From: Renibacterium salmoninarum ATCC 33209
Lineage (GTDB): Bacteria; Actinomycetota; Actinomycetes; Actinomycetales; Micrococcaceae
DNA length: 64,000 nt
Direction: 5' to 3'
Assembly (NCBI RefSeq): GCF_000018885.1
Contig: NC_010168.1
Coordinates: 2,728,001 to 2,792,000, forward strand
The notes below the pieces were generated by a model. That model worked only from the letters and a program-made list of their open reading frames with translations, searched no databases and was not told where the DNA came from. The position numbers were made by a program, and so were the translations under genes. This document shows, one piece after another, positions 1 through 64,000 of this stretch (position 1 is the stretch's first letter; each line of letters opens with the position of its first letter).

Positions 1-128
1 ATAATTCGCCCGAGCGCTCTTGAGCTTTCCACTGGTGTCTTCTCGGCAATGCCGAGAAGAAGCTTTTGGGCCTGATAAATATCATCAAGACTCACCGGGG
101 ACTGCGAAAGCACTGTTGTCGGTTTCAC
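1..128 (-). CDS. ilvA: Threonine ammonia-lyase, N-terminal part (runs off window)
   Basis: The first 42 residues are visible. After a short leader they read SLDDIYQAQKLLLGIAEKTP and then VESSRAL, the opening helix and TPV..S..L stretch typical of PLP-dependent threonine dehydratases that deaminate threonine to 2-oxobutanoate. The start is GTG at 128, with AGGAC a few bases upstream. The PLP lysine lies outside the window, so the assignment rests on the N-terminal signature alone; another fold-type II PLP enzyme is possible. Between this start and galM (about 129-279) I recognise no gene. Confidence 0.55.
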   Translation of the reverse strand, partial: MKPTTVLSQSPVSLDDIYQAQKLLLGIAEKTPVESSRALGRI

Positions 129-279
129 ACGTCCTGCTCTTTCTGCTTTTCCACTCGCATTTTAGGAAGTGGTTCGGCTCAGGAGACCGTTTTGAAGCTG
201 GTCTTCAATAGTGGCTCAATCATTCCGCAGTAGGCATCAATGACGAAATTCGTGTTCACCAGGTGGTCTTCATGACGGC

Positions 280-1111
280 TTAGAGCTGTGAATCAATGCC
301 CCAGTCGATACTGAATCTTGCCCCTGATTCGAGGCAAAAAAGCCCGTAGCCAGTGTTAAAAGCGTTAGCTGGCGCACTCATTGGCTCAATTGCCACCGCT
401 TTATTCCGACCAGGGAATTCAGCGGTGACAAATATATGCACAAATTGGCATGTATTGTTCTGATGTAGGCTCACCCAGCGACCATCAGAGTCAGCTAAGG
501 TGCAGCGGGTCTCGCCATCAGCGTTGAACTCTAAGGCCGTGTAGGCGGTATCCATATCCAGGTGCGAGACTGGCACACCGTCACGAAGATCATTATCAGC
601 GCTAACCGCCTCGTGACTACGCGGGATCAGTCCCGCATCGACCGAGAGGTATTTTGCCGCGGGCACCCGCAGGGTCAGATTCTCGGTTGGCACTTCACCT
701 AGCCGCAAATACGGATGCGCTCCCAGCGCAACGGGGGCAGGCAGATCCGACTCGTTAATCAAGGTTTGTTTCACGGTCAGCGAGCCCTGCTCAGTGAGTG
801 AAAATTCCACCTCGTGAACAACTTGAAACGGGTACCCGTGTTGCGGGTAGATGCGGGTAGATGCGGGCAGAAAGTAGCACCGATTCGTTGGAGCTCGCCA
901 AAACTTGATACTCCTGATTGCGCAGTAAGCCATGGATCGCGTGCCCACGCGGAACCTCGGTGATATCTAACTGCTGCCGAACCCCGTTGAGCATCCATTG
1001 CCCATTTTCGACGCGATTCGGCCAGGGCGCCAGCATCAGTCCGGCACCCATCGGTGGAACCGGACTATCGAGCGCTGGCTCAGTCAGCTGCACCCCGTTA
1101 CGCGAATAACT
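280..1111 (-). pseudogene. galM: Aldose 1-epimerase, 5'-truncated and frameshifted
   Basis: Mutarotase of the galactose pathway. The 5' part encodes SYSRNGVQLTEP, then GAGLMLAPWPNRVENG and HAIHGLLRN. The 3' part, in another frame, encodes GAHPYLRLG and ends near SIDWGIDSQL. The frames join at a 10-bp tandem duplication (GCGGGTAGAT at 843-852 and 853-862); removing one copy restores ARIYPQHGYPF. A TGA at 1112-1114 and a large hairpin directly beyond it replace the expected first 25 or so residues, so the start is also missing. It lies divergent to the DeoR-galT-galK genes. Family identity is firm; function is very likely lost. Confidence 0.88.
843..862. repeat. 10-bp tandem duplication inactivating galM
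   Basis: GCGGGTAGAT occurs twice head to tail, followed by a partial third copy (GCGGGCAG). The 10-bp gain shifts the galM frame and looks like replication slippage. Confidence 0.85.
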
Positions 1112-1119
1112 TCAGAAGT

Positions 1120-1156
1120 GCGGCGGCCAGGCGAGAAACGCTCGCCTGGCCGCCGC
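1120..1156. repeat. Perfect hairpin, 16-bp arms, at the galM 5' breakpoint
   Basis: GCGGCGGCCAGGCGAG, loop AAACG, then the exact reverse complement. There is no good T-tract on either strand. It sits where the galM start and promoter should be. It could be a terminator left by a deletion, or a structure that provoked the loss. Confidence 0.8.
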
Positions 1157-1276
1157 CGTTTGATAGCTGGATTAGGGCATCTGAGGTTCCGGTCATGCAC
1201 CCACGCTACAACCCCTATCAAGCAGATCAAGCCCCAAGACTGAAAGCGAGGTTTTTGATATTTTGTTTGAATAACT

Positions 1277-2044
1277 TTGAATTTGGTTGATGATTGGAGA
1301 AGGCGTGTTGCCGGGCTTGCCGCTGCCTTAGACGTCAGCGAAATGACTGTCCGCAGGGATATAGAAATCCTCGACGAACAGCAACTGCTCAAGAAGATCC
1401 ATGGTGGGGCCAGCCGAATCAATGCTTTGACCTCGGTTGAACCAGGGTTCGCCTCTAAGGCGGATCGGCAACTCGACGCGAAACGCGCCATCGCCCGAGA
1501 AGCGCTTAGCCTGGTTGAACCCGGTATGACCATCGCGCTGGGAGGCGGCACGACGACTTACCATCTAGCTACCTGCCTGGGCCAGATAGATCAGCTAACT
1601 ATCATCACGAACTCGATCAAAGCTGCTGAAGCTCTCCATCAGTTGCCTAGCCAGCCAGCGGTTATTGTCACCGGCGGTGAACGAACGCCGTCGGAAGCAC
1701 TAGTTGGCCCGCTAAGCGTCGCGGCAATCAACACTCTTAACGTCGATATTTGCTTTCTTGGCGTGCACGGCATTCATATGCGAGGACTCAGCAGCCCAAA
1801 CCTTGCCGAGGCGCAGACGAACGCAGCTTTCATTGAATTTTCGGGCCGGCTGGTGGTGCTGACAGACCACAGCAAATTCGGGCTTCGTGCACTGGCAAGT
1901 TTTGCCCAGATTGACGAGGTTGACGTTTTGGCCACCGACGACGGCGCCTCCGCGGCAACACTGGAAACTTACCGCCCGCTCGTCGCCGAACTAAGGATCG
2001 CGGCAGCGTCTGCACAAACACGACGATCGGACTTAGCTCGATGA
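1277..2044 (+). CDS. DeoR-family transcriptional regulator of the galactose genes (N-terminus damaged?)
   Basis: DeoR-type repressor. The helix-turn-helix reads VAGLAAALDVSEMTVRRD, followed by the HGGA motif and a sugar-phosphate-sensing domain (GGGTTTYHLA, ITNSIKAAEAL, LGVHGI). The C-terminus overlaps galT by 4 bp, so it is translationally coupled to galTK and probably controls them in response to a sugar phosphate. The only in-frame start is TTG at 1277 with no clear ribosome site, a TGA lies three codons upstream, and the usual first 20 or so residues (R...I...G.V) are missing or scrambled. The 5' end may carry an indel. Confidence 0.75.
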   Translation: MNLVDDWRRRVAGLAAALDVSEMTVRRDIEILDEQQLLKKIHGGASRINALTSVEPGFASKADRQLDAKRAIAREALSLVEPGMTIALGGGTTTYHLATCLGQIDQLTIITNSIKAAEALHQLPSQPAVIVTGGERTPSEALVGPLSVAAINTLNVDICFLGVHGIHMRGLSSPNLAEAQTNAAFIEFSGRLVVLTDHSKFGLRALASFAQIDEVDVLATDDGASAATLETYRPLVAELRIAAASAQTRRSDLAR

Positions 2045-3144
2045 GCACTTTAATGACCAGTATTCAGCTGGCCGATGGCCGAGAACTTATCTATTTCGAC
2101 GAATCAGCTCAGCCGCATCCAGAGCACGATGAACGACCGCTGCCGCTGCGACCTGATTCAGAGACCGGCCAAATCCGCTTTGACGCGCTCACCGGGGATT
2201 GGGTAGCTGTCGCCGCCCACCGCGGCAGCAGAACCTATTTACCACCAGCTGATCAATGCCCGCTCTGTCCAAGCCAGCCCGGTAGGTTCTCAGAAATTCC
2301 AGGCGGCAGCTACGACGTCGTGGTCTTTGAAAACCGATTCCCTTCACAGGGCCCAGCCGTTGGCGTGGCACCGGATCAGCCCGAGTGGGGAACCTCCGGC
2401 GTGGGGTTTGGCCGCTGCGAAGTGGTCGCGTTCACTTCCGAACATGAAGGTTCTTTTGGAACCTTGAGCCCGCAGCGGGCCCGGACGGTTTTGGCAGCCC
2501 TAGCGCAACGTACGCAATGGCTCAGCGCACTGCCGGGAATTCAACAAGTCTTTCCTTTTGAAAACCGGGGCAAAGACGTCGGGGTAACGCTAAACCATCC
2601 GCACGGCCAGATCTATGCCTATCCCTACCTCACGCCCCGCGCGCAGGTGATGGCCAATGCGGCGCTCAAACACCACCAGCTGCACGATGAGATCTTGCTG
2701 GAGCATATTCTACAATCCGAGCGAGATTCCGGTGAACGGATGATCGCCGAGGGCACTCATTTCAGCGCCTATGCACCTTTTGCCGCACATTGTCCGTTAG
2801 AAGTTCATTTGGTGCCACATCGCCAGGTTGCGGATCTCTCCGAGCTCAACGACGCAGAACTGGACGAACTAGCACCGATGTATTTGGACCTCTTACACCG
2901 CCTCGACACGGTTTATGACTCCCCCACACCGTATATTGCCGCCTGGCATCAAGCTCCGATTGCGACGCAGCTGCGCTCAGTTAGTAGGCTCCATCTTCAA
3001 ATCACCTCGCCCCGCCGAGCCGCGGATAAGCTCAAGTTCTTGGCTGGCAGTGAAGCAGCAATGGGCGCTTTTATCAATGACAGTACCCCTGAGCGCATTG
3101 CAGATCAGCTGCGCAACGCAAGCCGTCGAGGTGCCGGATCATGA
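2041..3144 (+). CDS. galT: Galactose-1-phosphate uridylyltransferase
   Basis: Leloir pathway enzyme that exchanges UMP between UDP-glucose and galactose-1-phosphate. It has the catalytic His-Pro-His (residues 186-188 in NHPHGQIYAYP), a CPLC zinc motif at 73-76 and a complete C-terminal HIT-like domain. At 367 aa it has normal actinobacterial length. It overlaps the regulator upstream and galK downstream by 4 bp each, giving one transcriptional unit. Intact. Confidence 0.95.
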   Translation: MSTLMTSIQLADGRELIYFDESAQPHPEHDERPLPLRPDSETGQIRFDALTGDWVAVAAHRGSRTYLPPADQCPLCPSQPGRFSEIPGGSYDVVVFENRFPSQGPAVGVAPDQPEWGTSGVGFGRCEVVAFTSEHEGSFGTLSPQRARTVLAALAQRTQWLSALPGIQQVFPFENRGKDVGVTLNHPHGQIYAYPYLTPRAQVMANAALKHHQLHDEILLEHILQSERDSGERMIAEGTHFSAYAPFAAHCPLEVHLVPHRQVADLSELNDAELDELAPMYLDLLHRLDTVYDSPTPYIAAWHQAPIATQLRSVSRLHLQITSPRRAADKLKFLAGSEAAMGAFINDSTPERIADQLRNASRRGAGS

Positions 3145-4271
3145 CCATTCAAGAAGCTTTCAGTACCGAGTTCGGCTACGCGCCAGATGGGCTCTGGCAA
3201 GCCCCCGGTCGGGTGAATTTGATCGGCGAACACACCGATTACAACCACGGTTTTGTGCTTCCCTTCGCCATTGACCGGCAAGCCACTGTTGCGGTGCGAC
3301 TTCGCCAAGATTCAATAATCAACCTGATCTCCTCGAGTCCTGGCACTGAACCGGTCACCAGCACGGTAGAAAATGCTGGCCAGGCAACCGGCTGGACGGC
3401 TTATCTCTTGGGCGTCGTGTGGTCGCTTCAGGAACAGGGAATCCGCGTTCCGGGCTTCGATGTCTATCTGGATTCCACCGTGCCGACTGGGGCAGGGTTG
3501 TCTTCCTCGGCAGCGTTGGAATGCGCCATCGCGCTAGCACTCAATGAATTACTCGAGGCAGGACTCAGCCGAGAAGAGTTAGTTCTCATCGGTCAGCGGG
3601 CAGAGAACTCTGTGGTTGGCGCGCCTACCGGAATCCTGGATCAGTCCGCTTCCTTGCTAGCCCAAGAGGGTCAGGCGGTCTTTCTGGATTGCCAAAGCCG
3701 GGAATCGGGGTTGGTGCCCCTCGATTTAGCCACGACCGGATTGACCCTCCTGGTCATGGACACGAAAGTCTCACACGCCCATGCAGACGGCGGCTATGCC
3801 GACCGGCGTAAGTCTTGCGAGCGAGCGGCTGCCGAGCTGGGATTATCATCCTTACGCGAGTTGACCGTGGCCGGGCTGGATCGAGCCGCAACAGTTCTCG
3901 ATGAAGAGACCTTTCGGCGAGCGCGACACATTGTGACCGAAAACCAGCGCGTGCTGGAAACGGTGGAATTGTTGCGCGCCGGATTGCCGGAACAGATTGG
4001 TCCGATCCTCGATCAGAGCCATCTTTCAATGCGCGACGATTTTGAGATTTCCAGTCTTGAGCTCGATTTGGCCGTAGCTACGGCAATGGCAAACGGCGCA
4101 ATCGGAGCACGGATGACTGGTGGCGGCTTCGGCGGCTCAGCGATTGATTTAGTGCCGCTCCAGGAAGCTGATCGGGTCCGTGCGGCAGTTAACGCGGAGT
4201 TTGCGGCCGCAGATTTTGGCCAGCCGAATACTTTCGACGTCGTGCCAGGGCCGGGCGCGCGAAGGCTTTGA
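3141..4271 (+). CDS. galK: Galactokinase
   Basis: GHMP-family kinase that phosphorylates galactose at C1 using ATP. Signature GRVNLIGEHTDYN at residues 23-35, ATP-binding PTGAGLSSSAALE at about 113-125, and the C-terminal GARMTGGGFGGSA near 321-333. At 376 aa it is full length. Last gene of the regulator-galT-galK unit. Because galM is broken, galactose anomers would depend on spontaneous or other mutarotation. Confidence 0.96.
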   Translation: MTIQEAFSTEFGYAPDGLWQAPGRVNLIGEHTDYNHGFVLPFAIDRQATVAVRLRQDSIINLISSSPGTEPVTSTVENAGQATGWTAYLLGVVWSLQEQGIRVPGFDVYLDSTVPTGAGLSSSAALECAIALALNELLEAGLSREELVLIGQRAENSVVGAPTGILDQSASLLAQEGQAVFLDCQSRESGLVPLDLATTGLTLLVMDTKVSHAHADGGYADRRKSCERAAAELGLSSLRELTVAGLDRAATVLDEETFRRARHIVTENQRVLETVELLRAGLPEQIGPILDQSHLSMRDDFEISSLELDLAVATAMANGAIGARMTGGGFGGSAIDLVPLQEADRVRAAVNAEFAAADFGQPNTFDVVPGPGARRL

Positions 4272-4283
4272 GCCTCGCTCGGC

Positions 4284-4430
4284 TCAATCTAGTTTTGCTT
4301 CTTCACGCCGAAGCTGACGAATTCGCAATTGCAGAAACTGGATGAGCAGCACCGAAATCCAGCCGCCCAATATGATCGCCGCGACAATCAGCACAATATT
4401 TAGGATTGAAAACGCGGTCACCATGAACAT
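4284..4430 (-). CDS. 48-aa single-pass membrane peptide
   Basis: Not in a family I recognise. The frame starts at ATG 4430, preceded by AGAGGAG with about 8 bases spacing, a strong ribosome site. It encodes MFMVTAFSILNIVLIVAAII, then LGGWISVLLIQFLQLRIRQL, and ends RREEAKLD. That is one long hydrophobic helix followed by a basic, then acidic, amphipathic tail. It converges on galK, with its stop 13 bp beyond the galK stop. The membrane helix, the Shine-Dalgarno and sensible codons support a real gene. An alternative start two codons in (4424) is possible. Confidence 0.72.
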   Translation of the reverse strand: MFMVTAFSILNIVLIVAAIILGGWISVLLIQFLQLRIRQLRREEAKLD

Positions 4431-4515
4431 GAATTGTCGCTCCTCTAACGCCTGTTACTAGATATTTTCCTCAGCTTAGCCGGGCAGCAAGATTCTTCAC
4501 GGCTCCAGATACAAA

Positions 4516-4560
4516 AGTGGCCTTGTTGCCAGTGAATACTTCACTGGCAACAAGGCCGCT
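4516..4560 (-). terminator. Rho-independent terminator of the Bax-inhibitor gene
   Basis: An 18-bp perfect stem (arms 4519-4536 and 4540-4557) with a 3-base loop. On the minus strand it is followed by ACTTTTGT, a modest U-tract, directly downstream of the Bax-inhibitor-1 gene. Confidence 0.8.
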
Positions 4561-4601
4561 TCTAGATCTTGCGGTGTTCGCTAGCTGCCAAGCCTAGGCA
4601 G

Positions 4602-5474
4602 CTAGTTATTACCTCTTAGTAAAGCCAAAATCCGAATGATTTCCACGTAGAGCCAGACCAAAGTTACGGTCAGACCGAACGCTGCGGACCAGGAGTATTT
4701 TGCCGGAAGCTGGTTTTCCACGCCCTGTTGAATCGAGGTGAAATCAAGAACCAGCGAATACGCAGCCAAGCCCACGGCCAAAATACCAATAATGACGCCC
4801 AGCGGAATGCCAAAAATCACAATGCCACGAGCACCCCAAGGGCTTGCCATGCCGGCGAACAGCATCAAGCCAAGGTTCACCAGGCTGAATATGGCGTAGC
4901 CGCCCAACGCGATCATAAAGAAACGCGTCATCTTGGGCGTAGCGCGGAACTTGCCACTCTTGTAAAGCGCCAGCGTCAAGCCGAAGACAATCAAGGTGCC
5001 AAGAACGGCCTGGATGACGATGCCGCTGAAGCGCGATTCCAATAGACCGGAAAGGCCGCCTAGGAAGAATCCTTCGAACAACGCATAGCCCAGGATCAAA
5101 ATCTTGGACGGTTCGCGCTTGAACGAGTTCACCAGACCAAGGACCAGTCCAACGATGACGCCGGGCAGCATCAGGATGGGGAAAGCCCAACCGATAGCTG
5201 CACCAATGACGACTAAGCCAAAGCTCACGAGCGTTTTGATCAGCACATCGTCATAGGTCATCCGACCCATCTGAGCATTCGACGCTGGCGGCTGGTTGTA
5301 CATGCCCTGCAACTGCTCGGGTGTGCACACCGGCGGCGGCGAAGCATAGCCAGTCTGACCAAATCCTGGTTGGCCGTATCCTTGCTGAGCATAGCCCTGA
5401 GGTGCCTGCGGAACCGGGGGCTTATTGCTGAAGTTTTTGTTGTTGGCAAAGACCGGGTTTCCACCGTATGCCAT
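4602..5474 (-). CDS. Bax inhibitor-1/YccA family membrane protein
   Basis: 290 aa. A Gly/Gln/Pro-rich cytoplasmic N-terminus (about 1-70, with repeated GYGQ/GFGQ) is followed by seven predicted hydrophobic helices, beginning TYDDVLIKTLVSFGLVVIGA and ending VEIIRILALLRGNN. This is the layout of actinobacterial BI-1/YccA proteins, proposed calcium-leak or stress-related membrane proteins. GGAGG precedes the ATG. Monocistronic with its own terminator; divergent from the MFS gene at 5650. Physiological role unknown here. Confidence 0.88.
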   Translation of the reverse strand: MAYGGNPVFANNKNFSNKPPVPQAPQGYAQQGYGQPGFGQTGYASPPPVCTPEQLQGMYNQPPASNAQMGRMTYDDVLIKTLVSFGLVVIGAAIGWAFPILMLPGVIVGLVLGLVNSFKREPSKILILGYALFEGFFLGGLSGLLESRFSGIVIQAVLGTLIVFGLTLALYKSGKFRATPKMTRFFMIALGGYAIFSLVNLGLMLFAGMASPWGARGIVIFGIPLGVIIGILAVGLAAYSLVLDFTSIQQGVENQLPAKYSWSAAFGLTVTLVWLYVEIIRILALLRGNN

Positions 5475-5649
5475 ATTCGTCCTCCATTTCGGGCGAGTGA
5501 TCTTTCCACCCTAACAAGGGGAACGATGCTAATGCAGTCAAAGTTCCTCACAATATGGCAAATATCCCGGAAAATATCGCTACCAAGGTGCACAATCTGA
5601 GATAACTGAAACTGTTCCGATTTGACTGCGGCGGCAAAGGAGCCGAATT

Positions 5650-7035
5650 GTGAAGACCATACCTTGGTTACAAAGATCTCGGACCATCGCACCCCCTGGA
5701 TTTAATCGCTGGCTTATTCCGCCCGCCGCCCTTGCAGTTCACCTTTGTATTGGCCAGGCTTACGCCACCAGCGTGTACAAAACAGCGTTAGTTAAGCATG
5801 CTGCGGTCAGTCAGACTGAGATCGGCATTATCTTCTCGATCGCGATTGTGATGTTGGGCGTCTCTGCCGCAGTGTTTGGCACCTGGGTGGACCGAGGCGG
5901 GCCGCGGCAGGCGATGGCGACCTCGGCAGTGTGCTGGGCAGTGGGCTTTCTTGTCGGCGCGTTGGGCATCTTTACTGGCCAGCTCTGGTTGGTCTATCTG
6001 GGCTACGGCGTTATTGGCAGTATTGGGCTTGGCATCGGCTACATATCGCCGGTATCGACTCTGATCAAGTGGTTTCCGGACCGGCCCGGCTTGGCTACCG
6101 GAATGGCCATTATGGGTTTTGGCGGCGGTGCGCTCATCGCAAGTCCGCTATCGAGTTTCCTCTTGCAAGCTTACGATCCGAATTATTCGACGGCGGCAAG
6201 TTGGATTCCGAGCGGCGCCGCCGTCGGCTTGTTGTTCTTGACCCTGGCCGGAATCTACTTTGTCTACATGATGCTGGGCGCCTTCTTTATTCGAGTTCCC
6301 GCTGACGGCTGGGTTCCCGCCGGGTTCAAGCCAGAAAAACTCAAGCAACGACCGTTAGTTAGCAACGCCAATGTTTCTGCCAAGAACGCCATCAAGACCC
6401 CCCAGTTTTGGCTCCTTTGGGTTGTACTCTTTTGCAATGTCACGGCTGGCATTGGCATCTTGGAGCAAGCCTCACCGATGATCCAAGACTTCTTCCGGGG
6501 CAGCGCCGGCAATTCAACGGTTTCCGCGGCGGTCGCCGGTGGCTTTGTCGGCTTGCTGTCGTTGGGCAATATGCTCGGTCGATTTGTCTGGTCATCCACT
6601 TCGGATGTTGTTGGCCGCAAGGGAATCTACATGCTTTACCTGGGTTTGGGTGCGATTCTTTACGTCTTACTAGCCACAGTCGGATCTTCAGCAACCTTGG
6701 TCTTTGTTGTGCTGGCGCTTATTATCTTAAGCTTTTACGGTGGCGGGTTTGCCACGATACCCGCCTATTTACGCGACCTGTTTGGCACCTTTCAAGTGGG
6801 AGCAATCCATGGCCGACTATTGACGGCATGGTCTGCCGCCGGAGTGGCCGGCCCGCTCATTGTCAACGGGATCTTGGACGCCCAAGGAAAACCTGGAACT
6901 TTGCATGCCGCGAACTATCAGCCCGCCTTATTCACCATGGTGGTGCTGCTCGTTATCGGCTTCGCCGCCAACCTTCTTGTTCGACCCTTTGCCGCAAAAT
7001 TCCATGAAACCCCCGTTACTCAGGAGTCAGTATGA
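5650..7035 (+). CDS. MFS transporter, oxalate/formate antiporter (OFA) type
   Basis: 461 aa with about 12 hydrophobic helices. OFA-like features are GYGVIGSIGLGIGYISPVST, the following KWFPDRPGLATGM, and the cytoplasmic GRFVWSSTSDVVGRKG loop. Such proteins exchange or import small carboxylates; the substrate cannot be told from sequence. The start is GTG at 5650. Its stop overlaps the start of a tiny membrane gene (7032), the usual partner of this family. The gene itself is intact. Confidence 0.82.
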   Translation: MKTIPWLQRSRTIAPPGFNRWLIPPAALAVHLCIGQAYATSVYKTALVKHAAVSQTEIGIIFSIAIVMLGVSAAVFGTWVDRGGPRQAMATSAVCWAVGFLVGALGIFTGQLWLVYLGYGVIGSIGLGIGYISPVSTLIKWFPDRPGLATGMAIMGFGGGALIASPLSSFLLQAYDPNYSTAASWIPSGAAVGLLFLTLAGIYFVYMMLGAFFIRVPADGWVPAGFKPEKLKQRPLVSNANVSAKNAIKTPQFWLLWVVLFCNVTAGIGILEQASPMIQDFFRGSAGNSTVSAAVAGGFVGLLSLGNMLGRFVWSSTSDVVGRKGIYMLYLGLGAILYVLLATVGSSATLVFVVLALIILSFYGGGFATIPAYLRDLFGTFQVGAIHGRLLTAWSAAGVAGPLIVNGILDAQGKPGTLHAANYQPALFTMVVLLVIGFAANLLVRPFAAKFHETPVTQESV

Positions 7036-7142
7036 AAACTTCATCACCGGCGCTTATTACCTTGGCGTGGCTGCTCGTTGGCGCACCACTTGTTTAAGGC
7101 ATTGTGCAGAAGCTCATCAAAGTTGCGGCCCTTTTCCACTAG
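7032..7142 (+). pseudogene. MFS transporter small subunit, stopped by TAA
   Basis: Starts in a 4-bp ATGA overlap with the MFS gene. It reads MKTSSPALITLAWLLVGAPL, V, TAA (7095-7097), then GIVQKLIKVAALFH and TAG (7140-7142). Many OFA-type MFS genes are followed by a 35-45 aa membrane peptide of the form PALV.LAWL.VG.P..YGV...L.K...LF. The TAA sits where Tyr is expected (TAC or TAT), so the helix is cut after 21 residues. The match to that peptide family is from memory. Confidence 0.72.
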
Positions 7143-7157
7143 CCAGCACTTAGAGCG

Positions 7158-8019
7158 CTAGAGCCGAAAACCGCCTTCTGTGCTGAGTATCTGCCCCACC
7201 ATCCAACGACCTTCGTCGCTGGCCAACCACGCAATTAATCGTGCCGGATCCTCTGGGACACCGACGCGGCCAAACGGCAAGGTCTTCAGATAAGCGTCGA
7301 AATCGCCCAGCGGGCGGTCCGATGTTTCCGGATCCATATAACCGGTATTTACCGGGCCAGGATTTACCGTGTTGAGGATAATTCCGCGACTAAGCAGCTC
7401 GCTAGCTACTGTGGCCGTCAGCCCGGCCAGCACAGATTTTGAGGCCACATAGGAGACTTCGCCCGGCCGCGGGCCGAGTGATCTGGCCAGAGGTCAGCCA
7501 GATCACTCGGCCCGCGGAAAACTCATCTTGTGGCACTCGAATCTGCTGCACACCCGGCTGGGTTCGCATTGCTTCCCGTGGCGCGAACTGCTCGGCAAAG
7601 TATCGAGTCAGCAAGAGCGGCGATCGGGCATTGACCGTCCAATGCGCGTCCAAGGTCTCCGCCGTCATGTCAAAAATCGAACCGTCTTGCCCGGTACGCG
7701 CGTGATTGCAGATCAGAATATCTAAGCGGCCTAACGCTTCGGCACCAACTTCGATCAGTTCAGCAGCCGACGTCGGCTGGCTCAAGTCTGCGCTCAGGTC
7801 ACCGAAAAGCGCGCCTGCTATCTGCTCGGCCCGAATTCCAGCACACACTTGGGCAAGATCGTCGCCACCCCATTGCTGTTGCTCATCATGCGCCCGGTAA
7901 TGCTGAATGAAGATCTTAGCTCCGTCGGCAGCAAACCTGCGTGCGATCGCATAGCCAATGCCACGCCGTCGAGAAACACCAGTGATCAGTACATTGCGTC
8001 CTTGCAACGGAAAGTTCAT
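7158..8019 (-). pseudogene. SDR-family oxidoreductase, frameshifted
   Basis: Short-chain dehydrogenase. The N-terminal part has the NAD(P)-binding ITGVSRRRGIGYAIARRFA, ICNHA and the GRVIWLTSGQ strand. The C-terminal part, in another frame, carries the catalytic-loop remnant EVSYVASKSVLAG, then NTVNPGPVNTGYM and a standard end. The frames break at about 7463, immediately beside the right arm of a perfect 21-bp palindrome (7467-7517) inside the gene. The residues expected after TSGQ in this family (GPMPGE-like) are replaced by ITRPAAG, which is encoded by the palindrome arm. Confidence 0.85.
7467..7517. repeat. Perfect 21-bp inverted repeat inside the SDR gene
   Basis: Arms 7467-7487 and 7497-7517 are exact reverse complements separated by 9 bases. 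The arm encoding GRVIWLTSG matches conserved SDR sequence. The other arm encodes non-conserved residues next to the frameshift, so it may be a templated copy. Confidence 0.85.
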
Positions 8020-8042
8020 AACAATCACCCTAGCGTTGCGAG

Positions 8043-8504
8043 CTAGCTTTCTAGATCTAGCGGCGGGAGCTTCCGCGCGCCAGGGCCTTCCTGACTCAAC
8101 GCATCTCCAGGGTTAATGACTCGACAACGACTCAGAGACAAACAACCGCAACCAATACAGCCAGTCAGCTCGCGCTCAAGTTGCTCGATTTCCAGCCGAC
8201 GCGTTTCCAAATGCTTTCGCCAACGGGCCGAGATCCGCTGCCAATCGCGTTTTGCCGGCATCCGATCATCTGGCAGCGCTTCGAAGACTTCAGCGACCTC
8301 GGCAAGGGGAATACCCATCCGCTTAGCCACTTGAATCAATGAAATTCGCCGTAAGGTGTAGCGCCGGTAGCGCCGCTGATTACCGCTTGTTCGCTGTGAG
8401 GAGATCAGCCCTAGACTCTCGTAAAAGTGCAGCGCAGACACTGCAGCCCCGGTTCGCTCGGCCACCTCGCCTACGCTGAGCAGATCTGTTGGTGTTAGGC
8501 GCAT
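8043..8504 (-). CDS. soxR: Redox-sensing activator SoxR (MerR family)
   Basis: 153 aa. A MerR helix-turn-helix (LLSVGEVAERTGAAVSALHF) and dimerisation helix are followed by the four-cysteine [2Fe-2S] motif Cys116, Cys119, Cys121, Cys127 (CIGCGCLSLSRC), diagnostic for SoxR. Oxidation of the cluster by redox-cycling compounds activates target promoters. It is divergent from an MFS pump gene, with a SoxR box in the 47-bp gap. In actinobacteria SoxR usually controls a few export or oxidoreductase genes. Appears intact. Confidence 0.95.
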   Translation of the reverse strand: MRLTPTDLLSVGEVAERTGAAVSALHFYESLGLISSQRTSGNQRRYRRYTLRRISLIQVAKRMGIPLAEVAEVFEALPDDRMPAKRDWQRISARWRKHLETRRLEIEQLERELTGCIGCGCLSLSRCRVINPGDALSQEGPGARKLPPLDLES

Positions 8505-8513
8505 TACGACCTC

Positions 8514-8551
8514 TTGACCTCAAGTTAGCTTGAGGTTCTAGATTAGCAGAC
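8514..8551 (+). promoter_or_regulatory. SoxR box within a long-spacer promoter; probable leaderless start
   Basis: The palindrome CCTCAAGTTAGCTTGAGG (8518-8535) closely matches the classic SoxR operator. It overlaps a -35 TTGACC (8514-8519) and a -10 TAGATT (8539-8544) with a 19-bp spacer, the over-long spacing typical of MerR-activated promoters. The MFS ATG at 8552 lies 7 bases past the -10 with no ribosome site between, so transcription probably starts at or within a base of the ATG. Confidence 0.88.
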
Positions 8552-10034
8552 ATGACTGATTCTCTCGTTTCGAATGATCCCAATGGGCCAGGCCCAAGCG
8601 GTACCGCTCAAGCTCCTCGGTCTCCGAAGAAGCAGGCGAGCCCCGGCAGTTGGGCAGACTTGCTCGGACCACAACATTTAGCCGCGGCATTGGTACTTGC
8701 TGGCGGCGTAGCGCTCTACGCGATGAACGTCTACGTCACTGCCGCGTTGATGCCATCGGCAATTTTAGAGATCGGCGGCAACGAATACTATGCCTGGGTC
8801 GCCACTTCGTTCTTGGCAGCTTCCGTTATTGCATCGATGTTAGTCAATCGGCTGCTTAGCTCGTTCGGGCCGTCAAAGGCCTATGTGATTGCCTTTCTGA
8901 TTTTTTCCGCAGGTTCTTTGATCAATGTGCTGAGCCCGAGCATGCAGATCTTCCTGCTGGGCCGGATCGTGCAAGGCTTCGGCGGTGGATTATTGGCTGG
9001 CCTTGGTTTCGCAGTGATCCGCTCGGCACTCCCCGCCCGCCTTTGGACTAGAGCAGCGGGTCTGGTCTCAGCCATGTGGGGTGTGGGGCGTCGGCAACCT
9101 CATTGGGCCAGCTTTGGGTGGCTTGTTCGCGCAGCTTGGTTGGTGGCGTGGTGCCTTCGGCTTACTCGTCGTCGTCGGCTTGGTCTTAGCTTTCCTCTCC
9201 AGAAGCGCTTTATCGCATCAAGCCGATGCGGGAACTCAACACCCGCCGCTACCGTGGCTGTCGCTTATCCTGCTCACGCTGGCAGCCGGTATGTTCAGCG
9301 TTACCTCGGTACTCCCCCGGGGTTTGTGGACCATCGGTGGGTTACTCGCTGGTGTTGCGCTGATGGTCGTCTTTGTGTTGCGAGATCGCACAGCAAGCAG
9401 CACCGTGTTGCCAAAATTTACCTATCTCAAAGGCAATAAGCTCAAATGGATTTACCTCACATTGGCTGCTTTGAGCGCGGGCGCAATGACCGAAGCTTTC
9501 ATTCCACTCTTTGGCCAGGAATTAGGCGGCCTCATGCCGTTGCTAGCCGGGTTCCTGGGCGCCGCACTATCGGTAGGTTGGACTATTTCGCAACTGTTCA
9601 GCGTCAATTTGGACTCCGCAAAGGCAAAGCGAGCCGTCCGACTACTGGGTCCGCTGCTGTTAGCTCTCGGTTTGCTGGCCTACGGCCTGCTAAAACAGCA
9701 ATCAGCGGATGGCTGGCTTGTGCTGCTTTGGGCGGCAATATTGTTTGTTTCCGGTGCCGGTATTGGTATGTCATTCCCGCACTTCAGCGTCGCCGCAATG
9801 AGCAGCACTGACGATGAAGAGGAAGGCCGCAAAGCCGCAGCGGGCATCAGCACTACTCAATTGATTGCCAATGCAGTTGCTTCAGCCTTTGCCAGAATCT
9901 TGGTCAACCTGGGTGCGCCGTCTGTAGTCGATTCAGCTCGCTATATGGCATTTGGCATCGCGGCCGTTGCGCTCCTTGGTGCCATCGCCTCCTTCGTTTC
10001 CCTCCGTCACTCGAAGCCCAACTCGAGCGTCTAA
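8552..10034 (+). pseudogene. SoxR-controlled MFS efflux transporter, frameshifted
   Basis: Drug-efflux-type MFS with about 12 helices. The first half runs to GLVSAMWGVG; the second half in a new frame continues WGVGNLIGPALGGLFAQLG to the end at 10034. The break is a 7-bp tandem duplication, TGTGGGG at 9075-9081 and 9082-9088; deleting one copy gives a continuous SAMWGVGNLIGPALGG. The promoter carries a SoxR box, so this was probably the redox-stress pump. Everything else is conserved, suggesting recent inactivation. Confidence 0.88.
9075..9088. repeat. 7-bp tandem duplication inactivating the MFS gene
   Basis: TGTGGGG twice in direct succession within the conserved motif A-like region; the net +7 shifts the frame. 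Confidence 0.85.
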
Positions 10035-10142
10035 AGCGGCTTCAAGGAGAAATTAGGCCAAAGCAGAGTCAATTTTCAGTGAGAACTGTTTTCATCTTCT
10101 CGTTAGGCACACTGAATCCACTCATGACGAAAGATGGGTCTC

Positions 10143-11485
10143 TGAACCGTTACCGGTTTTATGCCGCTTCCTTTTGAGTTTGGAAGGAAGTATTGATGGT
10201 TATGAATCGGAAGTTTTCGCGGGAGGTTCGGGACAGGTCGGTGCGGCTGGTTTTGGATCATCTCCAGGAGTATCCATCGTTGATGGCTGCTTGTGCTGCT
10301 GTGGGCGGCAAAGTCGGGGTTGGGAAGGAATCCCTACGTCGTTGGGTGAGGCAGGCCTAAATTGATGCCGGGACCAGGGTAGGGATGTCCACGACGGAAT
10401 CGGAGCAGGTACGTGCGCTCAAACGTGAGAATCGTGAGCTGCGTGAGTCGTTAGAGATTGTGAAGGCTGCGTCGGTTTTCTTCGCGGGGGAACTCGACCC
10501 CCGCGAAGCATTGATCAGGGGATTCATCGATGAACAACGCTTCCTTGGCTGGGCAGTCGAGGTGATCTGCAAGGTCCTGCGTGGCCAGGGCTTAACGGTC
10601 ACTGCCCGGACCTACCGTAGTTGGAAGGTCTCCACCGCTTCGGTCCGGGACATGGCAGAGGCTTCGGTTATGGATGCGTTGCTAGGAACGGTAGGGACAC
10701 CGGAGGGAATGTACGGGAGGAGGAAAATGACGGCTTGGCTGCGTCGGAAAGGATTCGAGGTCTCTTACCGGCAGGTGAACCGGCTCATGAGCTTGTTGAG
10801 TTTGAAAGGCCGGGTACGGGGCAAAGGTGTGCGCACCACGGTGCCGGACCGAAACCATGACCGTGCCCCGGATTTATTGGATCGGTGCTTCACCGCAGCT
10901 GGCCCAAATCAGCGCTGGGTTGCGGACTTCACCTATGTGCGCACCTGGGCAGGTTTCGTCTATGTCGCGTTCATCATTGATTGTTTCTCCAAGTACATCG
11001 TGGGCTGGAACATCTCCACGATCAAGGACACCGCCCTGGTGAGCACAGCACTCAGGATGGGCTTATGGCAGCGGACACGCACCAGGCATCCGGTCGCAGA
11101 AGGGCTGATCCATCATTCCGCCGCCGGGTCCCAGTACACTTCCTTGCATTTCGGGGAAACCCTGACTCTGGAGGGCATCGCAGCATCAATCGGCTCTGTC
11201 GGGGACGCCTACGATAACGCCTTGGCCGAGTCCACCATCGGCCTGTTCAAGACTGAAGCCGTCCGAGAAGATTCTCCCTTCCGCAACGGGCCGTTGAAAA
11301 CCATCGATGAGGTTGAATGGGCCAGCTTGGCCTGGATCGATTGGTACAACAACGACCGCCTACACACCAGCATCGGAGACATCCCACCGACAGAACACGA
11401 AGTAGTGTATTACGCTAAAGAAACCATCCCGGCCCAACCGGTGCAGGGACTCGCATAAAAGCGGCAAGAAACCGGTAACGGTTCA
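10143..11485 (+). mobile_element. IS3-family insertion sequence (copy 1, inactive)
   Basis: 1,343 bp bounded by inverted repeats: left TGAACCGTTACCGGTTT from 10143, right ending 11485. About 25 of the outer 27 positions match. It encodes an IS3-type orfA/orfB transposase. No 3-4 bp target duplication is visible (flanks GGTCTC on the left, CAGTAC on the right), and the right end cuts the 3' end off an ABC permease gene, so a deletion or recombination probably occurred at this copy. Confidence 0.9.
10196..11458 (+). pseudogene. IS3-family transposase, orfA and orfB, multiply inactivated
   Basis: orfA starts at ATG 10196 (MVMNRKFSREVRDRSVRLVL) and is stopped by TAA at 10358-10360, where the related copy at 47.3 kb has Glu (RQAEID). 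Downstream, orfA and orfB lie in one frame instead of the usual -1 arrangement. An extra C in the C5 run at 10498-10502 would explain this; without it orfA would end ELDPAKH-stop. orfB has ADFTYV and the final Glu region (DNALAESTIGLFKTE), but the second catalytic Asp is Ala (HHSAAGSQYTS, codon 11120-11122; normally HHSDAGSQYTS). This copy cannot be a normal active transposase. Confidence 0.88.
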
Positions 11486-12197
11486 CAGTACAAAGGGCAG
11501 TGTGAAGTTATTGATGTGGTGCAACAGCCCCACCAGAATCGCTAGCGAAAGCGGCCCCTTGAGATAAGGGAAAATAACGTAACGCAGTTTTCGCCACCAC
11601 AGTGCACCATCGAGTGCCGCAGCCTCATGCACTTCGTGATCCACCGACTGCAGGCCGGTCAGCGCCAACATGTAAATGAACGGCCAGGAAGCCCACACCT
11701 GAACAATCACCAAGGTCCAATAACTATTGGGCCCGTTGAGCCAAAGACCGGCATTGATGCCAACGCCACTCAGGGCATGGTCGATCACACCGCCAGGCTG
11801 GAACATGGTCCGCCATACTGTTGCCACCACGAAGGCCGGCAACACATCAAGGAATCAAAAAGATCGAACGAACCAAGCCGCGGCCGCGAAACTTATTCTG
11901 CGTAGCTAACGCAGCGGCAATTCCCAAAGGCAGCGTAATAATCATCACCAGTACCGAGTAAGAAACACTCAGCCAAACCGAGTGCAATAACGGCGTGGCG
12001 GTAAGCGCCTCAACGATGTTTTGAATGCCAATAAATGGCGCACTTATCCATTTGCGAATCGTGTACTGATCTAGATCTAGCGTCGCCATATAGATGCTGA
12101 GCAAAAGCGGCAGCAGAATGATAAAGACCATGAGGACGCCACCCGGCGCTAGCATCCACAGCGGTCGATTCCGCTGACTAAGCGGTTCATTCGGCAT
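11486..12197 (-). pseudogene. Sugar ABC transporter permease (MalF-like), frameshifted and IS-truncated
   Basis: Begins MPNEPLSQRNRPLWMLAPGG and has the expected membrane helices. After RSIFLIP a TGA appears; the other frame continues VLPAFVVATVWRTMF and through the EAA-type loop (EAAALDGALWWRKLRYVIFP). A one-base insertion (CCTTATGTG changed to CCTTGATGTG, about 11846) explains it (FLIPYVLPAF). The C-terminal 50 or so residues, and probably the second permease gene of the locus, are missing where IS copy 1 starts (NNFTLPFVL then IS). Confidence 0.87.
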
Positions 12198-12200
12198 TCC

Positions 12201-13559
12201 TTAGCCTTTTCCAGCACGATCGAGAGATTTCTGCGCCTTCGACTGCGCGTCCTGTAGACGCTGCTTGAGTACCGATTCGCTCACGCCGCCGCCGGAAAGT
12301 TCCGGAATTGATTGCACGACGACGTTGGTCAGCGCCAATTGGATGTTTCCCCAGGCTCCGGTGAACGGCGTCGCATGCGATTTAGTCGCGGCATCAGTAA
12401 TCAGGCCAAACAAGGGGTTGTCGATGGCCTTCAGACCATCAGCATTTGCCGGCAAGTCACCGAAAATCTTGTTGTAATTCAGCTGCTCGTCCTTGGACGT
12501 AATGAGCTTGATGTAGGCAAAAGCCAAATCTTTGTTCTTCGAGTAATCTGCAACCACCAAGTTGTCGCCGGAGAGAATGCTGGCCGCTTCGACGCCGTTA
12601 CTTGGCCGTTCGGTCTGCCCCGGCGCTACCGTCGGCATCAGCGCGAACGCGTACTTATCCTTGATCGGTGAGGCATCGAGGGTTCTGGCCGCGGTCGCCG
12701 TCGTCATGGGGAAGAGCCCGGTCTTGCCTTGCGCGAAGGCAGCGAGCGCTTGGCTGTTATTCCAGCCGATTGAAGCCGGGTCAACCACTTTGTCTTGGTT
12801 TAGCCAACCAAAGTAGCTCTCATAAGCCTTCTGCACGGCCGAGTCGTCAAGCTTTGCCTGGTTACCGTCCACCAACGGATGTCCGGCTTCAGCAGCCATG
12901 GCCCAAATGAATTTCCAGGGATCAAACCCGTCCTTATAGCCCACCGCCATGCCGAAATTTCCATTACCAGTGAGTTTTTTGGCTTGTTCGGCCAAGCCAT
13001 CCCAAGTGCTTGCGGGCTTATCCAGCCCAGCTGCTTTGTACAGTTCGGTGTTGTACGCCATCACAAACGGCCGACTAACGAAAGGCACACCAACTTGGTT
13101 CTTTTCGTCCGGGCCAGAAATGCCAAGAGTTGCCGGGTTGAACCGGTCCTTGCCGCCCACTTTTGCCCATTCGGCGTCGCCAAGCTTCACAAAGGCACCG
13201 GTGGCGTATGCGGTCGGTGTAAACGTAGTGCCCAAGCTGTAAACATCGGGGCCCTGACCTGAGACCACGGAGGTCTGAATCTTGGTCAGTTCATCATTGG
13301 CACTGGCGAAGGTCTCAAACTTTAGTTCCGCCCCAGTCTGCTGTTTGAACTTGGCCGCGATATCCGTCATCCAGTTCTTTTGCTCTTCGGGATAGCCGGT
13401 GTTTACGTTGACCAGAACATCGAGAGTCTGGCCCTTGCCGTCAACAGCTGCGTTGCTGTCCGTTGTGCTACCTGATCCACCACAAGCGCTCAGCAACAGT
13501 GCTGAGGCCGCCACGGCAGCGATCAAGGTGAAGCTTTTCTTGTGTAGGACTTTCTTCAC
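12201..13559 (-). CDS. Sugar ABC transporter substrate-binding lipoprotein
   Basis: 452 aa. A lipoprotein signal peptide (KKSFTLIAAVAASALLLSAC) is followed by a Gly/Ser linker and a family-1 solute-binding fold, with MAYNTELYKAAGL and SNGVEAASILSGDN regions typical of sugar binders. The gene is intact, but its permease partner just downstream is broken, so the transporter is probably dead. The 178-bp gap to the divergent LacI gene carries a LacI-type operator. Substrate unknown. Confidence 0.9.
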   Translation of the reverse strand: MKKVLHKKSFTLIAAVAASALLLSACGGSGSTTDSNAAVDGKGQTLDVLVNVNTGYPEEQKNWMTDIAAKFKQQTGAELKFETFASANDELTKIQTSVVSGQGPDVYSLGTTFTPTAYATGAFVKLGDAEWAKVGGKDRFNPATLGISGPDEKNQVGVPFVSRPFVMAYNTELYKAAGLDKPASTWDGLAEQAKKLTGNGNFGMAVGYKDGFDPWKFIWAMAAEAGHPLVDGNQAKLDDSAVQKAYESYFGWLNQDKVVDPASIGWNNSQALAAFAQGKTGLFPMTTATAARTLDASPIKDKYAFALMPTVAPGQTERPSNGVEAASILSGDNLVVADYSKNKDLAFAYIKLITSKDEQLNYNKIFGDLPANADGLKAIDNPLFGLITDAATKSHATPFTGAWGNIQLALTNVVVQSIPELSGGGVSESVLKQRLQDAQSKAQKSLDRAGKG

Positions 13560-13661
13560 ATTCGCTCCTCGGTTGAGGGGGATTTCCCCCGGAAACCGGC
13601 CGAATTCGGTGCGAGGGATGACTCCGGCCGTTGCCCGAGTCTAGAAATGCCCGACAATTCA

Positions 13662-13677
13662 TGGCAAGCGTTTGCCA
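13662..13677. promoter_or_regulatory. LacI-family operator
   Basis: TGGCAAGCGTTTGCCA, a near-perfect 16-bp palindrome with the central CG pattern of LacI-family sites, lies between the binding-protein gene and the divergent LacI gene. Probable autoregulatory and operon control site. Confidence 0.65.
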
Positions 13678-13737
13678 TAAATTGCCATTTGCCTTTCGGG
13701 GTGTTTCGATTGGCTCACCGATAGAAGGTGGCAAAGC

Positions 13738-14778
13738 ATGGCACACCCCGAACGACCCGGATCAGAACCGGTCACCATCAAGGACATCGCGGTAGCCGCT
13801 GGCGTGGCCACATCGACTGTTTCTCGGGCTCTGAGTCGGCCGGATCGAGTCAACCCGCGCACTCGAGAAATGATTGAAACTCTTGCCGCCGAGATGAACT
13901 ATGTGCCAAGCACCCAGGCGCGAGCACTAAGTTCGGGCCGCACTGGCGCTGTTGAACTCCTCGTGCCAGATGTGACGAACCCGTTTTACTTTGACATCAT
14001 TCGGGGCACCCAACATCAGCTCAAGGCAGCTGGTTACACTCAACTGCTCGTAGACACTGAAGAGTCTGCTGAGGTGGAGTCCGAGGCCTTAGCTAAGCTC
14101 CGGCGGACCTGCGACGGCGTCGTCCTCGTTGCCTCTCGGTTGAGCGATGCGGCAATCATCGAGGCCGCCCAGCTATCGCCGATCGTGACGATCTACCGCG
14201 GCATTCATGGTGTACCGACGGTCATCATTGATACGCCTGATTCAGTGGGTCAAGCATTGGAACATCTCGCGTCTTTAGGGCATCAACACATTGCCTACGC
14301 CGCCGGGCCGATCGGTTCTTGGTCTAATGCGCGTCGGTTACGTGCTGTTGAAGAGCACGCCGCCCGACTCAATCTTCGCATCAGCCGCTTGGGGCCCTTT
14401 GCGCCCAAAACGACGTCGGGCGCTGCGGCGGCAGATGCGGCTTTGCACTCGGGCGCGAGCGCAGGCATCGCTTTCAACGATCTGATCGGCATTGGCATGC
14501 TGCAACGGTTCGCTGCTCGAGGCGTCCGGATTCCTCAGGACTTCAGCCTGGTCGGTTGCGATGACATCTTCGGTGCCGACTTCTGCAATCCGCCGCTAAC
14601 CACCATCACTGCACCGGTCGAACAAGCCGGCCGCGTTGCGATCACGATGCTGCTCAGCCGAACTGCGCCCAGCACGGGCGCTGGCGGCATTCGTGAGCTT
14701 GCCGTGCTGCCAACGCATCTGACCGTCCGGCAATCCACCGGGCCAATTCGTGAATCTGCTACCGAGAAACTTGGTTGA
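13738..14778 (+). CDS. LacI-family transcriptional regulator
   Basis: 346 aa. The N-terminal HTH (VTIKDIAVAAGVATSTVSRA and LSRPDRVNPRTR) is followed by a periplasmic-binding-protein-like effector domain (LLVPDVTNPFYFDIIRGTQ, GCDDIFGADFCNPPLTTI). Divergent from the sugar ABC locus and very likely its repressor. ATG 13738 is preceded by AGAAGGTGG. Intact although its target transporter is broken. Sugar effector unknown. Confidence 0.9.
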   Translation: MAHPERPGSEPVTIKDIAVAAGVATSTVSRALSRPDRVNPRTREMIETLAAEMNYVPSTQARALSSGRTGAVELLVPDVTNPFYFDIIRGTQHQLKAAGYTQLLVDTEESAEVESEALAKLRRTCDGVVLVASRLSDAAIIEAAQLSPIVTIYRGIHGVPTVIIDTPDSVGQALEHLASLGHQHIAYAAGPIGSWSNARRLRAVEEHAARLNLRISRLGPFAPKTTSGAAAADAALHSGASAGIAFNDLIGIGMLQRFAARGVRIPQDFSLVGCDDIFGADFCNPPLTTITAPVEQAGRVAITMLLSRTAPSTGAGGIRELAVLPTHLTVRQSTGPIRESATEKLG

Positions 14779-14803
14779 AACCTTCAGGTAGTACGCTGGC
14801 ATT

Positions 14804-15625
14804 ATGCGCGAACTCCAGGCGAAAATCATTGCTGAACTCGGTGTGAAACCTACTATTGATCCGGCCGCTGAGGTGACCAAACGGGTCGATTTCTTGGTCG
14901 ATTACGCCAAAGCTACTCGGACCAAAGGGTTCGTACTGGGAATCTCTGGTGGCTTGGACTCCTCGCTCGCTGGCAAATTAGGCCAGCTGGCCGCGGAAAA
15001 GCTGCGGGCAGAGGGCCTCGATGCTAGCTTTACTGCCGTTCGGCTGCCGTACAACGTGCAACACGATGAAGCGGATGCGCAGGCGGCTTTGGCCTTCATC
15101 CAGCCGGACCGCTCCTGGACGTGCAACGTGGCACCAGGTGTAGACGGTTTGGAAAAAGAATACAAAGCCACTACCGGTGAGCAGCTCAGCGACTTTAACC
15201 GTGGGAATATCAAGGCGCGGGCGCGCATGGTTGCCCAGTACGCCTTGGCTGGCGAGCACGGATTGCTGGTGATTGGCACCGACCACGGCGCGGAATCGGT
15301 CACTGGATTCTTTACCAAATTTGGTGACGGCGGTGCAGATATCTTGCCGCTTTTCACCTTGAACAAGCGGCAAAACCGACAGCTATTGACCTATTTGGGT
15401 GCAGCTGAGCGGATCTATCAAAAAGTTCCCACCGCAGACTTGCTAGATGGCGTACCGGGCCGAGCCGACGAGGATGAACTGGGCCTGAGCTACGACGACA
15501 TTGACGACTACTTAGAGGGCCGCGAAGTCTCAGATGCGGTAGCTGAAGCCATCGAAAAACGGTTTCTGGCCACTCGGCACAAGCGCACGGTGCCGGTAAC
15601 TCTTCTTGACGACTGGTGGAAGTAG
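14804..15625 (+). CDS. nadE: NH3-dependent NAD synthetase
   Basis: 273 aa. N-type ATP pyrophosphatase with PP-loop [12 protein letters not shown] at about residues 46-57, and the downstream [20 protein letters not shown] and the KVPTADLLD region. It converts nicotinic acid adenine dinucleotide plus ammonia and ATP to NAD+. There is no glutaminase domain, so this is the short ammonia-dependent form. Full length. It overlaps the next gene by 10 bp. Confidence 0.95.
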
Positions 15626-16527
15626 CTCCTGCTTCCGGGAAGAAACATGCTGCGGTGCCGCAACGGCTCAGCGCTGTCAGCATCGAGTCCCGGGCCTTTG
15701 CGCTAGCCGTGCTGGTTATGGGGGTACTTACCCTGGTCGCCTTCTTATTTTTCCTTTTACTCGGCGAGCACCCGCCACTTTCTGGGGACAGGTCGGTTGG
15801 ACAATTTGCCTCCCTGGGTGCCGCCGTCGTCGGCCTGGCAGTTTTTGCCTTGAGCTACTTACGATCGTTGCAGCGACCGGAGTCCGCCTGGTTGCGTAAA
15901 ACAGCACTTGCACGGCGGATTCTAGATGTCTCAGCGCTGTCATTCACCTACGCGCTGATCGCTTTTATGCTCTGCCAAGCCATATTTTCGCTTTTTCAGC
16001 GCGCATTTTCTGGCCTGACATTGGAGCCGCTTGCGGGCAGCCTTTTCGTGGGCATTAGCTGCGCAGCAACCGCCTACACCGTCTCACTTTCTGGTGCCCG
16101 GATCACCACGTATTCGCTCTCCAACTTACTGGCCGCGTTCTTGCTCACCGGGGCCCTGACCGCGATGATCACGGCGGATAATCCCAGTTGGTGGCAGATC
16201 AATTTCAGCGCACTCGGTGCCGTAAACAAAGGGTTTGCTGCCTACACCTTCAACGCCACGCTCATCTTTTCCGGTCTGGTAATTATCACCCTCGCCTCCT
16301 ATATGACGCGAGATTTACGGCGTTGGGCTAAATTTCGGCATGCCAAGCTTGTGAATGCTAAAGCGGTGCAATGGATGCTCATTCTGCTCGGTGGATTCCT
16401 GGCCGGCGTGGGACTTGTTCCGGTGGATGCGTTCAAAATTCTGCACAATTTCTTTGCCACCGGCATGATCTTTGTCTTCGTGGCACTGGTGGAAGACTCC
16501 GCGAACACGCCACAACAAATAGCCTGA
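15616..16527 (+). CDS. Multi-pass membrane protein (DUF998-like), C-terminus possibly altered
   Basis: 303 aa with about seven hydrophobic helices. It ends with an [12 protein letters not shown] motif and a short polar tail ([12 protein letters not shown]). The HN..ATGM motif is one I associate with DUF998-type proteins, which usually carry more helices after it. The last codons lie in one arm of an inverted repeat (16503-16522 with 16578-16597), so the true 3' end may have been replaced. GTG start overlapping nadE. Function unknown. Confidence 0.55.
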
Positions 16528-16619
16528 ATCCGCAGCTAGGTCCCAGCACTTTAGTCACTTCAGTCACAACTGCATCGCTATCTGTTGTGGAGTGTTCCGG
16601 GTGCTGTTGTGGAGTGTTC
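16503..16619. repeat. Inverted plus direct repeats upstream of the ABC exporter
   Basis: A 20-bp segment at 16503-16522 is inverted at 16578-16597 (18 of 20 match). Its core CTGTTGTGGAGTGTTC is then directly repeated at 16604-16619, a 22-bp period. The direct pair sits 38 bp ahead of the ABC ATPase start and could bind a regulator; the inverted arm ends inside the previous gene. Confidence 0.7.
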
Positions 16620-16656
16620 TACGCGCGGCAACAAACCGTCCGATAAGCTCAGCCCT

Positions 16657-17346
16657 ATGTCCCGCTCCCCCGTTTCGCTCAGAGTCAGCGATCTCAAAGT
16701 TGGTTACGGCAAGAAACAAGTCTGCGGAGAGGTCTCCTTTGGGCTTGGATCCGGTGCGTTGGCCTTCGTTGGCCCCAACGGTGCCGGAAAATCCACCGTA
16801 ATGCGCACCGTCGTGGGCCAATTGCCAGCACTGGCCGGCACCGTGCTTCTCAACAAAGCAGTAGTTGATGATCGGACGCCTGAGTTCCGCCGGATGGCAG
16901 CCTTGGTTTTCGACGACGACGCCTTCTTCCCCGAGCTAACCGTCGGTGAACACCTGACCATGGTGGCGGCAGGCCACGGGGTCAACGATCCGGTGGGCGC
17001 CGTCGACGCCGAGTTGGAATTTTTCCAACTCACCGAGCACGACGACTCCCTAGTTTCAAGCTTGTCCTCTGGCCAACGCCGAAGGCTGCTGCTAGCTGCC
17101 GCATTTGTCCGACCGCGCAGCCTGCTGGTTTTGGATGAACCAGAGCAACGCTTGGACACGCACATGCGCCGGGCGCTGGCATCCCGGGTGGCTGCCTGCG
17201 CCAAAGCTGGCGAGACGGTGCTACTGGTGACGCACGACCCGGAATTCCTCACCACCGCGTCTAAAAAGGCGCTCTACATTGCGGACAAAGTTGAGAGCCT
17301 CAGCGCCCAAGACGCTGCTGAACGAATCCAGGCGATGCCAGCATGA
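16657..17346 (+). CDS. ABC transporter ATP-binding protein
   Basis: 229 aa. Walker A GPNGAGKST at 39-47, signature LSSGQ at 136-140, Walker B LLVLDE at 156-161 and H-loop His193. ATG 16657 is preferred over an upstream start because homology begins at SLRVSDLKVGYG. It overlaps the membrane partner by 4 bp. Probably an exporter-type two-gene ABC system; substrate unknown. Confidence 0.9.
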   Translation: MSRSPVSLRVSDLKVGYGKKQVCGEVSFGLGSGALAFVGPNGAGKSTVMRTVVGQLPALAGTVLLNKAVVDDRTPEFRRMAALVFDDDAFFPELTVGEHLTMVAAGHGVNDPVGAVDAELEFFQLTEHDDSLVSSLSSGQRRRLLLAAAFVRPRSLLVLDEPEQRLDTHMRRALASRVAACAKAGETVLLVTHDPEFLTTASKKALYIADKVESLSAQDAAERIQAMPA

Positions 17347-18974
17347 CCGAGCAATCCGAGGTACCAGCACAGGCGCCCGAAAACCAACACGACGCCGAGC
17401 AAAACGAAGAGCTCACCGCCTCCGAGCTGCGCGGATACATCCGCAAGGCCCCGCTGACCCGGCAAACCGTCGGTTTTTACACCATCTTCAGCGAGGTTTA
17501 CGTCACCGTGTTCGGCATTGCCGTGCTGTTGGCAATCTCGTTTTCGCTCGTGTCAAAAATTCGTGACACCTACCTAGAAGACTCCGCGAAAAGCGGCCCG
17601 AATCTGTTGATCCAACCGCTCACCCCGATCGTATCGGTCAACATTGCCTGGGCTTTGCTGGCCTTGGTAACGCTAAGCGCCGCGGTGCTACTGATCGGCA
17701 GGCTGGGACCAGCGCATTTGGACCCGCCCCGCACGCAATGGTTGCTGCCTTTACCTGTTTCCAGAAGTTCACTTTTACGACCAATGGTGCTGCGCTGGGC
17801 CTATTTGAGCGCTGCGCTAGGCGCGGTCATTGGCATGTTTCTGGCCATTGTCGAGCCAAGTGAACTCACAGCAAGCAAGATCACCTTCACGGTGCTGAGC
17901 TGCATCGGATTGTTCCTTTGCGGCTTCGCGGTGGCTCAGGCCGCGCAGAATCTAGCGGGCTCCCGGTTGCTGAATCGGATTCTGACCGGCCTTTTGGTGC
18001 TCTTAGTTTTGCTCGGCTTGATCACTGCGTTGGGGCTGCCGATTACTGGGTCTTGGCTTCTGTGGCTGCCCACTAGCTGGCCAATAGTCGCCGCTACAGG
18101 GCAAGTTTGGCCCGTAGCGCTGTTGCCGGTGGGCATCGTCGCTTGCGTTGCCGTTTTGCCCGGACTGGGCCGGATTACCAGCACATCGCTGCGGGAACAC
18201 TCTGCACGCTCATCATTGATTCAATCCAGTATTCAATCGATGGATGCGAGCGCGTTTTCTTCATCGTTTTTGGGTCAAAGTACCGGATCGCGCCGTAATT
18301 TAGCCAAGAATTTGCTTGCCAGCAGTCCATCCGCGGTGCTCATCAAAGCGGATGCCCTCCGTTATTTGAGGCATCCAGGTCGATTGCTTGGCCTGGCTGT
18401 GCTGGCGGTTATCCCGGCGATCCTGCATTCGTTCACTGGTGGTCAAGACGCGGGCGTTACTCTGGTGTCGCTTTTGGTTTGCGCGCTGATGGCAAGCGGC
18501 TCAATGGCCAGCCCGCTCAAACTCAATGCTGGCAACCCTATTCTGGACCGCCTGCTACCGATTCCGTCGGGCTCAGCAAGGCGTCTGCACTCGGCAGTTC
18601 CGGCAATATTGCTCTTTGCCTGGGCCGTTGTGGCATTCGGTTTGCTCTGGCTCACGGGCGTGGGTTCGCCAATTTTCTTCATCGCCGGCATCATCGCTGG
18701 GCCTGCGTTAGCTGGTGCGGCCATCCGCGGTGCTTATAAAAAACCCGTCGATTGGTCCCGGCCAGCAATCGCGACCCCGTTTGGTGCCCTTCCGCCAGGT
18801 GTGGCTGCTCAGTTCTTTGCTGGACCCGATGTGGCGGCAATTTCCATGGCACCGGTACTGATCAGCCTTATCGCTGGCGCTGCGCCGACTATTTTGATCC
18901 CGGTGCAGCTCGGATTGAGTCTGCTCATGTTCTTGATCTTGACTCGCAAACGCGATGAGAAGCCCGAGCAATAA
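17343..18974 (+). CDS. Large membrane subunit of the ABC transporter (DUF6297-like)
   Basis: 543 aa with roughly twelve hydrophobic segments after an acidic 70-residue N-terminal tail. Its layout (GPAHLDPPRTQWLLPLPVSR loop, long second half beginning LIKADALRYLRHPGRL) resembles actinobacterial ABC-2-like permeases annotated as DUF6297; this label is from memory. It is translationally coupled to the ATPase by a 4-bp overlap. Intact. Substrate unknown. Confidence 0.7.
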   Translation: MTEQSEVPAQAPENQHDAEQNEELTASELRGYIRKAPLTRQTVGFYTIFSEVYVTVFGIAVLLAISFSLVSKIRDTYLEDSAKSGPNLLIQPLTPIVSVNIAWALLALVTLSAAVLLIGRLGPAHLDPPRTQWLLPLPVSRSSLLRPMVLRWAYLSAALGAVIGMFLAIVEPSELTASKITFTVLSCIGLFLCGFAVAQAAQNLAGSRLLNRILTGLLVLLVLLGLITALGLPITGSWLLWLPTSWPIVAATGQVWPVALLPVGIVACVAVLPGLGRITSTSLREHSARSSLIQSSIQSMDASAFSSSFLGQSTGSRRNLAKNLLASSPSAVLIKADALRYLRHPGRLLGLAVLAVIPAILHSFTGGQDAGVTLVSLLVCALMASGSMASPLKLNAGNPILDRLLPIPSGSARRLHSAVPAILLFAWAVVAFGLLWLTGVGSPIFFIAGIIAGPALAGAAIRGAYKKPVDWSRPAIATPFGALPPGVAAQFFAGPDVAAISMAPVLISLIAGAAPTILIPVQLGLSLLMFLILTRKRDEKPEQ

Positions 18975-19019
18975 TCTCGCGTTAAGCATGCTGTCCCCGC
19001 CAACAGGTATGTTGGAAGA

Positions 19020-19823
19020 GTGAAGATTGCCACCTGGAATGTGAACTCGTTACGAGCCCGTGCAGACAGAGTCGAAGATTGGCTCCGCCGCACTGATATT
19101 GATGTGCTGGCTATCCAAGAAACCAAGTGCAAAGACGAGAATTTCCCTTGGGAACTGTTTGAAAACAACGGTTATGAGGTTGCGCATTTCGGCTTCAGCC
19201 AGTGGAACGGCGTGGCGATCGCCTCCAAGGTAGGCCTTGACGACGTCGAACGCACCTTCCCCGGACAGCCCGCCTTTGGTAAGCCAGGCGTTGAGCCAGA
19301 GCAAGAAGGCCGTGCAATCGCGGCAACCTGCGGCGGCGTGCGGGTTTGGAGCCTCTACGTACCAAATGGTCGAGCCCTCGACGATCCGCATATGCCGTAC
19401 AAACTTGAGTGGCTACGTGTGCTCAATGAAGAGGCCAAAGGTTGGCTCGCCAAGGACCCAAACGCCCAGATCGCGCTTGTGGGCGACTGGAATATTGCAC
19501 CTCAGGATGACGACGTGTGGGACGTCAAATACTTCATTGATGAGGGGTTGACCCACTTTAGTGCACCCGAGCGGGCGGCTTTCCAGGCCTTTGAGGCCGC
19601 CGGCTTTACCGACGTCGTCCGGCCGAGCCATCCCGGCCCCGGCGTGTACACCTATTGGGATTACAAGCAGCTGCGCTTCCCCAAAAAGGAAGGCATGCGC
19701 ATTGACTTCATTATGGCGTCACCAGCTTTAGCAGCAAGAGTGGTGCATACCGAGATTGATCGTGAAGAGCGTAAAGGCAAAGGTGCTTCAGATCATGCGC
19801 CAGTTATTGCAGAGCTGAGCTGA
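19020..19823 (+). CDS. xth: Exodeoxyribonuclease III
   Basis: 267 aa AP endonuclease / 3'-5' exonuclease of base-excision repair. Catalytic landmarks are present: Asn7 (TWNVNS), Glu34 (IQETKC), Tyr113 (YVPNG), Asp156 and Asn158 (GDWNIAP) and Asp258-His259 (SDHAPV). GTG start with a weak GGAAGA upstream. Followed directly by a hypothetical gene two bases after its stop. Confidence 0.96.
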   Translation: MKIATWNVNSLRARADRVEDWLRRTDIDVLAIQETKCKDENFPWELFENNGYEVAHFGFSQWNGVAIASKVGLDDVERTFPGQPAFGKPGVEPEQEGRAIAATCGGVRVWSLYVPNGRALDDPHMPYKLEWLRVLNEEAKGWLAKDPNAQIALVGDWNIAPQDDDVWDVKYFIDEGLTHFSAPERAAFQAFEAAGFTDVVRPSHPGPGVYTYWDYKQLRFPKKEGMRIDFIMASPALAARVVHTEIDREERKGKGASDHAPVIAELS

Positions 19824-19824
19824 A

Positions 19825-20655
19825 ATGTCTGGCGAGTTGTACTTGGGGCATAGCAACTTACCGTTCCTCTCTGCGCTGCGCCTGTATTTACCGCTTACTG
19901 AGTTCACCGATGTTGAACAGACGCTCATTGAACGCAGCGCCCCGCCCAGTGAGGATCGAATGTATGCCGATCTTCGTGAGCTCAACGATTCGCTAGGCCG
20001 CGTTGTTCGTGCTGGCCCAAGCACCTTGCCCACGGCCGCCGCGGAACGCTTCCGCAGCCTGCAAATGGTCGAAGACGGCCCGGTTTTGTACAGTCTGAAT
20101 CAGGTTCATTTCCGCTCAGCCAAAGCGGTCGAGGCCTTCCGAGACGGCCCAAATAACAGGCTGGCCGAATGGCTGTTCAGTGCAAAAGTCGTTGAGGAAA
20201 TGCATGAATTGGCCGCCACAGAACGACGCGTACTCACCCGCACCTCCACTTGGGGCATCCCCTTTAGCTGGTTCGTCTTAATCTCAGAATCAGACCGAAC
20301 AGAAGTTGTGGAATCGCGAAGCCGCGTAATCACGGTGCGGGTTCAAGTTCCCTTAGCCACCGCGAAACAGCGGCTCGTTTCCGGAATTGCGAATCTCGAA
20401 GTGGCTGCACCGGAACTTGATCTTTTGGACGAACTCCGCGAGCTGCACGACTGGCTTGCTACCGTGCCCGAGCTGGCCGTCGTCGAACTGGACTATGGTG
20501 CAATCGCGGACCGCATTTATCCGGATGAATCACCAATGGACGTCCGGCTTGGTCTGGAGTGTATTGCCGAGGGAGATCTCACCGGGGCGGCCGCGGCGTA
20601 CCGACGGCTCGCCTCCCGGTGGATTCTCATCCGTCAATTGGCCAGGGCTTCCTAG
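19825..20655 (+). CDS. Conserved hypothetical protein downstream of xth
   Basis: 276 aa, soluble, no signal peptide or membrane helix, and no motif I recognise. It is moderately acidic, with an N-terminal region LPFLSALRLYLPLTEFTDVE and a C-terminal half rich in ELRELHDWLA-type helices. The two-base spacing to xth suggests co-expression. It converges on the DoxX gene. Function unknown. Confidence 0.7.
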   Translation: MSGELYLGHSNLPFLSALRLYLPLTEFTDVEQTLIERSAPPSEDRMYADLRELNDSLGRVVRAGPSTLPTAAAERFRSLQMVEDGPVLYSLNQVHFRSAKAVEAFRDGPNNRLAEWLFSAKVVEEMHELAATERRVLTRTSTWGIPFSWFVLISESDRTEVVESRSRVITVRVQVPLATAKQRLVSGIANLEVAAPELDLLDELRELHDWLATVPELAVVELDYGAIADRIYPDESPMDVRLGLECIAEGDLTGAAAAYRRLASRWILIRQLARAS

Positions 20656-20658
20656 CGC

Positions 20659-21093
20659 TTAGGCCAGCACTGCTTTGAGCCGCTTGCTGCGGCCAAACAG
20701 TAGGCCGTCCAGGGCGAATTTTCCTGGGCCGGTCAACGCGAGCGTGGCGCAAATTGCGGCCAAAGCGAGGACGTATTCGTAGCCGCCCTTGCCTGCGAAG
20801 AAGCCTTGCGGAGCGTGGACTGTTACCAGCGCGCCGATCATATCAATGACTAGTAATACTGCGATTGGCCGGCTCAGGAGGCCAATTACTAGCGCCGCAC
20901 CTCCGATTAACTCAAGCCCGGCGATGAACGGTGCGGTCACTGAAGGTGCCGGAATACCCATCGCGGTAAAACCATCTGCGGTGGCCGGGATTCCATCGCT
21001 AAATTTTTGCCAGCCATGCATGATGAAAATGATGCCGGTGACTACGCGTAGTACCAACAGGCCTAAAGGGGCTGAATTCTTATTGCTTGCCAT
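20659..21093 (-). CDS. DoxX family membrane protein
   Basis: 144 aa with four hydrophobic helices. The opening LVLRVVTGIIFIMHGWQKF and GLELIGGAALVIGLLSRP are characteristic of DoxX/YphA-like proteins. ATG 21093 is chosen because GAAGGAG lies 10 bases upstream. Role uncertain (redox-related membrane functions are proposed for relatives). Monocistronic. Confidence 0.88.
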   Translation of the reverse strand: MASNKNSAPLGLLVLRVVTGIIFIMHGWQKFSDGIPATADGFTAMGIPAPSVTAPFIAGLELIGGAALVIGLLSRPIAVLLVIDMIGALVTVHAPQGFFAGKGGYEYVLALAAICATLALTGPGKFALDGLLFGRSKRLKAVLA

Positions 21094-21194
21094 GGGGCGT
21101 GCTCCTTCGTTGTGGGGGTGAGTCGTCTCATGGAACTCGTAGAACACCCCTTGCGACGGAACGCAGCCTGGTTAGGTTCACCCGCATGGCGCGT

Positions 21195-22250
21195 TCACAG
21201 CTTATTCCCGGTTTCAGCCCGTTCGTCACCCTGCCCAACGGTTCGCGATAGCAACAACTCGAACGGCGCGGCCACACTGTGCACCGCACCCTCGACGCCG
21301 TCGAGTTGGCGAAGTAACATCCCAGCGGCCACTCGGCCCTGCGCCACCGGATCTTGCCGTACCCTGGTTAGTCCGGCTGGAGCCGCGAATTCATGGTCAT
21401 CAATGCCAATCACGGACAGATCCTGAGGAACCTGAATTCCACGCCGCTGCGCTTCCATCAGTACGCCCAGAGCCATCTCGTCGGATGCGCAGAAGACCGC
21501 CGTCGGGCGTCACTGCGGATCGCCAAATTCGGGCCGGTCAAACAATCGCGCTGCAGCGTGAACTCCGCCAGCTACCGTGCAGTCGCCATTGAGCTCCCAC
21601 TCGGGCCGCAAGGCGAGCCCAGCAGCAACAATGGCGTCCTCAAAGGCCCGGTCTCGAAGCTTAGGCACCGCGAAGTTCAGCTCATCTTCCTCTTCGCCCA
21701 AGACTTGCGCGATTCGGGTATGTCCCAGCTCAATGAGATGCCGGGTAGCAAGTTGCGCAGCCGCGTAATCGTCAATACAAACTTGGTCGAACCCTTTGAC
21801 CGGCCCGCCCAACGCGATCAACGGAATCTCCGTGCGATGCAGATGTTCCAATTCCGATGGCCGCAAAGCAAGGCAAAGCACCACCAGAGCGTCGATTTGC
21901 TTCCGCAGCATGGTGTGCTCAAACAACCGTTCTCGGCTAACTCCATAACCACCCAGGCTGATCAACATCAAGTTGTACTTCTGCGTATGCAGCTCGCTGT
22001 CCACGCCTTCGATCGCGCGCGCAAAAAACCATCGGCTCACATACGGCGCCAGCACGCCGATGGTGCGAGTACGTCCAGTAGCAAGACCGCTCGCTGCCGA
22101 AGATGCCACGTAGCCCATGTCTGAGGCCAGCGCCAGAACCCGCTCTCGCGTCTTCGGGCTGACTCGCGGCAATCCGCGGATCGCGCGCGAAACCGTAGCC
22201 GTTGAGACATTGGCGGCAGCCGCGACGTCTTCAATGCTGGTAGCGATGGT
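21195..22250 (-). pseudogene. LacI-family regulator of the alpha-glucoside locus, nonsense mutation
   Basis: HTH TSIEDVAAAANVSTATVSRA followed by a sugar-binding domain. An in-frame TGA at 21510-21512 separates ARLFDRPEFGDPQ from RPTAVFCASDEMALGVLM; Arg or Trp would be expected there. The rest continues in frame to 21195 (VIGIDDHEFAAPAGLTRVRQ). The start is unclear: GTCAGGAGCC is a good ribosome site but the codon about 7 bases on is ATC, possibly a mutated ATG. Lies downstream of the transporter genes it probably controlled. Confidence 0.85.
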
Positions 22251-22263
22251 TCGGCTCCTGACC

Positions 22264-22518
22264 TTAGTTTCGGCTTTTACGCTGTAGCCTGGCCCGGAAG
22301 CGCAAAAGTAACACCATGACAATCACGACGGCGGCCAGCAACAGTGCCCAGCCCAAGGCCGGACCACCAGTAAGTTCCAACCAGACCACAGTAATCAACA
22401 AGACGATTCCCCAAAAACCGAGGAATCCGATGCCCATATCAAGATGCTCAGCAGCACGTCCTTTGGGCGCGCCCTGTGGCGGTGGCTTTGGCCCAGCGTT
22501 TTCCGTGGACCAACTCAT
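22264..22518 (-). CDS. Small two-helix membrane protein of the sugar ABC operon
   Basis: 84 aa: a Pro/Gly-rich N-terminus, two hydrophobic helices (GFLGFWGIVLLITVVWLEL and GWALLLAAVVIVMVLLLRF) and a basic tail ending LQRKSRN. It starts in a 4-bp overlap with the MalG-like permease, so it belongs to the transporter operon. No family recognised; possibly an accessory or stability factor for the permease. Confidence 0.75.
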   Translation of the reverse strand: MSWSTENAGPKPPPQGAPKGRAAEHLDMGIGFLGFWGIVLLITVVWLELTGGPALGWALLLAAVVIVMVLLLRFRARLQRKSRN

Positions 22519-23384
22519 TTCACACCACCGGCGGTCAATCCAGCCACGATCTTACGCTGGAAGACCAACACCATAATCACCAAGGGCACCGTCACAATGG
22601 TTCCGGCCGCCATCACGGCGGTGTACGGCTCTTGATGCGGCTGCGCCCCAGCAAAGGAGGCAATTGCCACGGTCACGGTTTTGGTCGCGTCGTTGCTGAG
22701 CTGGCTCGCGATAAGGAACTCGTTCCAAGAGGCAATAAAAGCCAAGATCGCAGTGGTAAATACGGCCGGGGCCGCGAGCGGCATAATGACTTTTCGGAAG
22801 GCTTGCCCCTGCGTGCAGCCGTCCATTCGGGCAGCTTCTTCTAGCTCCCACGGCATCTCCCGGAAGAACGACACCAGGGTGTACACCGTCAGCGGCAGCA
22901 CAAAGGAGATGTTCGGAATGATCAGCGCTTGGTACTGGCCAATCCAGCCCCAATCGGTAAACAGCTGAAACAGCGGCGTAATCAGCGCGACACCGGGGAA
23001 CATCGAAGCGCCCAAGATCAGGCCCAAAACAATGAACTTGAACCGAAAGTTCAGCCGGGCCAACGCATAAGCGGCAAATACGCCAACCAGCAAGGCGATC
23101 ACCGTCACCACAACGCCAATCAGCACGCTGTTGAACAACGCCAAGCCAAAGTGATTGCCACGGTCCTCAGAGAACGCAGTGATGAAGTTATCCCACGTCG
23201 GCGCTGTTGGCACTGGCGTGGTTTCAAAAGTAGCGTCGGACGGTCGGAACGCCGTCACCACCATCCAATAAAACGGGGCCAAGCACCAGAGCACAATAAT
23301 GATCGCTTGGATATAGGTACGCCCCTGCGCCCAACGGCTTCGGTTGGTGGATTTAGCATTCACGGGAACTGTTGCGGTGCTCAT
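22515..23384 (-). CDS. Sugar ABC transporter permease, MalG type
   Basis: 289 aa with six helices and the cytoplasmic EAA loop (EEAARMDGCTQGQAFRKVIMPL) that docks to the ATPase. It imports maltose or another alpha-glucoside, inferred from the neighbouring GH13 gene. Starts in a 4-bp overlap with the MalF-type gene. Intact. No ATPase gene is nearby; such actinobacterial systems usually share an MsiK-type ATPase encoded elsewhere. Confidence 0.9.
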   Translation of the reverse strand: MSTATVPVNAKSTNRSRWAQGRTYIQAIIIVLWCLAPFYWMVVTAFRPSDATFETTPVPTAPTWDNFITAFSEDRGNHFGLALFNSVLIGVVVTVIALLVGVFAAYALARLNFRFKFIVLGLILGASMFPGVALITPLFQLFTDWGWIGQYQALIIPNISFVLPLTVYTLVSFFREMPWELEEAARMDGCTQGQAFRKVIMPLAAPAVFTTAILAFIASWNEFLIASQLSNDATKTVTVAIASFAGAQPHQEPYTAVMAAGTIVTVPLVIMVLVFQRKIVAGLTAGGVK

Positions 23385-24421
23385 GCTGCGCCCACCTTAA
23401 CTTTTTTGGCTTCCTTATCAAGGCCTGAAGACTGCACCGCGTTCGCGCCGAGGAAGCGAATGAAGATGAAGGCAACTAAGAACACCACAATGAACGTGAT
23501 CGTCGACAAGGCTGAGGCCAAATTTTGACCTTGACGTATTTGTTCAACCACCAACGTGGAGAGCGTGTCCGTGTTGTTCGCTCCGCCGGTAAGAATCGCC
23601 GGTAGGTCGTACATCCGCAAAGCATCCAAAGTACGGAACAGAATCGCAACCATCAAGGCGGGTTTCACCATGGGCAAGGTGATCATTCGGAAGCGTTGCC
23701 AAGCATTTGCGCCGTCGACCTTTGCGGCTTCGTAGACTTCAGCCGGGATCATTTGCAGGCCAGCGAGGATCAGCAAGGCCATAAACGGCGTCGTCTTCCA
23801 GGTATCGGCCATAATGATTGCCCATTTGGAGGGCCACTCGGAACCTGTCCAGAGAATCTGAGTGCCAAAGATCTTATTGATGACGCCGTCAAAGGCGAAC
23901 ATGAAGAAGAACAGTTTGGCGGTTACCGCGGTCGGAATTGCCCATGGCACCAGAACTGCGGCGCGAACCAGGTCGCGGCCTTTGAAGGTCCTCGCCATGA
24001 TGAGCGCCATCCAGAAACCAACCACGGTTTCTAGCGCCACCGTGATCACGGTGAAGAAAAACGTGTTCCCCATGGCGGACCAAGATTGTGCGCCTAGCTG
24101 GCCGGGCGCAAAATCTTGGAATCCGCCACCGGGCGCCGGGCATTGTTGCAGCACCCAAGAGACATAGTTTTGGAATCCGGCAAAGCCGCCGGCCTGAAAG
24201 AAGCCATTGGCATCCAGACCAGGATTTTGTTCAAAGGACATCACTACGGCGGACACCACCGGATATCCAATCACCACGGCTAGCAGAATCAGCGTTGGCG
24301 CAAGCAGCCAGCTGGCCCAGCCAGTTTGCATTTTTTGTTTACGGTCGCCGTTTGGCGCGCCTCGGCCCTTGGGGCCTTGCGAACTCGCTTCGGCATCGAC
24401 GTCGTCGGCTATGACGGACAT
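23381..24421 (-). CDS. Sugar ABC transporter permease, MalF type
   Basis: 346 aa. A hydrophilic N-terminus of about 35 residues is followed by six or more helices and the EAA loop (YEAAKVDGANAWQRFRMITL). Pairs with the MalG-type permease (4-bp overlap). Intact. The upstream binding protein of the same operon is frameshifted, so the importer probably lacks a functional receptor. Confidence 0.9.
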   Translation of the reverse strand: MSVIADDVDAEASSQGPKGRGAPNGDRKQKMQTGWASWLLAPTLILLAVVIGYPVVSAVVMSFEQNPGLDANGFFQAGGFAGFQNYVSWVLQQCPAPGGGFQDFAPGQLGAQSWSAMGNTFFFTVITVALETVVGFWMALIMARTFKGRDLVRAAVLVPWAIPTAVTAKLFFFMFAFDGVINKIFGTQILWTGSEWPSKWAIIMADTWKTTPFMALLILAGLQMIPAEVYEAAKVDGANAWQRFRMITLPMVKPALMVAILFRTLDALRMYDLPAILTGGANNTDTLSTLVVEQIRQGQNLASALSTITFIVVFLVAFIFIRFLGANAVQSSGLDKEAKKVKVGAA

Positions 24422-24501
24422 GCCTCCTCCTTCATCTGCCGCGCCATCGCGGCGAAAGTCCTTGGCCAGCCCCTAGCGGAGACGGCCCAGCAGCCTTTCA
24501 G

Positions 24502-25789
24502 CTATTTAATGCCCGCCGACTGCATTGCGGTCTTGATGTCAGAAATCGCCGGATCCACTGATTTGTCACCCTTGAGCGCAGAGAATGCGTTGCTCTGGAT
24601 CGCCTTAGTGACTGCCGGGTAGAACGGCGTCACTGGACGCGGAACAGCGTTTTCGATCGAGGTCTTCAACGCCGGCAAGTAAGGCAGTTTTGCGGTCAAT
24701 TCCGGATCGTCGTAAAGCTTGCTCAGTACGGGAGCTGCAGATGCCTGCGTGACGTAAAGCTTCTGCATCTCTTCCCCGGTGACAAACTTGACGAAGTCCA
24801 GGGCGGTTGCTTTGTTCTTCGAATACACGCTCACACCCAAACTGTGCCCGCCAAGGGTAGATGCACCCGGACCGCTTGCGCCGGGCAGCGGGGCAACGCC
24901 AAAGTTGTCTTTGACCGTGCTGGTGCTGTCGGTAGTTGCCAGGTTGTAGACATAGGGCCAGTTGCGCAAGAAGAGCAGCTTGCCGTCTTCGAAGGACTGC
25001 CGTCCTTGTTCCTCTTGGTAGGTGATGGCCTGTTTCGGGATATTGCCATTCTTATAGGCGGTGGCCAAGTTCTCTAGGCCCGCTTTTGCCTTATCCGAGT
25101 CGATGGCTACTTTGCCGTCGTCGCCAATGATTTGGCCACCGGTAGAGTTGATCGCCTCCGCAGCGTTAACCGTCATAACCTTCGTACTGCGCGAATTGGC
25201 CGGCAAAGCAGTCAATGCCATTGGTCTTGGCAATTGAGCACATACTCATCATCTCGTCCCACGTTTTGGGCGGCGTGGGCACTAGATCTTTGCGGTAGTA
25301 AAGCAACGCACCGTCCGAGATCTGCGGTGCCGCGTAAAGCGTGTCCTTATAGGTTGCGCTCTTCACGGTTGCTGGCAGCATTGCGGAAGTATCCAGTGCC
25401 ATCTTATCTTTGAACGGCTGCAGCCAACCCTGTGCAGCAAATTCTGCGGTCCAAACTACGTCAACGCTCATCACGTCGTAATTCACGTTCTTCGTTTGAA
25501 GGTTTTTGACCATATCGTCGTGCTGTTGGTCGGCGTTGTCAGTAAGTTCTTTGAGGGTCACGATCTGGTCTGGATGCAGTGCATTCCATTTCGCCACGAT
25601 CGGTGCCGCGATGTTCGAGTTGTCTTTGCCTTGAACGTAGGTGATGGGGCCCCGACCGTCTAACCCGTTCTGCGCGTCGCCGCCTCCGCCAGCGGTTCCA
25701 CCGCCCCCGCTGCCGCCCCCACAAGCCGCCAGACTAACTGCTATGACGCCCACCGCGAGTGCGGGGGCAAGTGCTTTCGCAACCTTCAT
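24502..25789 (-). pseudogene. Sugar ABC substrate-binding lipoprotein, frameshifted
   Basis: The N-terminal part has a lipoprotein signal ending VSLAAC and a Gly-rich linker and runs to FAGQFAQYEG. The second part, in another frame, continues VNAAEAINSTGGQIIGDDG to the C-terminus. One extra T in GGTTATG (about 25176) accounts for the break (QYEGMTVNAAEA if removed). ATG 25789 is chosen for AGGAG eight bases upstream. First gene of the permease operon and divergent from the GH13 gene. Confidence 0.87.
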
Positions 25790-25897
25790 GCTGATACTCC
25801 TCATTGAGTCGTCCGAACCAGCAGCTCCTTGAACCTGTCCAAAACCTGGCCGGAATCTGTGAGATGCGTAGTTGAGTGATGCGGATCATCCTAGTAA

Positions 25898-27708
<1,811 letters not shown>

Positions 27709-27755
27709 CTCACCACCCGAACTAACCCTGCTACTTCCGGAACTAACTCCGCTCC

Positions 27756-27824
27756 GGATGCATTTTCGGCATGGGGATGCGCGTTTTGCGGTTGAAAGCG
27801 CATCCCCATGCCGAAAATGCATCC
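27756..27824. terminator. 27-bp perfect inverted repeat between convergent genes
   Basis: Arms 27756-27782 and 27798-27824 are exact reverse complements around a 15-base loop. It lies between the GH13 stop (27708) and the convergent envelope operon stop (27853), the place for a bidirectional terminator. There is no U-tract, and the arm is unusually long for a terminator. Confidence 0.75.
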
Positions 27825-27852
27825 CAAGCTGGGGGAAGTAGGGCACCTGACG

Positions 27853-28464
27853 TCAGTGAACGCGCTCGGCCTTCGTGAATCGGGCGCGGGTTCCGGAGCC
27901 GATGCTTAAAAGAACCGGGGTGCGTTGACCCAGCAATTCATCGAGTGCGCCAACTAGCTCGGAGACTTCAGCTGCGACTTTGTGCGGGGCAACGCCTTGC
28001 CTGGGCAGTACCCGGATCTTCAATCCTGGCTCGCCTTTGACCTCGTAAGTGGTGACTGTTGCACCGAGCAATTCTGGGCGTTCATTTAATGCCTGACGCA
28101 GTAGCTGTTCCGCCACGCTGCCGTTGATCGAGACCAAACCATCAGCCTCACCCTGATCATCAGCAGCTGCCAAAATTGTGGTGCGTCCGCGGCCTTGATT
28201 GGCTACCCAAGCGATCATGCCAATGATCAGCAAAACCAGTACAACGGCGACGCCAATCCAGATCAGCGAGCTATTCTGCCCAGAAATCGCAGTGTTAGCT
28301 GCCACCTCACGCAGTTGCTTGACCAATGGTCCTGCCCAACCCTGCCACCAGGAAGCGAACCCGGGAAATGCAGACAAAGCAACGGCGAGTGCACCAGCAG
28401 CAAGTAAAACCAAACCAAAAAGCGCCAGGAGGATGCGGTTGGCTACCCGAGGAGTCTCGTTCAT
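27853..28464 (-). CDS. AmaP-like envelope-stress membrane anchor protein
   Basis: 203 aa with two N-terminal hydrophobic helices (LLALFGLVLLAAGALAVALS and LIWIGVAVVLVLLIIGMIAW), then a soluble domain with VSINGSVAEQLLRQAL and LKIRVLPRQG. This layout resembles alkaline-shock-response membrane anchors that dock Asp23 proteins. Last gene of a five-gene unit, all joined by 4-bp overlaps. No charge or domain loss seen. Confidence 0.7.
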   Translation of the reverse strand: MNETPRVANRILLALFGLVLLAAGALAVALSAFPGFASWWQGWAGPLVKQLREVAANTAISGQNSSLIWIGVAVVLVLLIIGMIAWVANQGRGRTTILAAADDQGEADGLVSINGSVAEQLLRQALNERPELLGATVTTYEVKGEPGLKIRVLPRQGVAPHKVAAEVSELVGALDELLGQRTPVLLSIGSGTRARFTKAERVH

Positions 28465-29132
28465 ACTCCGATCACCCCCGTCGCAGCAACGTTGACTCGA
28501 ACTTGTGGAAGCGGTTTTGGCTGCATTGATTCAAGTTCATTTTCAATCGCGGCTTTGATTGATTCACTGTTCAATGCCACACCAGAAGTGGGCCGAACGT
28601 TGACCACCACATTGTGCTGTGAAACCACAACCATAACTTGTTCCTGGGTCACTCCCGAGGCCAATCTGGCCCTGCGCGCCAGCGCTGACGCAATAACTTC
28701 GTCATCGACGACGACGGCGATCCGCGGGTCAACGAGGGTATGCCGGGCACGCCGTCCCGGTCTGACCGCCTTGAGAAAAAAGATCAAGCCAAACAAAAGT
28801 AATACGGCGCCGATCACACCCAGCAGAACCGGCGTCATGCCCTGCGGTAATTGGGCTAAGCGGTCCAATGCGGTTTGCGGGTCGATGAGCCATGCTGGCT
28901 GATTAACGATTCGTAAGCCGCATTCCAACAATGCGTAGATCGACAGAACCGTGATGATAAAAGCTGCCACGCCGGAAATTATTGCTCGAGACGAAGACAA
29001 CTCGCGGCGAACTGCACGAGTTAGGTCGAGGGATTTGCCACCCGCAGGTGCTGGCGTCGAACCAGACTGGTTTTTCGGCGCCGCCGGTTCTTCTTCGGGC
29101 CTAAACTGCGCCAAGACATCCGTTGAGCTCAC
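28461..29132 (-). CDS. DUF6286-like membrane protein of the Asp23 operon
   Basis: 223 aa. A Pro-rich cytoplasmic N-terminus is followed by two hydrophobic helices and a C-terminal domain with DPRIAVVVDDEVIASALARR and a beta/alpha pattern like the other operon members. Actinobacterial Asp23 clusters commonly contain such a protein; the DUF6286 name is from memory. Overlaps both neighbours by 4 bp. Intact; function unknown beyond probable envelope stress. Confidence 0.65.
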   Translation of the reverse strand: MSSTDVLAQFRPEEEPAAPKNQSGSTPAPAGGKSLDLTRAVRRELSSSRAIISGVAAFIITVLSIYALLECGLRIVNQPAWLIDPQTALDRLAQLPQGMTPVLLGVIGAVLLLFGLIFFLKAVRPGRRARHTLVDPRIAVVVDDEVIASALARRARLASGVTQEQVMVVVSQHNVVVNVRPTSGVALNSESIKAAIENELESMQPKPLPQVRVNVAATGVIGV

Positions 29133-29518
29133 GAAACACCGCTTTCAGTGACTAGTCGTACTCCGGTGATTCGGATATCGACCTTGCTGACATCAGACCC
29201 GGTCAAATAACTGACCTTGTCTAAAACGGATTTTTTTGCGGAAATGGTTCGCGCCCAAATAGAGCCTCCGCTTTGAATTGCCGGGCTGCGTTTAGTGACC
29301 AAATCCGCAAGCGAAGGCACCACAACGGGCGTGGCCAAAGAAATTGCTAGCCGTCCGGCGTCGTCAGAAAAACTGACGCGCACCTCATTCGCCTGCACGC
29401 CGAAGTTCTCAGCCGTTGCTGCTTGAGTCACACTAGTCAACGCTTGAGTGCTGATCCTGTTATGGCCGGCCAGTGCGTTTTCTGCAAAGCTGCTGGGCTC
29501 GGCACTGGCAATGCTCAT
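29129..29518 (-). CDS. Small Asp23-like soluble protein
   Basis: 129 aa, no membrane helix. The beta/alpha pattern around NRISTQALTSVTQAAT, VRVSFSDDAGRLAISLATPV and KVDIRITGVRL resembles a divergent Asp23/Gls24 domain. Third gene in the operon, coupled on both sides by ATGA overlaps. Probably part of an Asp23-type assembly at the membrane. Confidence 0.6.
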   Translation of the reverse strand: MSIASAEPSSFAENALAGHNRISTQALTSVTQAATAENFGVQANEVRVSFSDDAGRLAISLATPVVVPSLADLVTKRSPAIQSGGSIWARTISAKKSVLDKVSYLTGSDVSKVDIRITGVRLVTESGVS

Positions 29519-29706
29519 GAGGAGGAGCGCCGTCCGGTCAAGGCATCGAGTACCCCTCGCAGATCAAGCTTGCCATCCGCTGCGCGGCCCAAAATGGCGC
29601 CAACCAACATAAAGATCAAGGCAATCAGGAAACCCCAAAAGCCAAAAGCGAAGGCCATAAAAGCCAAGAACGCTCCGGCCCCGATGCCTATCAAGGTGAA
29701 ATTCAT
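29515..29706 (-). CDS. DUF2273-like small membrane protein
   Basis: 63 aa: two closely packed hydrophobic helices (LIGIGAGAFLAFMAFAFGFW and FLIALIFMLVGAILGRAAD) and a short basic tail. DUF2273-type peptides accompany Asp23 and AmaP genes in Gram-positives and are thought to help anchor Asp23 to the membrane. 4-bp overlaps on both sides. Confidence 0.75.
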   Translation of the reverse strand: MNFTLIGIGAGAFLAFMAFAFGFWGFLIALIFMLVGAILGRAADGKLDLRGVLDALTGRRSSS

Positions 29707-30140
29707 GACGACTCCCCGCTGGATGGTTGCTGCTTTTGTTCGGCTGATTTAGGTACGTGTACGTCATTGATCTCGACGTTAACTTCTATGACCCGCAAGC
29801 CCACAAGTTCTTGAACGGCGCGATAGACCGCCACCCGGACTTGGTTGGCCACCTCTTGGAGCGGTTTGCCATACTCGGCCACTAAGTCGACGTCGACTGC
29901 TACCTGAGTTTGACCGACCTCCACGCGCACACCCTGAGATAAGTCCGCTGCGCCAACAACCTCGCGAATGGCACCAATAGCGCGTGTGGAACCGGAGCCG
30001 AGTGAGTAAACTCCGGGCACAGCACGTGCGGCAATTCCGGCTACCTTGGCCACTGCGGAATCCGCAATCACGGTCCTACCGTCGATTGCTGGTTCAACCG
30101 GGCTGATCGTCTCGGGGACATCGGGAACGGGGTTACTCAC
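29703..30140 (-). CDS. Asp23/Gls24 family envelope stress protein
   Basis: 145 aa. First gene of the operon. The Asp23 core is clear: VIADSAVAKVAGIAARAVPGVYSL, followed by VRVEVGQTQVAVDVDLVAEYG, VANQVRVAVYRAVQELVGL and VEINDVHVP (quoted in segments). Polar tails on both sides. Probably cytosolic and tethered at the membrane by the small helix proteins encoded downstream, acting in cell-wall stress. A GGAGG-like site precedes the ATG. Confidence 0.88.
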   Translation of the reverse strand: MSNPVPDVPETISPVEPAIDGRTVIADSAVAKVAGIAARAVPGVYSLGSGSTRAIGAIREVVGAADLSQGVRVEVGQTQVAVDVDLVAEYGKPLQEVANQVRVAVYRAVQELVGLRVIEVNVEINDVHVPKSAEQKQQPSSGESS

Positions 30141-30336
30141 TGGGCCTCCTTCGGCGGCTGGACGTATCTTTTGACCTTACAGCCAAGACTACTGCCAGCC
30201 CAGCGAGGGTTACTGGAACACCCCTGAGGATTCAGCTCATTTAATGCTCATAAGATTCGCACAGCGGCTAGAGCCCTACTGCCGAGGCACTAATTGAGAG
30301 ACAATAGGGCTACGACGAATCGTGTGAGGAGACGCT

Positions 30337-30537
30337 ATGAGCAGCCCATTTGGCGGCGGTATGGGTTTTGTCGACTCAATCTTTAACCCTGGCCGAGCGC
30401 ATCAACTGGAAGAAGAAACCAGACAACTGATCCTGCCTGTCATCGTGGAGACTCCTGGTGAGGGGCCGAAGGACCGTGTTCTGGTCGATTTAGACGCTGG
30501 GGTAGTTGTGATTCGCGCCCAGCCCGCTGACGACTAA
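30337..30537 (+). CDS. Small conserved protein (DUF6191-like)
   Basis: 66 aa. FVDSIFNPGRAHQLEEETRQ followed by a C-terminal VDLDAGVVVIRAQP; an NPGR.H..EE..R and VDLDAG combination I associate with DUF6191. GGAG lies six bases upstream of ATG 30337. Divergent from the Asp23 operon, and its stop overlaps the stop of the convergent fabF remnant. Function unknown. Confidence 0.65.
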   Translation: MSSPFGGGMGFVDSIFNPGRAHQLEEETRQLILPVIVETPGEGPKDRVLVDLDAGVVVIRAQPADD

Positions 30538-31749
30538 TTTAGGCTCAACACCACGGTTGCATTGTGCCCACCAAAGCCAAAGGCATTTACTACGGCGTGG
30601 GCGGAACGATGCGGCCTTAGCGTGGTGACAATATCGAGCGAGATTTCCGGGTCAACTTCGGTGATGTTTGTGGTTGGCGGGATCACTTCCTCAGCCATGG
30701 ACTTCAGAGAGACGATCGCACTTGAGAGCGCCAGAAGCGCCCAGCAGATGACCCGTCATCGACTTAGTCGAAGTCACCGCTACCTCCTGGCCAATGGAAT
30801 CTTTGATCGCAATCACTTCGTTCAGATCGCCCAGCGGCGTGGAGGTAGCGTGTGCATGAATAAAATCAATATCCGTGCCAGCTCACCCAGCTATGCGTAA
30901 TGCTGCACGGATCGTGCGGGCTTGGTTTGCCGGGTCAGCCGCAACAATATCGTGCGCGTCCGAGGTGACCGCGGTACCGTCAACAAAGCCATGAATTTTC
31001 GCACCCCGCGCCTTCGCGAAGTCCTCACGCTCTAGGACCAGCATCGCGGCGCCCTCGCCCAGCACGAAACCATCACGATCCTTGTCGAAGGGACGAGAAG
31101 CCGTCGCTGGATCATCATTGCGTTTAGACATTGCCCGCATTTGGGAAAAAGCCGCCACGGTAAGCGGCATGATGCAAGCTTCTGCGCCACCGACCAGGAC
31201 GACGTCGGCCGAGCCAGACAAGATCATCTCGCGACCCACGGCAATCGCTTCGGAGCTAGATACACAAGCGCTGACAGTGGTCCGGGCACCGGCCTTAGCG
31301 CCGATATCCATCGAGAGCCAGGCCGCAGCACCATTGGCCATCAGCATCGTGACGGTATGCGGAGATACTCTGCGAGCGCCCGAATCACTGCGAGTGTGCT
31401 CTTGCTCAATAGTGGTTGTGAGGCCACCAAGGCCGGTGCCAACCACCACTGCGAGCCGGAACGAGTCAACTTCTGGTGCGCCAGCGTGCGTCCATGCTTC
31501 CCGACCCGCGATCAAGGCGAATTACTCAACTCGGTCAAGCCGGCGCTGCTCTCGAACTGAGAGGCTTTCTTCAAAGCCAGCATCGACTGTCCCTGCGATC
31601 TGTACCGGGAGCTCTGCGGCCCAGGTGGGATCAAGTTTTTTGACCCCGGGAACGCCGGATCGCATGTTTTGCCACATTTGATCGGCTGAACGCCCCTGCG
31701 GTGTTATTGCGCCAAGGCCCGTAATTGCTACCCGCTCGTGAGTTGCCAT
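30534..31749 (-). pseudogene. fabF: 3-oxoacyl-ACP synthase II, three lesions
   Basis: Chain-elongating ketosynthase remnant. Starts VAITGLGAITPQG. TAA at 31522-31524 replaces Gln in DRVEQFALIAGREAW. The middle has the active-site strand TVSACVSSSEAIAVGREMI, with Cys present. TGA at 30883-30885 falls between ALRIAG and [16 protein letters not shown] one-base insertion near 30730 lies between GASGA and [17 protein letters not shown]. The C-terminal NAFGFGGHNA motif is still readable. An essential-type enzyme this decayed implies another functional fabF elsewhere. Confidence 0.88.
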
Positions 31750-31861
31750 CTCCCAAGCTTTTCACGTTCACCCACTGAATTGGTGATCACGCCATACACA
31801 AGGTTTCGAGCCAGATTGAGGCCGCATCCAACAAAACTATTTCGGCGATTCAGCGGCTGAG

Positions 31862-32395
31862 CTACCCCTTGGGCACGAACCCATTGCAGTTGGCGGTAAG
31901 CCAATCGCTAATGGGTTTGAACATCGCAGTAATTTTGTCTGTGTTTTCAGCCTTGGTGGCCTCGTCCGTACCCGCAGTTGCCTCGATCGTCTCAAATGCG
32001 CCGTTCAGCGAGGCCGGAGTGGCACCCTTCAGCTCTGCCACAGCATCTTTTACTTGCTGCACAGTGCCCGGCTTGAGCGATTCAATAGAGGAAGCCAGCG
32101 GCGCAGTGAACCCGATACCCATCCGAACAACTGTGGCTTTGCACTCGGCAGAGAGGCCCGCGAACTTAGGCTCAGCGGCAAAACGCTCGTTCATTTGAAC
32201 AAGCAATTCAGACTTGGGGTTTTCAGGCATGCCTGTGCCTTTGTCAGCATTATTAGCCGAGGATGACTGCATAGCGCTTGCGCTAGATCCCGCGGAATTA
32301 TTGCCAGAGGATGAATCCGGGCTGGAACAGGCGCTTAGAGCGAGCGGCACCGCGATGATCGCGACGAGTGCGGCCTTGCTGAAGGTCGATTTCAT
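31862..32395 (-). CDS. Secreted lipoprotein of unknown function
   Basis: 177 aa. ATG 32395 follows GAGGACACT. The signal peptide reads KAALVAIIAVPLALSAC (lipobox LSAC), followed by a Ser/Asn-rich linker of about 35 residues and a helical domain with Cys in SAECKATVVRMG and a second Cys in WLTANCNGFVP near the end, possibly a disulphide. No family recognised. An upstream start is open in frame but lacks a ribosome site. Confidence 0.75.
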   Translation of the reverse strand: MKSTFSKAALVAIIAVPLALSACSSPDSSSGNNSAGSSASAMQSSSANNADKGTGMPENPKSELLVQMNERFAAEPKFAGLSAECKATVVRMGIGFTAPLASSIESLKPGTVQQVKDAVAELKGATPASLNGAFETIEATAGTDEATKAENTDKITAMFKPISDWLTANCNGFVPKG

Positions 32396-32527
32396 AGTGT
32401 CCTCTGAATACACGCCTTCGTCGGCGCGGGGGAAAGTCAATACGCAAGAATTATAACAAAGCTGGGAGAAAGCTGTGCTCGTTGAGCTTTCGTCCGCCAC
32501 GCGTAGTTTTGCGGTGGGTTAAACGAA

Positions 32528-32555
32528 AAAACCCCCGGAATTCCGAGGGCTTTTT
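32528..32555 (-). terminator. Terminator after tRNA-Phe
   Basis: On the minus strand GCCCTCGG, AATT, CCGGGGG is followed by TTTTTT, a standard intrinsic terminator directly downstream of the tRNA cluster. Confidence 0.85.
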
Positions 32556-32558
32556 AGA

Positions 32559-32634
32559 TGGTGGCTCCGACCGGCGTCGATCCGGTGACCTTTCGATTTT
32601 CAGTCGAACGCTCTACCAACTGAGCTACAGAGCC
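32559..32634 (-). tRNA. tRNA-Phe (GAA)
   Basis: 76 nt starting GGCTCTGTAGCTCAG. The anticodon loop reads CTGAAAATC (anticodon GAA), the T-loop is GATCGACGCC, and the 3' end GGAGCCACCA encodes the CCA. All four stems pair. Last of three tandem tRNA genes. Confidence 0.95.
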
Positions 32635-32673
32635 TTGGTGAACTTGCCACCGGATTCCCCGAAAGGAACCTAG

Positions 32674-32747
32674 CGACCCTGACGGGACTTGAACCCGCGA
32701 CCTCCGCCGTGACAGGGCGGCGCGCTAACCAACTGCGCTACAGGGCC
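32674..32747 (-). tRNA. tRNA-Asp (GTC)
   Basis: 74 nt starting GGCCCTGTAGCGCAG, anticodon loop CCTGTCACG (GTC), T-arm GGGTTCAAGTCCC, discriminator G. CCA is not encoded. Acceptor stem GGCCCTG pairs with CAGGGTC, with one G-U. Confidence 0.95.
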
Positions 32748-32803
32748 TTGCTTTTTACAAGGCTTCCAGCTTACCAGCTCTCACCGGATGCTTTTGCCGT
32801 GCG

Positions 32804-32876
32804 TACCCCCAACGGGATTCGAACCCGTGCCGCCGCCGTGAAAGGGCGGTGTCCTAGGCCGCTAGACGATGGGGGC
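32804..32876 (-). tRNA. tRNA-Glu (TTC)
   Basis: 73 nt starting GCCCCCATCGTCTAG, anticodon loop CCTTTCACG (TTC), T-arm GGGTTCGAATCCC, ending TGGGGGTA without encoded CCA. First gene of the Glu-Asp-Phe cluster, a common actinobacterial order. Confidence 0.95.
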
Positions 32877-32999
32877 CTTGGGACATTTCGAACACAATTG
32901 TTTTCGCAATGCGTCTCGAAGTGAACCTCTAAAACTATAGGGCCTATTGACCGATTCCGCCAAACTGAGTGTCTTGAAAGCGCGGACTAGTCTGAATTC

Positions 33000-33539
33000 A
33001 TGGAAATTTCGCAGCCGACTTCGCGCGATGCAGAAGCGATCAGTCAGGTAGTCACCAGCGCTTTCGACGACGGCGGCAGAGTAGCCGAATTAGTGCTTCA
33101 ATTACGCCCGCTCTGGTTGCAGGGCAAAGGTTTCGAGCTCGTCGCCAAGGCTGACGGCGGTCAGATCGTCGCACATATCGGGTTCACGTGCGGGTATCTA
33201 GACGATCCGACCCGGCTTGAGCAGGTACTCGTTTTGAGCCCGCTTTCAGTTGCGGCTGCTCATCAAGGCCAAGGTTTCGGCCTCGCAATGGTCAAAGAAG
33301 GCCTTCGGGTAGCTGAAACGTTCGGCGTCGAACTTGTCTTTCTAGAAGGCATTCCTGCCTTTTACCCTCGTCTGGGCTTCGTGCCGGCTGGGCCTGAGGG
33401 CTTTATCAAACCGTCCGTTCGTATTCCGGATGAGGCTTTTATGGCCAAATATTTGGCCACTCCGTCCCGTCAGTTAAGCGGAGCTTTGATTTATCCAGAG
33501 GTCTTCTGGGCGACCGACTCTGTAGGGCTGCGGGAATAG
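33000..33539 (+). CDS. GNAT family N-acetyltransferase (YhbS-like)
   Basis: 179 aa. A GNAT fold with the acetyl-CoA loop LSVAAAHQGQGFGLAMVKEG (Q/R-x-x-G-x-G/A type) and the LGFVPAG strand. Transfers acetyl from acetyl-CoA to an unknown amine. Starts at ATG 33000 without a strong ribosome site. Intact. Confidence 0.88.
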   Translation: MEISQPTSRDAEAISQVVTSAFDDGGRVAELVLQLRPLWLQGKGFELVAKADGGQIVAHIGFTCGYLDDPTRLEQVLVLSPLSVAAAHQGQGFGLAMVKEGLRVAETFGVELVFLEGIPAFYPRLGFVPAGPEGFIKPSVRIPDEAFMAKYLATPSRQLSGALIYPEVFWATDSVGLRE

Positions 33540-33577
33540 CGCCAACCCGAACATGACTGAGCGCCTAGGCTGGCATC

Positions 33578-33982
33578 ATGAATGATCTGCTTGCTTCGCT
33601 GCCGCGCTTTGGTCGTTATGAAATGTCGCTGGAAGATTTCGAAGCAGCCGTGGACGACGCCGTGGATCAGATCCCCGCAGTTTTGGCCGCGGTGATCAAC
33701 AACGTCGCGATTGTTGTGGAGGAGCACTACATTCCGACTGCCGATGAAGATCCTCATCTTGTGCTCCTAGGGCTTTACCAAGGCGTGCCGCTCACTGAAC
33801 GAACAGAATGGTCTGATGCCGGCAATTTGCCGGACAAAATCAGCATTTTCAGGCAGCCAATTCTAGACATTTGCACTAACCGGGAAGAGGTCGTCCAAGA
33901 AGTCCTAGTGACCGTGATCCACGAAATTGCGCACTTTTTTGGCATCGACGACGCAAAGCTGCACGAACTCGGCTGGGGCTGA
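33578..33982 (+). CDS. Metallopeptidase family protein (zinicin-like)
   Basis: 134 aa. The zinc motif HEIAH at residues 115-119 is followed by FFGIDDAKLHELGW, the HExxH...G..D pattern of the small actinobacterial metallopeptidase family (DUF1025). Soluble. 38 bp after the GNAT gene, same strand. Substrate unknown. Confidence 0.88.
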   Translation: MNDLLASLPRFGRYEMSLEDFEAAVDDAVDQIPAVLAAVINNVAIVVEEHYIPTADEDPHLVLLGLYQGVPLTERTEWSDAGNLPDKISIFRQPILDICTNREEVVQEVLVTVIHEIAHFFGIDDAKLHELGWG

Positions 33983-34001
33983 ATAATGCGCGACACGCCG
34001 C

Positions 34002-34034
34002 AAACAACACTGGTAAATGACACCAGTGTTGTTT
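34002..34034. terminator. 13-bp hairpin after the metallopeptidase gene
   Basis: AAACAACACTGGT, loop AAATGAC, then the exact reverse complement ending GTTGTTT. Placed 20 bp after the stop; functions plausibly as a terminator with its own A/T-rich stem ends. Confidence 0.7.
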
Positions 34035-34145
34035 AAGTTAAAGATGTAACTAGTGTTGCCAAAGTGACATTAGGCCGCGTAGCCTCAAGATTGATGTGTG
34101 GACGCTATACCTGCGTCTACCGACAATCTGCAGTGAGGTTATCTG

Positions 34146-35558
34146 ATGAGAATGACGGCTCCGGCAAAGCACGTAGCTAGTTGCGCCTTGGCACTGACCA
34201 CAGGAGTTGCCCTCATTCTTGGCGCTTCTTCCCTGCCGGCAATTGCCTCTCCCAACGCCTCGCAACCAAGCCTGCTGCCGCAGACGATCCGTCCAACCAC
34301 GCCAGACATCCCCTCTGCGGACGACATTGCGCAGGCCAAACAAAATGAATCAGCCACTTCGTCAGAGGTCGGCAAAATCGAAAGCATCATCAGCTCGGCA
34401 GCACAGAATCTGCAAAGCGCCACCGCAACTACGATGCGAGCGAACGACAGCTATTCAAATGCGCTTGTGACGCTGGATGATTACCAGAACAAAGCAGCAG
34501 CAACCCAAGCTAAAGCTGACCAGGCAGCGGCTGCCTCAGAAAAAGCCCGCAGCCAGGTAGGCCAGCTTGCCGGTGAGATTTACAAAAATGGCGGCATCAA
34601 TACCAGCCTGCCGAATCTGCTCACCAGCACTAAGTCGGCAGACGTGTTGTACCAAGCTGCTACGTTGATGGCCATTACGGAAAACCGCAATCGGAAACTC
34701 GATAACGCGCAAACTACCGCAGCAACCGCGAGTTCGCTCAAGGATGCCGCCGAGCAGTCGCGCAAAGCCGCCGACGACGCCGCAAAGGCAGCTGCCGATG
34801 CGAAGAACGCAGCAGCGTCGGCCTATAACGCACAAAACGCCATCCTGACGCAGAACCAGGAACAGCGCACAGTTTTGGTCGGCCAGCTGGCCACTCTACG
34901 GAATACGACGTCAACCCTTGAAGACCAGCGAATCAGCGGCCTTGAGGCACAGCAACGGCAAGCGCAATTGGATGCAATTGCGGCTGCCTCAAAGAACAAA
35001 CCAGTGCCACAAGGTCCTAGCGGTGGTAACGGCGGGAATACCGGACCTGGCGGCAATCCGCCGCCACCCGTTGTTGTGCCGCCGCCGGTCGTTCCGCCAG
35101 TCAACCCGCCACCGGTAGTTCCGCCGGTTAACCCGCCACCGGTAACACCTCCGCCACTGACGCCCCCCGTGACCCCGCCGCCGTCAGGCGTTAACACCAG
35201 CGGAATGGTCAATTTCATGATGTCCAAGGTCGGCGGCTCATACGTATGGGGTGGCACTGGCCCAGGCTACGACTGTTCTGGCCTCATCTGGGCGGCGCTC
35301 CGTTCAGTCGGTGTCAACATTGCCCGCACTGGTACCGCGCAATTCTGGAACGCGCCGACTCGGGTGCCGATTTCACAAATGCAATACGGCGACATTTTGG
35401 CTTTCAACGATGACGGCGCTGGCAATTTCTCGCATGTGGGCGTCTACATCGGCAATGGCCAAATCGTGAATGCGCTGAATCCGCAGCAGGGCATCATGGT
35501 CAATAGGTTGGTGGACCTACGTGGGCTGGTCCTGTACGGTTATGCCGCTCGGTACTAA
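34146..35558 (+). CDS. Secreted NlpC/P60 peptidoglycan endopeptidase
   Basis: 470 aa. Signal peptide (hydrophobic core LALTTGVALILGASSLPAIA), a long helical coiled-coil region (about 55-275), a Pro/Val-rich wall-spanning linker of PPVNPPPVVPP repeats (about 300-345), and a C-terminal NlpC/P60 domain. The catalytic Cys377 is in YDCSGLIWAAL and His430 in SHVGVYIG. Cleaves stem-peptide bonds (RipA-like). Intact; ATG 34146 after GAGGTTATCTG. Confidence 0.92.
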   Translation: MRMTAPAKHVASCALALTTGVALILGASSLPAIASPNASQPSLLPQTIRPTTPDIPSADDIAQAKQNESATSSEVGKIESIISSAAQNLQSATATTMRANDSYSNALVTLDDYQNKAAATQAKADQAAAASEKARSQVGQLAGEIYKNGGINTSLPNLLTSTKSADVLYQAATLMAITENRNRKLDNAQTTAATASSLKDAAEQSRKAADDAAKAAADAKNAAASAYNAQNAILTQNQEQRTVLVGQLATLRNTTSTLEDQRISGLEAQQRQAQLDAIAAASKNKPVPQGPSGGNGGNTGPGGNPPPPVVVPPPVVPPVNPPPVVPPVNPPPVTPPPLTPPVTPPPSGVNTSGMVNFMMSKVGGSYVWGGTGPGYDCSGLIWAALRSVGVNIARTGTAQFWNAPTRVPISQMQYGDILAFNDDGAGNFSHVGVYIGNGQIVNALNPQQGIMVNRLVDLRGLVLYGYAARY

Positions 35559-36004
35559 ACGTTCCCGAGCAATGGTCCAAAGTCAGCGCGGTTGGTAAGG
35601 CGTAGATCGTCTTGGTCTTTGACCACCATCACGGGGCCTTTAGCGTGATGTAGCACGCCGTCGGTAGTTGAACCGAGGAGCATGCCAGCAAATCCGCTGT
35701 GCCCCCTAGTACCCAGCACCACAAGTTCAGATACTTTACTGGCCCCGATCAGCACCTCGATCGGCGGCCCGTCCAAGACGTCCGCGCTGACCTTCAACTC
35801 GGGAAAATGACTCTGAATCCAGGCTTGCCCTGCGGCAAGCTGTACCTCGATATCAGCAAAGAGTCCTTGCCTGTCCAAAGGTGCTGGCAGCCACGCCATC
35901 GCTCCGTTATAAGGCGGCACAGCGCACACCAAACGCAGCGCGAAGCCGTTGCGAATTGCTTGCTCTGCGGCAACCAAGACCGCGTATCGTGCTTGCTCAG
36001 AGCC
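35555..36004 (-). pseudogene. Universal stress protein, N-terminally truncated
   Basis: UspA-type domain with the ATP-loop VVLGTRGHSGFAGMLLGS and the VMVVKD strand near the end. Upstream, homology (GSEQARYAVLVAAEQA) runs to base 36004 and then stops. The missing residues are the first 12 or so (VVGYDG). At 36005 the sequence switches to the tail of a permease on the other strand, so this is a rearrangement junction. A TTG start inside the remnant is not credible. Confidence 0.82.
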
Positions 36005-36291
36005 GTAGCGCCAGCCCTAGTAGTCGTGGGCTTCATGATGGTTTCGCAAGTAGGAAAGATTGATTGGTCAGAACTGGGGAATTGCCATCCCAGCGTTTTT
36101 GACCTTCACGCTGATGCCGTTCACATACTCGATTGCCAACGGCTTGGGCGCAGGGTTCATTGCTTACGTCGTCATCCGCACGGTGCAAGGCAAAGCCAAA
36201 GAGATTCACCCATTGCTCTGGGTAGTCGCAGCGGCGTTACTTGGTGTTCTTTGGCATTGGACCTATCCAACAGGTTCTTGGCCTGAGCTAG
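36005..36291 (+). pseudogene. NCS2 xanthine/uracil-type permease, C-terminal remnant
   Basis: Only the last 95 or so residues remain: VAPALVVVGFMMVSQVGKID, then IAIPAFLTFTLMPFTYSIAN and GLGAGFIAYVVIRTVQGKAK, ending FFGIGPIQQVLGLS. Two one-base insertions (an extra G near 36079, an extra T near 36237) break it further. The 5' end is cut at the junction with the uspA-like remnant. Family is clear (AzgA/PbuG-like purine permeases). Confidence 0.82.
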
Positions 36292-36304
36292 CCGAAGCTA
36301 ATTC

Positions 36305-36889
36305 TTATTGAAATTGCTGAGCGACCTGCTCAAGTTTGCTCTGGTACTCCTGCCACTAAGCTTGATCAGCCGATGGCATATTGTCATTGCCCTCGCGTAG
36401 TCCCACCGAGCCGTCAATAATTTCGCGAAGCACATCAGCGTGCCCGGCATGCCGAGTAAGGTCCGAAATAACGTGAACCATGATCTTGTGCAGTGTTACT
36501 TCGCTGCGCTCTTCGGGCCACCAAGGCACCCATCCGATTGCTGAGAGATCAAGCGCATCGATGGTTTCATCCGCGAACGCCCAAACCCTTCGGTAAAGCG
36601 TCACCACGTCGTCACGACTTTCTGACGCCGTGGCCCACATATCCGCATTGGGCTCGGCATCTTCATCAAGCCAAGGATAGATCTCGTCAAAGGGTCGGCC
36701 GAAGGTGTCACCAAAATATCCCAGTTCGACGCCGGCAGCATGTTTGACTAGACCGAGCAGGTTGGTGCCGGTTTTGGTCATCGGTTGGCGAATCTGCTGT
36801 TCCGAAAGCCCTTCGAGCTTCCAGATTAAGGCTTCACGAGCCGATTGCAGATAACGATGAAGGTCCGATTTCGGCTCTGATCCAGTCAT
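36305..36889 (-). pseudogene. DinB/DUF664 family protein with premature TAG
   Basis: Four-helix DinB-type protein (mycothiol-dependent family). LLGLVKHAAGVELGYFGDTF and HVISDLTRHAGHADVLREI supply the metal-ligand His residues. TAG at 36356-36358 interrupts DNMPSADQA then WQEYQSKLEQVAQQFQ, where TGG is expected, so only the last 17 residues are lost. The product could still fold. ATG 36889 is the likely start. Confidence 0.75.
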
Positions 36890-36943
36890 GGCGGTCAGCC
36901 TAACATCGAGCACCGACCACGACGTGTTGCCACATCTGATCAC

Positions 36944-37304
36944 CGGCGAGCTCTGGGGAAAACTTCAGCGCCCATGATTAAGCAGGTTTTAATCGAATTC
37001 ATCATGGATAAAGCCAGAACTTCTCGGTCGGATGAAATAAGTATTTCATTAATACTTTTCAGATTAGTTCTTTAGCCATCCCAAAATTTCGATTCTCCAA
37101 AGTAATAGATAAGCCTTCGCATTTACTACCGTTTTGGGTGAGCACTAGGATAATCGCAATTGAACACCGGCCAATTCAGGAGCAGTTGCGGTCGAATATC
37201 TAGCCGATCAGTTATCTGATCGGCTAGATATTCGCTCCACTTATAGACCGATCCAAAGTTGCGCCATAATCTGATCTTGTATCGACGCACGCCCATGAGA
37301 GGGG
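36944..37304. other. A/T-rich intergenic region without a gene
   Basis: About 360 bp between the divergent DinB-like gene and the surface-protein locus, visibly A/T-richer than its surroundings. I see no ORF with a ribosome site. It contains the 19-bp palindrome at 37193-37234 and must hold the promoter of the surface-protein genes. The A/T shift suggests either regulatory DNA or an acquired segment. Confidence 0.6.
37193..37234. promoter_or_regulatory. 19-bp perfect inverted repeat upstream of the surface-protein genes
   Basis: CGAATATCTAGCCGATCAG, loop TTAT, then the exact reverse complement. It lies between divergent genes, so it is badly placed for a terminator. An operator or 5'-UTR hairpin of the 37.3-kb gene is more likely. 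Confidence 0.6.
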
Positions 37305-37316
37305 GTGAATCGCATC

Positions 37317-38591
37317 ATGGTGATCTCAAGAGGGGATTCGAGCGCGGGGGACAGCCTCAAATCCACGGTTCCAGCACGACGTCGCGCTAGCAGTTCGGCA
37401 TTCCGTAAGACTTTACGTCTTGCCGCCATCACCGGAGCCACTGGCTCTGCGATCTTCCTCATTGGCGTACTCGGAGCACAGTCAGCCAATGCGGCCACTC
37501 CCGATTCCACGAGCGCAGCGTCGCAAAGTGCGTCGACAAGCGAAGGCCAAGGATCCGGCGGCCTATTAGGTGCCATCGGAAACACCCTGCAGGGTACGGT
37601 AAAAGTCCTAGAAAATTCGGTTGGCAGCCTCCTCGCACCCACCCCAGCCACTCCCCCGATGCACGAAGCGAAAATTTCCGGGCAACCTGCGGCAGCCGTC
37701 GCCACTGTGGCCTCCACAACACCCTCGGCGACGCTGTCCTCAACACCCTGGCCAACCGCGCCGAGCACGCTGATTCCAGCAGTTGACGACAAACCCGCAC
37801 TCAGCGCAGTGAAGCCAGTTTTGACCGGTGTGAGCGATGTGTTGTCGCCGGTTCTTACCCCAGTTACAAACACGATTCGGCCAGTAACTTCGACCACTCA
37901 GCCGCTCGTTGGCGGCCTAGTGAAAACAGTCACCGCGACTGTTCAAGGCGTCACGGGAACCTTGATTCCGACGGTAGAGAAACTTCCTATTTTGGGTCAG
38001 GTCCTCTCCCCGGTGATCAAAAGTTTGACGCCAACGCTGAACGGTTTGCTTCCGGAACTGACTTCAGATGTTCCGTTAGTCAAAGACCTAACCGGCTCGC
38101 TGACATCTCAAACGGGCGGGTTGCTGCCTACGGGTACTCCAAATCTGGTGCCGCCAGTAGCGCCCGCAACCCCCGTAAGCACGCCGCCGAGAGCACAGCC
38201 GCTAGCTCCCGCCGTCGAAACTGTAGTTGCGCCTTCGACGATTGTTGAGCCCGTTGCGGAGCTACCCGCAGCTGTTCTCGCGCACTCGTTTGTTCATCAG
38301 ATTTCCTCCTCCGCTATCTTCGCGTATGAGGTTCCCGTTTCGAATGAAGCAACTGGTTCAGCCCCGCAGGGCCCCTTGGCTCCGCAACCGATTGAACCTA
38401 TCGCAGCTCCCGCTAGTGGAACTTCCTCAGCGGGTAATGGCAGCAGCTCCGCCGGGTCCGGTGCGAGTGCGTCAGCCACATTGTCAGATATCTTCGCTAT
38501 GCCCATCAGCGTGCTCTCGGGAACCGTTGGCGTGCCCGCGCTAATCCTCCCTGAACCGCTGGCATACGACCCCGGATCATCTCCCGACTAA
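37317..38591 (+). CDS. Secreted Ala/Pro/Thr-rich surface protein
   Basis: About 424 aa. A basic N-terminus and hydrophobic core (AIFLIGVLGAQSANA) form a signal peptide cut after ANA. The mature part is low-complexity with amphipathic motifs such as GGLLGAIGNTLQGTVKVLEN, SPVLTPVTNTIRPVTSTTQP and GGLVKTVTATVQGVTGTLIP. There is no sorting signal or cysteine cluster. ATG 37317 (GAGGGGGTG upstream) is preferred to GTG 37305. It sits 100 bp before the LPSTG repeat protein, and the two may act together at the cell surface. Function unknown. Confidence 0.75.
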   Translation: MVISRGDSSAGDSLKSTVPARRRASSSAFRKTLRLAAITGATGSAIFLIGVLGAQSANAATPDSTSAASQSASTSEGQGSGGLLGAIGNTLQGTVKVLENSVGSLLAPTPATPPMHEAKISGQPAAAVATVASTTPSATLSSTPWPTAPSTLIPAVDDKPALSAVKPVLTGVSDVLSPVLTPVTNTIRPVTSTTQPLVGGLVKTVTATVQGVTGTLIPTVEKLPILGQVLSPVIKSLTPTLNGLLPELTSDVPLVKDLTGSLTSQTGGLLPTGTPNLVPPVAPATPVSTPPRAQPLAPAVETVVAPSTIVEPVAELPAAVLAHSFVHQISSSAIFAYEVPVSNEATGSAPQGPLAPQPIEPIAAPASGTSSAGNGSSSAGSGASASATLSDIFAMPISVLSGTVGVPALILPEPLAYDPGSSPD

Positions 38592-38691
38592 TTGACGAGA
38601 AACGCCGAATTTCTTTTTCGGTAAAAGCAGCAAACTCTAAAAATAGTTTGATTTCGCTTTTTCTCATCAATTCAGTCAGGAGACTCTTTTC

Positions 38692-41600
38692 ATGCGACCG
38701 TGCTTACGCAGGACCCTGTGGGGATCCTTGTTTACCGGAGGCATCATTGTCCTCGGCGCTGCCGCAGCTAATGCTGCAGAGCAGCCACCTACTGATGGAG
38801 CGAATAACTTAGCAAGCACCACTTCGGCGCCTGCTACCTCGGCACCAGCATCGGGATTGAAAATCAATATCCCGGTCAACCTGTCGGGTAACGCAATTAG
38901 CGTTATCGGTAACTCGACAGCTAACGGGCCAACTGCTCCAAGCGCACCTGCAAATGATGGGTCGATCAATCTTCCGATCAATCTTAGCGGGCACGCAATC
39001 AGTCTCCTCGGGACCGGAAACCAGGCAAAACCTGGTACCGCTCCCGCGGCGAATGCCGCGCCACAAGTCGGCTCGACGGTACTTGGTACCTCGACCCTCG
39101 GCGGGCTTCTCCCAGGTCTAGAACAAATAGTTAGCATCAATGTTCCGATCGCCCTCAGCGGTAATGCCTTGAGCGTGATCGGCTATTCCGACGCAACGTC
39201 GGTTGCTCCGGCAGCCGGCCCCGCCCCGACGTCGCCTACTACCGGATCCAAGGTAGATGGCGACACGATTGGGCAGGCAACATCAGGCGGTCTCGGTGTT
39301 TTCAACGGTTGTCAAGCAGTTGCTAACGCGAATGCGCCAGTCACTGTTTCTGGCAATGCGGTGTCATTGATCGGCAACTCCAAGTCAAACGGCTCACAGG
39401 TAGGCGCCAATGGCGCTCCTGGGGCTGGCGGCGGGGCGTTGACCGGCGGTGACGTGGTTGGTCAGACCACTTCAGGTGGGGTTGGTGCATTCAACGGCAA
39501 CACCGCTAACGCGGATGCTGCTGCGCCGATCACAGTGTCCGGAAATGCTATTTCTGCAATCGGTAACTCGAAGACGAAGAACTCCCAGGTCGGCGGCGGA
39601 CCCGCTAACGGCAATGGTTCTTTGAGTGGCGGAGACACCGTCGGCCAAGCAACTGCAGGCGGAGTTGGTGCGTACAACGGCAACGTGGCCAACGCCAACG
39701 CCAAAGCACCGGTAACGGTGTCTGGCAACGGCGTCTCGCTGCTGGGCAACTCGAGTTCTGAAAACTCCAAGGTAGGTGTTCCGAACCCGGCTGCGACCGG
39801 TAATGGCGCCCTAGCCGGTGGAGATTCCGTACATCAGGCAAGTGGTGGCGGTATTGGTGCGTACAACGGCAACCAGGCTCAGGCCAACGCCGACGCACCA
39901 ATCACCGTATCGGGCAACGCCATTGGCCTAACCGGAAACGCCGCATCGAAGAACTCCACCGTTGGTGGCGCTCAGACGGTTCCCGGCGTTGGAAACGGCT
40001 CATTGGCCGGCGGCAATAGCAACGACATGGTGACTGCAGGTGGCATCGGCCGCTTCGTCGGTAACCAAGCTGACGCTAATGCCAAGGCTCCGTTGACCAT
40101 TTCCGGTAACGCGATCAGCGCTTGCGACGCCGAGTCTAACGATTCGACCGTTGGTGGCGGCACTCCTGGTATCGGCGCACTCGCGGGCGGTGACCGCGTT
40201 GGGCAGGCAACTGCTGGCGGCATCGGCGAGTACAACGGCAACCAGTCTGTAGCCAACGCCAAGGCTCCGATCACGATCTCCGGTAACGCCATCTCGGGTC
40301 TTTCGACTGCCCGTTCCAACCACTCAGTTGTGGGCGGTAACGGCATCGGTAACGGTAACGTAGGCAACGGATCACTGGCTGGTTGAAACACCACCGGACA
40401 AGCTACTCAAGGTGGCATCGGCGAGTACAACGGCAACACTGCCGACGCCAATGCTAAAGCTCCTGTGACGGTGTCGGGCAACGCCATCTCGGTGCTTAAC
40501 CAAGCACAAACCGACAACTCGCTGGTTGGCGGCTCGACGACGTCGGGCAGTAACGGCGCGATGGCCGGCTGCGATTCCGTTGGGCAGGCAACTGCTGGTG
40601 GTGTGGGTGCATGGAATGGCAACCAAGCGGTGGCAGATGCCAAAGCTCCGTTGATCATCTCCGGTAACTCGATTTCCGGTCTGGATGATTCAGAGTCCAA
40701 GGGCTCGGTTGTTGGTGGCACCACCGGTGGCAACACCGGTGGCAACACCGGTTCATTGGTAGGCAGCGACAGCACCAGCCAAGCTACCGGCGGTGGCGTG
40801 GGAGCCTTCAATGGCAACCAAGCTGTAGCTAACGCTAAGGCTCCGATCCTCATCTCCGGCAATGCGATCTCCGCAGTGCGGCCGTCCCAGTCCACGAACT
40901 CTGTGGTTGGCACCTCCGCAATCAACGGTTCGCTTGCAGGCGGTGACACCACCGGTCAGGCAACTGCTGGCGGCGTCGGTGCATTCAATGTCAACCAGGC
41001 AGTGGCAAACGCCAAGGCTCCGATCGTCGTCGCGAACAACGCCGTTTCTGGCTTGGGCGAGGCAACCTCGAAGGATTCCTTGGTTGGAGCTAGCACTGGA
41101 TTGGCGACTGGAAACAACGTACAGCAAGCTAGCACGGGCGGCGTCGGCGCATTTGCTGGTAACAACGCTTCGGCTAGCGCTAAGCTGGTTCCGGTTTGGT
41201 GCGACAACCAAGTGAACCCGCTCGCGGGTGCAATCGCTGGTGCTTGCAAGGTTGGTTCGGTTCTGAACCCAGCTACCCCGGTTCTTCCGGGAGTTCCTGG
41301 ATTCGGTGGCGATCCACTTCAGATTGCTACTCCGGATCCGATCGGCAGCATCTTGCCAATCAAGGGCGGTTCGCTGGATTCGGTTATCCGGTCCATGCTT
41401 CCTGAAATTCCGGCTGTTCCGGCGATCAACGGCTCCGGCCCAGTTCCTTCGACTGACGGCACCCCCGTTGTTCCTGGAGCTCCGGTTGTTCCGACCGATC
41501 CTCGGGCAATCGACCTGGGTAAGGTAGTCAACGGCCTACTCCTGGGCACGCCAGGCGTCGTCGGACAGATCACTCGTCCGATCCTGCCGAGCATTCCTCC

Positions 41601-43005
41601 GGTAACTGCAGTTCCGACGCAGCCCACCGATACCACCACTGTTCCTACCGTGCCCACCACTGTTCCGGCTGCGCCGGGCCTTGGCATCATCGGACAGCTC
41701 ACTGGTGGTCTCCTGGGCCAACGTCCCGTTCCGGCTTTGCCGGTCGGCGGTTCACCGGTTGGAGTCGGCTTGCCGACCCTGCCTGGCGTGCCGGTACTGT
41801 TCCCGGTTGGTCCGATTGGACCGCTTGTAAGCAATATTGGTCAGACCCTTCCGGGCCTAGATGACGTTGCCAACTTGATCCCAAGCCTCGGAAACATTGG
41901 GGGGCTGGGGAACTTGGGTGGCACCATCAAGGGGCTGGTTCCGACGCTGCCGAAGATTTGTGATCTGACCTGCAACGGCGGATTGGGCGATCTGGGCAAA
42001 GTCATTGGAGGCCTATTACCGAATATCCCTGGTACGCCCGGCACCCCAGGACTGCCAACCCTCCCGGGTCTTCCCGACCTGGGCGGTTTGTCCGGTACCG
42101 GCACCCCCGGAACCAACCTGCCAGGCCTGCCCAGCATCGGCGGAGTCCTTACCGGTCTTCCGGTCATTGGCGGACTATTCGGCAGCGGCACCCCTGGAAC
42201 TACCGTCCCCTGCTTGTCCGGCCTCGGTGGTTTGCTCGGCGGGGTGTTGCTGGGAAAAGCTGTAGGACCTCTTGATCTTGGCAAAGTCATTGGCAGTATT
42301 CCTGCCGCCGGCGATGCGCTAAAGACCATTGGGTCCGTGCCGGTAGTTGGCAATATCGTACAAAGCCTGCCGGTTATCGGCGGCGTGTTTCAAGGCAGCG
42401 CCCCTGTTCCAGGCCAACCTGGAACACCGGCACTGCCGGGTCTCGGCGATCTCGGCGATCTCGGCGATCTCGGCAAAACGATCCAAGGGCTGCCCGTCCT
42501 CGGTTCAGTTGCCAATTTGTTGAAAGACCTCCCATTGATTGGTGGTGTTCTGAACGCCTTGCTGGGCGCAACCCCGCAAGGTCCAGGCACCAACCCTGGA
42601 ACGAATCCGGGCACTAATCCCGGAAACAATCCAGGAACGAACCCTGGCGGCAATCCAGGTACCAACCCCGGTACTGTTCCGGGGAATGGGCCCGGCTCCA
42701 ACGACACCGGGGCTCCGGGCGTCAATGGGGTCGGCAATATCGGATCCAGCGGTCTGGGTACCGGAGTGGGCGGAAGTTACTCCCCGTCAAACCTGGTAGC
42801 CGGAACCGCAATGACGATCTATCGGGTATCCGGTAGCTCCGTGGAGTTTGGTTCATTGGCAAAGGTGGCCAAACTCCCGAGCACCGGTGCCGCAGATTCG
42901 TCCTTGGCCGGTATTGGAATGGGCACGCTTGCACAGCGAGCAATGCTGCTGGCATTGCTCGCTGTGAGCAAACCTAAAAAAGTAGGCCAGCCGGCAACGC
43001 GCTAG
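38692..43005 (+). pseudogene. Giant LPSTG-anchored repeat surface protein, one internal TGA
   Basis: 1,437 codons if the TGA at 40384-40386 is read through; the neighbouring repeats have Gly there (GSLAGG). Order: signal peptide (GIIVLGAAAANAAE); three loose LSGNAIS-type units; about ten tandem 59-65-residue repeats built on TVSGNAIS..GNS and GGD.VGQATAGGVGA.NGN; a Cys-containing end unit (WCDNQVNPLAGAIAGACK); a long Pro/Gly/Leu region with TPGTPGLPTLPGLPDLGG-like motifs; PGTN repeats; and LPSTGA followed by a weak hydrophobic stretch and a basic tail. Sortase substrate. The GN-rich repeats recall chaplin-like units. As written, only a 564-aa secreted fragment without the anchor would be made. 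Confidence 0.82.
39349..41034 (+). repeat. Tandem 177-195 bp coding repeats in the surface protein
   Basis: The SGNA codons recur at 39349, 39538, 39721, 39910, 40102, 40279, 40474, 40660 and 40855, with a diverged unit at 41032, giving 59-65 aa spacings. Units differ in a hypervariable S..S.VGG.. insert but keep the SGN and GQAT.GG.GA.NGN cores. Confidence 0.85.
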
Positions 43006-43017
43006 CCTGCAAGGAAT

Positions 43018-43055
43018 GGCGGGGCTGCTTCTCACTGGGCGGCCCCGCCTTTTCC
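43018..43055 (+). terminator. Terminator after the LPSTG gene
   Basis: GGCGGGGC, 16-base loop, GCCCCGCC followed by TTTTCC, 13 bp past the stop at 43005. Confidence 0.8.
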
Positions 43056-43178
43056 TGTCCGGACTTAGAAGTAGGTCCCACTGCACCAGGGCCTTCGATG
43101 GGGCAAAGTAATTACTTCCCGCTGGACCTCGCGACTCAGCGGGATAACCTCAATCACCGAACTGAGTCAGCTGGATCC

Positions 43179-43928
43179 TTACTTGGCGGACCAACCGCCG
43201 TCGACCGTGTAACTCGCACCGGTCACCATTGCGGCCATCGGCCCGGCTAGCCAACCAACAAGAGATGCAACTTCCTCTGGCTCGACAAGCCGTTTGATGG
43301 CGCTTTCGGTCAACATGATCTTGGCCAAAACTTCACTTTCCTCAATGCCATGAAGCTTGGCCTGATCGGCAATCTGTGCCTCGACTAGCGCCGTCCGAAC
43401 GTAACCGGGATTGACACAATTGCTGGTAACCCCATGCTCACCGCCCTCAAGGGCAGTCACTTTTGAGAGACCTTCAAGTCCGTGCTTGGCCGTGACATAG
43501 GCACTTTTGAAAGCCGAAGCTCGTAAACCATGCACCGAAGACATGTTAATTATTCGGCCCCAACCTCGACGATACATTCCCGGAAGTACCGCTCGAATAA
43601 GCAAAAAGGGGGCGTCAACCATAATTGTTTGGATTCGTCGGAACATCTCGGGTTCGTAAGACTCGATTGCGGCAACCCGTTGAATCCCGGCGTTATTGAC
43701 CAAGATGTCAAAATCCAGGTCGATGGATTCCAGCACAGATGTCTCTGAAAGATCTACTTGCCAGACTTCTCCGGAGACAGCCGCCGCAAGTTCCTCGGCG
43801 GCCGAGATATCAGCGATTGTTACCTTCGCGCCCTGAGAAGCAAGTTCCCGGACGACGGCGGCACCGATGCCGTTCGCTCCCCCGGCCACTAATGCTCGGC
43901 GTCCAGCAAGGGGTCCATCGATTCGCAT
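43179..43928 (-). CDS. bdhA: 3-hydroxybutyrate dehydrogenase (SDR)
   Basis: 249 aa. Rossmann GGANGIGAAVVRELA, NNAGIQRVAAIE, catalytic Ser in INMSSVHG, and YVTAKHG for the Tyr-x-x-x-Lys pair. The VRTALVEAQIADQAKLHGI region is typical of BdhA. Interconverts 3-hydroxybutyrate and acetoacetate with NAD+. Intact and monocistronic. Confidence 0.85.
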   Translation of the reverse strand: MRIDGPLAGRRALVAGGANGIGAAVVRELASQGAKVTIADISAAEELAAAVSGEVWQVDLSETSVLESIDLDFDILVNNAGIQRVAAIESYEPEMFRRIQTIMVDAPFLLIRAVLPGMYRRGWGRIINMSSVHGLRASAFKSAYVTAKHGLEGLSKVTALEGGEHGVTSNCVNPGYVRTALVEAQIADQAKLHGIEESEVLAKIMLTESAIKRLVEPEEVASLVGWLAGPMAAMVTGASYTVDGGWSAK

Positions 43929-43953
43929 TGTTGCCTCCCAAAGTAATTCCTAG

Positions 43954-44761
43954 TTAGTCCTTGAACACCGATTGGTTATAGGCGAATTCGCGAACCTGGG
44001 CATCGCTCCATAACGTGGCGGGCATTGCGCCAGCTAACAACTTTCGGGGCAACCCTGAACCGACGGCCAAGGGCAGATCTGATACGGCAATCACCAGATT
44101 GCCGTACCGGCGTCCTTTGAGCATCGGCGGATCGGCGATGATCGCCACATGCCTAAACGCCGCCGCAACGGTCGCCGCTTCCCTTCGCGCATTCGCCAAC
44201 GCCGGTGAATCGCCACAATTAAGCAGGTAAATTCCTTCGGGCGAAAGAACTCGTTTCACCTGCGCCGTGAACTCTTCAGTCAGTAGAGGTGCCGGTGTAA
44301 ACCGGCCAGAAAATACGTCACGGATTAGCACATCGCGACTGTTTTCGGTCAAAGACGTGGTCACTTCGCGCGCTTCGCCAACCCTAGATCTTGAGGAGCG
44401 GAGCTTTCGGCAGCCCAAACCACTCCCGCACATAGACCGCCAGCTGACCATCTATCTCCACCACGGCGTTGCGAGATTCCAGGTATTTTGCCACCAAGTA
44501 ACGGGCAACCGAGCACGCACCACCACCTAGGTGTAGCGCCCGGAGCCTCTGATCCGTGCCCCACCGGTCTTCAATCAAGCTGACCATCCAGCGCATGTAT
44601 TCGAAATCTAGCCGCAAGGGATCTGCGAGGTCGATATGCGAAGACTGCATTCCGTTGATCTTCAGAAGCCAGCTGTTCGGACTACCGGGCTCCACTTCAA
44701 GCTCGGCCAGGCCGCTGTCGATTTTGTACTCACCAGCGACGGGTTTAGCAACCACTTTCAC
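43954..44761 (-). pseudogene. Spermidine-synthase-like methyltransferase-fold protein, frameshifted
   Basis: Spermidine-synthase fold (LRALHLGGGACSVARYLVAK, then VVEIDGQL), of the actinobacterial type lacking the polyamine N-domain. After LPKAPLLKI a TAG appears; the other frame continues RVGEAREVTTSLTENSRDVL and to the C-terminus. One inserted T in AGATCTAGG (about 44386) explains it. GTG 44761 overlaps the stop of the upstream methyltransferase gene. Substrate unknown. Confidence 0.82.
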
Positions 44762-45423
44762 GAACGCATCACGGCAATAGCAAATCCATCCCAACCTTTT
44801 GAGCTGGCCGTCTGAACTGCGGTGGCGTCGAATGACGCTGAAGAACCCAAAAATTCTAAGGTTTGCCGAATAGCCAATGCGTCGCCGCTCGCTTCTGGAT
44901 CCAGAAAAGCGCCTTCCCAAATGACGTTGTCCACTACAACCACCGTGCCGGGCCTACACAGCTTCAGCGCGTACTAGAGATAATTGACGTTATTTCCTTT
45001 ATCCGCATCGATAAAGATGAAATCGAATGGTCCGGTTAGCCCGGCAAGCGTGTCTAACGCCGCACCGACCCGAATCTCTACTTTCTCGCCTACGCCTGCA
45101 CGGTCGAGGTTCTTCCGAGCCACCGCGGCATGTTCAGGTAGGAACTCGCAGGTCAGTACGCTGCCATCAGCTGGAATTCCTCTGGCCAGCCAAATGGTCG
45201 AATAGCCGGCCAAGGTTCCAATCTCCAGCACCTTTTTAGCTCCAGATATTTTTGCCAACAACATCAGGAATTTTCCCGCAGTCGGTGCCACCTCGATTGC
45301 GGGCATGCCAGCAGCCTCCGCGGCAGGACTAACCGCCAGCAAAGCTGGATCGGCCTTTATCACGACCTCACTCAAGAAATCTTCGACGTCGCGCCACTCG
45401 TTTTTACTGAGGTGATCCATCAT
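44758..45423 (-). pseudogene. SAM-dependent O-methyltransferase, nonsense mutation
   Basis: Caffeoyl-CoA-type O-methyltransferase fold. VLEIGTLAGYSTIWLAR (SAM motif I) and FIFIDADKGNNVNYL are followed by TAG (44974-44976), then YALKLCRPGTVVVVDNVIWE to the normal C-terminus. Glu or Asp is expected at the stop. Overlaps the thiamine-binding gene upstream and the spermidine-synthase-like gene downstream, so all three formed one unit. Confidence 0.87.
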
Positions 45424-45725
45424 CAGCTATTTTCGATTGCTTTTTCCAGGCGCTGCACTTTAGCCGTCAACTCGCCGGTGTGCCCTGGGCGGATATCTGC
45501 TTTCAAGACCAACGAAACTCTTGAACCAAATGCTCCAACGGCTTCGGTGGCTCGCCTAATAACGTCAAACACTTCGTCCCATTCACCTTCAATAGTGGTG
45601 AACATCGAATCTGTCTGATTGGGTAGGCCTGAATCACGAACAATCTTGACGGCGGCGGCAACCGCATCATGAACAGAGCCGTCAGGATTAGCTGAACTAG
45701 GGGCTACAGAAAAGGCAACAAGCAT
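45423..45725 (-). CDS. MTH1187-family thiamine-binding protein
   Basis: 100 aa ferredoxin-like fold: VAFSVAPSS at the N-terminus, GLPNQTDSMFTTIEGEWDEV and VSLVLKADIRPG. This family (DUF77, YkoF-like) binds thiamine or related ligands. Intact, with the TGATG overlap to the downstream methyltransferase. Physiological role in this unit is unclear. Confidence 0.82.
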   Translation of the reverse strand: MLVAFSVAPSSANPDGSVHDAVAAAVKIVRDSGLPNQTDSMFTTIEGEWDEVFDVIRRATEAVGAFGSRVSLVLKADIRPGHTGELTAKVQRLEKAIENS

Positions 45726-45782
45726 GCTTCATGCTGACACGTCCGCGTCTTTTGCGCCACAACCTGGCATTATGCTGAGTCC

Positions 45783-46358
45783 ATGCTTGATGCCGCAGCC
45801 CCGCGACCTCGCCGCGCAGACGCCACCCGGAACAACGACCGGCTCATTGCGGCGGCCCGTCTTTGCTTCCGAATCGAAGGACCCGACGTTTCTCTGCAAG
45901 CCATTGCTAAAGAAGCTCGGCTAGGCGTCGCCACGCTGTTCCGCAATTTTGCTGACAAGGATGAGATGATCCTCACGGTCCTTTAAGAAGAGATCAATTT
46001 GCGAGTCAGTCCGCTCATCAGGCGAGCTCTTACCGATGAGAATCCGCTGCGCGGTATGGCTTATGTCATCAACGCGATGATGGGCGTTGCCAGCCGGGAG
46101 GCGAATATGATGGCGGCAGTTAGCGCCCGTCGACAGATCATGGCCGGCATTGCGACCCCCGTTCTGGGCTCACTCTTCGAACTGCTTAAACGAGCGCAAG
46201 CTGCAGGCCAAATTCGTGCAGAAATTGGCATGGGTGACTTAGTCGTAATTCTCGCCATGGTGCTCAGCGCGGTGGAAAGCACGCCGTCGAAATCTAAATC
46301 TTGGCGACGATTCGGCCATATTTTGGCCGATGGACTGCTTAACCCATCAGCACACTGA
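45783..46358 (+). pseudogene. TetR-family regulator, nonsense mutation
   Basis: TetR HTH (RLIAAARLCFRIEGPDVSLQ then AIAKEARLGVATLFRNFADK). TAA at 45984-45986 follows DEMILTVL, and the frame continues EEINLRVSPLIRRALTDENP to HILADGLLNPSAH. The terminal TGA (46356-46358) is itself the first bases of IS copy 2, so the 3' end is fused to the IS and may be shortened as well. Divergent from the thiamine-binding gene. Confidence 0.85.
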
Positions 46359-47701
46359 ATCGCCCCGGTGTGTCCGGAGGGTTTCTCAGACGATGAGCCT
46401 GTCGGCGGCTGCCGTGCTCTGGTAGTGATTGTAGTAGTGGTTTTCTAGCTCTACTGGTGGGATGTCTCCGCAGTACTGGTAGAGCCTTCGGTGGTTGTAC
46501 CAATCGACCCATTCAGCGGTGCCGATTTCGACTTCTTCTAGAGTCCGCCAGGGCTTGCCGGGTTTGATCAGCTCGGTCTTATAAAGCCCGTTGATGGTTT
46601 CCGCCAAGACGTTGTCGTAACTATCACCCACAGAACCGATCGAGGGGCGGATACCGGCCTGGGCCAGGCGTTCGGTGAAGGCCAAGGAGGCGTATTGAGC
46701 CCCGGCATCGTGATGATGAATCACCCCGGAAATCTCAGCCCCGGCCCGTTCACGACTCCAGATTGCCTGATTAACTGCGTTGAGCACTAGCACGGTGTTC
46801 ATAGAAGCACTCGCTGACCAGCCCAGGATCCTCCGAGAGTAAGCATCGATCACGAAGGCAACATAGACCCACCCGGACCAGGTCGAAACATAGGTGAAAT
46901 CAGCTACCCATAGCCGATCCGGTGCCGTTGGTGTGAAATCACGGCGGACCAAGTCCTTCGCTCGGGCCGCCTTCGAGTCTTTGATCGTGGTGCGTTTGAC
47001 CTTGCCACGGACCGCACCCTGTATGCCAAGTAACCCCATGAGCCGTTCTACCGTGCACCTGGCCACCGGCACACCTTCACGGTTCATCGCCAACCAGACT
47101 TTCCTGGTGCCGTACACCCCGTAATTAGCGGCATACACCTTCTGGATCACGGGCTTGAGCACCTCATCACGTTGTTCTCGGTGAGATCGTGTTTTATCCA
47201 CCCATTCGTAGTACGTGGACGGGGTGGTCTTCACCCCGTCCCAGTAAGCACCTGGCAGATCGACTCGACACCCCACCGCAATCCATTATTCTCGCGGTGA
47301 CCGGCATGGTCCTTGATGTATTTCACGATCAGTGTTGTGGCGGTCGAGTTCGACCGCGAAAAAAGCTGAAGCACTCCGAAGGATCGCGTTCGCCCGTTTC
47401 AGCTCAGCGTTCTCACGCCGTAACCGTTTCAGCTCGGCCGATTCCGTGCTCGTTGTTCCAGTTCTAGTACCAACATCGATCTCGGCTTGCCGGACCCATT
47501 TACGCACCGTTTCCGGCACACCCACACCCAAAAGCTGGGCAACTTTTTGCATCGCCGCCCACTCCGAAGATGCACCCTCCATCTCCGCCACCATGCGCAC
47601 CGTACGATCCTTCAACTCCTGCGGATACCGTGTCGTAGTTTTCCCTGCCATGTCCTGATCCTCTCAAACAAGAAAGTCTCCGGACACACCGGGGCGATTC
47701 A
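46356..47701 (-). mobile_element. IS3-family insertion sequence (copy 2)
   Basis: 1,346 bp with perfect terminal inverted repeats of at least 23 bp; each end begins TGAATCGCCCCGGTGTGT. Different from copy 1 in both ends and protein. No 3-4 bp target duplication is visible (CAC on the left, CCC on the right), so the flanks may have been rearranged after insertion. Confidence 0.92.
46386..47651 (-). pseudogene. IS3-family transposase orfA + orfB, frame damaged
   Basis: orfA (47286-47651) has the HTH and a leucine-zipper-like LKRLRRENAELKRANAILR and passes the slippery TTTTTTC into ELDRHNTD, where relatives end ELDRPQH. orfB has ADFTYV, HHHDAGAQY and VLAETINGLYKTE, so the D-D-E residues are intact. 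But its first 30 residues (IVKYIKDHAGHRENNGLRWG, ESICQVLT) lie in a different frame from 47276 onward. Two single-base deletions (a C near 47340, a G near 47226) would restore the usual -1 frameshift arrangement. Confidence 0.82.
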
Positions 47702-47754
47702 CCCAGGGCACTGCCGGAGGCACCGGAATTGAATTGGTTTCCCGAAGTAGATGC

Positions 47755-48147
47755 TTAGCGCCGGGCCCGCCAAGCCAGCCAAATCAGTGGCACCTGCAAG
47801 GGAAGTCGAACAATGCCAAATACTTTTTCTTGCTCGCTACCTTGAGGGCCAAATGCGTATTTAAGCTGCGAAATATGGCCCGCAGTAAAGGCCACAAACA
47901 TCGCAGCAGTACCTTTTGCCGCAAATTTACGAGTGGGCGGTAGCAAAAGACCTACGGCTGCCACCGCTTCAATCGCGCCGCTCAACGCAACCCAATCGGC
48001 CCGACTAAGGAGCGCGAAATCGCCTTGCGTATCAGTTGAAATGCTTCGCGGCACAACGGGATAGAAGAATTTTGGGTCCTTGAAGTGTTTTACCGCACTA
48101 GCACTCAACAAACCTGCCAAAGACAAAGCTGCCCAGGGTAATTTCAT
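47755..48147 (-). CDS. DoxX-like membrane protein
   Basis: 130 aa with four hydrophobic segments (LSLAGLLSASAVKHFKDPKF at the N-terminus, then LSGAIEAVAAVGLLLPPTRK and AAMFVAFTAGHI). Resembles DoxX-like or small invasion-protein-type families. 12 bp downstream of the GH15 gene, so probably co-transcribed. Function unknown. Confidence 0.7.
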   Translation of the reverse strand: MKLPWAALSLAGLLSASAVKHFKDPKFFYPVVPRSISTDTQGDFALLSRADWVALSGAIEAVAAVGLLLPPTRKFAAKGTAAMFVAFTAGHISQLKYAFGPQGSEQEKVFGIVRLPLQVPLIWLAWRARR

Positions 48148-48159
48148 TCGTTGCTCTCC

Positions 48160-49977
48160 TTATATCGCTTTACTAGCGGAGCTTAGTCTTTTGGACGCAA
48201 GACTCAGCGCATCAGCGGCTCTGACCAGGGTCAGATGCGAAAAAGCCTGCGGGAAATTGCCCGCCATGCGTTGTTTATCCATGGCATATTCTTCGCTCAG
48301 TAAGCCCACCTCATTACACAGACCGACCAATTTTGCCATCAGCTTGTTCGCCTCGGGCTCTCGACCGCTGTGCGCATATTGCTCAACTAGCCAGAATGAA
48401 CACGCCAAGAACGGATACTCACCAGGCTCCAAACCATCCAGCCCGGATTCTGTGCGATAACGCAGCAGCAGGCCGTCTGAATCCAAAAGCTCTTCTTCCA
48501 TTCGGGCAACCGTGCCAAGCATCATCGGATCGTCATATGCCACGAACCCTACCTGCGGTAAGACCAACAGTGACGTGTCGGTTCGAGAGTCACCATAGGT
48601 CTGAGTGAAGCTGTTGAGCTCGCGATTGAATCCTTTACTCAGGATCTCTTCGCGCAATTGATCTCGTAGCTTCTTCCAGCTTTCTTCTGGCCCAGGTAAA
48701 CCGTGTTGCCGGATTGCACGCAACCCGCGATCAAACGCCGCCCACATCATCACCCTGGAATGCGTGAAATAGTGCGCTTCGCCGCGCATCTCCCATAACC
48801 CTTGATCTTTTTCATCAAAATGCCGCTCAACAAATCCAAGGAGCGATCTTTGCAAGGGCCAAGATAGGTAATCTTCGGCGGCACCAGTCTGGCGCAGTCT
48901 GTCCAGAGCCACCATTACTTCGCCGACGACGTCGGCCTGGTATTGCTCCACGGCACCATTGCCAATTCGAACCGGGGTTGAGTCTTCATAACCTGACAAA
49001 TGGCTCAACTCTTCTTCGGCTAGATGCCTTTCGCCACCGAGGCCATACATGATCTGCAGGTCCTCGGGATCGCCTGCAACCGCACGGAGTAACCAATTGC
49101 GCCAGGTCAACGCTTCTTGTTCATAGCCGTGCGTCAGCATCGCTCCCAACGTTAATGCGGCGTCCCGCAGCCAACAGAAGCGATAGTCCCAGTTCCGTGC
49201 GCCGCCAAAATCTTCCGGGAGCGACGTGGTCGCCGCAGCCACAATGCCGCCGGTATCTTCATGAGTTAATGCTCGAAGCACTAGGAGCGATCGGCGTACT
49301 TCTTCGGCGTAAGGCCCGTCCTGCTCACAATCCGCGGCCCAGCTCTGCCAACGTTCCGTGGTGTTTTGCAACGCTTGATCAACGTTTATGGCCCCCGGTA
49401 TTTGCCGATGGGAGGGATACCAGACCAGCTCGAAGTCCATTTTCTGCCCGGCTTCGATCAAAAAGTCGTCCGCGTGCCGATGATCCACTGCGACGGGCAA
49501 TCTGGGGCCGCGCAAAGCCAACGCGGAGGGGCCAGCGATCGCAACCAACACTTCGACGTCGTCGGCATCTTTCCATCGCGAGACCCAAGGAATCGTTCGA
49601 GCATAATCGAACCGCATGATCAGTTCTTGCCGGACGAGAACGCTTCCCTCAATACCCTCGACGCGGCGAACAATGGAAGCTCGCCGATCCCCCAACGGCA
49701 TGAAATCCGTGATCCGGACTCGTCCCTCAGAACTCTGCCAATCCGTCTGCAAGACAAAGGTGTTTTCCAGGTAGGACCGCTTAGTGACGACAGCGTCGGC
49801 AGCCTCGGGTGCCAAAAGCCATCGACCGTTCTCCTCGCTGCCCAGCAAGGAGGCAAACACTGACTCAGAATCAAATCGGGGGAAACAAAGCCAGTCAATG
49901 CTCCCATTGCGCGAGACCAAGGGTCCGGTGTGCAGATCCGAGAGCAAGGCATAGTCTTCAATACGCGACGCCATCAT
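48160..49977 (-). CDS. Glycoside hydrolase family 15 (glucoamylase/trehalase-like)
   Basis: About 605 aa. The N-terminal beta domain (IEDYALLSDLHTGPLVSRNG then SIDWLCFPRFDS) is followed by an (alpha/alpha)6 barrel with FGGARNWDYRFCWLRDAALT, GNGAVEQYQADVVGEVMVAL and QGLWEMRGEAHYFTHSRVMM. Cytoplasmic, no signal. Hydrolyses alpha-glucosidic bonds in trehalose, maltose or glucan fragments; specificity is not readable. Divergent from a LacI-type regulator. Intact. Confidence 0.9.
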   Translation of the reverse strand: MMASRIEDYALLSDLHTGPLVSRNGSIDWLCFPRFDSESVFASLLGSEENGRWLLAPEAADAVVTKRSYLENTFVLQTDWQSSEGRVRITDFMPLGDRRASIVRRVEGIEGSVLVRQELIMRFDYARTIPWVSRWKDADDVEVLVAIAGPSALALRGPRLPVAVDHRHADDFLIEAGQKMDFELVWYPSHRQIPGAINVDQALQNTTERWQSWAADCEQDGPYAEEVRRSLLVLRALTHEDTGGIVAAATTSLPEDFGGARNWDYRFCWLRDAALTLGAMLTHGYEQEALTWRNWLLRAVAGDPEDLQIMYGLGGERHLAEEELSHLSGYEDSTPVRIGNGAVEQYQADVVGEVMVALDRLRQTGAAEDYLSWPLQRSLLGFVERHFDEKDQGLWEMRGEAHYFTHSRVMMWAAFDRGLRAIRQHGLPGPEESWKKLRDQLREEILSKGFNRELNSFTQTYGDSRTDTSLLVLPQVGFVAYDDPMMLGTVARMEEELLDSDGLLLRYRTESGLDGLEPGEYPFLACSFWLVEQYAHSGREPEANKLMAKLVGLCNEVGLLSEEYAMDKQRMAGNFPQAFSHLTLVRAADALSLASKRLSSASKAI

Positions 49978-50057
49978 CCTACTCAACCACATCAGGCTTT
50001 GCTCAAGCTGAATACGATGACGAATTGCGATTGAAGATGGTCTGCTTTTTGCAATGA

Positions 50058-50067
50058 TTTGCGTAAA
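50058..50067. promoter_or_regulatory. LacI-type half-palindrome upstream of the regulator
   Basis: TTTGCGTAAA, the exact reverse complement of TTTACGCAAA at 25921-25930, lies in the gap between the GH15 gene and the LacI gene, 10 bases before the LacI ATG. Confidence 0.5.
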
Positions 50068-50076
50068 CTTATCGCC

Positions 50077-51084
50077 ATGTCACAGCGCCTTGCCGAAGTA
50101 GCGCACAAAGTCGGGGTCTCAGAAGCCACCGTCAGCCGCGTATTGAACAATAAACCCGGGGTTTCGCCATCCACCCGTGAAGCGGTTCTTACCGCGCTGG
50201 ACATTTTGGGTTACGAGCGTCCCACCAAATTGCGGGGAGAACGCGCACGGCTGGTCGGCTTGGTCTTGCCAGAGTTGCAGAATCCGATCTTCCCGGCCTT
50301 CGCTGAGGTTGTGAGTGGGGCGCTCGCTCAAGGTGGTTACACACCGGTGCTATGTATCCAAACCGCTGGCGGGATCTCTGAGGCTGACTATGTGGAGTTG
50401 CTGCTGCAGCAGCAAGTTTCCGGGGTAGTGTTTCTGGGCGGCATGTACGCCCAGCAGGACTCGTCACATGATCACTACCGCCGACTCATTGAGCGCAAAT
50501 TGCCCACGGTTTTAGTCAATGCTGCCGCACCAGGGCTGGAATTCCCCACCGTTTCTTGCGACGATGCCGTTGGCATGGAGCAGGCCTTTGGCCACCTTGT
50601 GCAGCTGGGACATCGAAAAATTGGTATTTTGCTGGGACCAGCGGACCACGCGCCGTCGCAGCGAAAATTGGCGAGCGCCAGATCTATTGCTGAAAAAGCA
50701 GGGCTTGAACTTTCCGATGACTTAGTCGTGCATGCGCACTATTCGCTTGAGGCTGGTCAGGCCGGCGCAAGCAGGTTGCTTCAGTCTGGCGCAACCGCGA
50801 TCGTTTGCGCTTCGGATCCCATGGCGATTGGAGCAATTCGGGCGGCTCGTCGTTTGGAGTTGCGGGTGCCACAGGACGTATCCGTTATTGGGTTCGACGA
50901 CTCTGCCCTGATGAACAGCATTGACCCGCCGTTAACCACGGTTCGTCAGCCAATTGAACCCATGGGAAAAATGGTGATCAAGTACCTGCTCGATCAAATT
51001 GATGGCAGTTCGCGCGCCAGCGATGAGCTGCTTTTTGAACCGGAGTTGGTGCTTCGCGCATCAACCGGACCCGCACCGGTCTAA
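50077..51084 (+). CDS. LacI-family transcriptional regulator (alpha-glucan type)
   Basis: 335 aa. HTH RLAEVAHKVGVSEATVSRVL followed by NNKPGVSPSTR and an effector domain (VGLVLPELQNPIFPAFAEVV, VIGFDDSALMNSIDPPLTTV). ATG 50077 is preferred over the upstream in-frame ATG at 50059 because the HTH starts at once. Likely controls the divergent GH15 gene and/or the dehydrogenase downstream. Intact. Confidence 0.9.
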   Translation: MSQRLAEVAHKVGVSEATVSRVLNNKPGVSPSTREAVLTALDILGYERPTKLRGERARLVGLVLPELQNPIFPAFAEVVSGALAQGGYTPVLCIQTAGGISEADYVELLLQQQVSGVVFLGGMYAQQDSSHDHYRRLIERKLPTVLVNAAAPGLEFPTVSCDDAVGMEQAFGHLVQLGHRKIGILLGPADHAPSQRKLASARSIAEKAGLELSDDLVVHAHYSLEAGQAGASRLLQSGATAIVCASDPMAIGAIRAARRLELRVPQDVSVIGFDDSALMNSIDPPLTTVRQPIEPMGKMVIKYLLDQIDGSSRASDELLFEPELVLRASTGPAPV

Positions 51085-51159
51085 ATCATTTCGTGCTCAA
51101 ACGTCAGCGGCAGCTGCTGCAAAGGATAAATTGTTTGCATACAAAATGACCTGCCGACC

Positions 51160-52206
51160 GTGATGACCGCCAGTGTGCTGACTACGGAGTTAGCAATTGT
51201 GCTGGAGCAGCGGCCCGTCCCCCTGCCGTCAGCTGACGAAGTGCTGATAAAGGTTTCTTCGGTTGGAATTTGCGCCTCAGATGTGCATTATTTTCGTGAG
51301 GGCCGGATAGCGAATTTCGTCGTGGATTCGCCAATCGTGCTCGGTCACGAGGCTGCTGGAACTATCGTTGCCGTTGGCAGTGCGGTCGCAGTCTCCCGAA
51401 TTAGCCAACGAGTCTCCATCGAGCCGCAGCGTCCGCAACTCCATTCAGCTCAGACGCTTGCCGGACACTACAATCTAGATCCGCAGATGGCGTTTTATGC
51501 CACGCCTCCGGTTGATGGCGCGTTTGCGGAATACGTCATCATTCAGTCGCATTTCGCCCATTTAGTGCCGGATTCGTTGAGCGATGATGCCGCGTCACTT
51601 CTTGAGCCCCTTTCGGTAGCTGTCGCTGCCGCGCGAAAGGCCGCGCTGACGGTTGGCGACCGGGTTCTGCTCTCAGGAGCCGGGCCTATCGGGCTGGTTC
51701 TAGTTCAAGTAGCTAAAGCCTACGGAGCCGCTGAGATCGTGGTAACCGACCTCGACGCTGGCAGGCTGAACCTCGCCGAGAAACTGGGCGCGACCTCGGT
51801 GTACGACCCGCGCGCCGTCGACCTCTCCGCTGAACCAAATTTTGATGTGTTCTTTGATGCTTCCGGCGCCGCCGCCGCGGTTCAAGCCGGAATTCGAAGC
51901 CTTGCTCCACTAGGTCGAGCGGTTCTCATTGGCATGGGCGCGGATGAGTATCCGCTACCGGTATCCACCATTCAGAACCGAGAACTCACCGTGACCGGCG
52001 TTTTCCGTTACGCCAATACCTGGCCAACTGCGATCAGTCTGGTCGAGCGCGGTCTAGTAAACCTGGATATTTTAGTCAGCGGTCACTTTGGGCTTGAATC
52101 GGTTCGCGAAGCATTGGAAACTTCCAGCGCAGCATCGGTCTTGAAAAATATGGTCTTGCCCGGACTTCCCGTTGCACAAGCCCCCAGCTCCTCAACGGCG
52201 GTTTGA
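51160..52206 (+). CDS. Polyol (sorbitol/xylitol-type) dehydrogenase, MDR family
   Basis: 348 aa zinc alcohol dehydrogenase fold. Catalytic-zinc region VGICASDVHYF (Cys), IVLGHEAAG (His-Glu); NAD site LLSGAGPIGLVLVQVAKAYG. The usual four-Cys structural zinc loop is absent: EPQRPQLHSAQTLAGHYNLD has no Cys where bacterial relatives have C..C..C. Animal sorbitol dehydrogenases also lack it, so activity is possible. A TTTGCATACAAA near-palindrome lies upstream. Probably oxidises a sugar alcohol to a ketose. Confidence 0.82.
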   Translation: MMTASVLTTELAIVLEQRPVPLPSADEVLIKVSSVGICASDVHYFREGRIANFVVDSPIVLGHEAAGTIVAVGSAVAVSRISQRVSIEPQRPQLHSAQTLAGHYNLDPQMAFYATPPVDGAFAEYVIIQSHFAHLVPDSLSDDAASLLEPLSVAVAAARKAALTVGDRVLLSGAGPIGLVLVQVAKAYGAAEIVVTDLDAGRLNLAEKLGATSVYDPRAVDLSAEPNFDVFFDASGAAAAVQAGIRSLAPLGRAVLIGMGADEYPLPVSTIQNRELTVTGVFRYANTWPTAISLVERGLVNLDILVSGHFGLESVREALETSSAASVLKNMVLPGLPVAQAPSSSTAV

Positions 52207-53055
52207 ATCCAACAACGCCCGGATTTCGGCAGGTCTATTCGTAGTTACTTCCTGGACGCCGAACTCGATGCACAGCTCTAGGCCCGCTTTTTCGTCCACG
52301 GTCCACACCCGGAAACTTCGTCCGGCGTCTAGCCACTGCTGAGCTTGCGCCGGCTGCGCACGTAAGTACGCCACTCCCGGACCCGCAAGACCGGCGGAAC
52401 CATCATTGAGCAACCGAACACCGTCATCCATGGCAAGTTGCATTGCGGCGGCAGCCCCAGCGGCAGCCAATGCGCCTAGACCCAGCTCCTTAAGGACTTC
52501 CGCTACGTCCACCTCCGCGATCAGCTGGCATAAGTGCGCTGCTGGCACGGTGCGTGAGAGGTAGCGCATTGCACCGGAATCAAAACTCATGAAGGAGATC
52601 TGGATATTGGCCAAAGTTGAGCTCTGCGACAACCAACCGCGGCGCAACAACAACTTTAAGGTGCGCTCTTCCAGGTCATCACCAAAGGGGTTCGAATGTT
52701 TGAACTCAATAGCCAGTCCGATCGGCCGCCCCGCCGCGAGCAAAATGTCTACTAGTTCATCCAAGGTCAGAAATTGTTGTGATGGGGCGCCTTACTCATC
52801 AGGAACATCAACGCCCTTCCAGGATCTGAAATCCAGCTCACGCAGTTGCGCCAGAGCATGCTCAGCGACCGCGCCGGTGCCATTTGAGGTTCGGTCCACA
52901 GTGGAATCGTGTAACAGCACAACTTTTTGATCTGCGGTCAGGTGTACATCGCATTAAACACCGTCGGCACCATCAGAAATTGCTTGTAAATATGCGGCAC
53001 GAGTGTGCTCGGCATACTGGGCGCTCGATCCGCGGTGAGCATAGATGAGATTCAT
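52192..53055 (-). pseudogene. Glycerophosphodiester phosphodiesterase, two stop codons
   Basis: TIM-barrel GDPD beginning MNLIYAHRGSSAQYAEHTRA, with catalytic His in HRG and HDSTVDRTSNGTG. TAA at 52954-52956 replaces Glu in DGADGVECDVHLT. TAA at 52792-52794 replaces Tyr in VPDEYGAPSQQFLTLDEL. The remaining 190 residues are open to 52192 and overlap the dehydrogenase end by 15 bp. Single-base changes explain both stops. Confidence 0.88.
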
Positions 53056-53107
53056 TCCTCCAGATTAGCTGGACGTTGTGAAGCCCGACTTAACCTAGGC
53101 TTACGGT

Positions 53108-54379
53108 ATGGAGCCGCTTGTGGGGGACGTGTTGACCGAAAAGGACGATGAAAAGCGGCGCGCGCTGCGGCGCATGAAGACGCTTGCCTTGAGCTTGCTC
53201 ATTGTGGCCGCAATCGTCTTTGTTTTCTCATTTTGGTTGCAGCGCCAATACCCATGGCTGGAGTACGTTCGTGCCGCCGCCGAGGGCGCCATGGTCGGCG
53301 CACTCGCTGACTGGTTCGCAGTTACCGCGCTGTTCAGGTATCCCCTTGGCCTCAAGATTCCGCACACTGCCATCATTCCCACGCGCAAAGACGCGATTGG
53401 GGCTAGCCTTGGCGACTTTGTGGAAAGCAATTTTCTCTCCGAATCGGTGATCCGAGAGAAGCTAACCTCTCTCAATGTGGCGCATCGGCTGGGTAGCTGG
53501 CTCTTGAAGCCAGCTTCGGCGGAACGCCTTGCCTCTGAGGGTGCCGTGGCAATCAAAGGTGCCATGGAAGTAATGCGCGACGACGACGTGCGCGATGTGA
53601 TCGAGTCGATGGTCCAGCAATATTTGCTTGCACCACCATGGGGGCCGCCGATTGGTCGCTTGGCCGGGCAGGTATTTCATGACGGCCATCACCGGAAACT
53701 GGTTGACCTCTTAGTCGACCGCGCAGTCGATTGGGTGCAAAACAACCAACAAGCGATGACTCGAATTGTTTCCGACCGCTCGCCGTCGTGGGTGCCCGGC
53801 TTTGTCGATGATTTGGTGGGTGATCGCGTCTATAACGAAGCGCTCAAGTTTGTGCGCGCAGTTCAATGCGACCAAAATCACCAGGTGCGTCAGGCACTAG
53901 ATGAGTATCTTTTTAAACTTGCTGATGACTTGCAACACGATCCGGCGATGATCGAGCGCGCTGAAGAGATCAAAGCCCAGGTACTCGATTCACCGCGTGT
54001 GCGCGAACTCGCCGGGCGCACGCGGGACACGGTAAAACAGGCCTTGCTTACCGCCGTCGACGATCCGGAAAGCGAACTTCGGAAGAAGTTCGTCGCGGTG
54101 ATTCGTGAATTCGGTACTCGGCTTGTCGACGATACTGAGCTTGCGGCAAAGGTCAATGGCTGGATCACTGGAGCGGCGGCCTATGCGGTTCGCAATTATC
54201 GGCACGATATCGCCTCGATCATCACTGACACCGTGGAACGCTGGGACGCGCAGGAGGCATCGAACAAGATCGAGCTTCAGGTAGGCAAGGATCTGGAGTA
54301 CATCCGGATCAACGGTACGGTTGTTGGCGCGCTGGCTGGTTTGCTGATTTTCACGCTGGCTAATCTGGCCTTCGGCTAA
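53108..54379 (+). CDS. DUF445 family membrane protein
   Basis: 423 aa. An N-terminal helix (TLALSLLIVAAIVFVFSFWL), then the conserved AAAEGAMVGALADWFAVTAL and FRYPLGLKIPHTAIIPTRKD block defining DUF445, a long helical middle and a C-terminal helix (GTVVGALAGLLIFTLANLAF). Membrane-tethered protein of unknown function. Intact. Confidence 0.88.
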   Translation: MEPLVGDVLTEKDDEKRRALRRMKTLALSLLIVAAIVFVFSFWLQRQYPWLEYVRAAAEGAMVGALADWFAVTALFRYPLGLKIPHTAIIPTRKDAIGASLGDFVESNFLSESVIREKLTSLNVAHRLGSWLLKPASAERLASEGAVAIKGAMEVMRDDDVRDVIESMVQQYLLAPPWGPPIGRLAGQVFHDGHHRKLVDLLVDRAVDWVQNNQQAMTRIVSDRSPSWVPGFVDDLVGDRVYNEALKFVRAVQCDQNHQVRQALDEYLFKLADDLQHDPAMIERAEEIKAQVLDSPRVRELAGRTRDTVKQALLTAVDDPESELRKKFVAVIREFGTRLVDDTELAAKVNGWITGAAAYAVRNYRHDIASIITDTVERWDAQEASNKIELQVGKDLEYIRINGTVVGALAGLLIFTLANLAFG

Positions 54380-54386
54380 ATTTCGG

Positions 54387-55240
54387 CTAAATAAGGAACC
54401 GAATCTGCTGGCCAGGGCCGGCTTGCGCCAGGAGGTTTAGATCTGTGTGACGGACGACGGCGATCACCGGGTAGCCGCCGGTGACCGGGCGATCGGCCAA
54501 GAAGATCGTCGGCAAGCCCGACGGCGGCACCTGTAGTGCCCCGGTCACCATGCCTTCGCTGGGTAACTGGTCATGCCGGGCAAACTTTAGCGGCTGCCCG
54601 GAGAGGCGTACGCCAATCCGATTGCTATCGGCAGTCACCGTCCACGACTTCCTGGCCAAGGCTTGCCACGATCCGGGCGCAAACCAATCGAGCCTCGGTC
54701 CGGGAGTAATTCGAAGCGAGATCGGTCGGTCTGGCATCGGCGGATCACGGAACAAAGAAGACCCTGTTACCACCGTTGAGTTGGGCTCCCCCGACGAAAT
54801 CACATCGCCAGCTTGCAAAGGCGCTGGTCCCATCCCCGCTAGTACATCTCGCGATCGCGATCCGGCCAACAGCTCGGCAAGCACTCCCCCGAAACAGCAA
54901 GATAATACCGAAGGCCGGCATCGGCAACAGCTAGCGAAAGCTTCGAGCCCGCGCGTGCTGAAATTGCAGTATTCATCGGCACCGCTACCCCATCGAGCAG
55001 CACCGATCCATGCGCGCCAGTCACCGCAATCTCCGCCGGCTGATTGAACTCAGCGATAAAACTGCCGATCAGAATTTCCAGCCCGGCGTCCGTATCAAGG
55101 TTTCCAACTAGTTGATTTGCCGCAGTCAATGCAGCTTTATCCAGAGCCCCACCCGGGCCAAGCCCCCAAGAAGCCGCACCCGGTCGCCCTGAATCTTGGA
55201 TCAGCGCAAGCGGACCCGGACTAATAATCCTTAGGCTCAT
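54387..55240 (-). pseudogene. pxpC: 5-oxoprolinase subunit C, frameshifted
   Basis: Biotin-dependent carboxyltransferase-like domain (KipA/PxpC). LIQDSGRPGAASWGLGPGGA, then ALDKAALTAANQLVGN at the N-terminus. The frame breaks after YYLAVSG; the second part continues VLAELLAGSRSRDVLAGMGP to the C-terminus. Loss of one G from a G-run (now five, 54886-54890) explains it (SGGVLAELL). Partner of PxpB and PxpA in ATP-dependent pyroglutamate hydrolysis. Confidence 0.87.
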
Positions 55241-55845
55241 AGCGCCCGAAAGCGCACGGTGGCACCTGGGGTGATCAAAGCCGGATTACTCGAATTCCCA
55301 GCATCCCAAAGCTGCGCGGAAGTCCGGCCAATCAGTTGCCATCCTGCCGGTGAAGACGTTGGATAAATAGCGCTAAATTCGCCCGCTAAGGCCACCGAAC
55401 CGGCCGGAATCGACGTACGGGGCGTGTTTCGACGCGGCACCCGCAACCGCTCGTGGTCAGTCACCAGATAGGAAAATCCTGGCGCAAAACCGGTAAAGGC
55501 TGCCGTCCAACTTGAGGAGGAATGCAACTGGATCACCTCAGCAACAGAAAGTGAAAGATACTGCGCCACTTCTGCCAAGTCTGGGCCGTCGTAATGTACA
55601 TCGATAATGATTTCAGGACCGTCTTTAGCAACTTGAGCTACTGGGTCCGCCGATTCAATCCACCGAACAATTTCAGCTTGCGCAACGCGTTCCGGATAAA
55701 AGGTGATCAAGATGGTGCGAGCAGCTGGCACCACATCGAGCACGCCCTGCGGGAAAGACGATAACGCGCGGTAAAGCGCCAAAACTGCTTGCAAGTCCGG
55801 GAGCTCAGCTAGTACCGCAGAATCGCCACACGGCAGTAGCAGCAT
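55237..55845 (-). CDS. pxpB: 5-oxoprolinase subunit B
   Basis: About 202 aa. KipI/PxpB fold with GFAPGFSYLVTDHERLRVPR then RNTPRTSIPAGSVALAGEFS and PAGWQLIGRT. Works with PxpA and PxpC to cleave 5-oxoproline to glutamate. ATG 55845 is chosen because it lies just past the pxpA stop; it overlaps pxpC by 4 bp. Intact, but PxpC is broken. Confidence 0.87.
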   Translation of the reverse strand: MLLLPCGDSAVLAELPDLQAVLALYRALSSFPQGVLDVVPAARTILITFYPERVAQAEIVRWIESADPVAQVAKDGPEIIIDVHYDGPDLAEVAQYLSLSVAEVIQLHSSSSWTAAFTGFAPGFSYLVTDHERLRVPRRNTPRTSIPAGSVALAGEFSAIYPTSSPAGWQLIGRTSAQLWDAGNSSNPALITPGATVRFRAL

Positions 55846-55846
55846 T

Positions 55847-57433
55847 TCAGTTGAACCGGACAAGTTGCACCCCTGCTGATTCAAGTGCGGCTCGGACGCT
55901 CTCCGCCATCGTTACCGCCCCTGGCGTATCGCCATGCACGCAGAGTGAATCCGGCTGAAGCTGGACTAAGGATCCGTCTATTGCCTCAACCACGCCGTCT
56001 GCGACCAGCCGAACCGCGCGGTCCGCAATAGCCGGAACATCGTGCAATACGGCACCCGGCTGATTTCGCGGCACCAAGCTGCCATCCGGCATGTAAACAC
56101 GGTCAACAAATGCCTCACGGAAAAAGGGAACGTCTGCGGCCAGACAAACTGACTCGATCTGCGATCCCGGTAAGCCTAATATCGGTAGGCTTTGCCGAAA
56201 ATCCCGAACAGCGGAAGCCACCGCTTGCGCCTGAATAGCGTCAACAACAATCCGGTTGTACAGCGCTCCGTGCGGTTTTACGTAGGCCAGCTCTCCGCCC
56301 ACGCTGCGCAGAATTCCATCTAATGCGGACAACTGATACAAAACATCGCCATAAAGTTCCTCGGCAGAAACGTCCATCGTTCTGCGTCCAAACCCGGCTA
56401 GATCTCGATAAGCGGGGTGCGCGCCCACAGCCACACTGCGCTCAATGGCCGTCCGCGCTGTGCGCAACATCATGATCGGATCGCCAGCATGGAAGCCACA
56501 GGCCACGTTGGCGCTGGTAACCATCGCAAGCAGCGCGTCGTCGTCGCCCATTGGCCAAGAGCCGAATGACTCACCTAAATCGCTGTTCAGATCAACGCGT
56601 AGCTCAGACATCGTCAGCCTTTTTCGCCCCGGCAGTTTTGCCGTGATCGCTTTGAGCGGCCCGGTCAATGACGGGCGCGGGCCAGGTGGTAGCGCAAGGT
56701 TTCCGGTCAGGACCAGCGGTGGCGGGCCAAAAGCAATTTTGGTCGCACGCACAACTGACCGGCCCATCATCAGATTCCCAGCTCCGCCAATCACGGCCCC
56801 GATACCGAAAGGAACTAACCGCCCAAGCATCGCACTGCCCTGATTGAGCACCATACGTTTGATGAACATCTTTTGGATTCGGTTGCCAACCATTTTCATC
56901 GCGCTTGCTGGCACATTTTTAGTCAGAGCCGAGCCCCAGGCACTGACGGGGCTGGCACCTCGTCCTAACGCGTGACCTGCGAAGGACTGCATCAAAGCAG
57001 TTCCCTCTTCGCCGAGCATAATCGCCATTACCGCGGTGCGGGCGCGTTCCGGATCCTGCAAATGGACGCCGTGTAACTCCGCAATCGAAAGCGCATACAA
57101 CGCCGTGGCTTCCATAAAGATCACGGTGGCGGCAGCAGAGATGCCCAGCGAAGCAATGGTGCCGATGCCAGGAATTATTGCCGTAGCGCCAATCGCGGCT
57201 CCGGACCCAGTCACCGTGTTGATGAACTCGCGATCCAGCTTGAGCGACAGTTCAGCCGGGGAAGCATGCGGAAACTTTCTCCGCAACCGCCGTAAATTGG
57301 CTTGCACTACGGGACGTTGACTCTCCACTGCCTTTTGCAAAGCTGATTGCAGGGCAGGTTTAGCTTGTCCGTCGGCAGTAAAGACTGCGTCCGCGGCGAT
57401 TTTAACTGCCTGATTCGACCTGCTTTTTGCCAT
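55847..57433 (-). CDS. pxpA: In-frame fusion: membrane-associated protein + 5-oxoprolinase subunit A
   Basis: 528 aa. Residues 275-528, starting MSELRVDLNSDLGESFGSWP, are a complete LamB/YcsF-type PxpA (NVACGFHAGDP, GAHPAYRDLAGFGRR, VKPHGALYN, CVHGDTPGAV). Residues 1-274 are an unrelated protein with Gly/Ala-rich hydrophobic segments (GAAIGATAIIPGIGTIASLG then LGRLVPFGIGAVIGGAGNLM), somewhat like EcsC-type proteins. The two are normally separate genes. A natural TGA overlaps the junction in another frame, and ATG 56611 with AAAAAGG upstream could start PxpA alone. A small indel near the 3' end of the first gene probably fused them. Confidence 0.75.
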   Translation of the reverse strand: MAKSRSNQAVKIAADAVFTADGQAKPALQSALQKAVESQRPVVQANLRRLRRKFPHASPAELSLKLDREFINTVTGSGAAIGATAIIPGIGTIASLGISAAATVIFMEATALYALSIAELHGVHLQDPERARTAVMAIMLGEEGTALMQSFAGHALGRGASPVSAWGSALTKNVPASAMKMVGNRIQKMFIKRMVLNQGSAMLGRLVPFGIGAVIGGAGNLMMGRSVVRATKIAFGPPPLVLTGNLALPPGPRPSLTGPLKAITAKLPGRKRLTMSELRVDLNSDLGESFGSWPMGDDDALLAMVTSANVACGFHAGDPIMMLRTARTAIERSVAVGAHPAYRDLAGFGRRTMDVSAEELYGDVLYQLSALDGILRSVGGELAYVKPHGALYNRIVVDAIQAQAVASAVRDFRQSLPILGLPGSQIESVCLAADVPFFREAFVDRVYMPDGSLVPRNQPGAVLHDVPAIADRAVRLVADGVVEAIDGSLVQLQPDSLCVHGDTPGAVTMAESVRAALESAGVQLVRFN

Positions 57434-57474
57434 GCATCCAGCTTAGGCGACGCGGGGCGCCCTGTTGGAACTGC

Positions 57475-57894
57475 CTATTTGGCAGATATCAAGCCTACGA
57501 CGACGAAGATCAATCCCAGTGCCGGAAGAATATAAGCCCCAATCATTACTGGAATGAAGAACAAGGTTGATTTTGGCGCGTAAAAAACGGGCCGCCCGGT
57601 ATTTGGGTCCACTGCTTGTACGGTCTGCTGCGTCATGGTGACGCCGTGTTCGTTAACGTACGGTTGAGCCAGTTGCTGATTGATGGTCACCGGTCGCGGT
57701 TTATCCATTTTAGGCAGCAAGAATTTTGCGAAAAGGAAGGTCAGAACTCCGCTCACAATGAGCCCAATGCCAATCAGCATTGCCGGAGTTTTGCCTCGTC
57801 CAGCGTTCAAAGCACCGCCAAGTGCCAAAGTCGGCAGCATGCCGAGAATAACGCAGAGCACAACTAAAATTCCCCAGCGGGACCAAATGACCAT
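57475..57894 (-). CDS. Hypothetical membrane protein
   Basis: 139 aa. Two N-terminal helices (WGILVVLCVILGMLPTLALG and MLIGIGLIVSGVLTFLFAKF), a polar loop with NEHGVTMTQQTVQAVDPNTG, and a C-terminal helix (LFFIPVMIGAYILPALGLIF). No family recognised. 41 bp upstream of (and on the same strand as) the pxpA fusion gene. Confidence 0.7.
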   Translation of the reverse strand: MVIWSRWGILVVLCVILGMLPTLALGGALNAGRGKTPAMLIGIGLIVSGVLTFLFAKFLLPKMDKPRPVTINQQLAQPYVNEHGVTMTQQTVQAVDPNTGRPVFYAPKSTLFFIPVMIGAYILPALGLIFVVVGLISAK

Positions 57895-57935
57895 TTCAGA
57901 ATTTTATATATTGAATTGATTTTTGCAAATTCCCG

Positions 57936-58571
57936 CTATGACGTGGGTTTGAACGGCAGATGAACAGTTAAAAATGAACTTGCGTCAATCAGCGCCGCTG
58001 CCCCCGTTGGGTGCCCCATACCTTCATAAAGCTCTTCGTTCAACAAGGTATTTTGCGCTAGCCATTCCTTGGTAAATTCAACCGCATCCGGGTTTATGAC
58101 CAAGTCAGCTTCATCCCTAGCCCAGAAGAACGGTTTTTTGGACTTAAGCGGCTCAAGTGCGGCAAGAAGATCATTGTCCAAGACAAACCCGGATAGTCCG
58201 ACGACGGCGGCAAAGTAGTCCGGGCGCAATCGCAACAGGGTGCTAGCCATTCCCATTCCTTGAGAATGTCCCAGTAAGCTCACGCTGCTGAAATTGAAAG
58301 TAGCCATTTCTGCATCAAGCCAGGCAAAGACCTTGTTCGCTGCCGTAACCACATCGGCAAAGTCATTGTTCAGGAAATAGTCCAACAAAAACCAGCCATA
58401 CATCTGGTCCATATCGAAGGGCCCACGAATCGCAGCACAAGTGAAACTCGGCGGCATCGCCGCGAACCGCGTCGCCATCGAATTCTCATCTGAGCCGTAT
58501 CCGTGCAGCATCACCAATAAGGGGGTTCCAACACGTTCAGACTCGGGCTTGGACCAGAGTGCATTGAGCAT
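57936..58571 (-). CDS. Alpha/beta hydrolase, phospholipase/carboxylesterase type
   Basis: 211 aa. Oxyanion LVMLHGYGSDENSMATRF-type start, nucleophile motif GHSQG (LLGHSQGMGMASTLLRLRPD), acid in DLVINPD and the His in YEGMGHPTG. Cytoplasmic esterase of unknown substrate. Intact. Confidence 0.87.
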   Translation of the reverse strand: MLNALWSKPESERVGTPLLVMLHGYGSDENSMATRFAAMPPSFTCAAIRGPFDMDQMYGWFLLDYFLNNDFADVVTAANKVFAWLDAEMATFNFSSVSLLGHSQGMGMASTLLRLRPDYFAAVVGLSGFVLDNDLLAALEPLKSKKPFFWARDEADLVINPDAVEFTKEWLAQNTLLNEELYEGMGHPTGAAALIDASSFLTVHLPFKPTS

Positions 58572-58666
58572 GGATCCAGCCTACGACGCAATCCGGCCCA
58601 GAGGCATACGCTATTCCCAGCGAACCTAGCCAGAGCGAATTGGGTGTCGGCAGCTTTGGAGGAGCA

Positions 58667-59678
58667 ATGAACGAGCAGACACCCGGCACCGAACCTGACG
58701 GCGCACCGACACTATCCAAAGTGATTGCCTTAGCTGGTAGTGACGATGACACCGGGAAGGAAAGCACCTTCACGGTGATCCTGGCCTTTGCCGCAAACCT
58801 AGTAATTGCGATCGCGAAGTCCATAGCTGCGGCGTTAACCAGCTCGGCCTCAATGACTGCTGAGGCGGCACACTCCTGGGCCGATGCAGGTAATGAGATA
58901 TTTTTGCTCGTCGCGGACCGCCGATCGCAGAAACCAAGGGATGCTCGGCAGCCAATGGGCTACGGGCGCGAGGCCTACGTCTGGTCGATGTTCGCAGCCT
59001 TTGGCTTATTCACTGCCGGTGCAGTCGTTTCAATAATGCACGGAGTCCAGGAGTTGTTCAGCCCGGAGCCGGCTAGCGATTTCTTGATTGCCTATAATTG
59101 TCTTGGCAGTCTCGTTCGTGCTGGAAGGAATCTCGTTTAGCCAGGCGTACCGGCAGGCCTGCAAGACGGCGAAAGCGCTCAACACGAGTACTTTGGAGCA
59201 CGTCGCCAAGAGTTCGAATCCCACCCTGCGCGCCGTATTTGCTGAGGACGCGGCGGCATTGATTGGCTTGCTCATCGCGTTCTTGGGCATCTTTTTACAC
59301 CAGCTGACGGGCTCGCCCATCCCAGACGCACCTGGCTCGATCGCCGTCGGCGTGCTGTTGGCGGTAGTCGCCGTGGTGCTCATCGACCGAAATCACCGTT
59401 TCTTGATCGGCCAATCGCTGAGCCCAGAAACCGAAAAACTCGCAGTTGGGCTGCTATTGCAGCGGCCAGAAATTGATCGAGTAACTTACATCCATCTGGA
59501 ATTCGTCGGGCCAAGCAAGCTTTACGTCGTTGCTGCGGTAGATATGGTGGGCAATGAAGACGAAGACGACGTCGCAATTCGATTACGTCGGTTGGAGCGC
59601 GAGTTGGAAAACCTTCGCTACATCGAAGAAGCGGTAATTACCTTATCTACCAAGGATGAGCCGTCACTTTCTGGTTGA
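58667..59678 (+). pseudogene. Cation diffusion facilitator transporter, frameshifted
   Basis: CDF metal exporter. ATG 58667 after TTGGAGGAGCA. The first part has AAALTSSASMTAEAAHSWAD then AGNEIFLLVADRRSQKP (HxxxD metal site). After ASDFLIAY the frame shifts; the second continues IVLAVSFVLEGISFSQAYRQ and AEDAAALIGLLIAFLGIFLH through the cytoplasmic domain. One inserted A in TATAATTG (about 59095) explains it. Recent inactivation is likely. Confidence 0.87.
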
Positions 59679-59892
59679 TTTTTTCTGACCGTTCCTCCCC
59701 ACTACCAGCACAGATTTCGTGGGGCATAACGGGTTCTCCCCAATTTTGAGAGCTGATAGCGGGCCAGGAGTGTCCGCTACGAAAACGTGGCTGTACTCCT
59801 CCACAAAAGCGCCAAGTAGCAAATACCTCACATGGTTTCGTGTATCGAAAGCTCTAGTCTGGATCTCAGCTTCCCGTGGTCAAACTTCAGAC

Positions 59893-60708
59893 ATGGCAAA
59901 TGTGACTGAAGTTCTACTAATCAATGGCGGTTGCGCAAGGTGGAAGCGGCTAGCCCAAGACGGCGTCACTGGCAGGGTGCTCCGCCGCGCCCTAGATTCG
60001 GGAGAGGTCATTAGATATGCGCGCGGCGTTTATGGCTTGCCAACGGTAAGCCCGCTCCGAATCAAAATGCATGAATCTGGGGGCGAGCCCGCCTGCCTGA
60101 CTGCGGCAAATGAGCGAGGGTGGTGGGTGTTGAACCCGCCAAAAACGCCGCATATTTCGGTCGATCACGGCGGCCAGACTATCGACTTTGTCAAAAACCG
60201 AAGTCGGCTACCGCTTTCCGCTTTGGACGTCATGATCCAAGTCCTCAAGTGTGCACCCGAGCTCGACGCACTAGTTACCTTGACCTCTGCGGTCCGGAAG
60301 AAGGAGATAAATCTCGCCGAATTGCTGATCCGCATTCGTGGTTCCCGCTTAGCGCGAACTCGCGCCATTGTGGCGAGAGTCGACCTACATGCAGAGTCTG
60401 CGCTTGAAGTCGCATCTAGATACCATCTTGAAAATGCCGGCTTCGTAGTGACTTCTCAGGTCTATTTACCGGGAATGGGCCGAATGGATCAGTGCATCAA
60501 TGGCGTCCTAGCGTTGGAGCTGATGGGTCGCGAATTTCACCTTTCCGCGGCCGCATTTAATGAAGATCTGCGTCGATTCAATGCGTACACCACATCAGGG
60601 ATCCCGGTACTTCGGGTTGGCTACGCGCAAGTAGTCCACAGCCCCGAAGAATTCTTGAACTTAGTGCACAGAGCATTGGCAACCATTGCGGAGGCCGTGC
60701 CCCACTGA
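59893..60708 (+). CDS. AbiEi-type antitoxin-domain protein with DUF559-like endonuclease domain
   Basis: 271 aa. An N-terminal winged-helix region (GVTGRVLRRALDSGEVIRYA then RGVYGLP) like AbiEi/transcriptional antitoxin domains; C-terminal Vsr/DUF559-like fold (GMGRMDQCINGVLALELMGR then EFHLSAAAFNEDLRRFNAYT). Where relatives have an E-x-D acidic pair (VEVDG) this protein has ELMG, so the nuclease site may be dead. No AbiEii toxin gene is adjacent, so it is an orphan. ATG 59893; further upstream is open but not conserved. Confidence 0.72.
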   Translation: MANVTEVLLINGGCARWKRLAQDGVTGRVLRRALDSGEVIRYARGVYGLPTVSPLRIKMHESGGEPACLTAANERGWWVLNPPKTPHISVDHGGQTIDFVKNRSRLPLSALDVMIQVLKCAPELDALVTLTSAVRKKEINLAELLIRIRGSRLARTRAIVARVDLHAESALEVASRYHLENAGFVVTSQVYLPGMGRMDQCINGVLALELMGREFHLSAAAFNEDLRRFNAYTTSGIPVLRVGYAQVVHSPEEFLNLVHRALATIAEAVPH

Positions 60709-60734
60709 AGCACGGCAAATGTGGGGCGCGCTGG

Positions 60735-60771
60735 TTCCTCCCCGCAGACGGCGTTTTTGTGTGGGGAGGAA
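60735..60771. terminator. Hairpin after the AbiEi-like gene
   Basis: TTCCTCCCCGCA, loop of 13 containing TTTTT, then TGTGGGGAGGAA (11 of 12 paired plus one G-T). 27 bp past the stop; probable terminator. Confidence 0.6.
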
Positions 60772-60814
60772 GATCCGGTCATTTTTTGACCTAAAGATAA
60801 GAAATACTTACCCC

Positions 60815-61787
60815 ATGGCAAATACCAGCTCGCGAACGCTCCGAATTGCTTTCGCTTCTGCAGCATCATCGTTTCTGGCCAGGCAATGATTTGGCCGAAA
60901 AGCTGGAGGTCTCGCTTCGCACACTCCGACGCGACGTTGAGCGGCTTCGGGAACTTGGCTACCCCGTTGAGGCTCGTCGCGGCACTGACGGCGGCTATCA
61001 GCTAGCGGCTGGCGCGTCGCTACCACCATTAGTGGTCGACGACGAAGAGGCAGTCGCGCTGACGATCGGGCTGCGCCTGGCCGCACAGGGTGCAATCAAC
61101 GGAATCGAAGAGGCCTCGATCAGTGCTTTGGCAAAGGTTATCCAGGTAATGCCTGCTAGGTTAAGGCGCCGCGTGGAAGCACTACAGCTTGCCACGGTGC
61201 CTTCAGGATCGGCTCCCGGCCCGGTCGTGGACGCTACCGTGCTCACCACTATTGCGCAAGCCTGCCGAGATGAAGAACGGCTCGACTTTTCCTACACAGC
61301 TCATAATGGTGAGCAAACCGAACGCCATGTGGAACCGCGCCGGCTGGTCGCCGTCGGCCAGCGCTGGTATTTAGTGGCTTATGATCTAACCCGCCATGAT
61401 TGGCTAAGCTTCCGCCTGGACCGGCTACGCGAGCCGAAAAATACTGCCGAACGGTTCCGCAGTAGAAAGATACCCGCGCTTAACGCCGCAGAATTCGTGC
61501 AAAACAGCCTAAGCGGCACGATCTCTGGCCCGAATAATTACCACATTTTGCTTCACGCCTCTGGTCGTGAAATTCGCGATCGATTAGGTGCATGGGCGCA
61601 ACTCACCGAGGTGGCTCACGAGAGTTGCGAGCTCACCATCTCAAGCTATTCAGCTACCTGGGCTGTCTTTGCTGCACTGAGTGCCGAAGTTAAATTTGAG
61701 CTGATTGAGGGCATTGGCTTTGCTGAAATCCTCGAATCTTGGCGGCAACAAATTGAACAAAACCTGAAAGTTTCTGCAAAACCTTGA
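60815..61787 (+). pseudogene. WYL-domain (YafY/PafC-type) transcriptional regulator, frameshifted at codon 10
   Basis: ATG 60815 encodes MANTSSRTLR, then an extra A (about 60844) shifts the frame. Removing it gives LLSLLQHHRFWPGNDLAEKL and a complete HTH (SLRTLRRDVERLRELGYPVE), WYL domain (VEPRRLVAVGQRWYLVAYDL) and WCX-like C-terminus. The body is intact, so a TTG start at 60846 could rescue a protein lacking only the first ten residues. Ligand and targets unknown. Confidence 0.75.
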
Positions 61788-61895
61788 CAATAAACTGCAA
61801 ATAAAGTGAAACTGTCTTGCATAAGACCGCAAGCAGGGGGCGCGGCACGCAATACTCGCAGAAAAGTTTTATCTCTTCTCGAATTAGGAGCCCCA

Positions 61896-62750
61896 GTGCC
61901 AAATCTACGTACTCGAACGGTCGCCGTTGCAGTCGGCGGCCTCCTGATCGCCTCCGGCGCGATAGCTGGAACAGCAGCACAAGCCAACGCAGTATCCTCT
62001 TTAGCCCCAGCAATCACGGCAGTTTCGGCCGCAAGCACGGGCGACCTGTCCGCTCCGGCCAAAAAGGAAATCGCGATGCAACTTGTGTGCAGCGCAGAAA
62101 ACTCCTCCCTAGATTGGAAAGCCCAGTACGGCTACATCGAAGACATCGATGACGACCGCGGCTACACCGGAGGCATAATCGGCTTCACCTCGGGCACCGG
62201 AGACATGCTCGAGCTGGTGCAAAACTATGCAAATACCAAGCCAGACAACAACGTCCTCAAGCCTTTCCTGCCGGTACTCCGCAAAGTCAACGGCACAAAA
62301 TCTCACGAAGGACTGGGCCAGAAATACGTTGACGCTTGGCATCAGGCAGCTAAAGACTCCGTGTTCCTCAAGGAACAAGACAAATTGCGAGACAGTATGT
62401 ATTTCAACCCCGCGGTCAGCCAAGGTAAGTCGGACGGATTGAGCAATCTGGGTCAATTCATGTATTACGACGCAATTTTCATGCACGGCCCCGGCGACTC
62501 ATCCGACTCCTTCGGTGGCATCAGGAAATCGGCCATGAAGAACGCGAAGACACCGGCGCAGGGTGGCGACGAGAAGACCTATCTGCAAGCCTTCGCCACT
62601 GCGCGGAAGAAAATCATGAAGCAAGAAAATGCACATTCAGATACTTCACGCGTGGACGACGCGCAGCTAAAGTTCCTCAACGAAGGCAACTACGATCTGC
62701 ACACACCATTGAAGTGGAAGGTCTACGGAGACCCGTACGAGATCAAGTAA
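61896..62750 (+). CDS. csn: Secreted chitosanase, glycoside hydrolase family 46
   Basis: 284 aa. GTG 61896 with TAGGAG seven bases upstream is chosen over an ATG at 61806. The signal peptide (VAVAVGGLLIASGAIAGTAA, cut near ANA) is followed by a GH46 domain. Catalytic Glu68 is in SAENSSLDW; Asp86, in EDIDDDRGYTGGIIGF, lies 18 residues on, as in Streptomyces chitosanase. Endo-hydrolysis of chitosan. Ends NYDLHTPLKWKVYGDPYEIK. Intact, with its own palindromic terminator. Confidence 0.93.
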   Translation: MPNLRTRTVAVAVGGLLIASGAIAGTAAQANAVSSLAPAITAVSAASTGDLSAPAKKEIAMQLVCSAENSSLDWKAQYGYIEDIDDDRGYTGGIIGFTSGTGDMLELVQNYANTKPDNNVLKPFLPVLRKVNGTKSHEGLGQKYVDAWHQAAKDSVFLKEQDKLRDSMYFNPAVSQGKSDGLSNLGQFMYYDAIFMHGPGDSSDSFGGIRKSAMKNAKTPAQGGDEKTYLQAFATARKKIMKQENAHSDTSRVDDAQLKFLNEGNYDLHTPLKWKVYGDPYEIK

Positions 62751-62761
62751 TTCCTCAGCGT

Positions 62762-62793
62762 GAGGGGCGTAGCCAATATTGGCTACGCCCCTC
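62762..62793. terminator. 32-bp perfect palindrome after the chitosanase gene
   Basis: GAGGGGCGTAGCCAAT followed immediately by its reverse complement, 12 bp past the stop, then CTATTGCGTT. Terminator, though the U-tract is poor. Confidence 0.75.
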
Positions 62794-62894
62794 TATTGCG
62801 TTATGGCCTTATTGACTTTCAAAGATAAACACAGATAACGTCATTTAAACCAACATTGATGTGACTCGCATCACCGAGGATTCAGAGGACTAGC

Positions 62895-63683
62895 GTGTTT
62901 GCCCACGAAAGGCACGAACGGATCGCCGGATTGGCCGCAAGCGACGGTCGCGTCAGCGTTCAGGAACTTGCCGAGCTCTTCGACGTCACCCAGGAAACAG
63001 TTCGACGCGATCTTGACTTGCTAGAGTCCGCCGGGAAACTCCGTCGAGTTCATGGCGGCGCAATCGCCTTGGACCGGCTGAGTATGGTGGAGCCCAGCCT
63101 GAATGAGCGGCAAAGTCAAAACCAAGATGAAAAACGCCGAATTGCCAATGCTGCTTTGGATTTTCTGCCCGCCTCTAGCACTGCGTCAATTATTCTCGAT
63201 GCGGGAACCGCCACCGAGATGTTTGCTGAGGGCCTAGCCAGTTGGGCGCCATCGGCCGCCGCACGAGAACTCCTTGTCATCACTAATGCAATCCCCATTG
63301 CGCATCGGCTAGTTAGTAACTCAGCACTCAATGTGGAAATCTTAGGCGGCCGGGTTCGCGGGCTGACTAGCTCAGCTGTAGGCGGATCGGTAACAAACCA
63401 GCTTGATGGATTGCGACCAGATATCGCCTTCATTGGCGCAAACGGCGTTGATAGTGAATTCGGCTTAAGCACGCCGGACTCATTAGAAGCAGCAGTCAAA
63501 GCAGCCATGGTCCACTCTGCGCACCTGGTGGTTGCGTTAGTGGACTCTTCGAAACTCGATCAACAAAGCCTGGTTAGATTTGCCGCGCTAGATGCGATAG
63601 ATGTGCTGATCACCGATGCCGCACCCGAGCCAGAATTAGCAACTGCTCTAGCTCATGCCAGCGTGGATGTGCTGATCGCATGA
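62895..63683 (+). CDS. DeoR-family regulator of the fructose operon
   Basis: 262 aa. GTG start after AGAGGACTAGC. HTH ERIAGLAASDGRVSVQELAE then LFDVTQETVRRDLDLLESAG, the HGGA motif and a sugar-phosphate domain (LDAGTATEMFAEGLA, ITNAIPIAHRL, FIGANGVD). Overlaps the 1-phosphofructokinase start by 4 bp, so it is probably FruR and responds to fructose-1-phosphate. Intact. Confidence 0.88.
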   Translation: MFAHERHERIAGLAASDGRVSVQELAELFDVTQETVRRDLDLLESAGKLRRVHGGAIALDRLSMVEPSLNERQSQNQDEKRRIANAALDFLPASSTASIILDAGTATEMFAEGLASWAPSAAARELLVITNAIPIAHRLVSNSALNVEILGGRVRGLTSSAVGGSVTNQLDGLRPDIAFIGANGVDSEFGLSTPDSLEAAVKAAMVHSAHLVVALVDSSKLDQQSLVRFAALDAIDVLITDAAPEPELATALAHASVDVLIA

Positions 63684-64000
63684 TCGTAACCCTCACACCG
63701 AATCCCAGTTTGGACCGGACTATTGAGCTCGGTATGCCCTTAGCTCGCGGCGAAGTGCAGCGCGCAGCGGCCGCGCAACAACAGCCAGGCGGCAAAGGAG
63801 TCAATATCGCTCGCGCCCTGACCGCGTCCGACGTCGATTGCTTGGCTCTTTTGCCCGGCTCAGCGGAGGATGCGGTACTTGTCGCATTGCGCAGTCAAGG
63901 CATTGCACATCTCGGATTGCCGATTAGCGCAGCGCTTCGTTCAAACGTCACGATTACTGAGCCCGACGGTACAACCACCAAGGTTAATGAGCCCGGGCCA
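63680..64000 (+). CDS. fruK: 1-phosphofructokinase, N-terminal part (runs off window)
   Basis: PfkB-family sugar kinase. IVTLTPNPSLDRTIELG and QQQPGGKGVNIARALTASDV are the two N-terminal signatures of 1-phosphofructokinase, which converts fructose-1-phosphate to fructose-1,6-bisphosphate. ATG 63680 overlaps the DeoR gene. A PTS fructose transporter gene is expected next, beyond the window. Confidence 0.9.
   Translation, partial: MIVTLTPNPSLDRTIELGMPLARGEVQRAAAAQQQPGGKGVNIARALTASDVDCLALLPGSAEDAVLVALRSQGIAHLGLPISAALRSNVTITEPDGTTTKVNEPGP

What the first reader, a model, noticed from the sequence alone, without database searches (positions are those of the whole stretch)
38692..43005. Giant LPSTG surface repeat protein with a single TGA in repeat six or seven
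Signal peptide, about ten 59-65-aa SGNAIS/GQATAGGVGAxNGN repeats, a Cys-bearing cap, Pro/Gly-rich stalk, PGTN repeats and an LPSTG sorting signal, all in one frame except one TGA (40384-40386) in a Gly codon context. The repeats look like a beta-solenoid or chaplin-like amyloid unit. If the TGA is fixed, the cell would secrete a 564-aa unanchored repeat fragment. If it varies, it could be a phase or strain switch of a major surface fibre.
Basis: partly seen in the sequence, partly recalled or inferred. Interest (0 to 1): 0.75.

Follow-up and report, generated by a model that had tools for sequence, protein, structure and literature searches.

The report
Stop-broken giant chaplin-like surface protein
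A giant wall-anchored surface protein built of chaplin-like repeats, whole in close relatives, is cut short by a stop codon in the salmon kidney-disease bacterium, apparently as part of the general decay of that genome; the repeat-protein family itself is the more interesting part.

Summary
Window 38692-43005 is one frame (signal peptide, 11 regular 59-65-aa repeats, a Cys pair, Pro/Gly stalk, PGTN repeats, LPSTG) interrupted once by TGA at 40384-40386. The genome is Renibacterium salmoninarum ATCC 33209 by size. Three distinct related sequences carry the gene as one ORF of 1678-2158 aa. Another sequence, one residue different, ends at the same stop, so sequencing error is unlikely. dN/dS is low in the repeats on both sides (0.041, 0.067) and high only in the last 304 codons (0.44, poorly alignable), so the stop looks recent. 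Five of 12 neighbouring genes tested are also broken. Best reading: a young nonsense pseudogene, leaving at most a secreted, unanchored 564-aa fragment. The repeats are chaplin-like (GN-GN spacing of 13) but lack the Cys pair and third GN motif. LAXTG signals in relatives and a class E sortase place the intact protein beside Streptomyces long chaplins. A phase switch and selenocysteine are not supported.

The parts
37305..38591 (+). Companion gene: 428-aa predicted secreted Pro-rich protein, genus-restricted in the genomes searched, directly upstream
   Evidence: match in 5 of 59 genomes, all in the same genus (5 of the 7 of that genus); in all 5 it lies beside the repeat gene (gaps about 55-100 nt); no Pfam or NCBIfam match above cut-off
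38692..40386 (+). N-terminal half: signal peptide and 7 regular chaplin-like repeats, ends at the in-frame TGA (564 aa)
   Evidence: PF03777 23.1 bits; dN/dS 0.041 against L001
38692..38775 (+). Signal peptide (by eye, MRPCLRR...AANA)
   Evidence: Sequence; helix at residues 3-27 in the model; no signal-peptide program was run
40384..40386 (+). In-frame TGA stop in the linker after the seventh regular repeat core
   Evidence: aligned codon is a sense codon in L001 and G006; the same end in P0002
40387..43005 (+). C-terminal half: 4 more repeats, Cys pair, Pro/Gly stalk, PGTN repeats and sorting signal; downstream of the stop, no signal peptide of its own
   Evidence: dN/dS against L001: whole half 0.176, its repeats 0.067, first part of the stalk 0.058, last 304 aligned codons 0.444
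42874..42888 (+). LPSTG sorting motif (LASTG in the full-length relatives), followed by a hydrophobic stretch and a basic tail
   Evidence: LAXTG in 76 of 95 homologues, LPXTG in 1, neither in 18
43018..43049 (+). Terminator-like hairpin after the C-terminal half
   Evidence: 13 pairs, 10 G-C, then TTTTC; the scan as a whole found no more sites than shuffles (7 against 6.6)

Best explanation
The gene once encoded a giant, probably well expressed, wall-anchored surface protein: exported by its signal peptide, fixed to peptidoglycan by the class E sortase at an LAXTG-type signal, and projecting a stack of chaplin-like beta repeats on a Pro/Gly stalk (hydrophobic or adhesive coat; function inferred). 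In R. salmoninarum one nonsense mutation ended the frame in the seventh repeat unit. The anchor, stalk and four repeats are no longer made, so the intact surface protein is lost; at most an unanchored 564-aa repeat fragment is exported. It is a recent pseudogene in a genome that is shedding genes. Shown: the stop, uninterrupted relatives, synteny, a second sequence with the same end, constraint in the repeats on both sides, broken neighbours, a class E sortase in the genome. Inferred: export and wall anchoring of the intact form, its function, the fate of the fragment.
For: Uninterrupted ORFs in relatives: 1739 aa in L001 (same contig as G004), 1678 aa P0001, 2158 aa G006, with the same companion upstream in L001 and G006 and, in L001, the same downstream SDR. 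P0002: 563 of 564 identical, same end. dN/dS against L001: N half 0.041 (0.028-0.058), C repeats 0.067 (0.038-0.103), first part of the stalk 0.058 (0.032-0.088). Of 12 neighbouring L001 genes searched in the window, 5 are broken by stop, frameshift or deletion, 2 not found, 5 open. TGA ends 5 of 16 window ORFs that I picked, so it is an ordinary stop. Published section: many IS elements and pseudogenes in this genome (PMC3364575 section 10, read in full).
Against: The C half has no second lesion in 872 codons, and its repeats show no clear relaxation, which read-through or an intact allele elsewhere would also give. Taken whole, the C half has dN/dS 0.176 (0.143-0.218), above the N half, because its last 304 aligned codons reach 0.444 (0.333-0.587); that stretch is low-complexity and poorly alignable, so it may be either old relaxation or alignment noise. 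Only one other sequence with the stop could be inspected; the other members of its cluster (5 in all) were not seen. No expression data.
Confidence: 0.82

Rival explanations
1. The truncated protein is a retained, useful product: loss of the anchor turned a wall-bound chaplin-like coat into a secreted, self-assembling repeat protein.
For: The N half keeps signal peptide and seven repeats, with dN/dS 0.041. P0003, from another Renibacterium-like lineage on a 36-kb contig, departs from the family frame two residues before the window's stop position, which would be a second truncation at nearly the same place.
Against: The constraint is that of the whole divergence, not of the time since the stop. 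P0003 may be an assembly error, and its predicted start lies after the signal peptide. Neighbouring genes are broken in the same way.
Confidence: 0.1
2. The TGA is read through at some rate, so that a little full-length anchored protein is made.
For: No clear relaxation in the repeats and no second lesion downstream; the strong terminator-like hairpin sits after the C half (one weak + strand site, 5 pairs, lies inside it at 40693-40706).
Against: Relatives have a sense codon there, so no conserved recoding; no SelA in the genome while E. coli and M. jannaschii rang; a recent stop explains the same facts; dN/dS of the whole C half is higher than of the N half.
Confidence: 0.05
3. The site is a phase or strain switch: intact and truncated alleles coexist in the species.
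For: The relatives are intact, and only two R. salmoninarum sequences could be compared.
Against: No repeat tract at the site; the second sequence has the same end; no intact allele of the expected length found in 5.8 billion proteins (which scored only the 7990 and 7993 candidates sharing most words); very low diversity of the species (PMC3960531 passages).
Confidence: 0.04
4. Sequencing error in the reference.
For: A single in-frame stop in a repetitive gene.
Against: P0002 differs by one residue and ends at the same place, so it is not a copy of the reference.
Confidence: 0.03

Closest known systems
Streptomyces long chaplins ChpA-C (chaplin domain, PF03777)
   Same: Secreted; chaplin-like domains with two GN motifs 13 residues apart; LAXTG sorting signal in the relatives; class E sortase. 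PMC13251363 (passages) gives three GN motifs spaced 12-13 residues and GN at turns between strands; PMC5148588 (passages) gives LAXTG and SrtE1/SrtE2 for ChpA-C.
   Different: 11-13 regular domains instead of two; no domain Cys pair; third GN motif absent (0 of 10 window cores); long Pro/Gly stalk; Micrococcaceae, not a streptomycete.
LAXTG multi-chaplin proteins of Microbacteriaceae and other actinobacteria (some annotated 'chaplin family' or 'beta strand repeat-containing')
   Same: Same repeat core, similar N-terminal signal (GG..LGA..A.A), LAXTG end in most; 94 proteins at E <= 1e-3 (P0002 and P0003 included), 72 of them with precomputed PF03777.
   Different: 312-769 aa in a search that admits only 0.55-1.75 times the query length; local identity to the window N half 28-45% apart from P0002 and P0003; the Renibacterium full-length form is 1678-2158 aa and paired with its own companion gene.
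CwpA/CwpB of Actinoplanes missouriensis
   Same: SrtE-dependent, hydrophobic, large disordered parts with clusters of beta-sheets (PMC13251363 passages).
   Different: The authors conclude they have no chaplin domains.
Curli subunit CsgA (8c50)

Membership tests
Chaplin domain (PF03777) | Score over Pfam's cut-off (21 bits) | tested here: inconclusive
   Window N half 23.1 bits; C half no match; intact L001 and G006 and the same-genus G005 (L024) and G003 (L025) no match at E <= 1; P0003 18.1, below the cut-off; homologues P0005 70.5, P0023 60.9, P0004 45.8, L026 71.2, L028 62.0, L027 31.0 bits
Chaplin domain (PF03777) | GN motifs spaced 12-13 residues | tested here: met
   First-to-second spacing is 13 in 8 of the 10 window cores that the script found, and in 346 of 364 cores of 88 homologues with a relaxed first motif
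Chaplin domain (PF03777) | Third GN motif | tested here: not met
   0 of 10 window cores; 2 of 364 homologue cores; best Pfam stretches end at profile position 45-46 of 57
Chaplin domain (PF03777) | Two cysteines per domain (ChpB C-terminal domain is a published exception) | tested here: not met
   No Cys pair in any window repeat; 69 of 92 homologues have no Cys at all; G036 holds both kinds of repeat in one protein
Chaplin domain (PF03777) | Amyloid assembly and surface activity | not testable with these tools
   Needs purified protein
Class E sortase substrate | LAXTG motif, hydrophobic stretch, basic tail | tested here: not met
   Window copy reads LPSTG with hydrophobic stretch and basic tail; intact relatives LASTG; LAXTG in 76 of 95 homologues
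Class E sortase substrate | A class E sortase in the genome | tested here: met
   The only PF04203 match in the genome scores 246.8 bits for class_E_sortase NF033747, cut-off 160
Pseudogene by nonsense mutation | Uninterrupted orthologues in the same gene order | tested here: met
Pseudogene by nonsense mutation | No functional product | not testable with these tools
   Fate of the 564-aa fragment unknown
Stop-codon recoding (selenocysteine or programmed read-through) | The stop conserved in relatives; selenocysteine genes present | tested here: not met
   Sense codon in L001 and G006; no SelA (PF03841) in the genome
Phase-variable gene | Unstable tract at the switch site | tested here: not met
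   Longest run within 30 bases of the stop is 3

The most novel reading that the evidence does not exclude
Loss of the wall anchor was selected: during adaptation to life inside fish cells, a giant wall-bound chaplin-like coat became a secreted, self-assembling seven-repeat protein, and a related lineage (P0003) made the same cut independently within a few codons.
Probability: 0.08. Interest if true: 0.65.

Novelty: new variant of a known kind. Interest (0 to 1): 0.36.

Why it matters
The stop itself looks like ordinary decay in a host-restricted pathogen. The intact protein is more telling: a chaplin-like coat protein with 13 regular cysteine-pair-free units and a class E type sorting signal in Micrococcaceae, strongly conserved in its repeats and with somewhat adapted codons, so chaplin-type surface layers may serve something other than aerial growth. 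Its loss in an intracellular fish pathogen gives a natural before-and-after comparison of what such a coat is for.

Tried and rejected
Considered and rejected: sequencing error (P0002); separate genes; selenocysteine and reassigned TGA (TGA ends 5 of 16 window ORFs picked by me, one of the 16 being the C half itself, which ends in another stop); phase variation by slippage; recent transfer as the reason for low dS: giant dS 0.73-0.79, companion 1.39, LacI-like 2.7, SDR and GH15-like saturated (all against L001), 15 ribosomal-operon genes 0.345 pooled (against G006; 15 of 22 ORFs taken, the other 7 without a partner); codon bias is a simpler reason (z 3.3 for the N half, 6.0 for the C repeats, 2.2 for the rest of the C half, but also 2.6 for an unrelated binding protein; companion -2.4).

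Corrections: the homologue counts read rows with alignment gaps and were redone; the codon reference set held three ORFs that are not ribosomal; one search repeats the index without them (N half 0.571, C repeats 0.685, rest of the C half 0.531, companion 0.472), not the z-scores.

Full report
What it is and where. The window is 2728001-2792000 of a 3,155,250-base single-contig genome. PMC13274415 gives exactly this size for Renibacterium salmoninarum ATCC 33209 (passage), the agent of bacterial kidney disease of salmonids; the nearest named relative found is a Renibacterium MAG. Because this is a pathogen of animals, the broken gene was handled as two pieces.

The observation. Searches confirm the frame, the single TGA at 40384-40386, seven regular repeat cores before and four after it, the Cys pair, the stalk, the PGTN repeats, LPSTG and a terminator-like hairpin after the C half. 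Between the companion gene and this gene the scan lists one terminator-like site, on the - strand (38621-38605), and none on the + strand, so the two may be co-transcribed.

Relatives. A scan of genome contigs found one relative, L001, Renibacterium sp. RGIG571 from a cow duodenum, with a single 1739-aa ORF between the same companion and the same SDR. The whole-genome search of 59 genomes found matches to the N half in 9, own genome included: besides G000, four of the six others of the genus (G003-G006) and four of the remaining 52 (G030, G034, G036, G052). G004 (the L001 contig) and G006 are uninterrupted; G006 reads 2158 aa. G003 and G005 have shorter LAXTG-type versions, 474 and 708 aa. P0001 (1678 aa) is a third full-length sequence, of the L001 type. 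L001, G006 and P0001 have the same 13 regular cores with the same spacing; L001 and G006 differ by 419 alignment columns, so the length difference lies outside the regular repeats. Two units present in L001 are missing from the window copy (11 against 13 cores).

Is the stop real? The 564-aa cluster P0002 (5 members) has a representative identical to the window N half in 563 of 564 residues. It is therefore another sequence that stops at the same place. I could not see the other members. The C-half ORF as a query found no predicted protein but P0002 (7993 candidates scored).

How old is the stop? Against L001, dN/dS is 0.041 before it, 0.067 in the repeats after it, 0.058 in the first part of the stalk; these intervals overlap. 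The C half as a whole gives 0.176 (0.143-0.218), because its last 304 aligned codons give 0.444 (0.333-0.587); that stretch is low-complexity with many gaps, so I do not lean on it, but it does not support constraint there. If the repeats after the stop had evolved freely for long, their ratio would have climbed; a rough upper bound from their interval, worked by hand, is about 6-7% of the pairwise path. The neighbours tell the same story: of 12 L001 genes looked for, the permease is reduced to a C-terminal remnant in more than one frame, the DinB-like gene (near its end), the O-methyltransferase-like and the TetR-like gene hold one stop each, the spermidine-synthase-like gene is in two frames, two genes were not found, and companion, SDR, DoxX-like (130 of 187 residues matched), GH15-like and LacI-like are open (gene names by eye from the sequences). 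Matched stretches of broken neighbours are 48-90% identical to L001, those of open ones 51-84%, which fits recent breakage.

What the intact protein is. The N half passes the chaplin model PF03777 narrowly; the C half, the full-length L001 and G006 proteins and the same-genus G005 and G003 proteins do not match it, while more distant homologues pass it clearly (72 of 94 carry it). PMC13251363 (passages) describes the chaplin domain as three GN motifs spaced 12-13 residues with two cysteines, GN at the turns between strands. In the window, 8 of 10 cores have a GN exactly 13 residues before the core GN; none has the third GN or a cysteine pair. In 364 cores from 88 homologues the spacing holds in 346 (relaxed first motif) and the third GN appears in 2. 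G036 carries both cysteine-bearing and SGN-type repeats in one protein, which links the two forms. The model of the N half puts up to four short strands in each of the first repeats, with turns at GN, AP, GN and G-N, with block pLDDT 70-91 in the first six cores and under 50 in most linkers and from residue 490 on. I call the units chaplin-like and do not file them as chaplins, since two defining features were not met.

Anchoring. LAXTG is in the last 60 residues of 76 of 95 homologues, LPXTG in 1, neither in 18 (the 95 are P0001-P0095, fragments included). The genome's only PF04203 match is a class E sortase. PMC5148588 (passages) reports that class E sortases anchor ChpA-C through LAXTG. The window copy reads LPSTG; whether its sortase would accept that is untested. 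Sortase inhibition reduced adhesion and invasion in R. salmoninarum, and eight targets had been proposed, three of them seen by proteomics (PMC8863785 passages); I could not tell whether this locus is among the eight.

Expression. Codon adaptation is above expectation in the C repeats (z 6.0) and mildly in the N half (z 3.3), where an unrelated binding protein gives 2.6, and synonymous divergence lies between ribosomal genes and ordinary neighbours: the ancestor was probably well expressed (inference).

Verdict. A recent nonsense pseudogene of a giant, chaplin-like, class-E-sortase-type surface protein. The switch hypothesis is not supported. The best lead against the ordinary reading is P0003, whose tail resembles a shifted frame of L001 beginning within a few codons of the window's stop; with one protein (source code 'lgn', which I take from recall to be an assembled-read collection) and no DNA it stays a lead. 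The odds given for the explanations are not exclusive: a decaying gene can still be leaky or leave a product.

Noticed in passing
P0003 (519 aa): A Renibacterium-like protein from an assembled contig leaves the family frame two residues before the position of the window's stop, and its predicted start lies after the signal peptide: possible parallel truncation or assembly error.
   Followed up: partly
window 37305-38591; L001:5017-6402; loci L031-L035: The companion secreted protein ends in DPGSSPD in window, L001 and G005, was found only in this genus (5 of its 7 genomes, 5 of 59 in all) and sits about 55-100 nt upstream of the repeat gene; it diverges much faster (dN 0.44) than the N half and C repeats (dN 0.03-0.05).
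   Followed up: partly
L001:6501-11720, L023:5273-11749, P0001: Near-identical repeat arrays but very different total lengths (1739, 2158, 1678 aa), apparently from copy-number change of Pro/Gly units in the stalk.
   Followed up: partly
window N-half residue 207, C-half residues 62 and 609: Three cysteines found only in the window copy, none at these places in L001, G006 or P0001.
   Followed up: no
L027:5087-7588 (G036): One protein holding both cysteine-pair and cysteine-free chaplin-like repeats, a natural intermediate.
   Followed up: no
window 10385-11458 and 46386-47276: Two transposase-like ORFs (DDE type, by eye), one next to the stop-bearing TetR-like remnant.
   Followed up: no
window 8552-10034, 24502-25804, 26276-27708: Overlapping ORF pairs that look like single genes split by frameshifts (MFS transporter, binding protein, glycosidase, by eye).
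   Followed up: no
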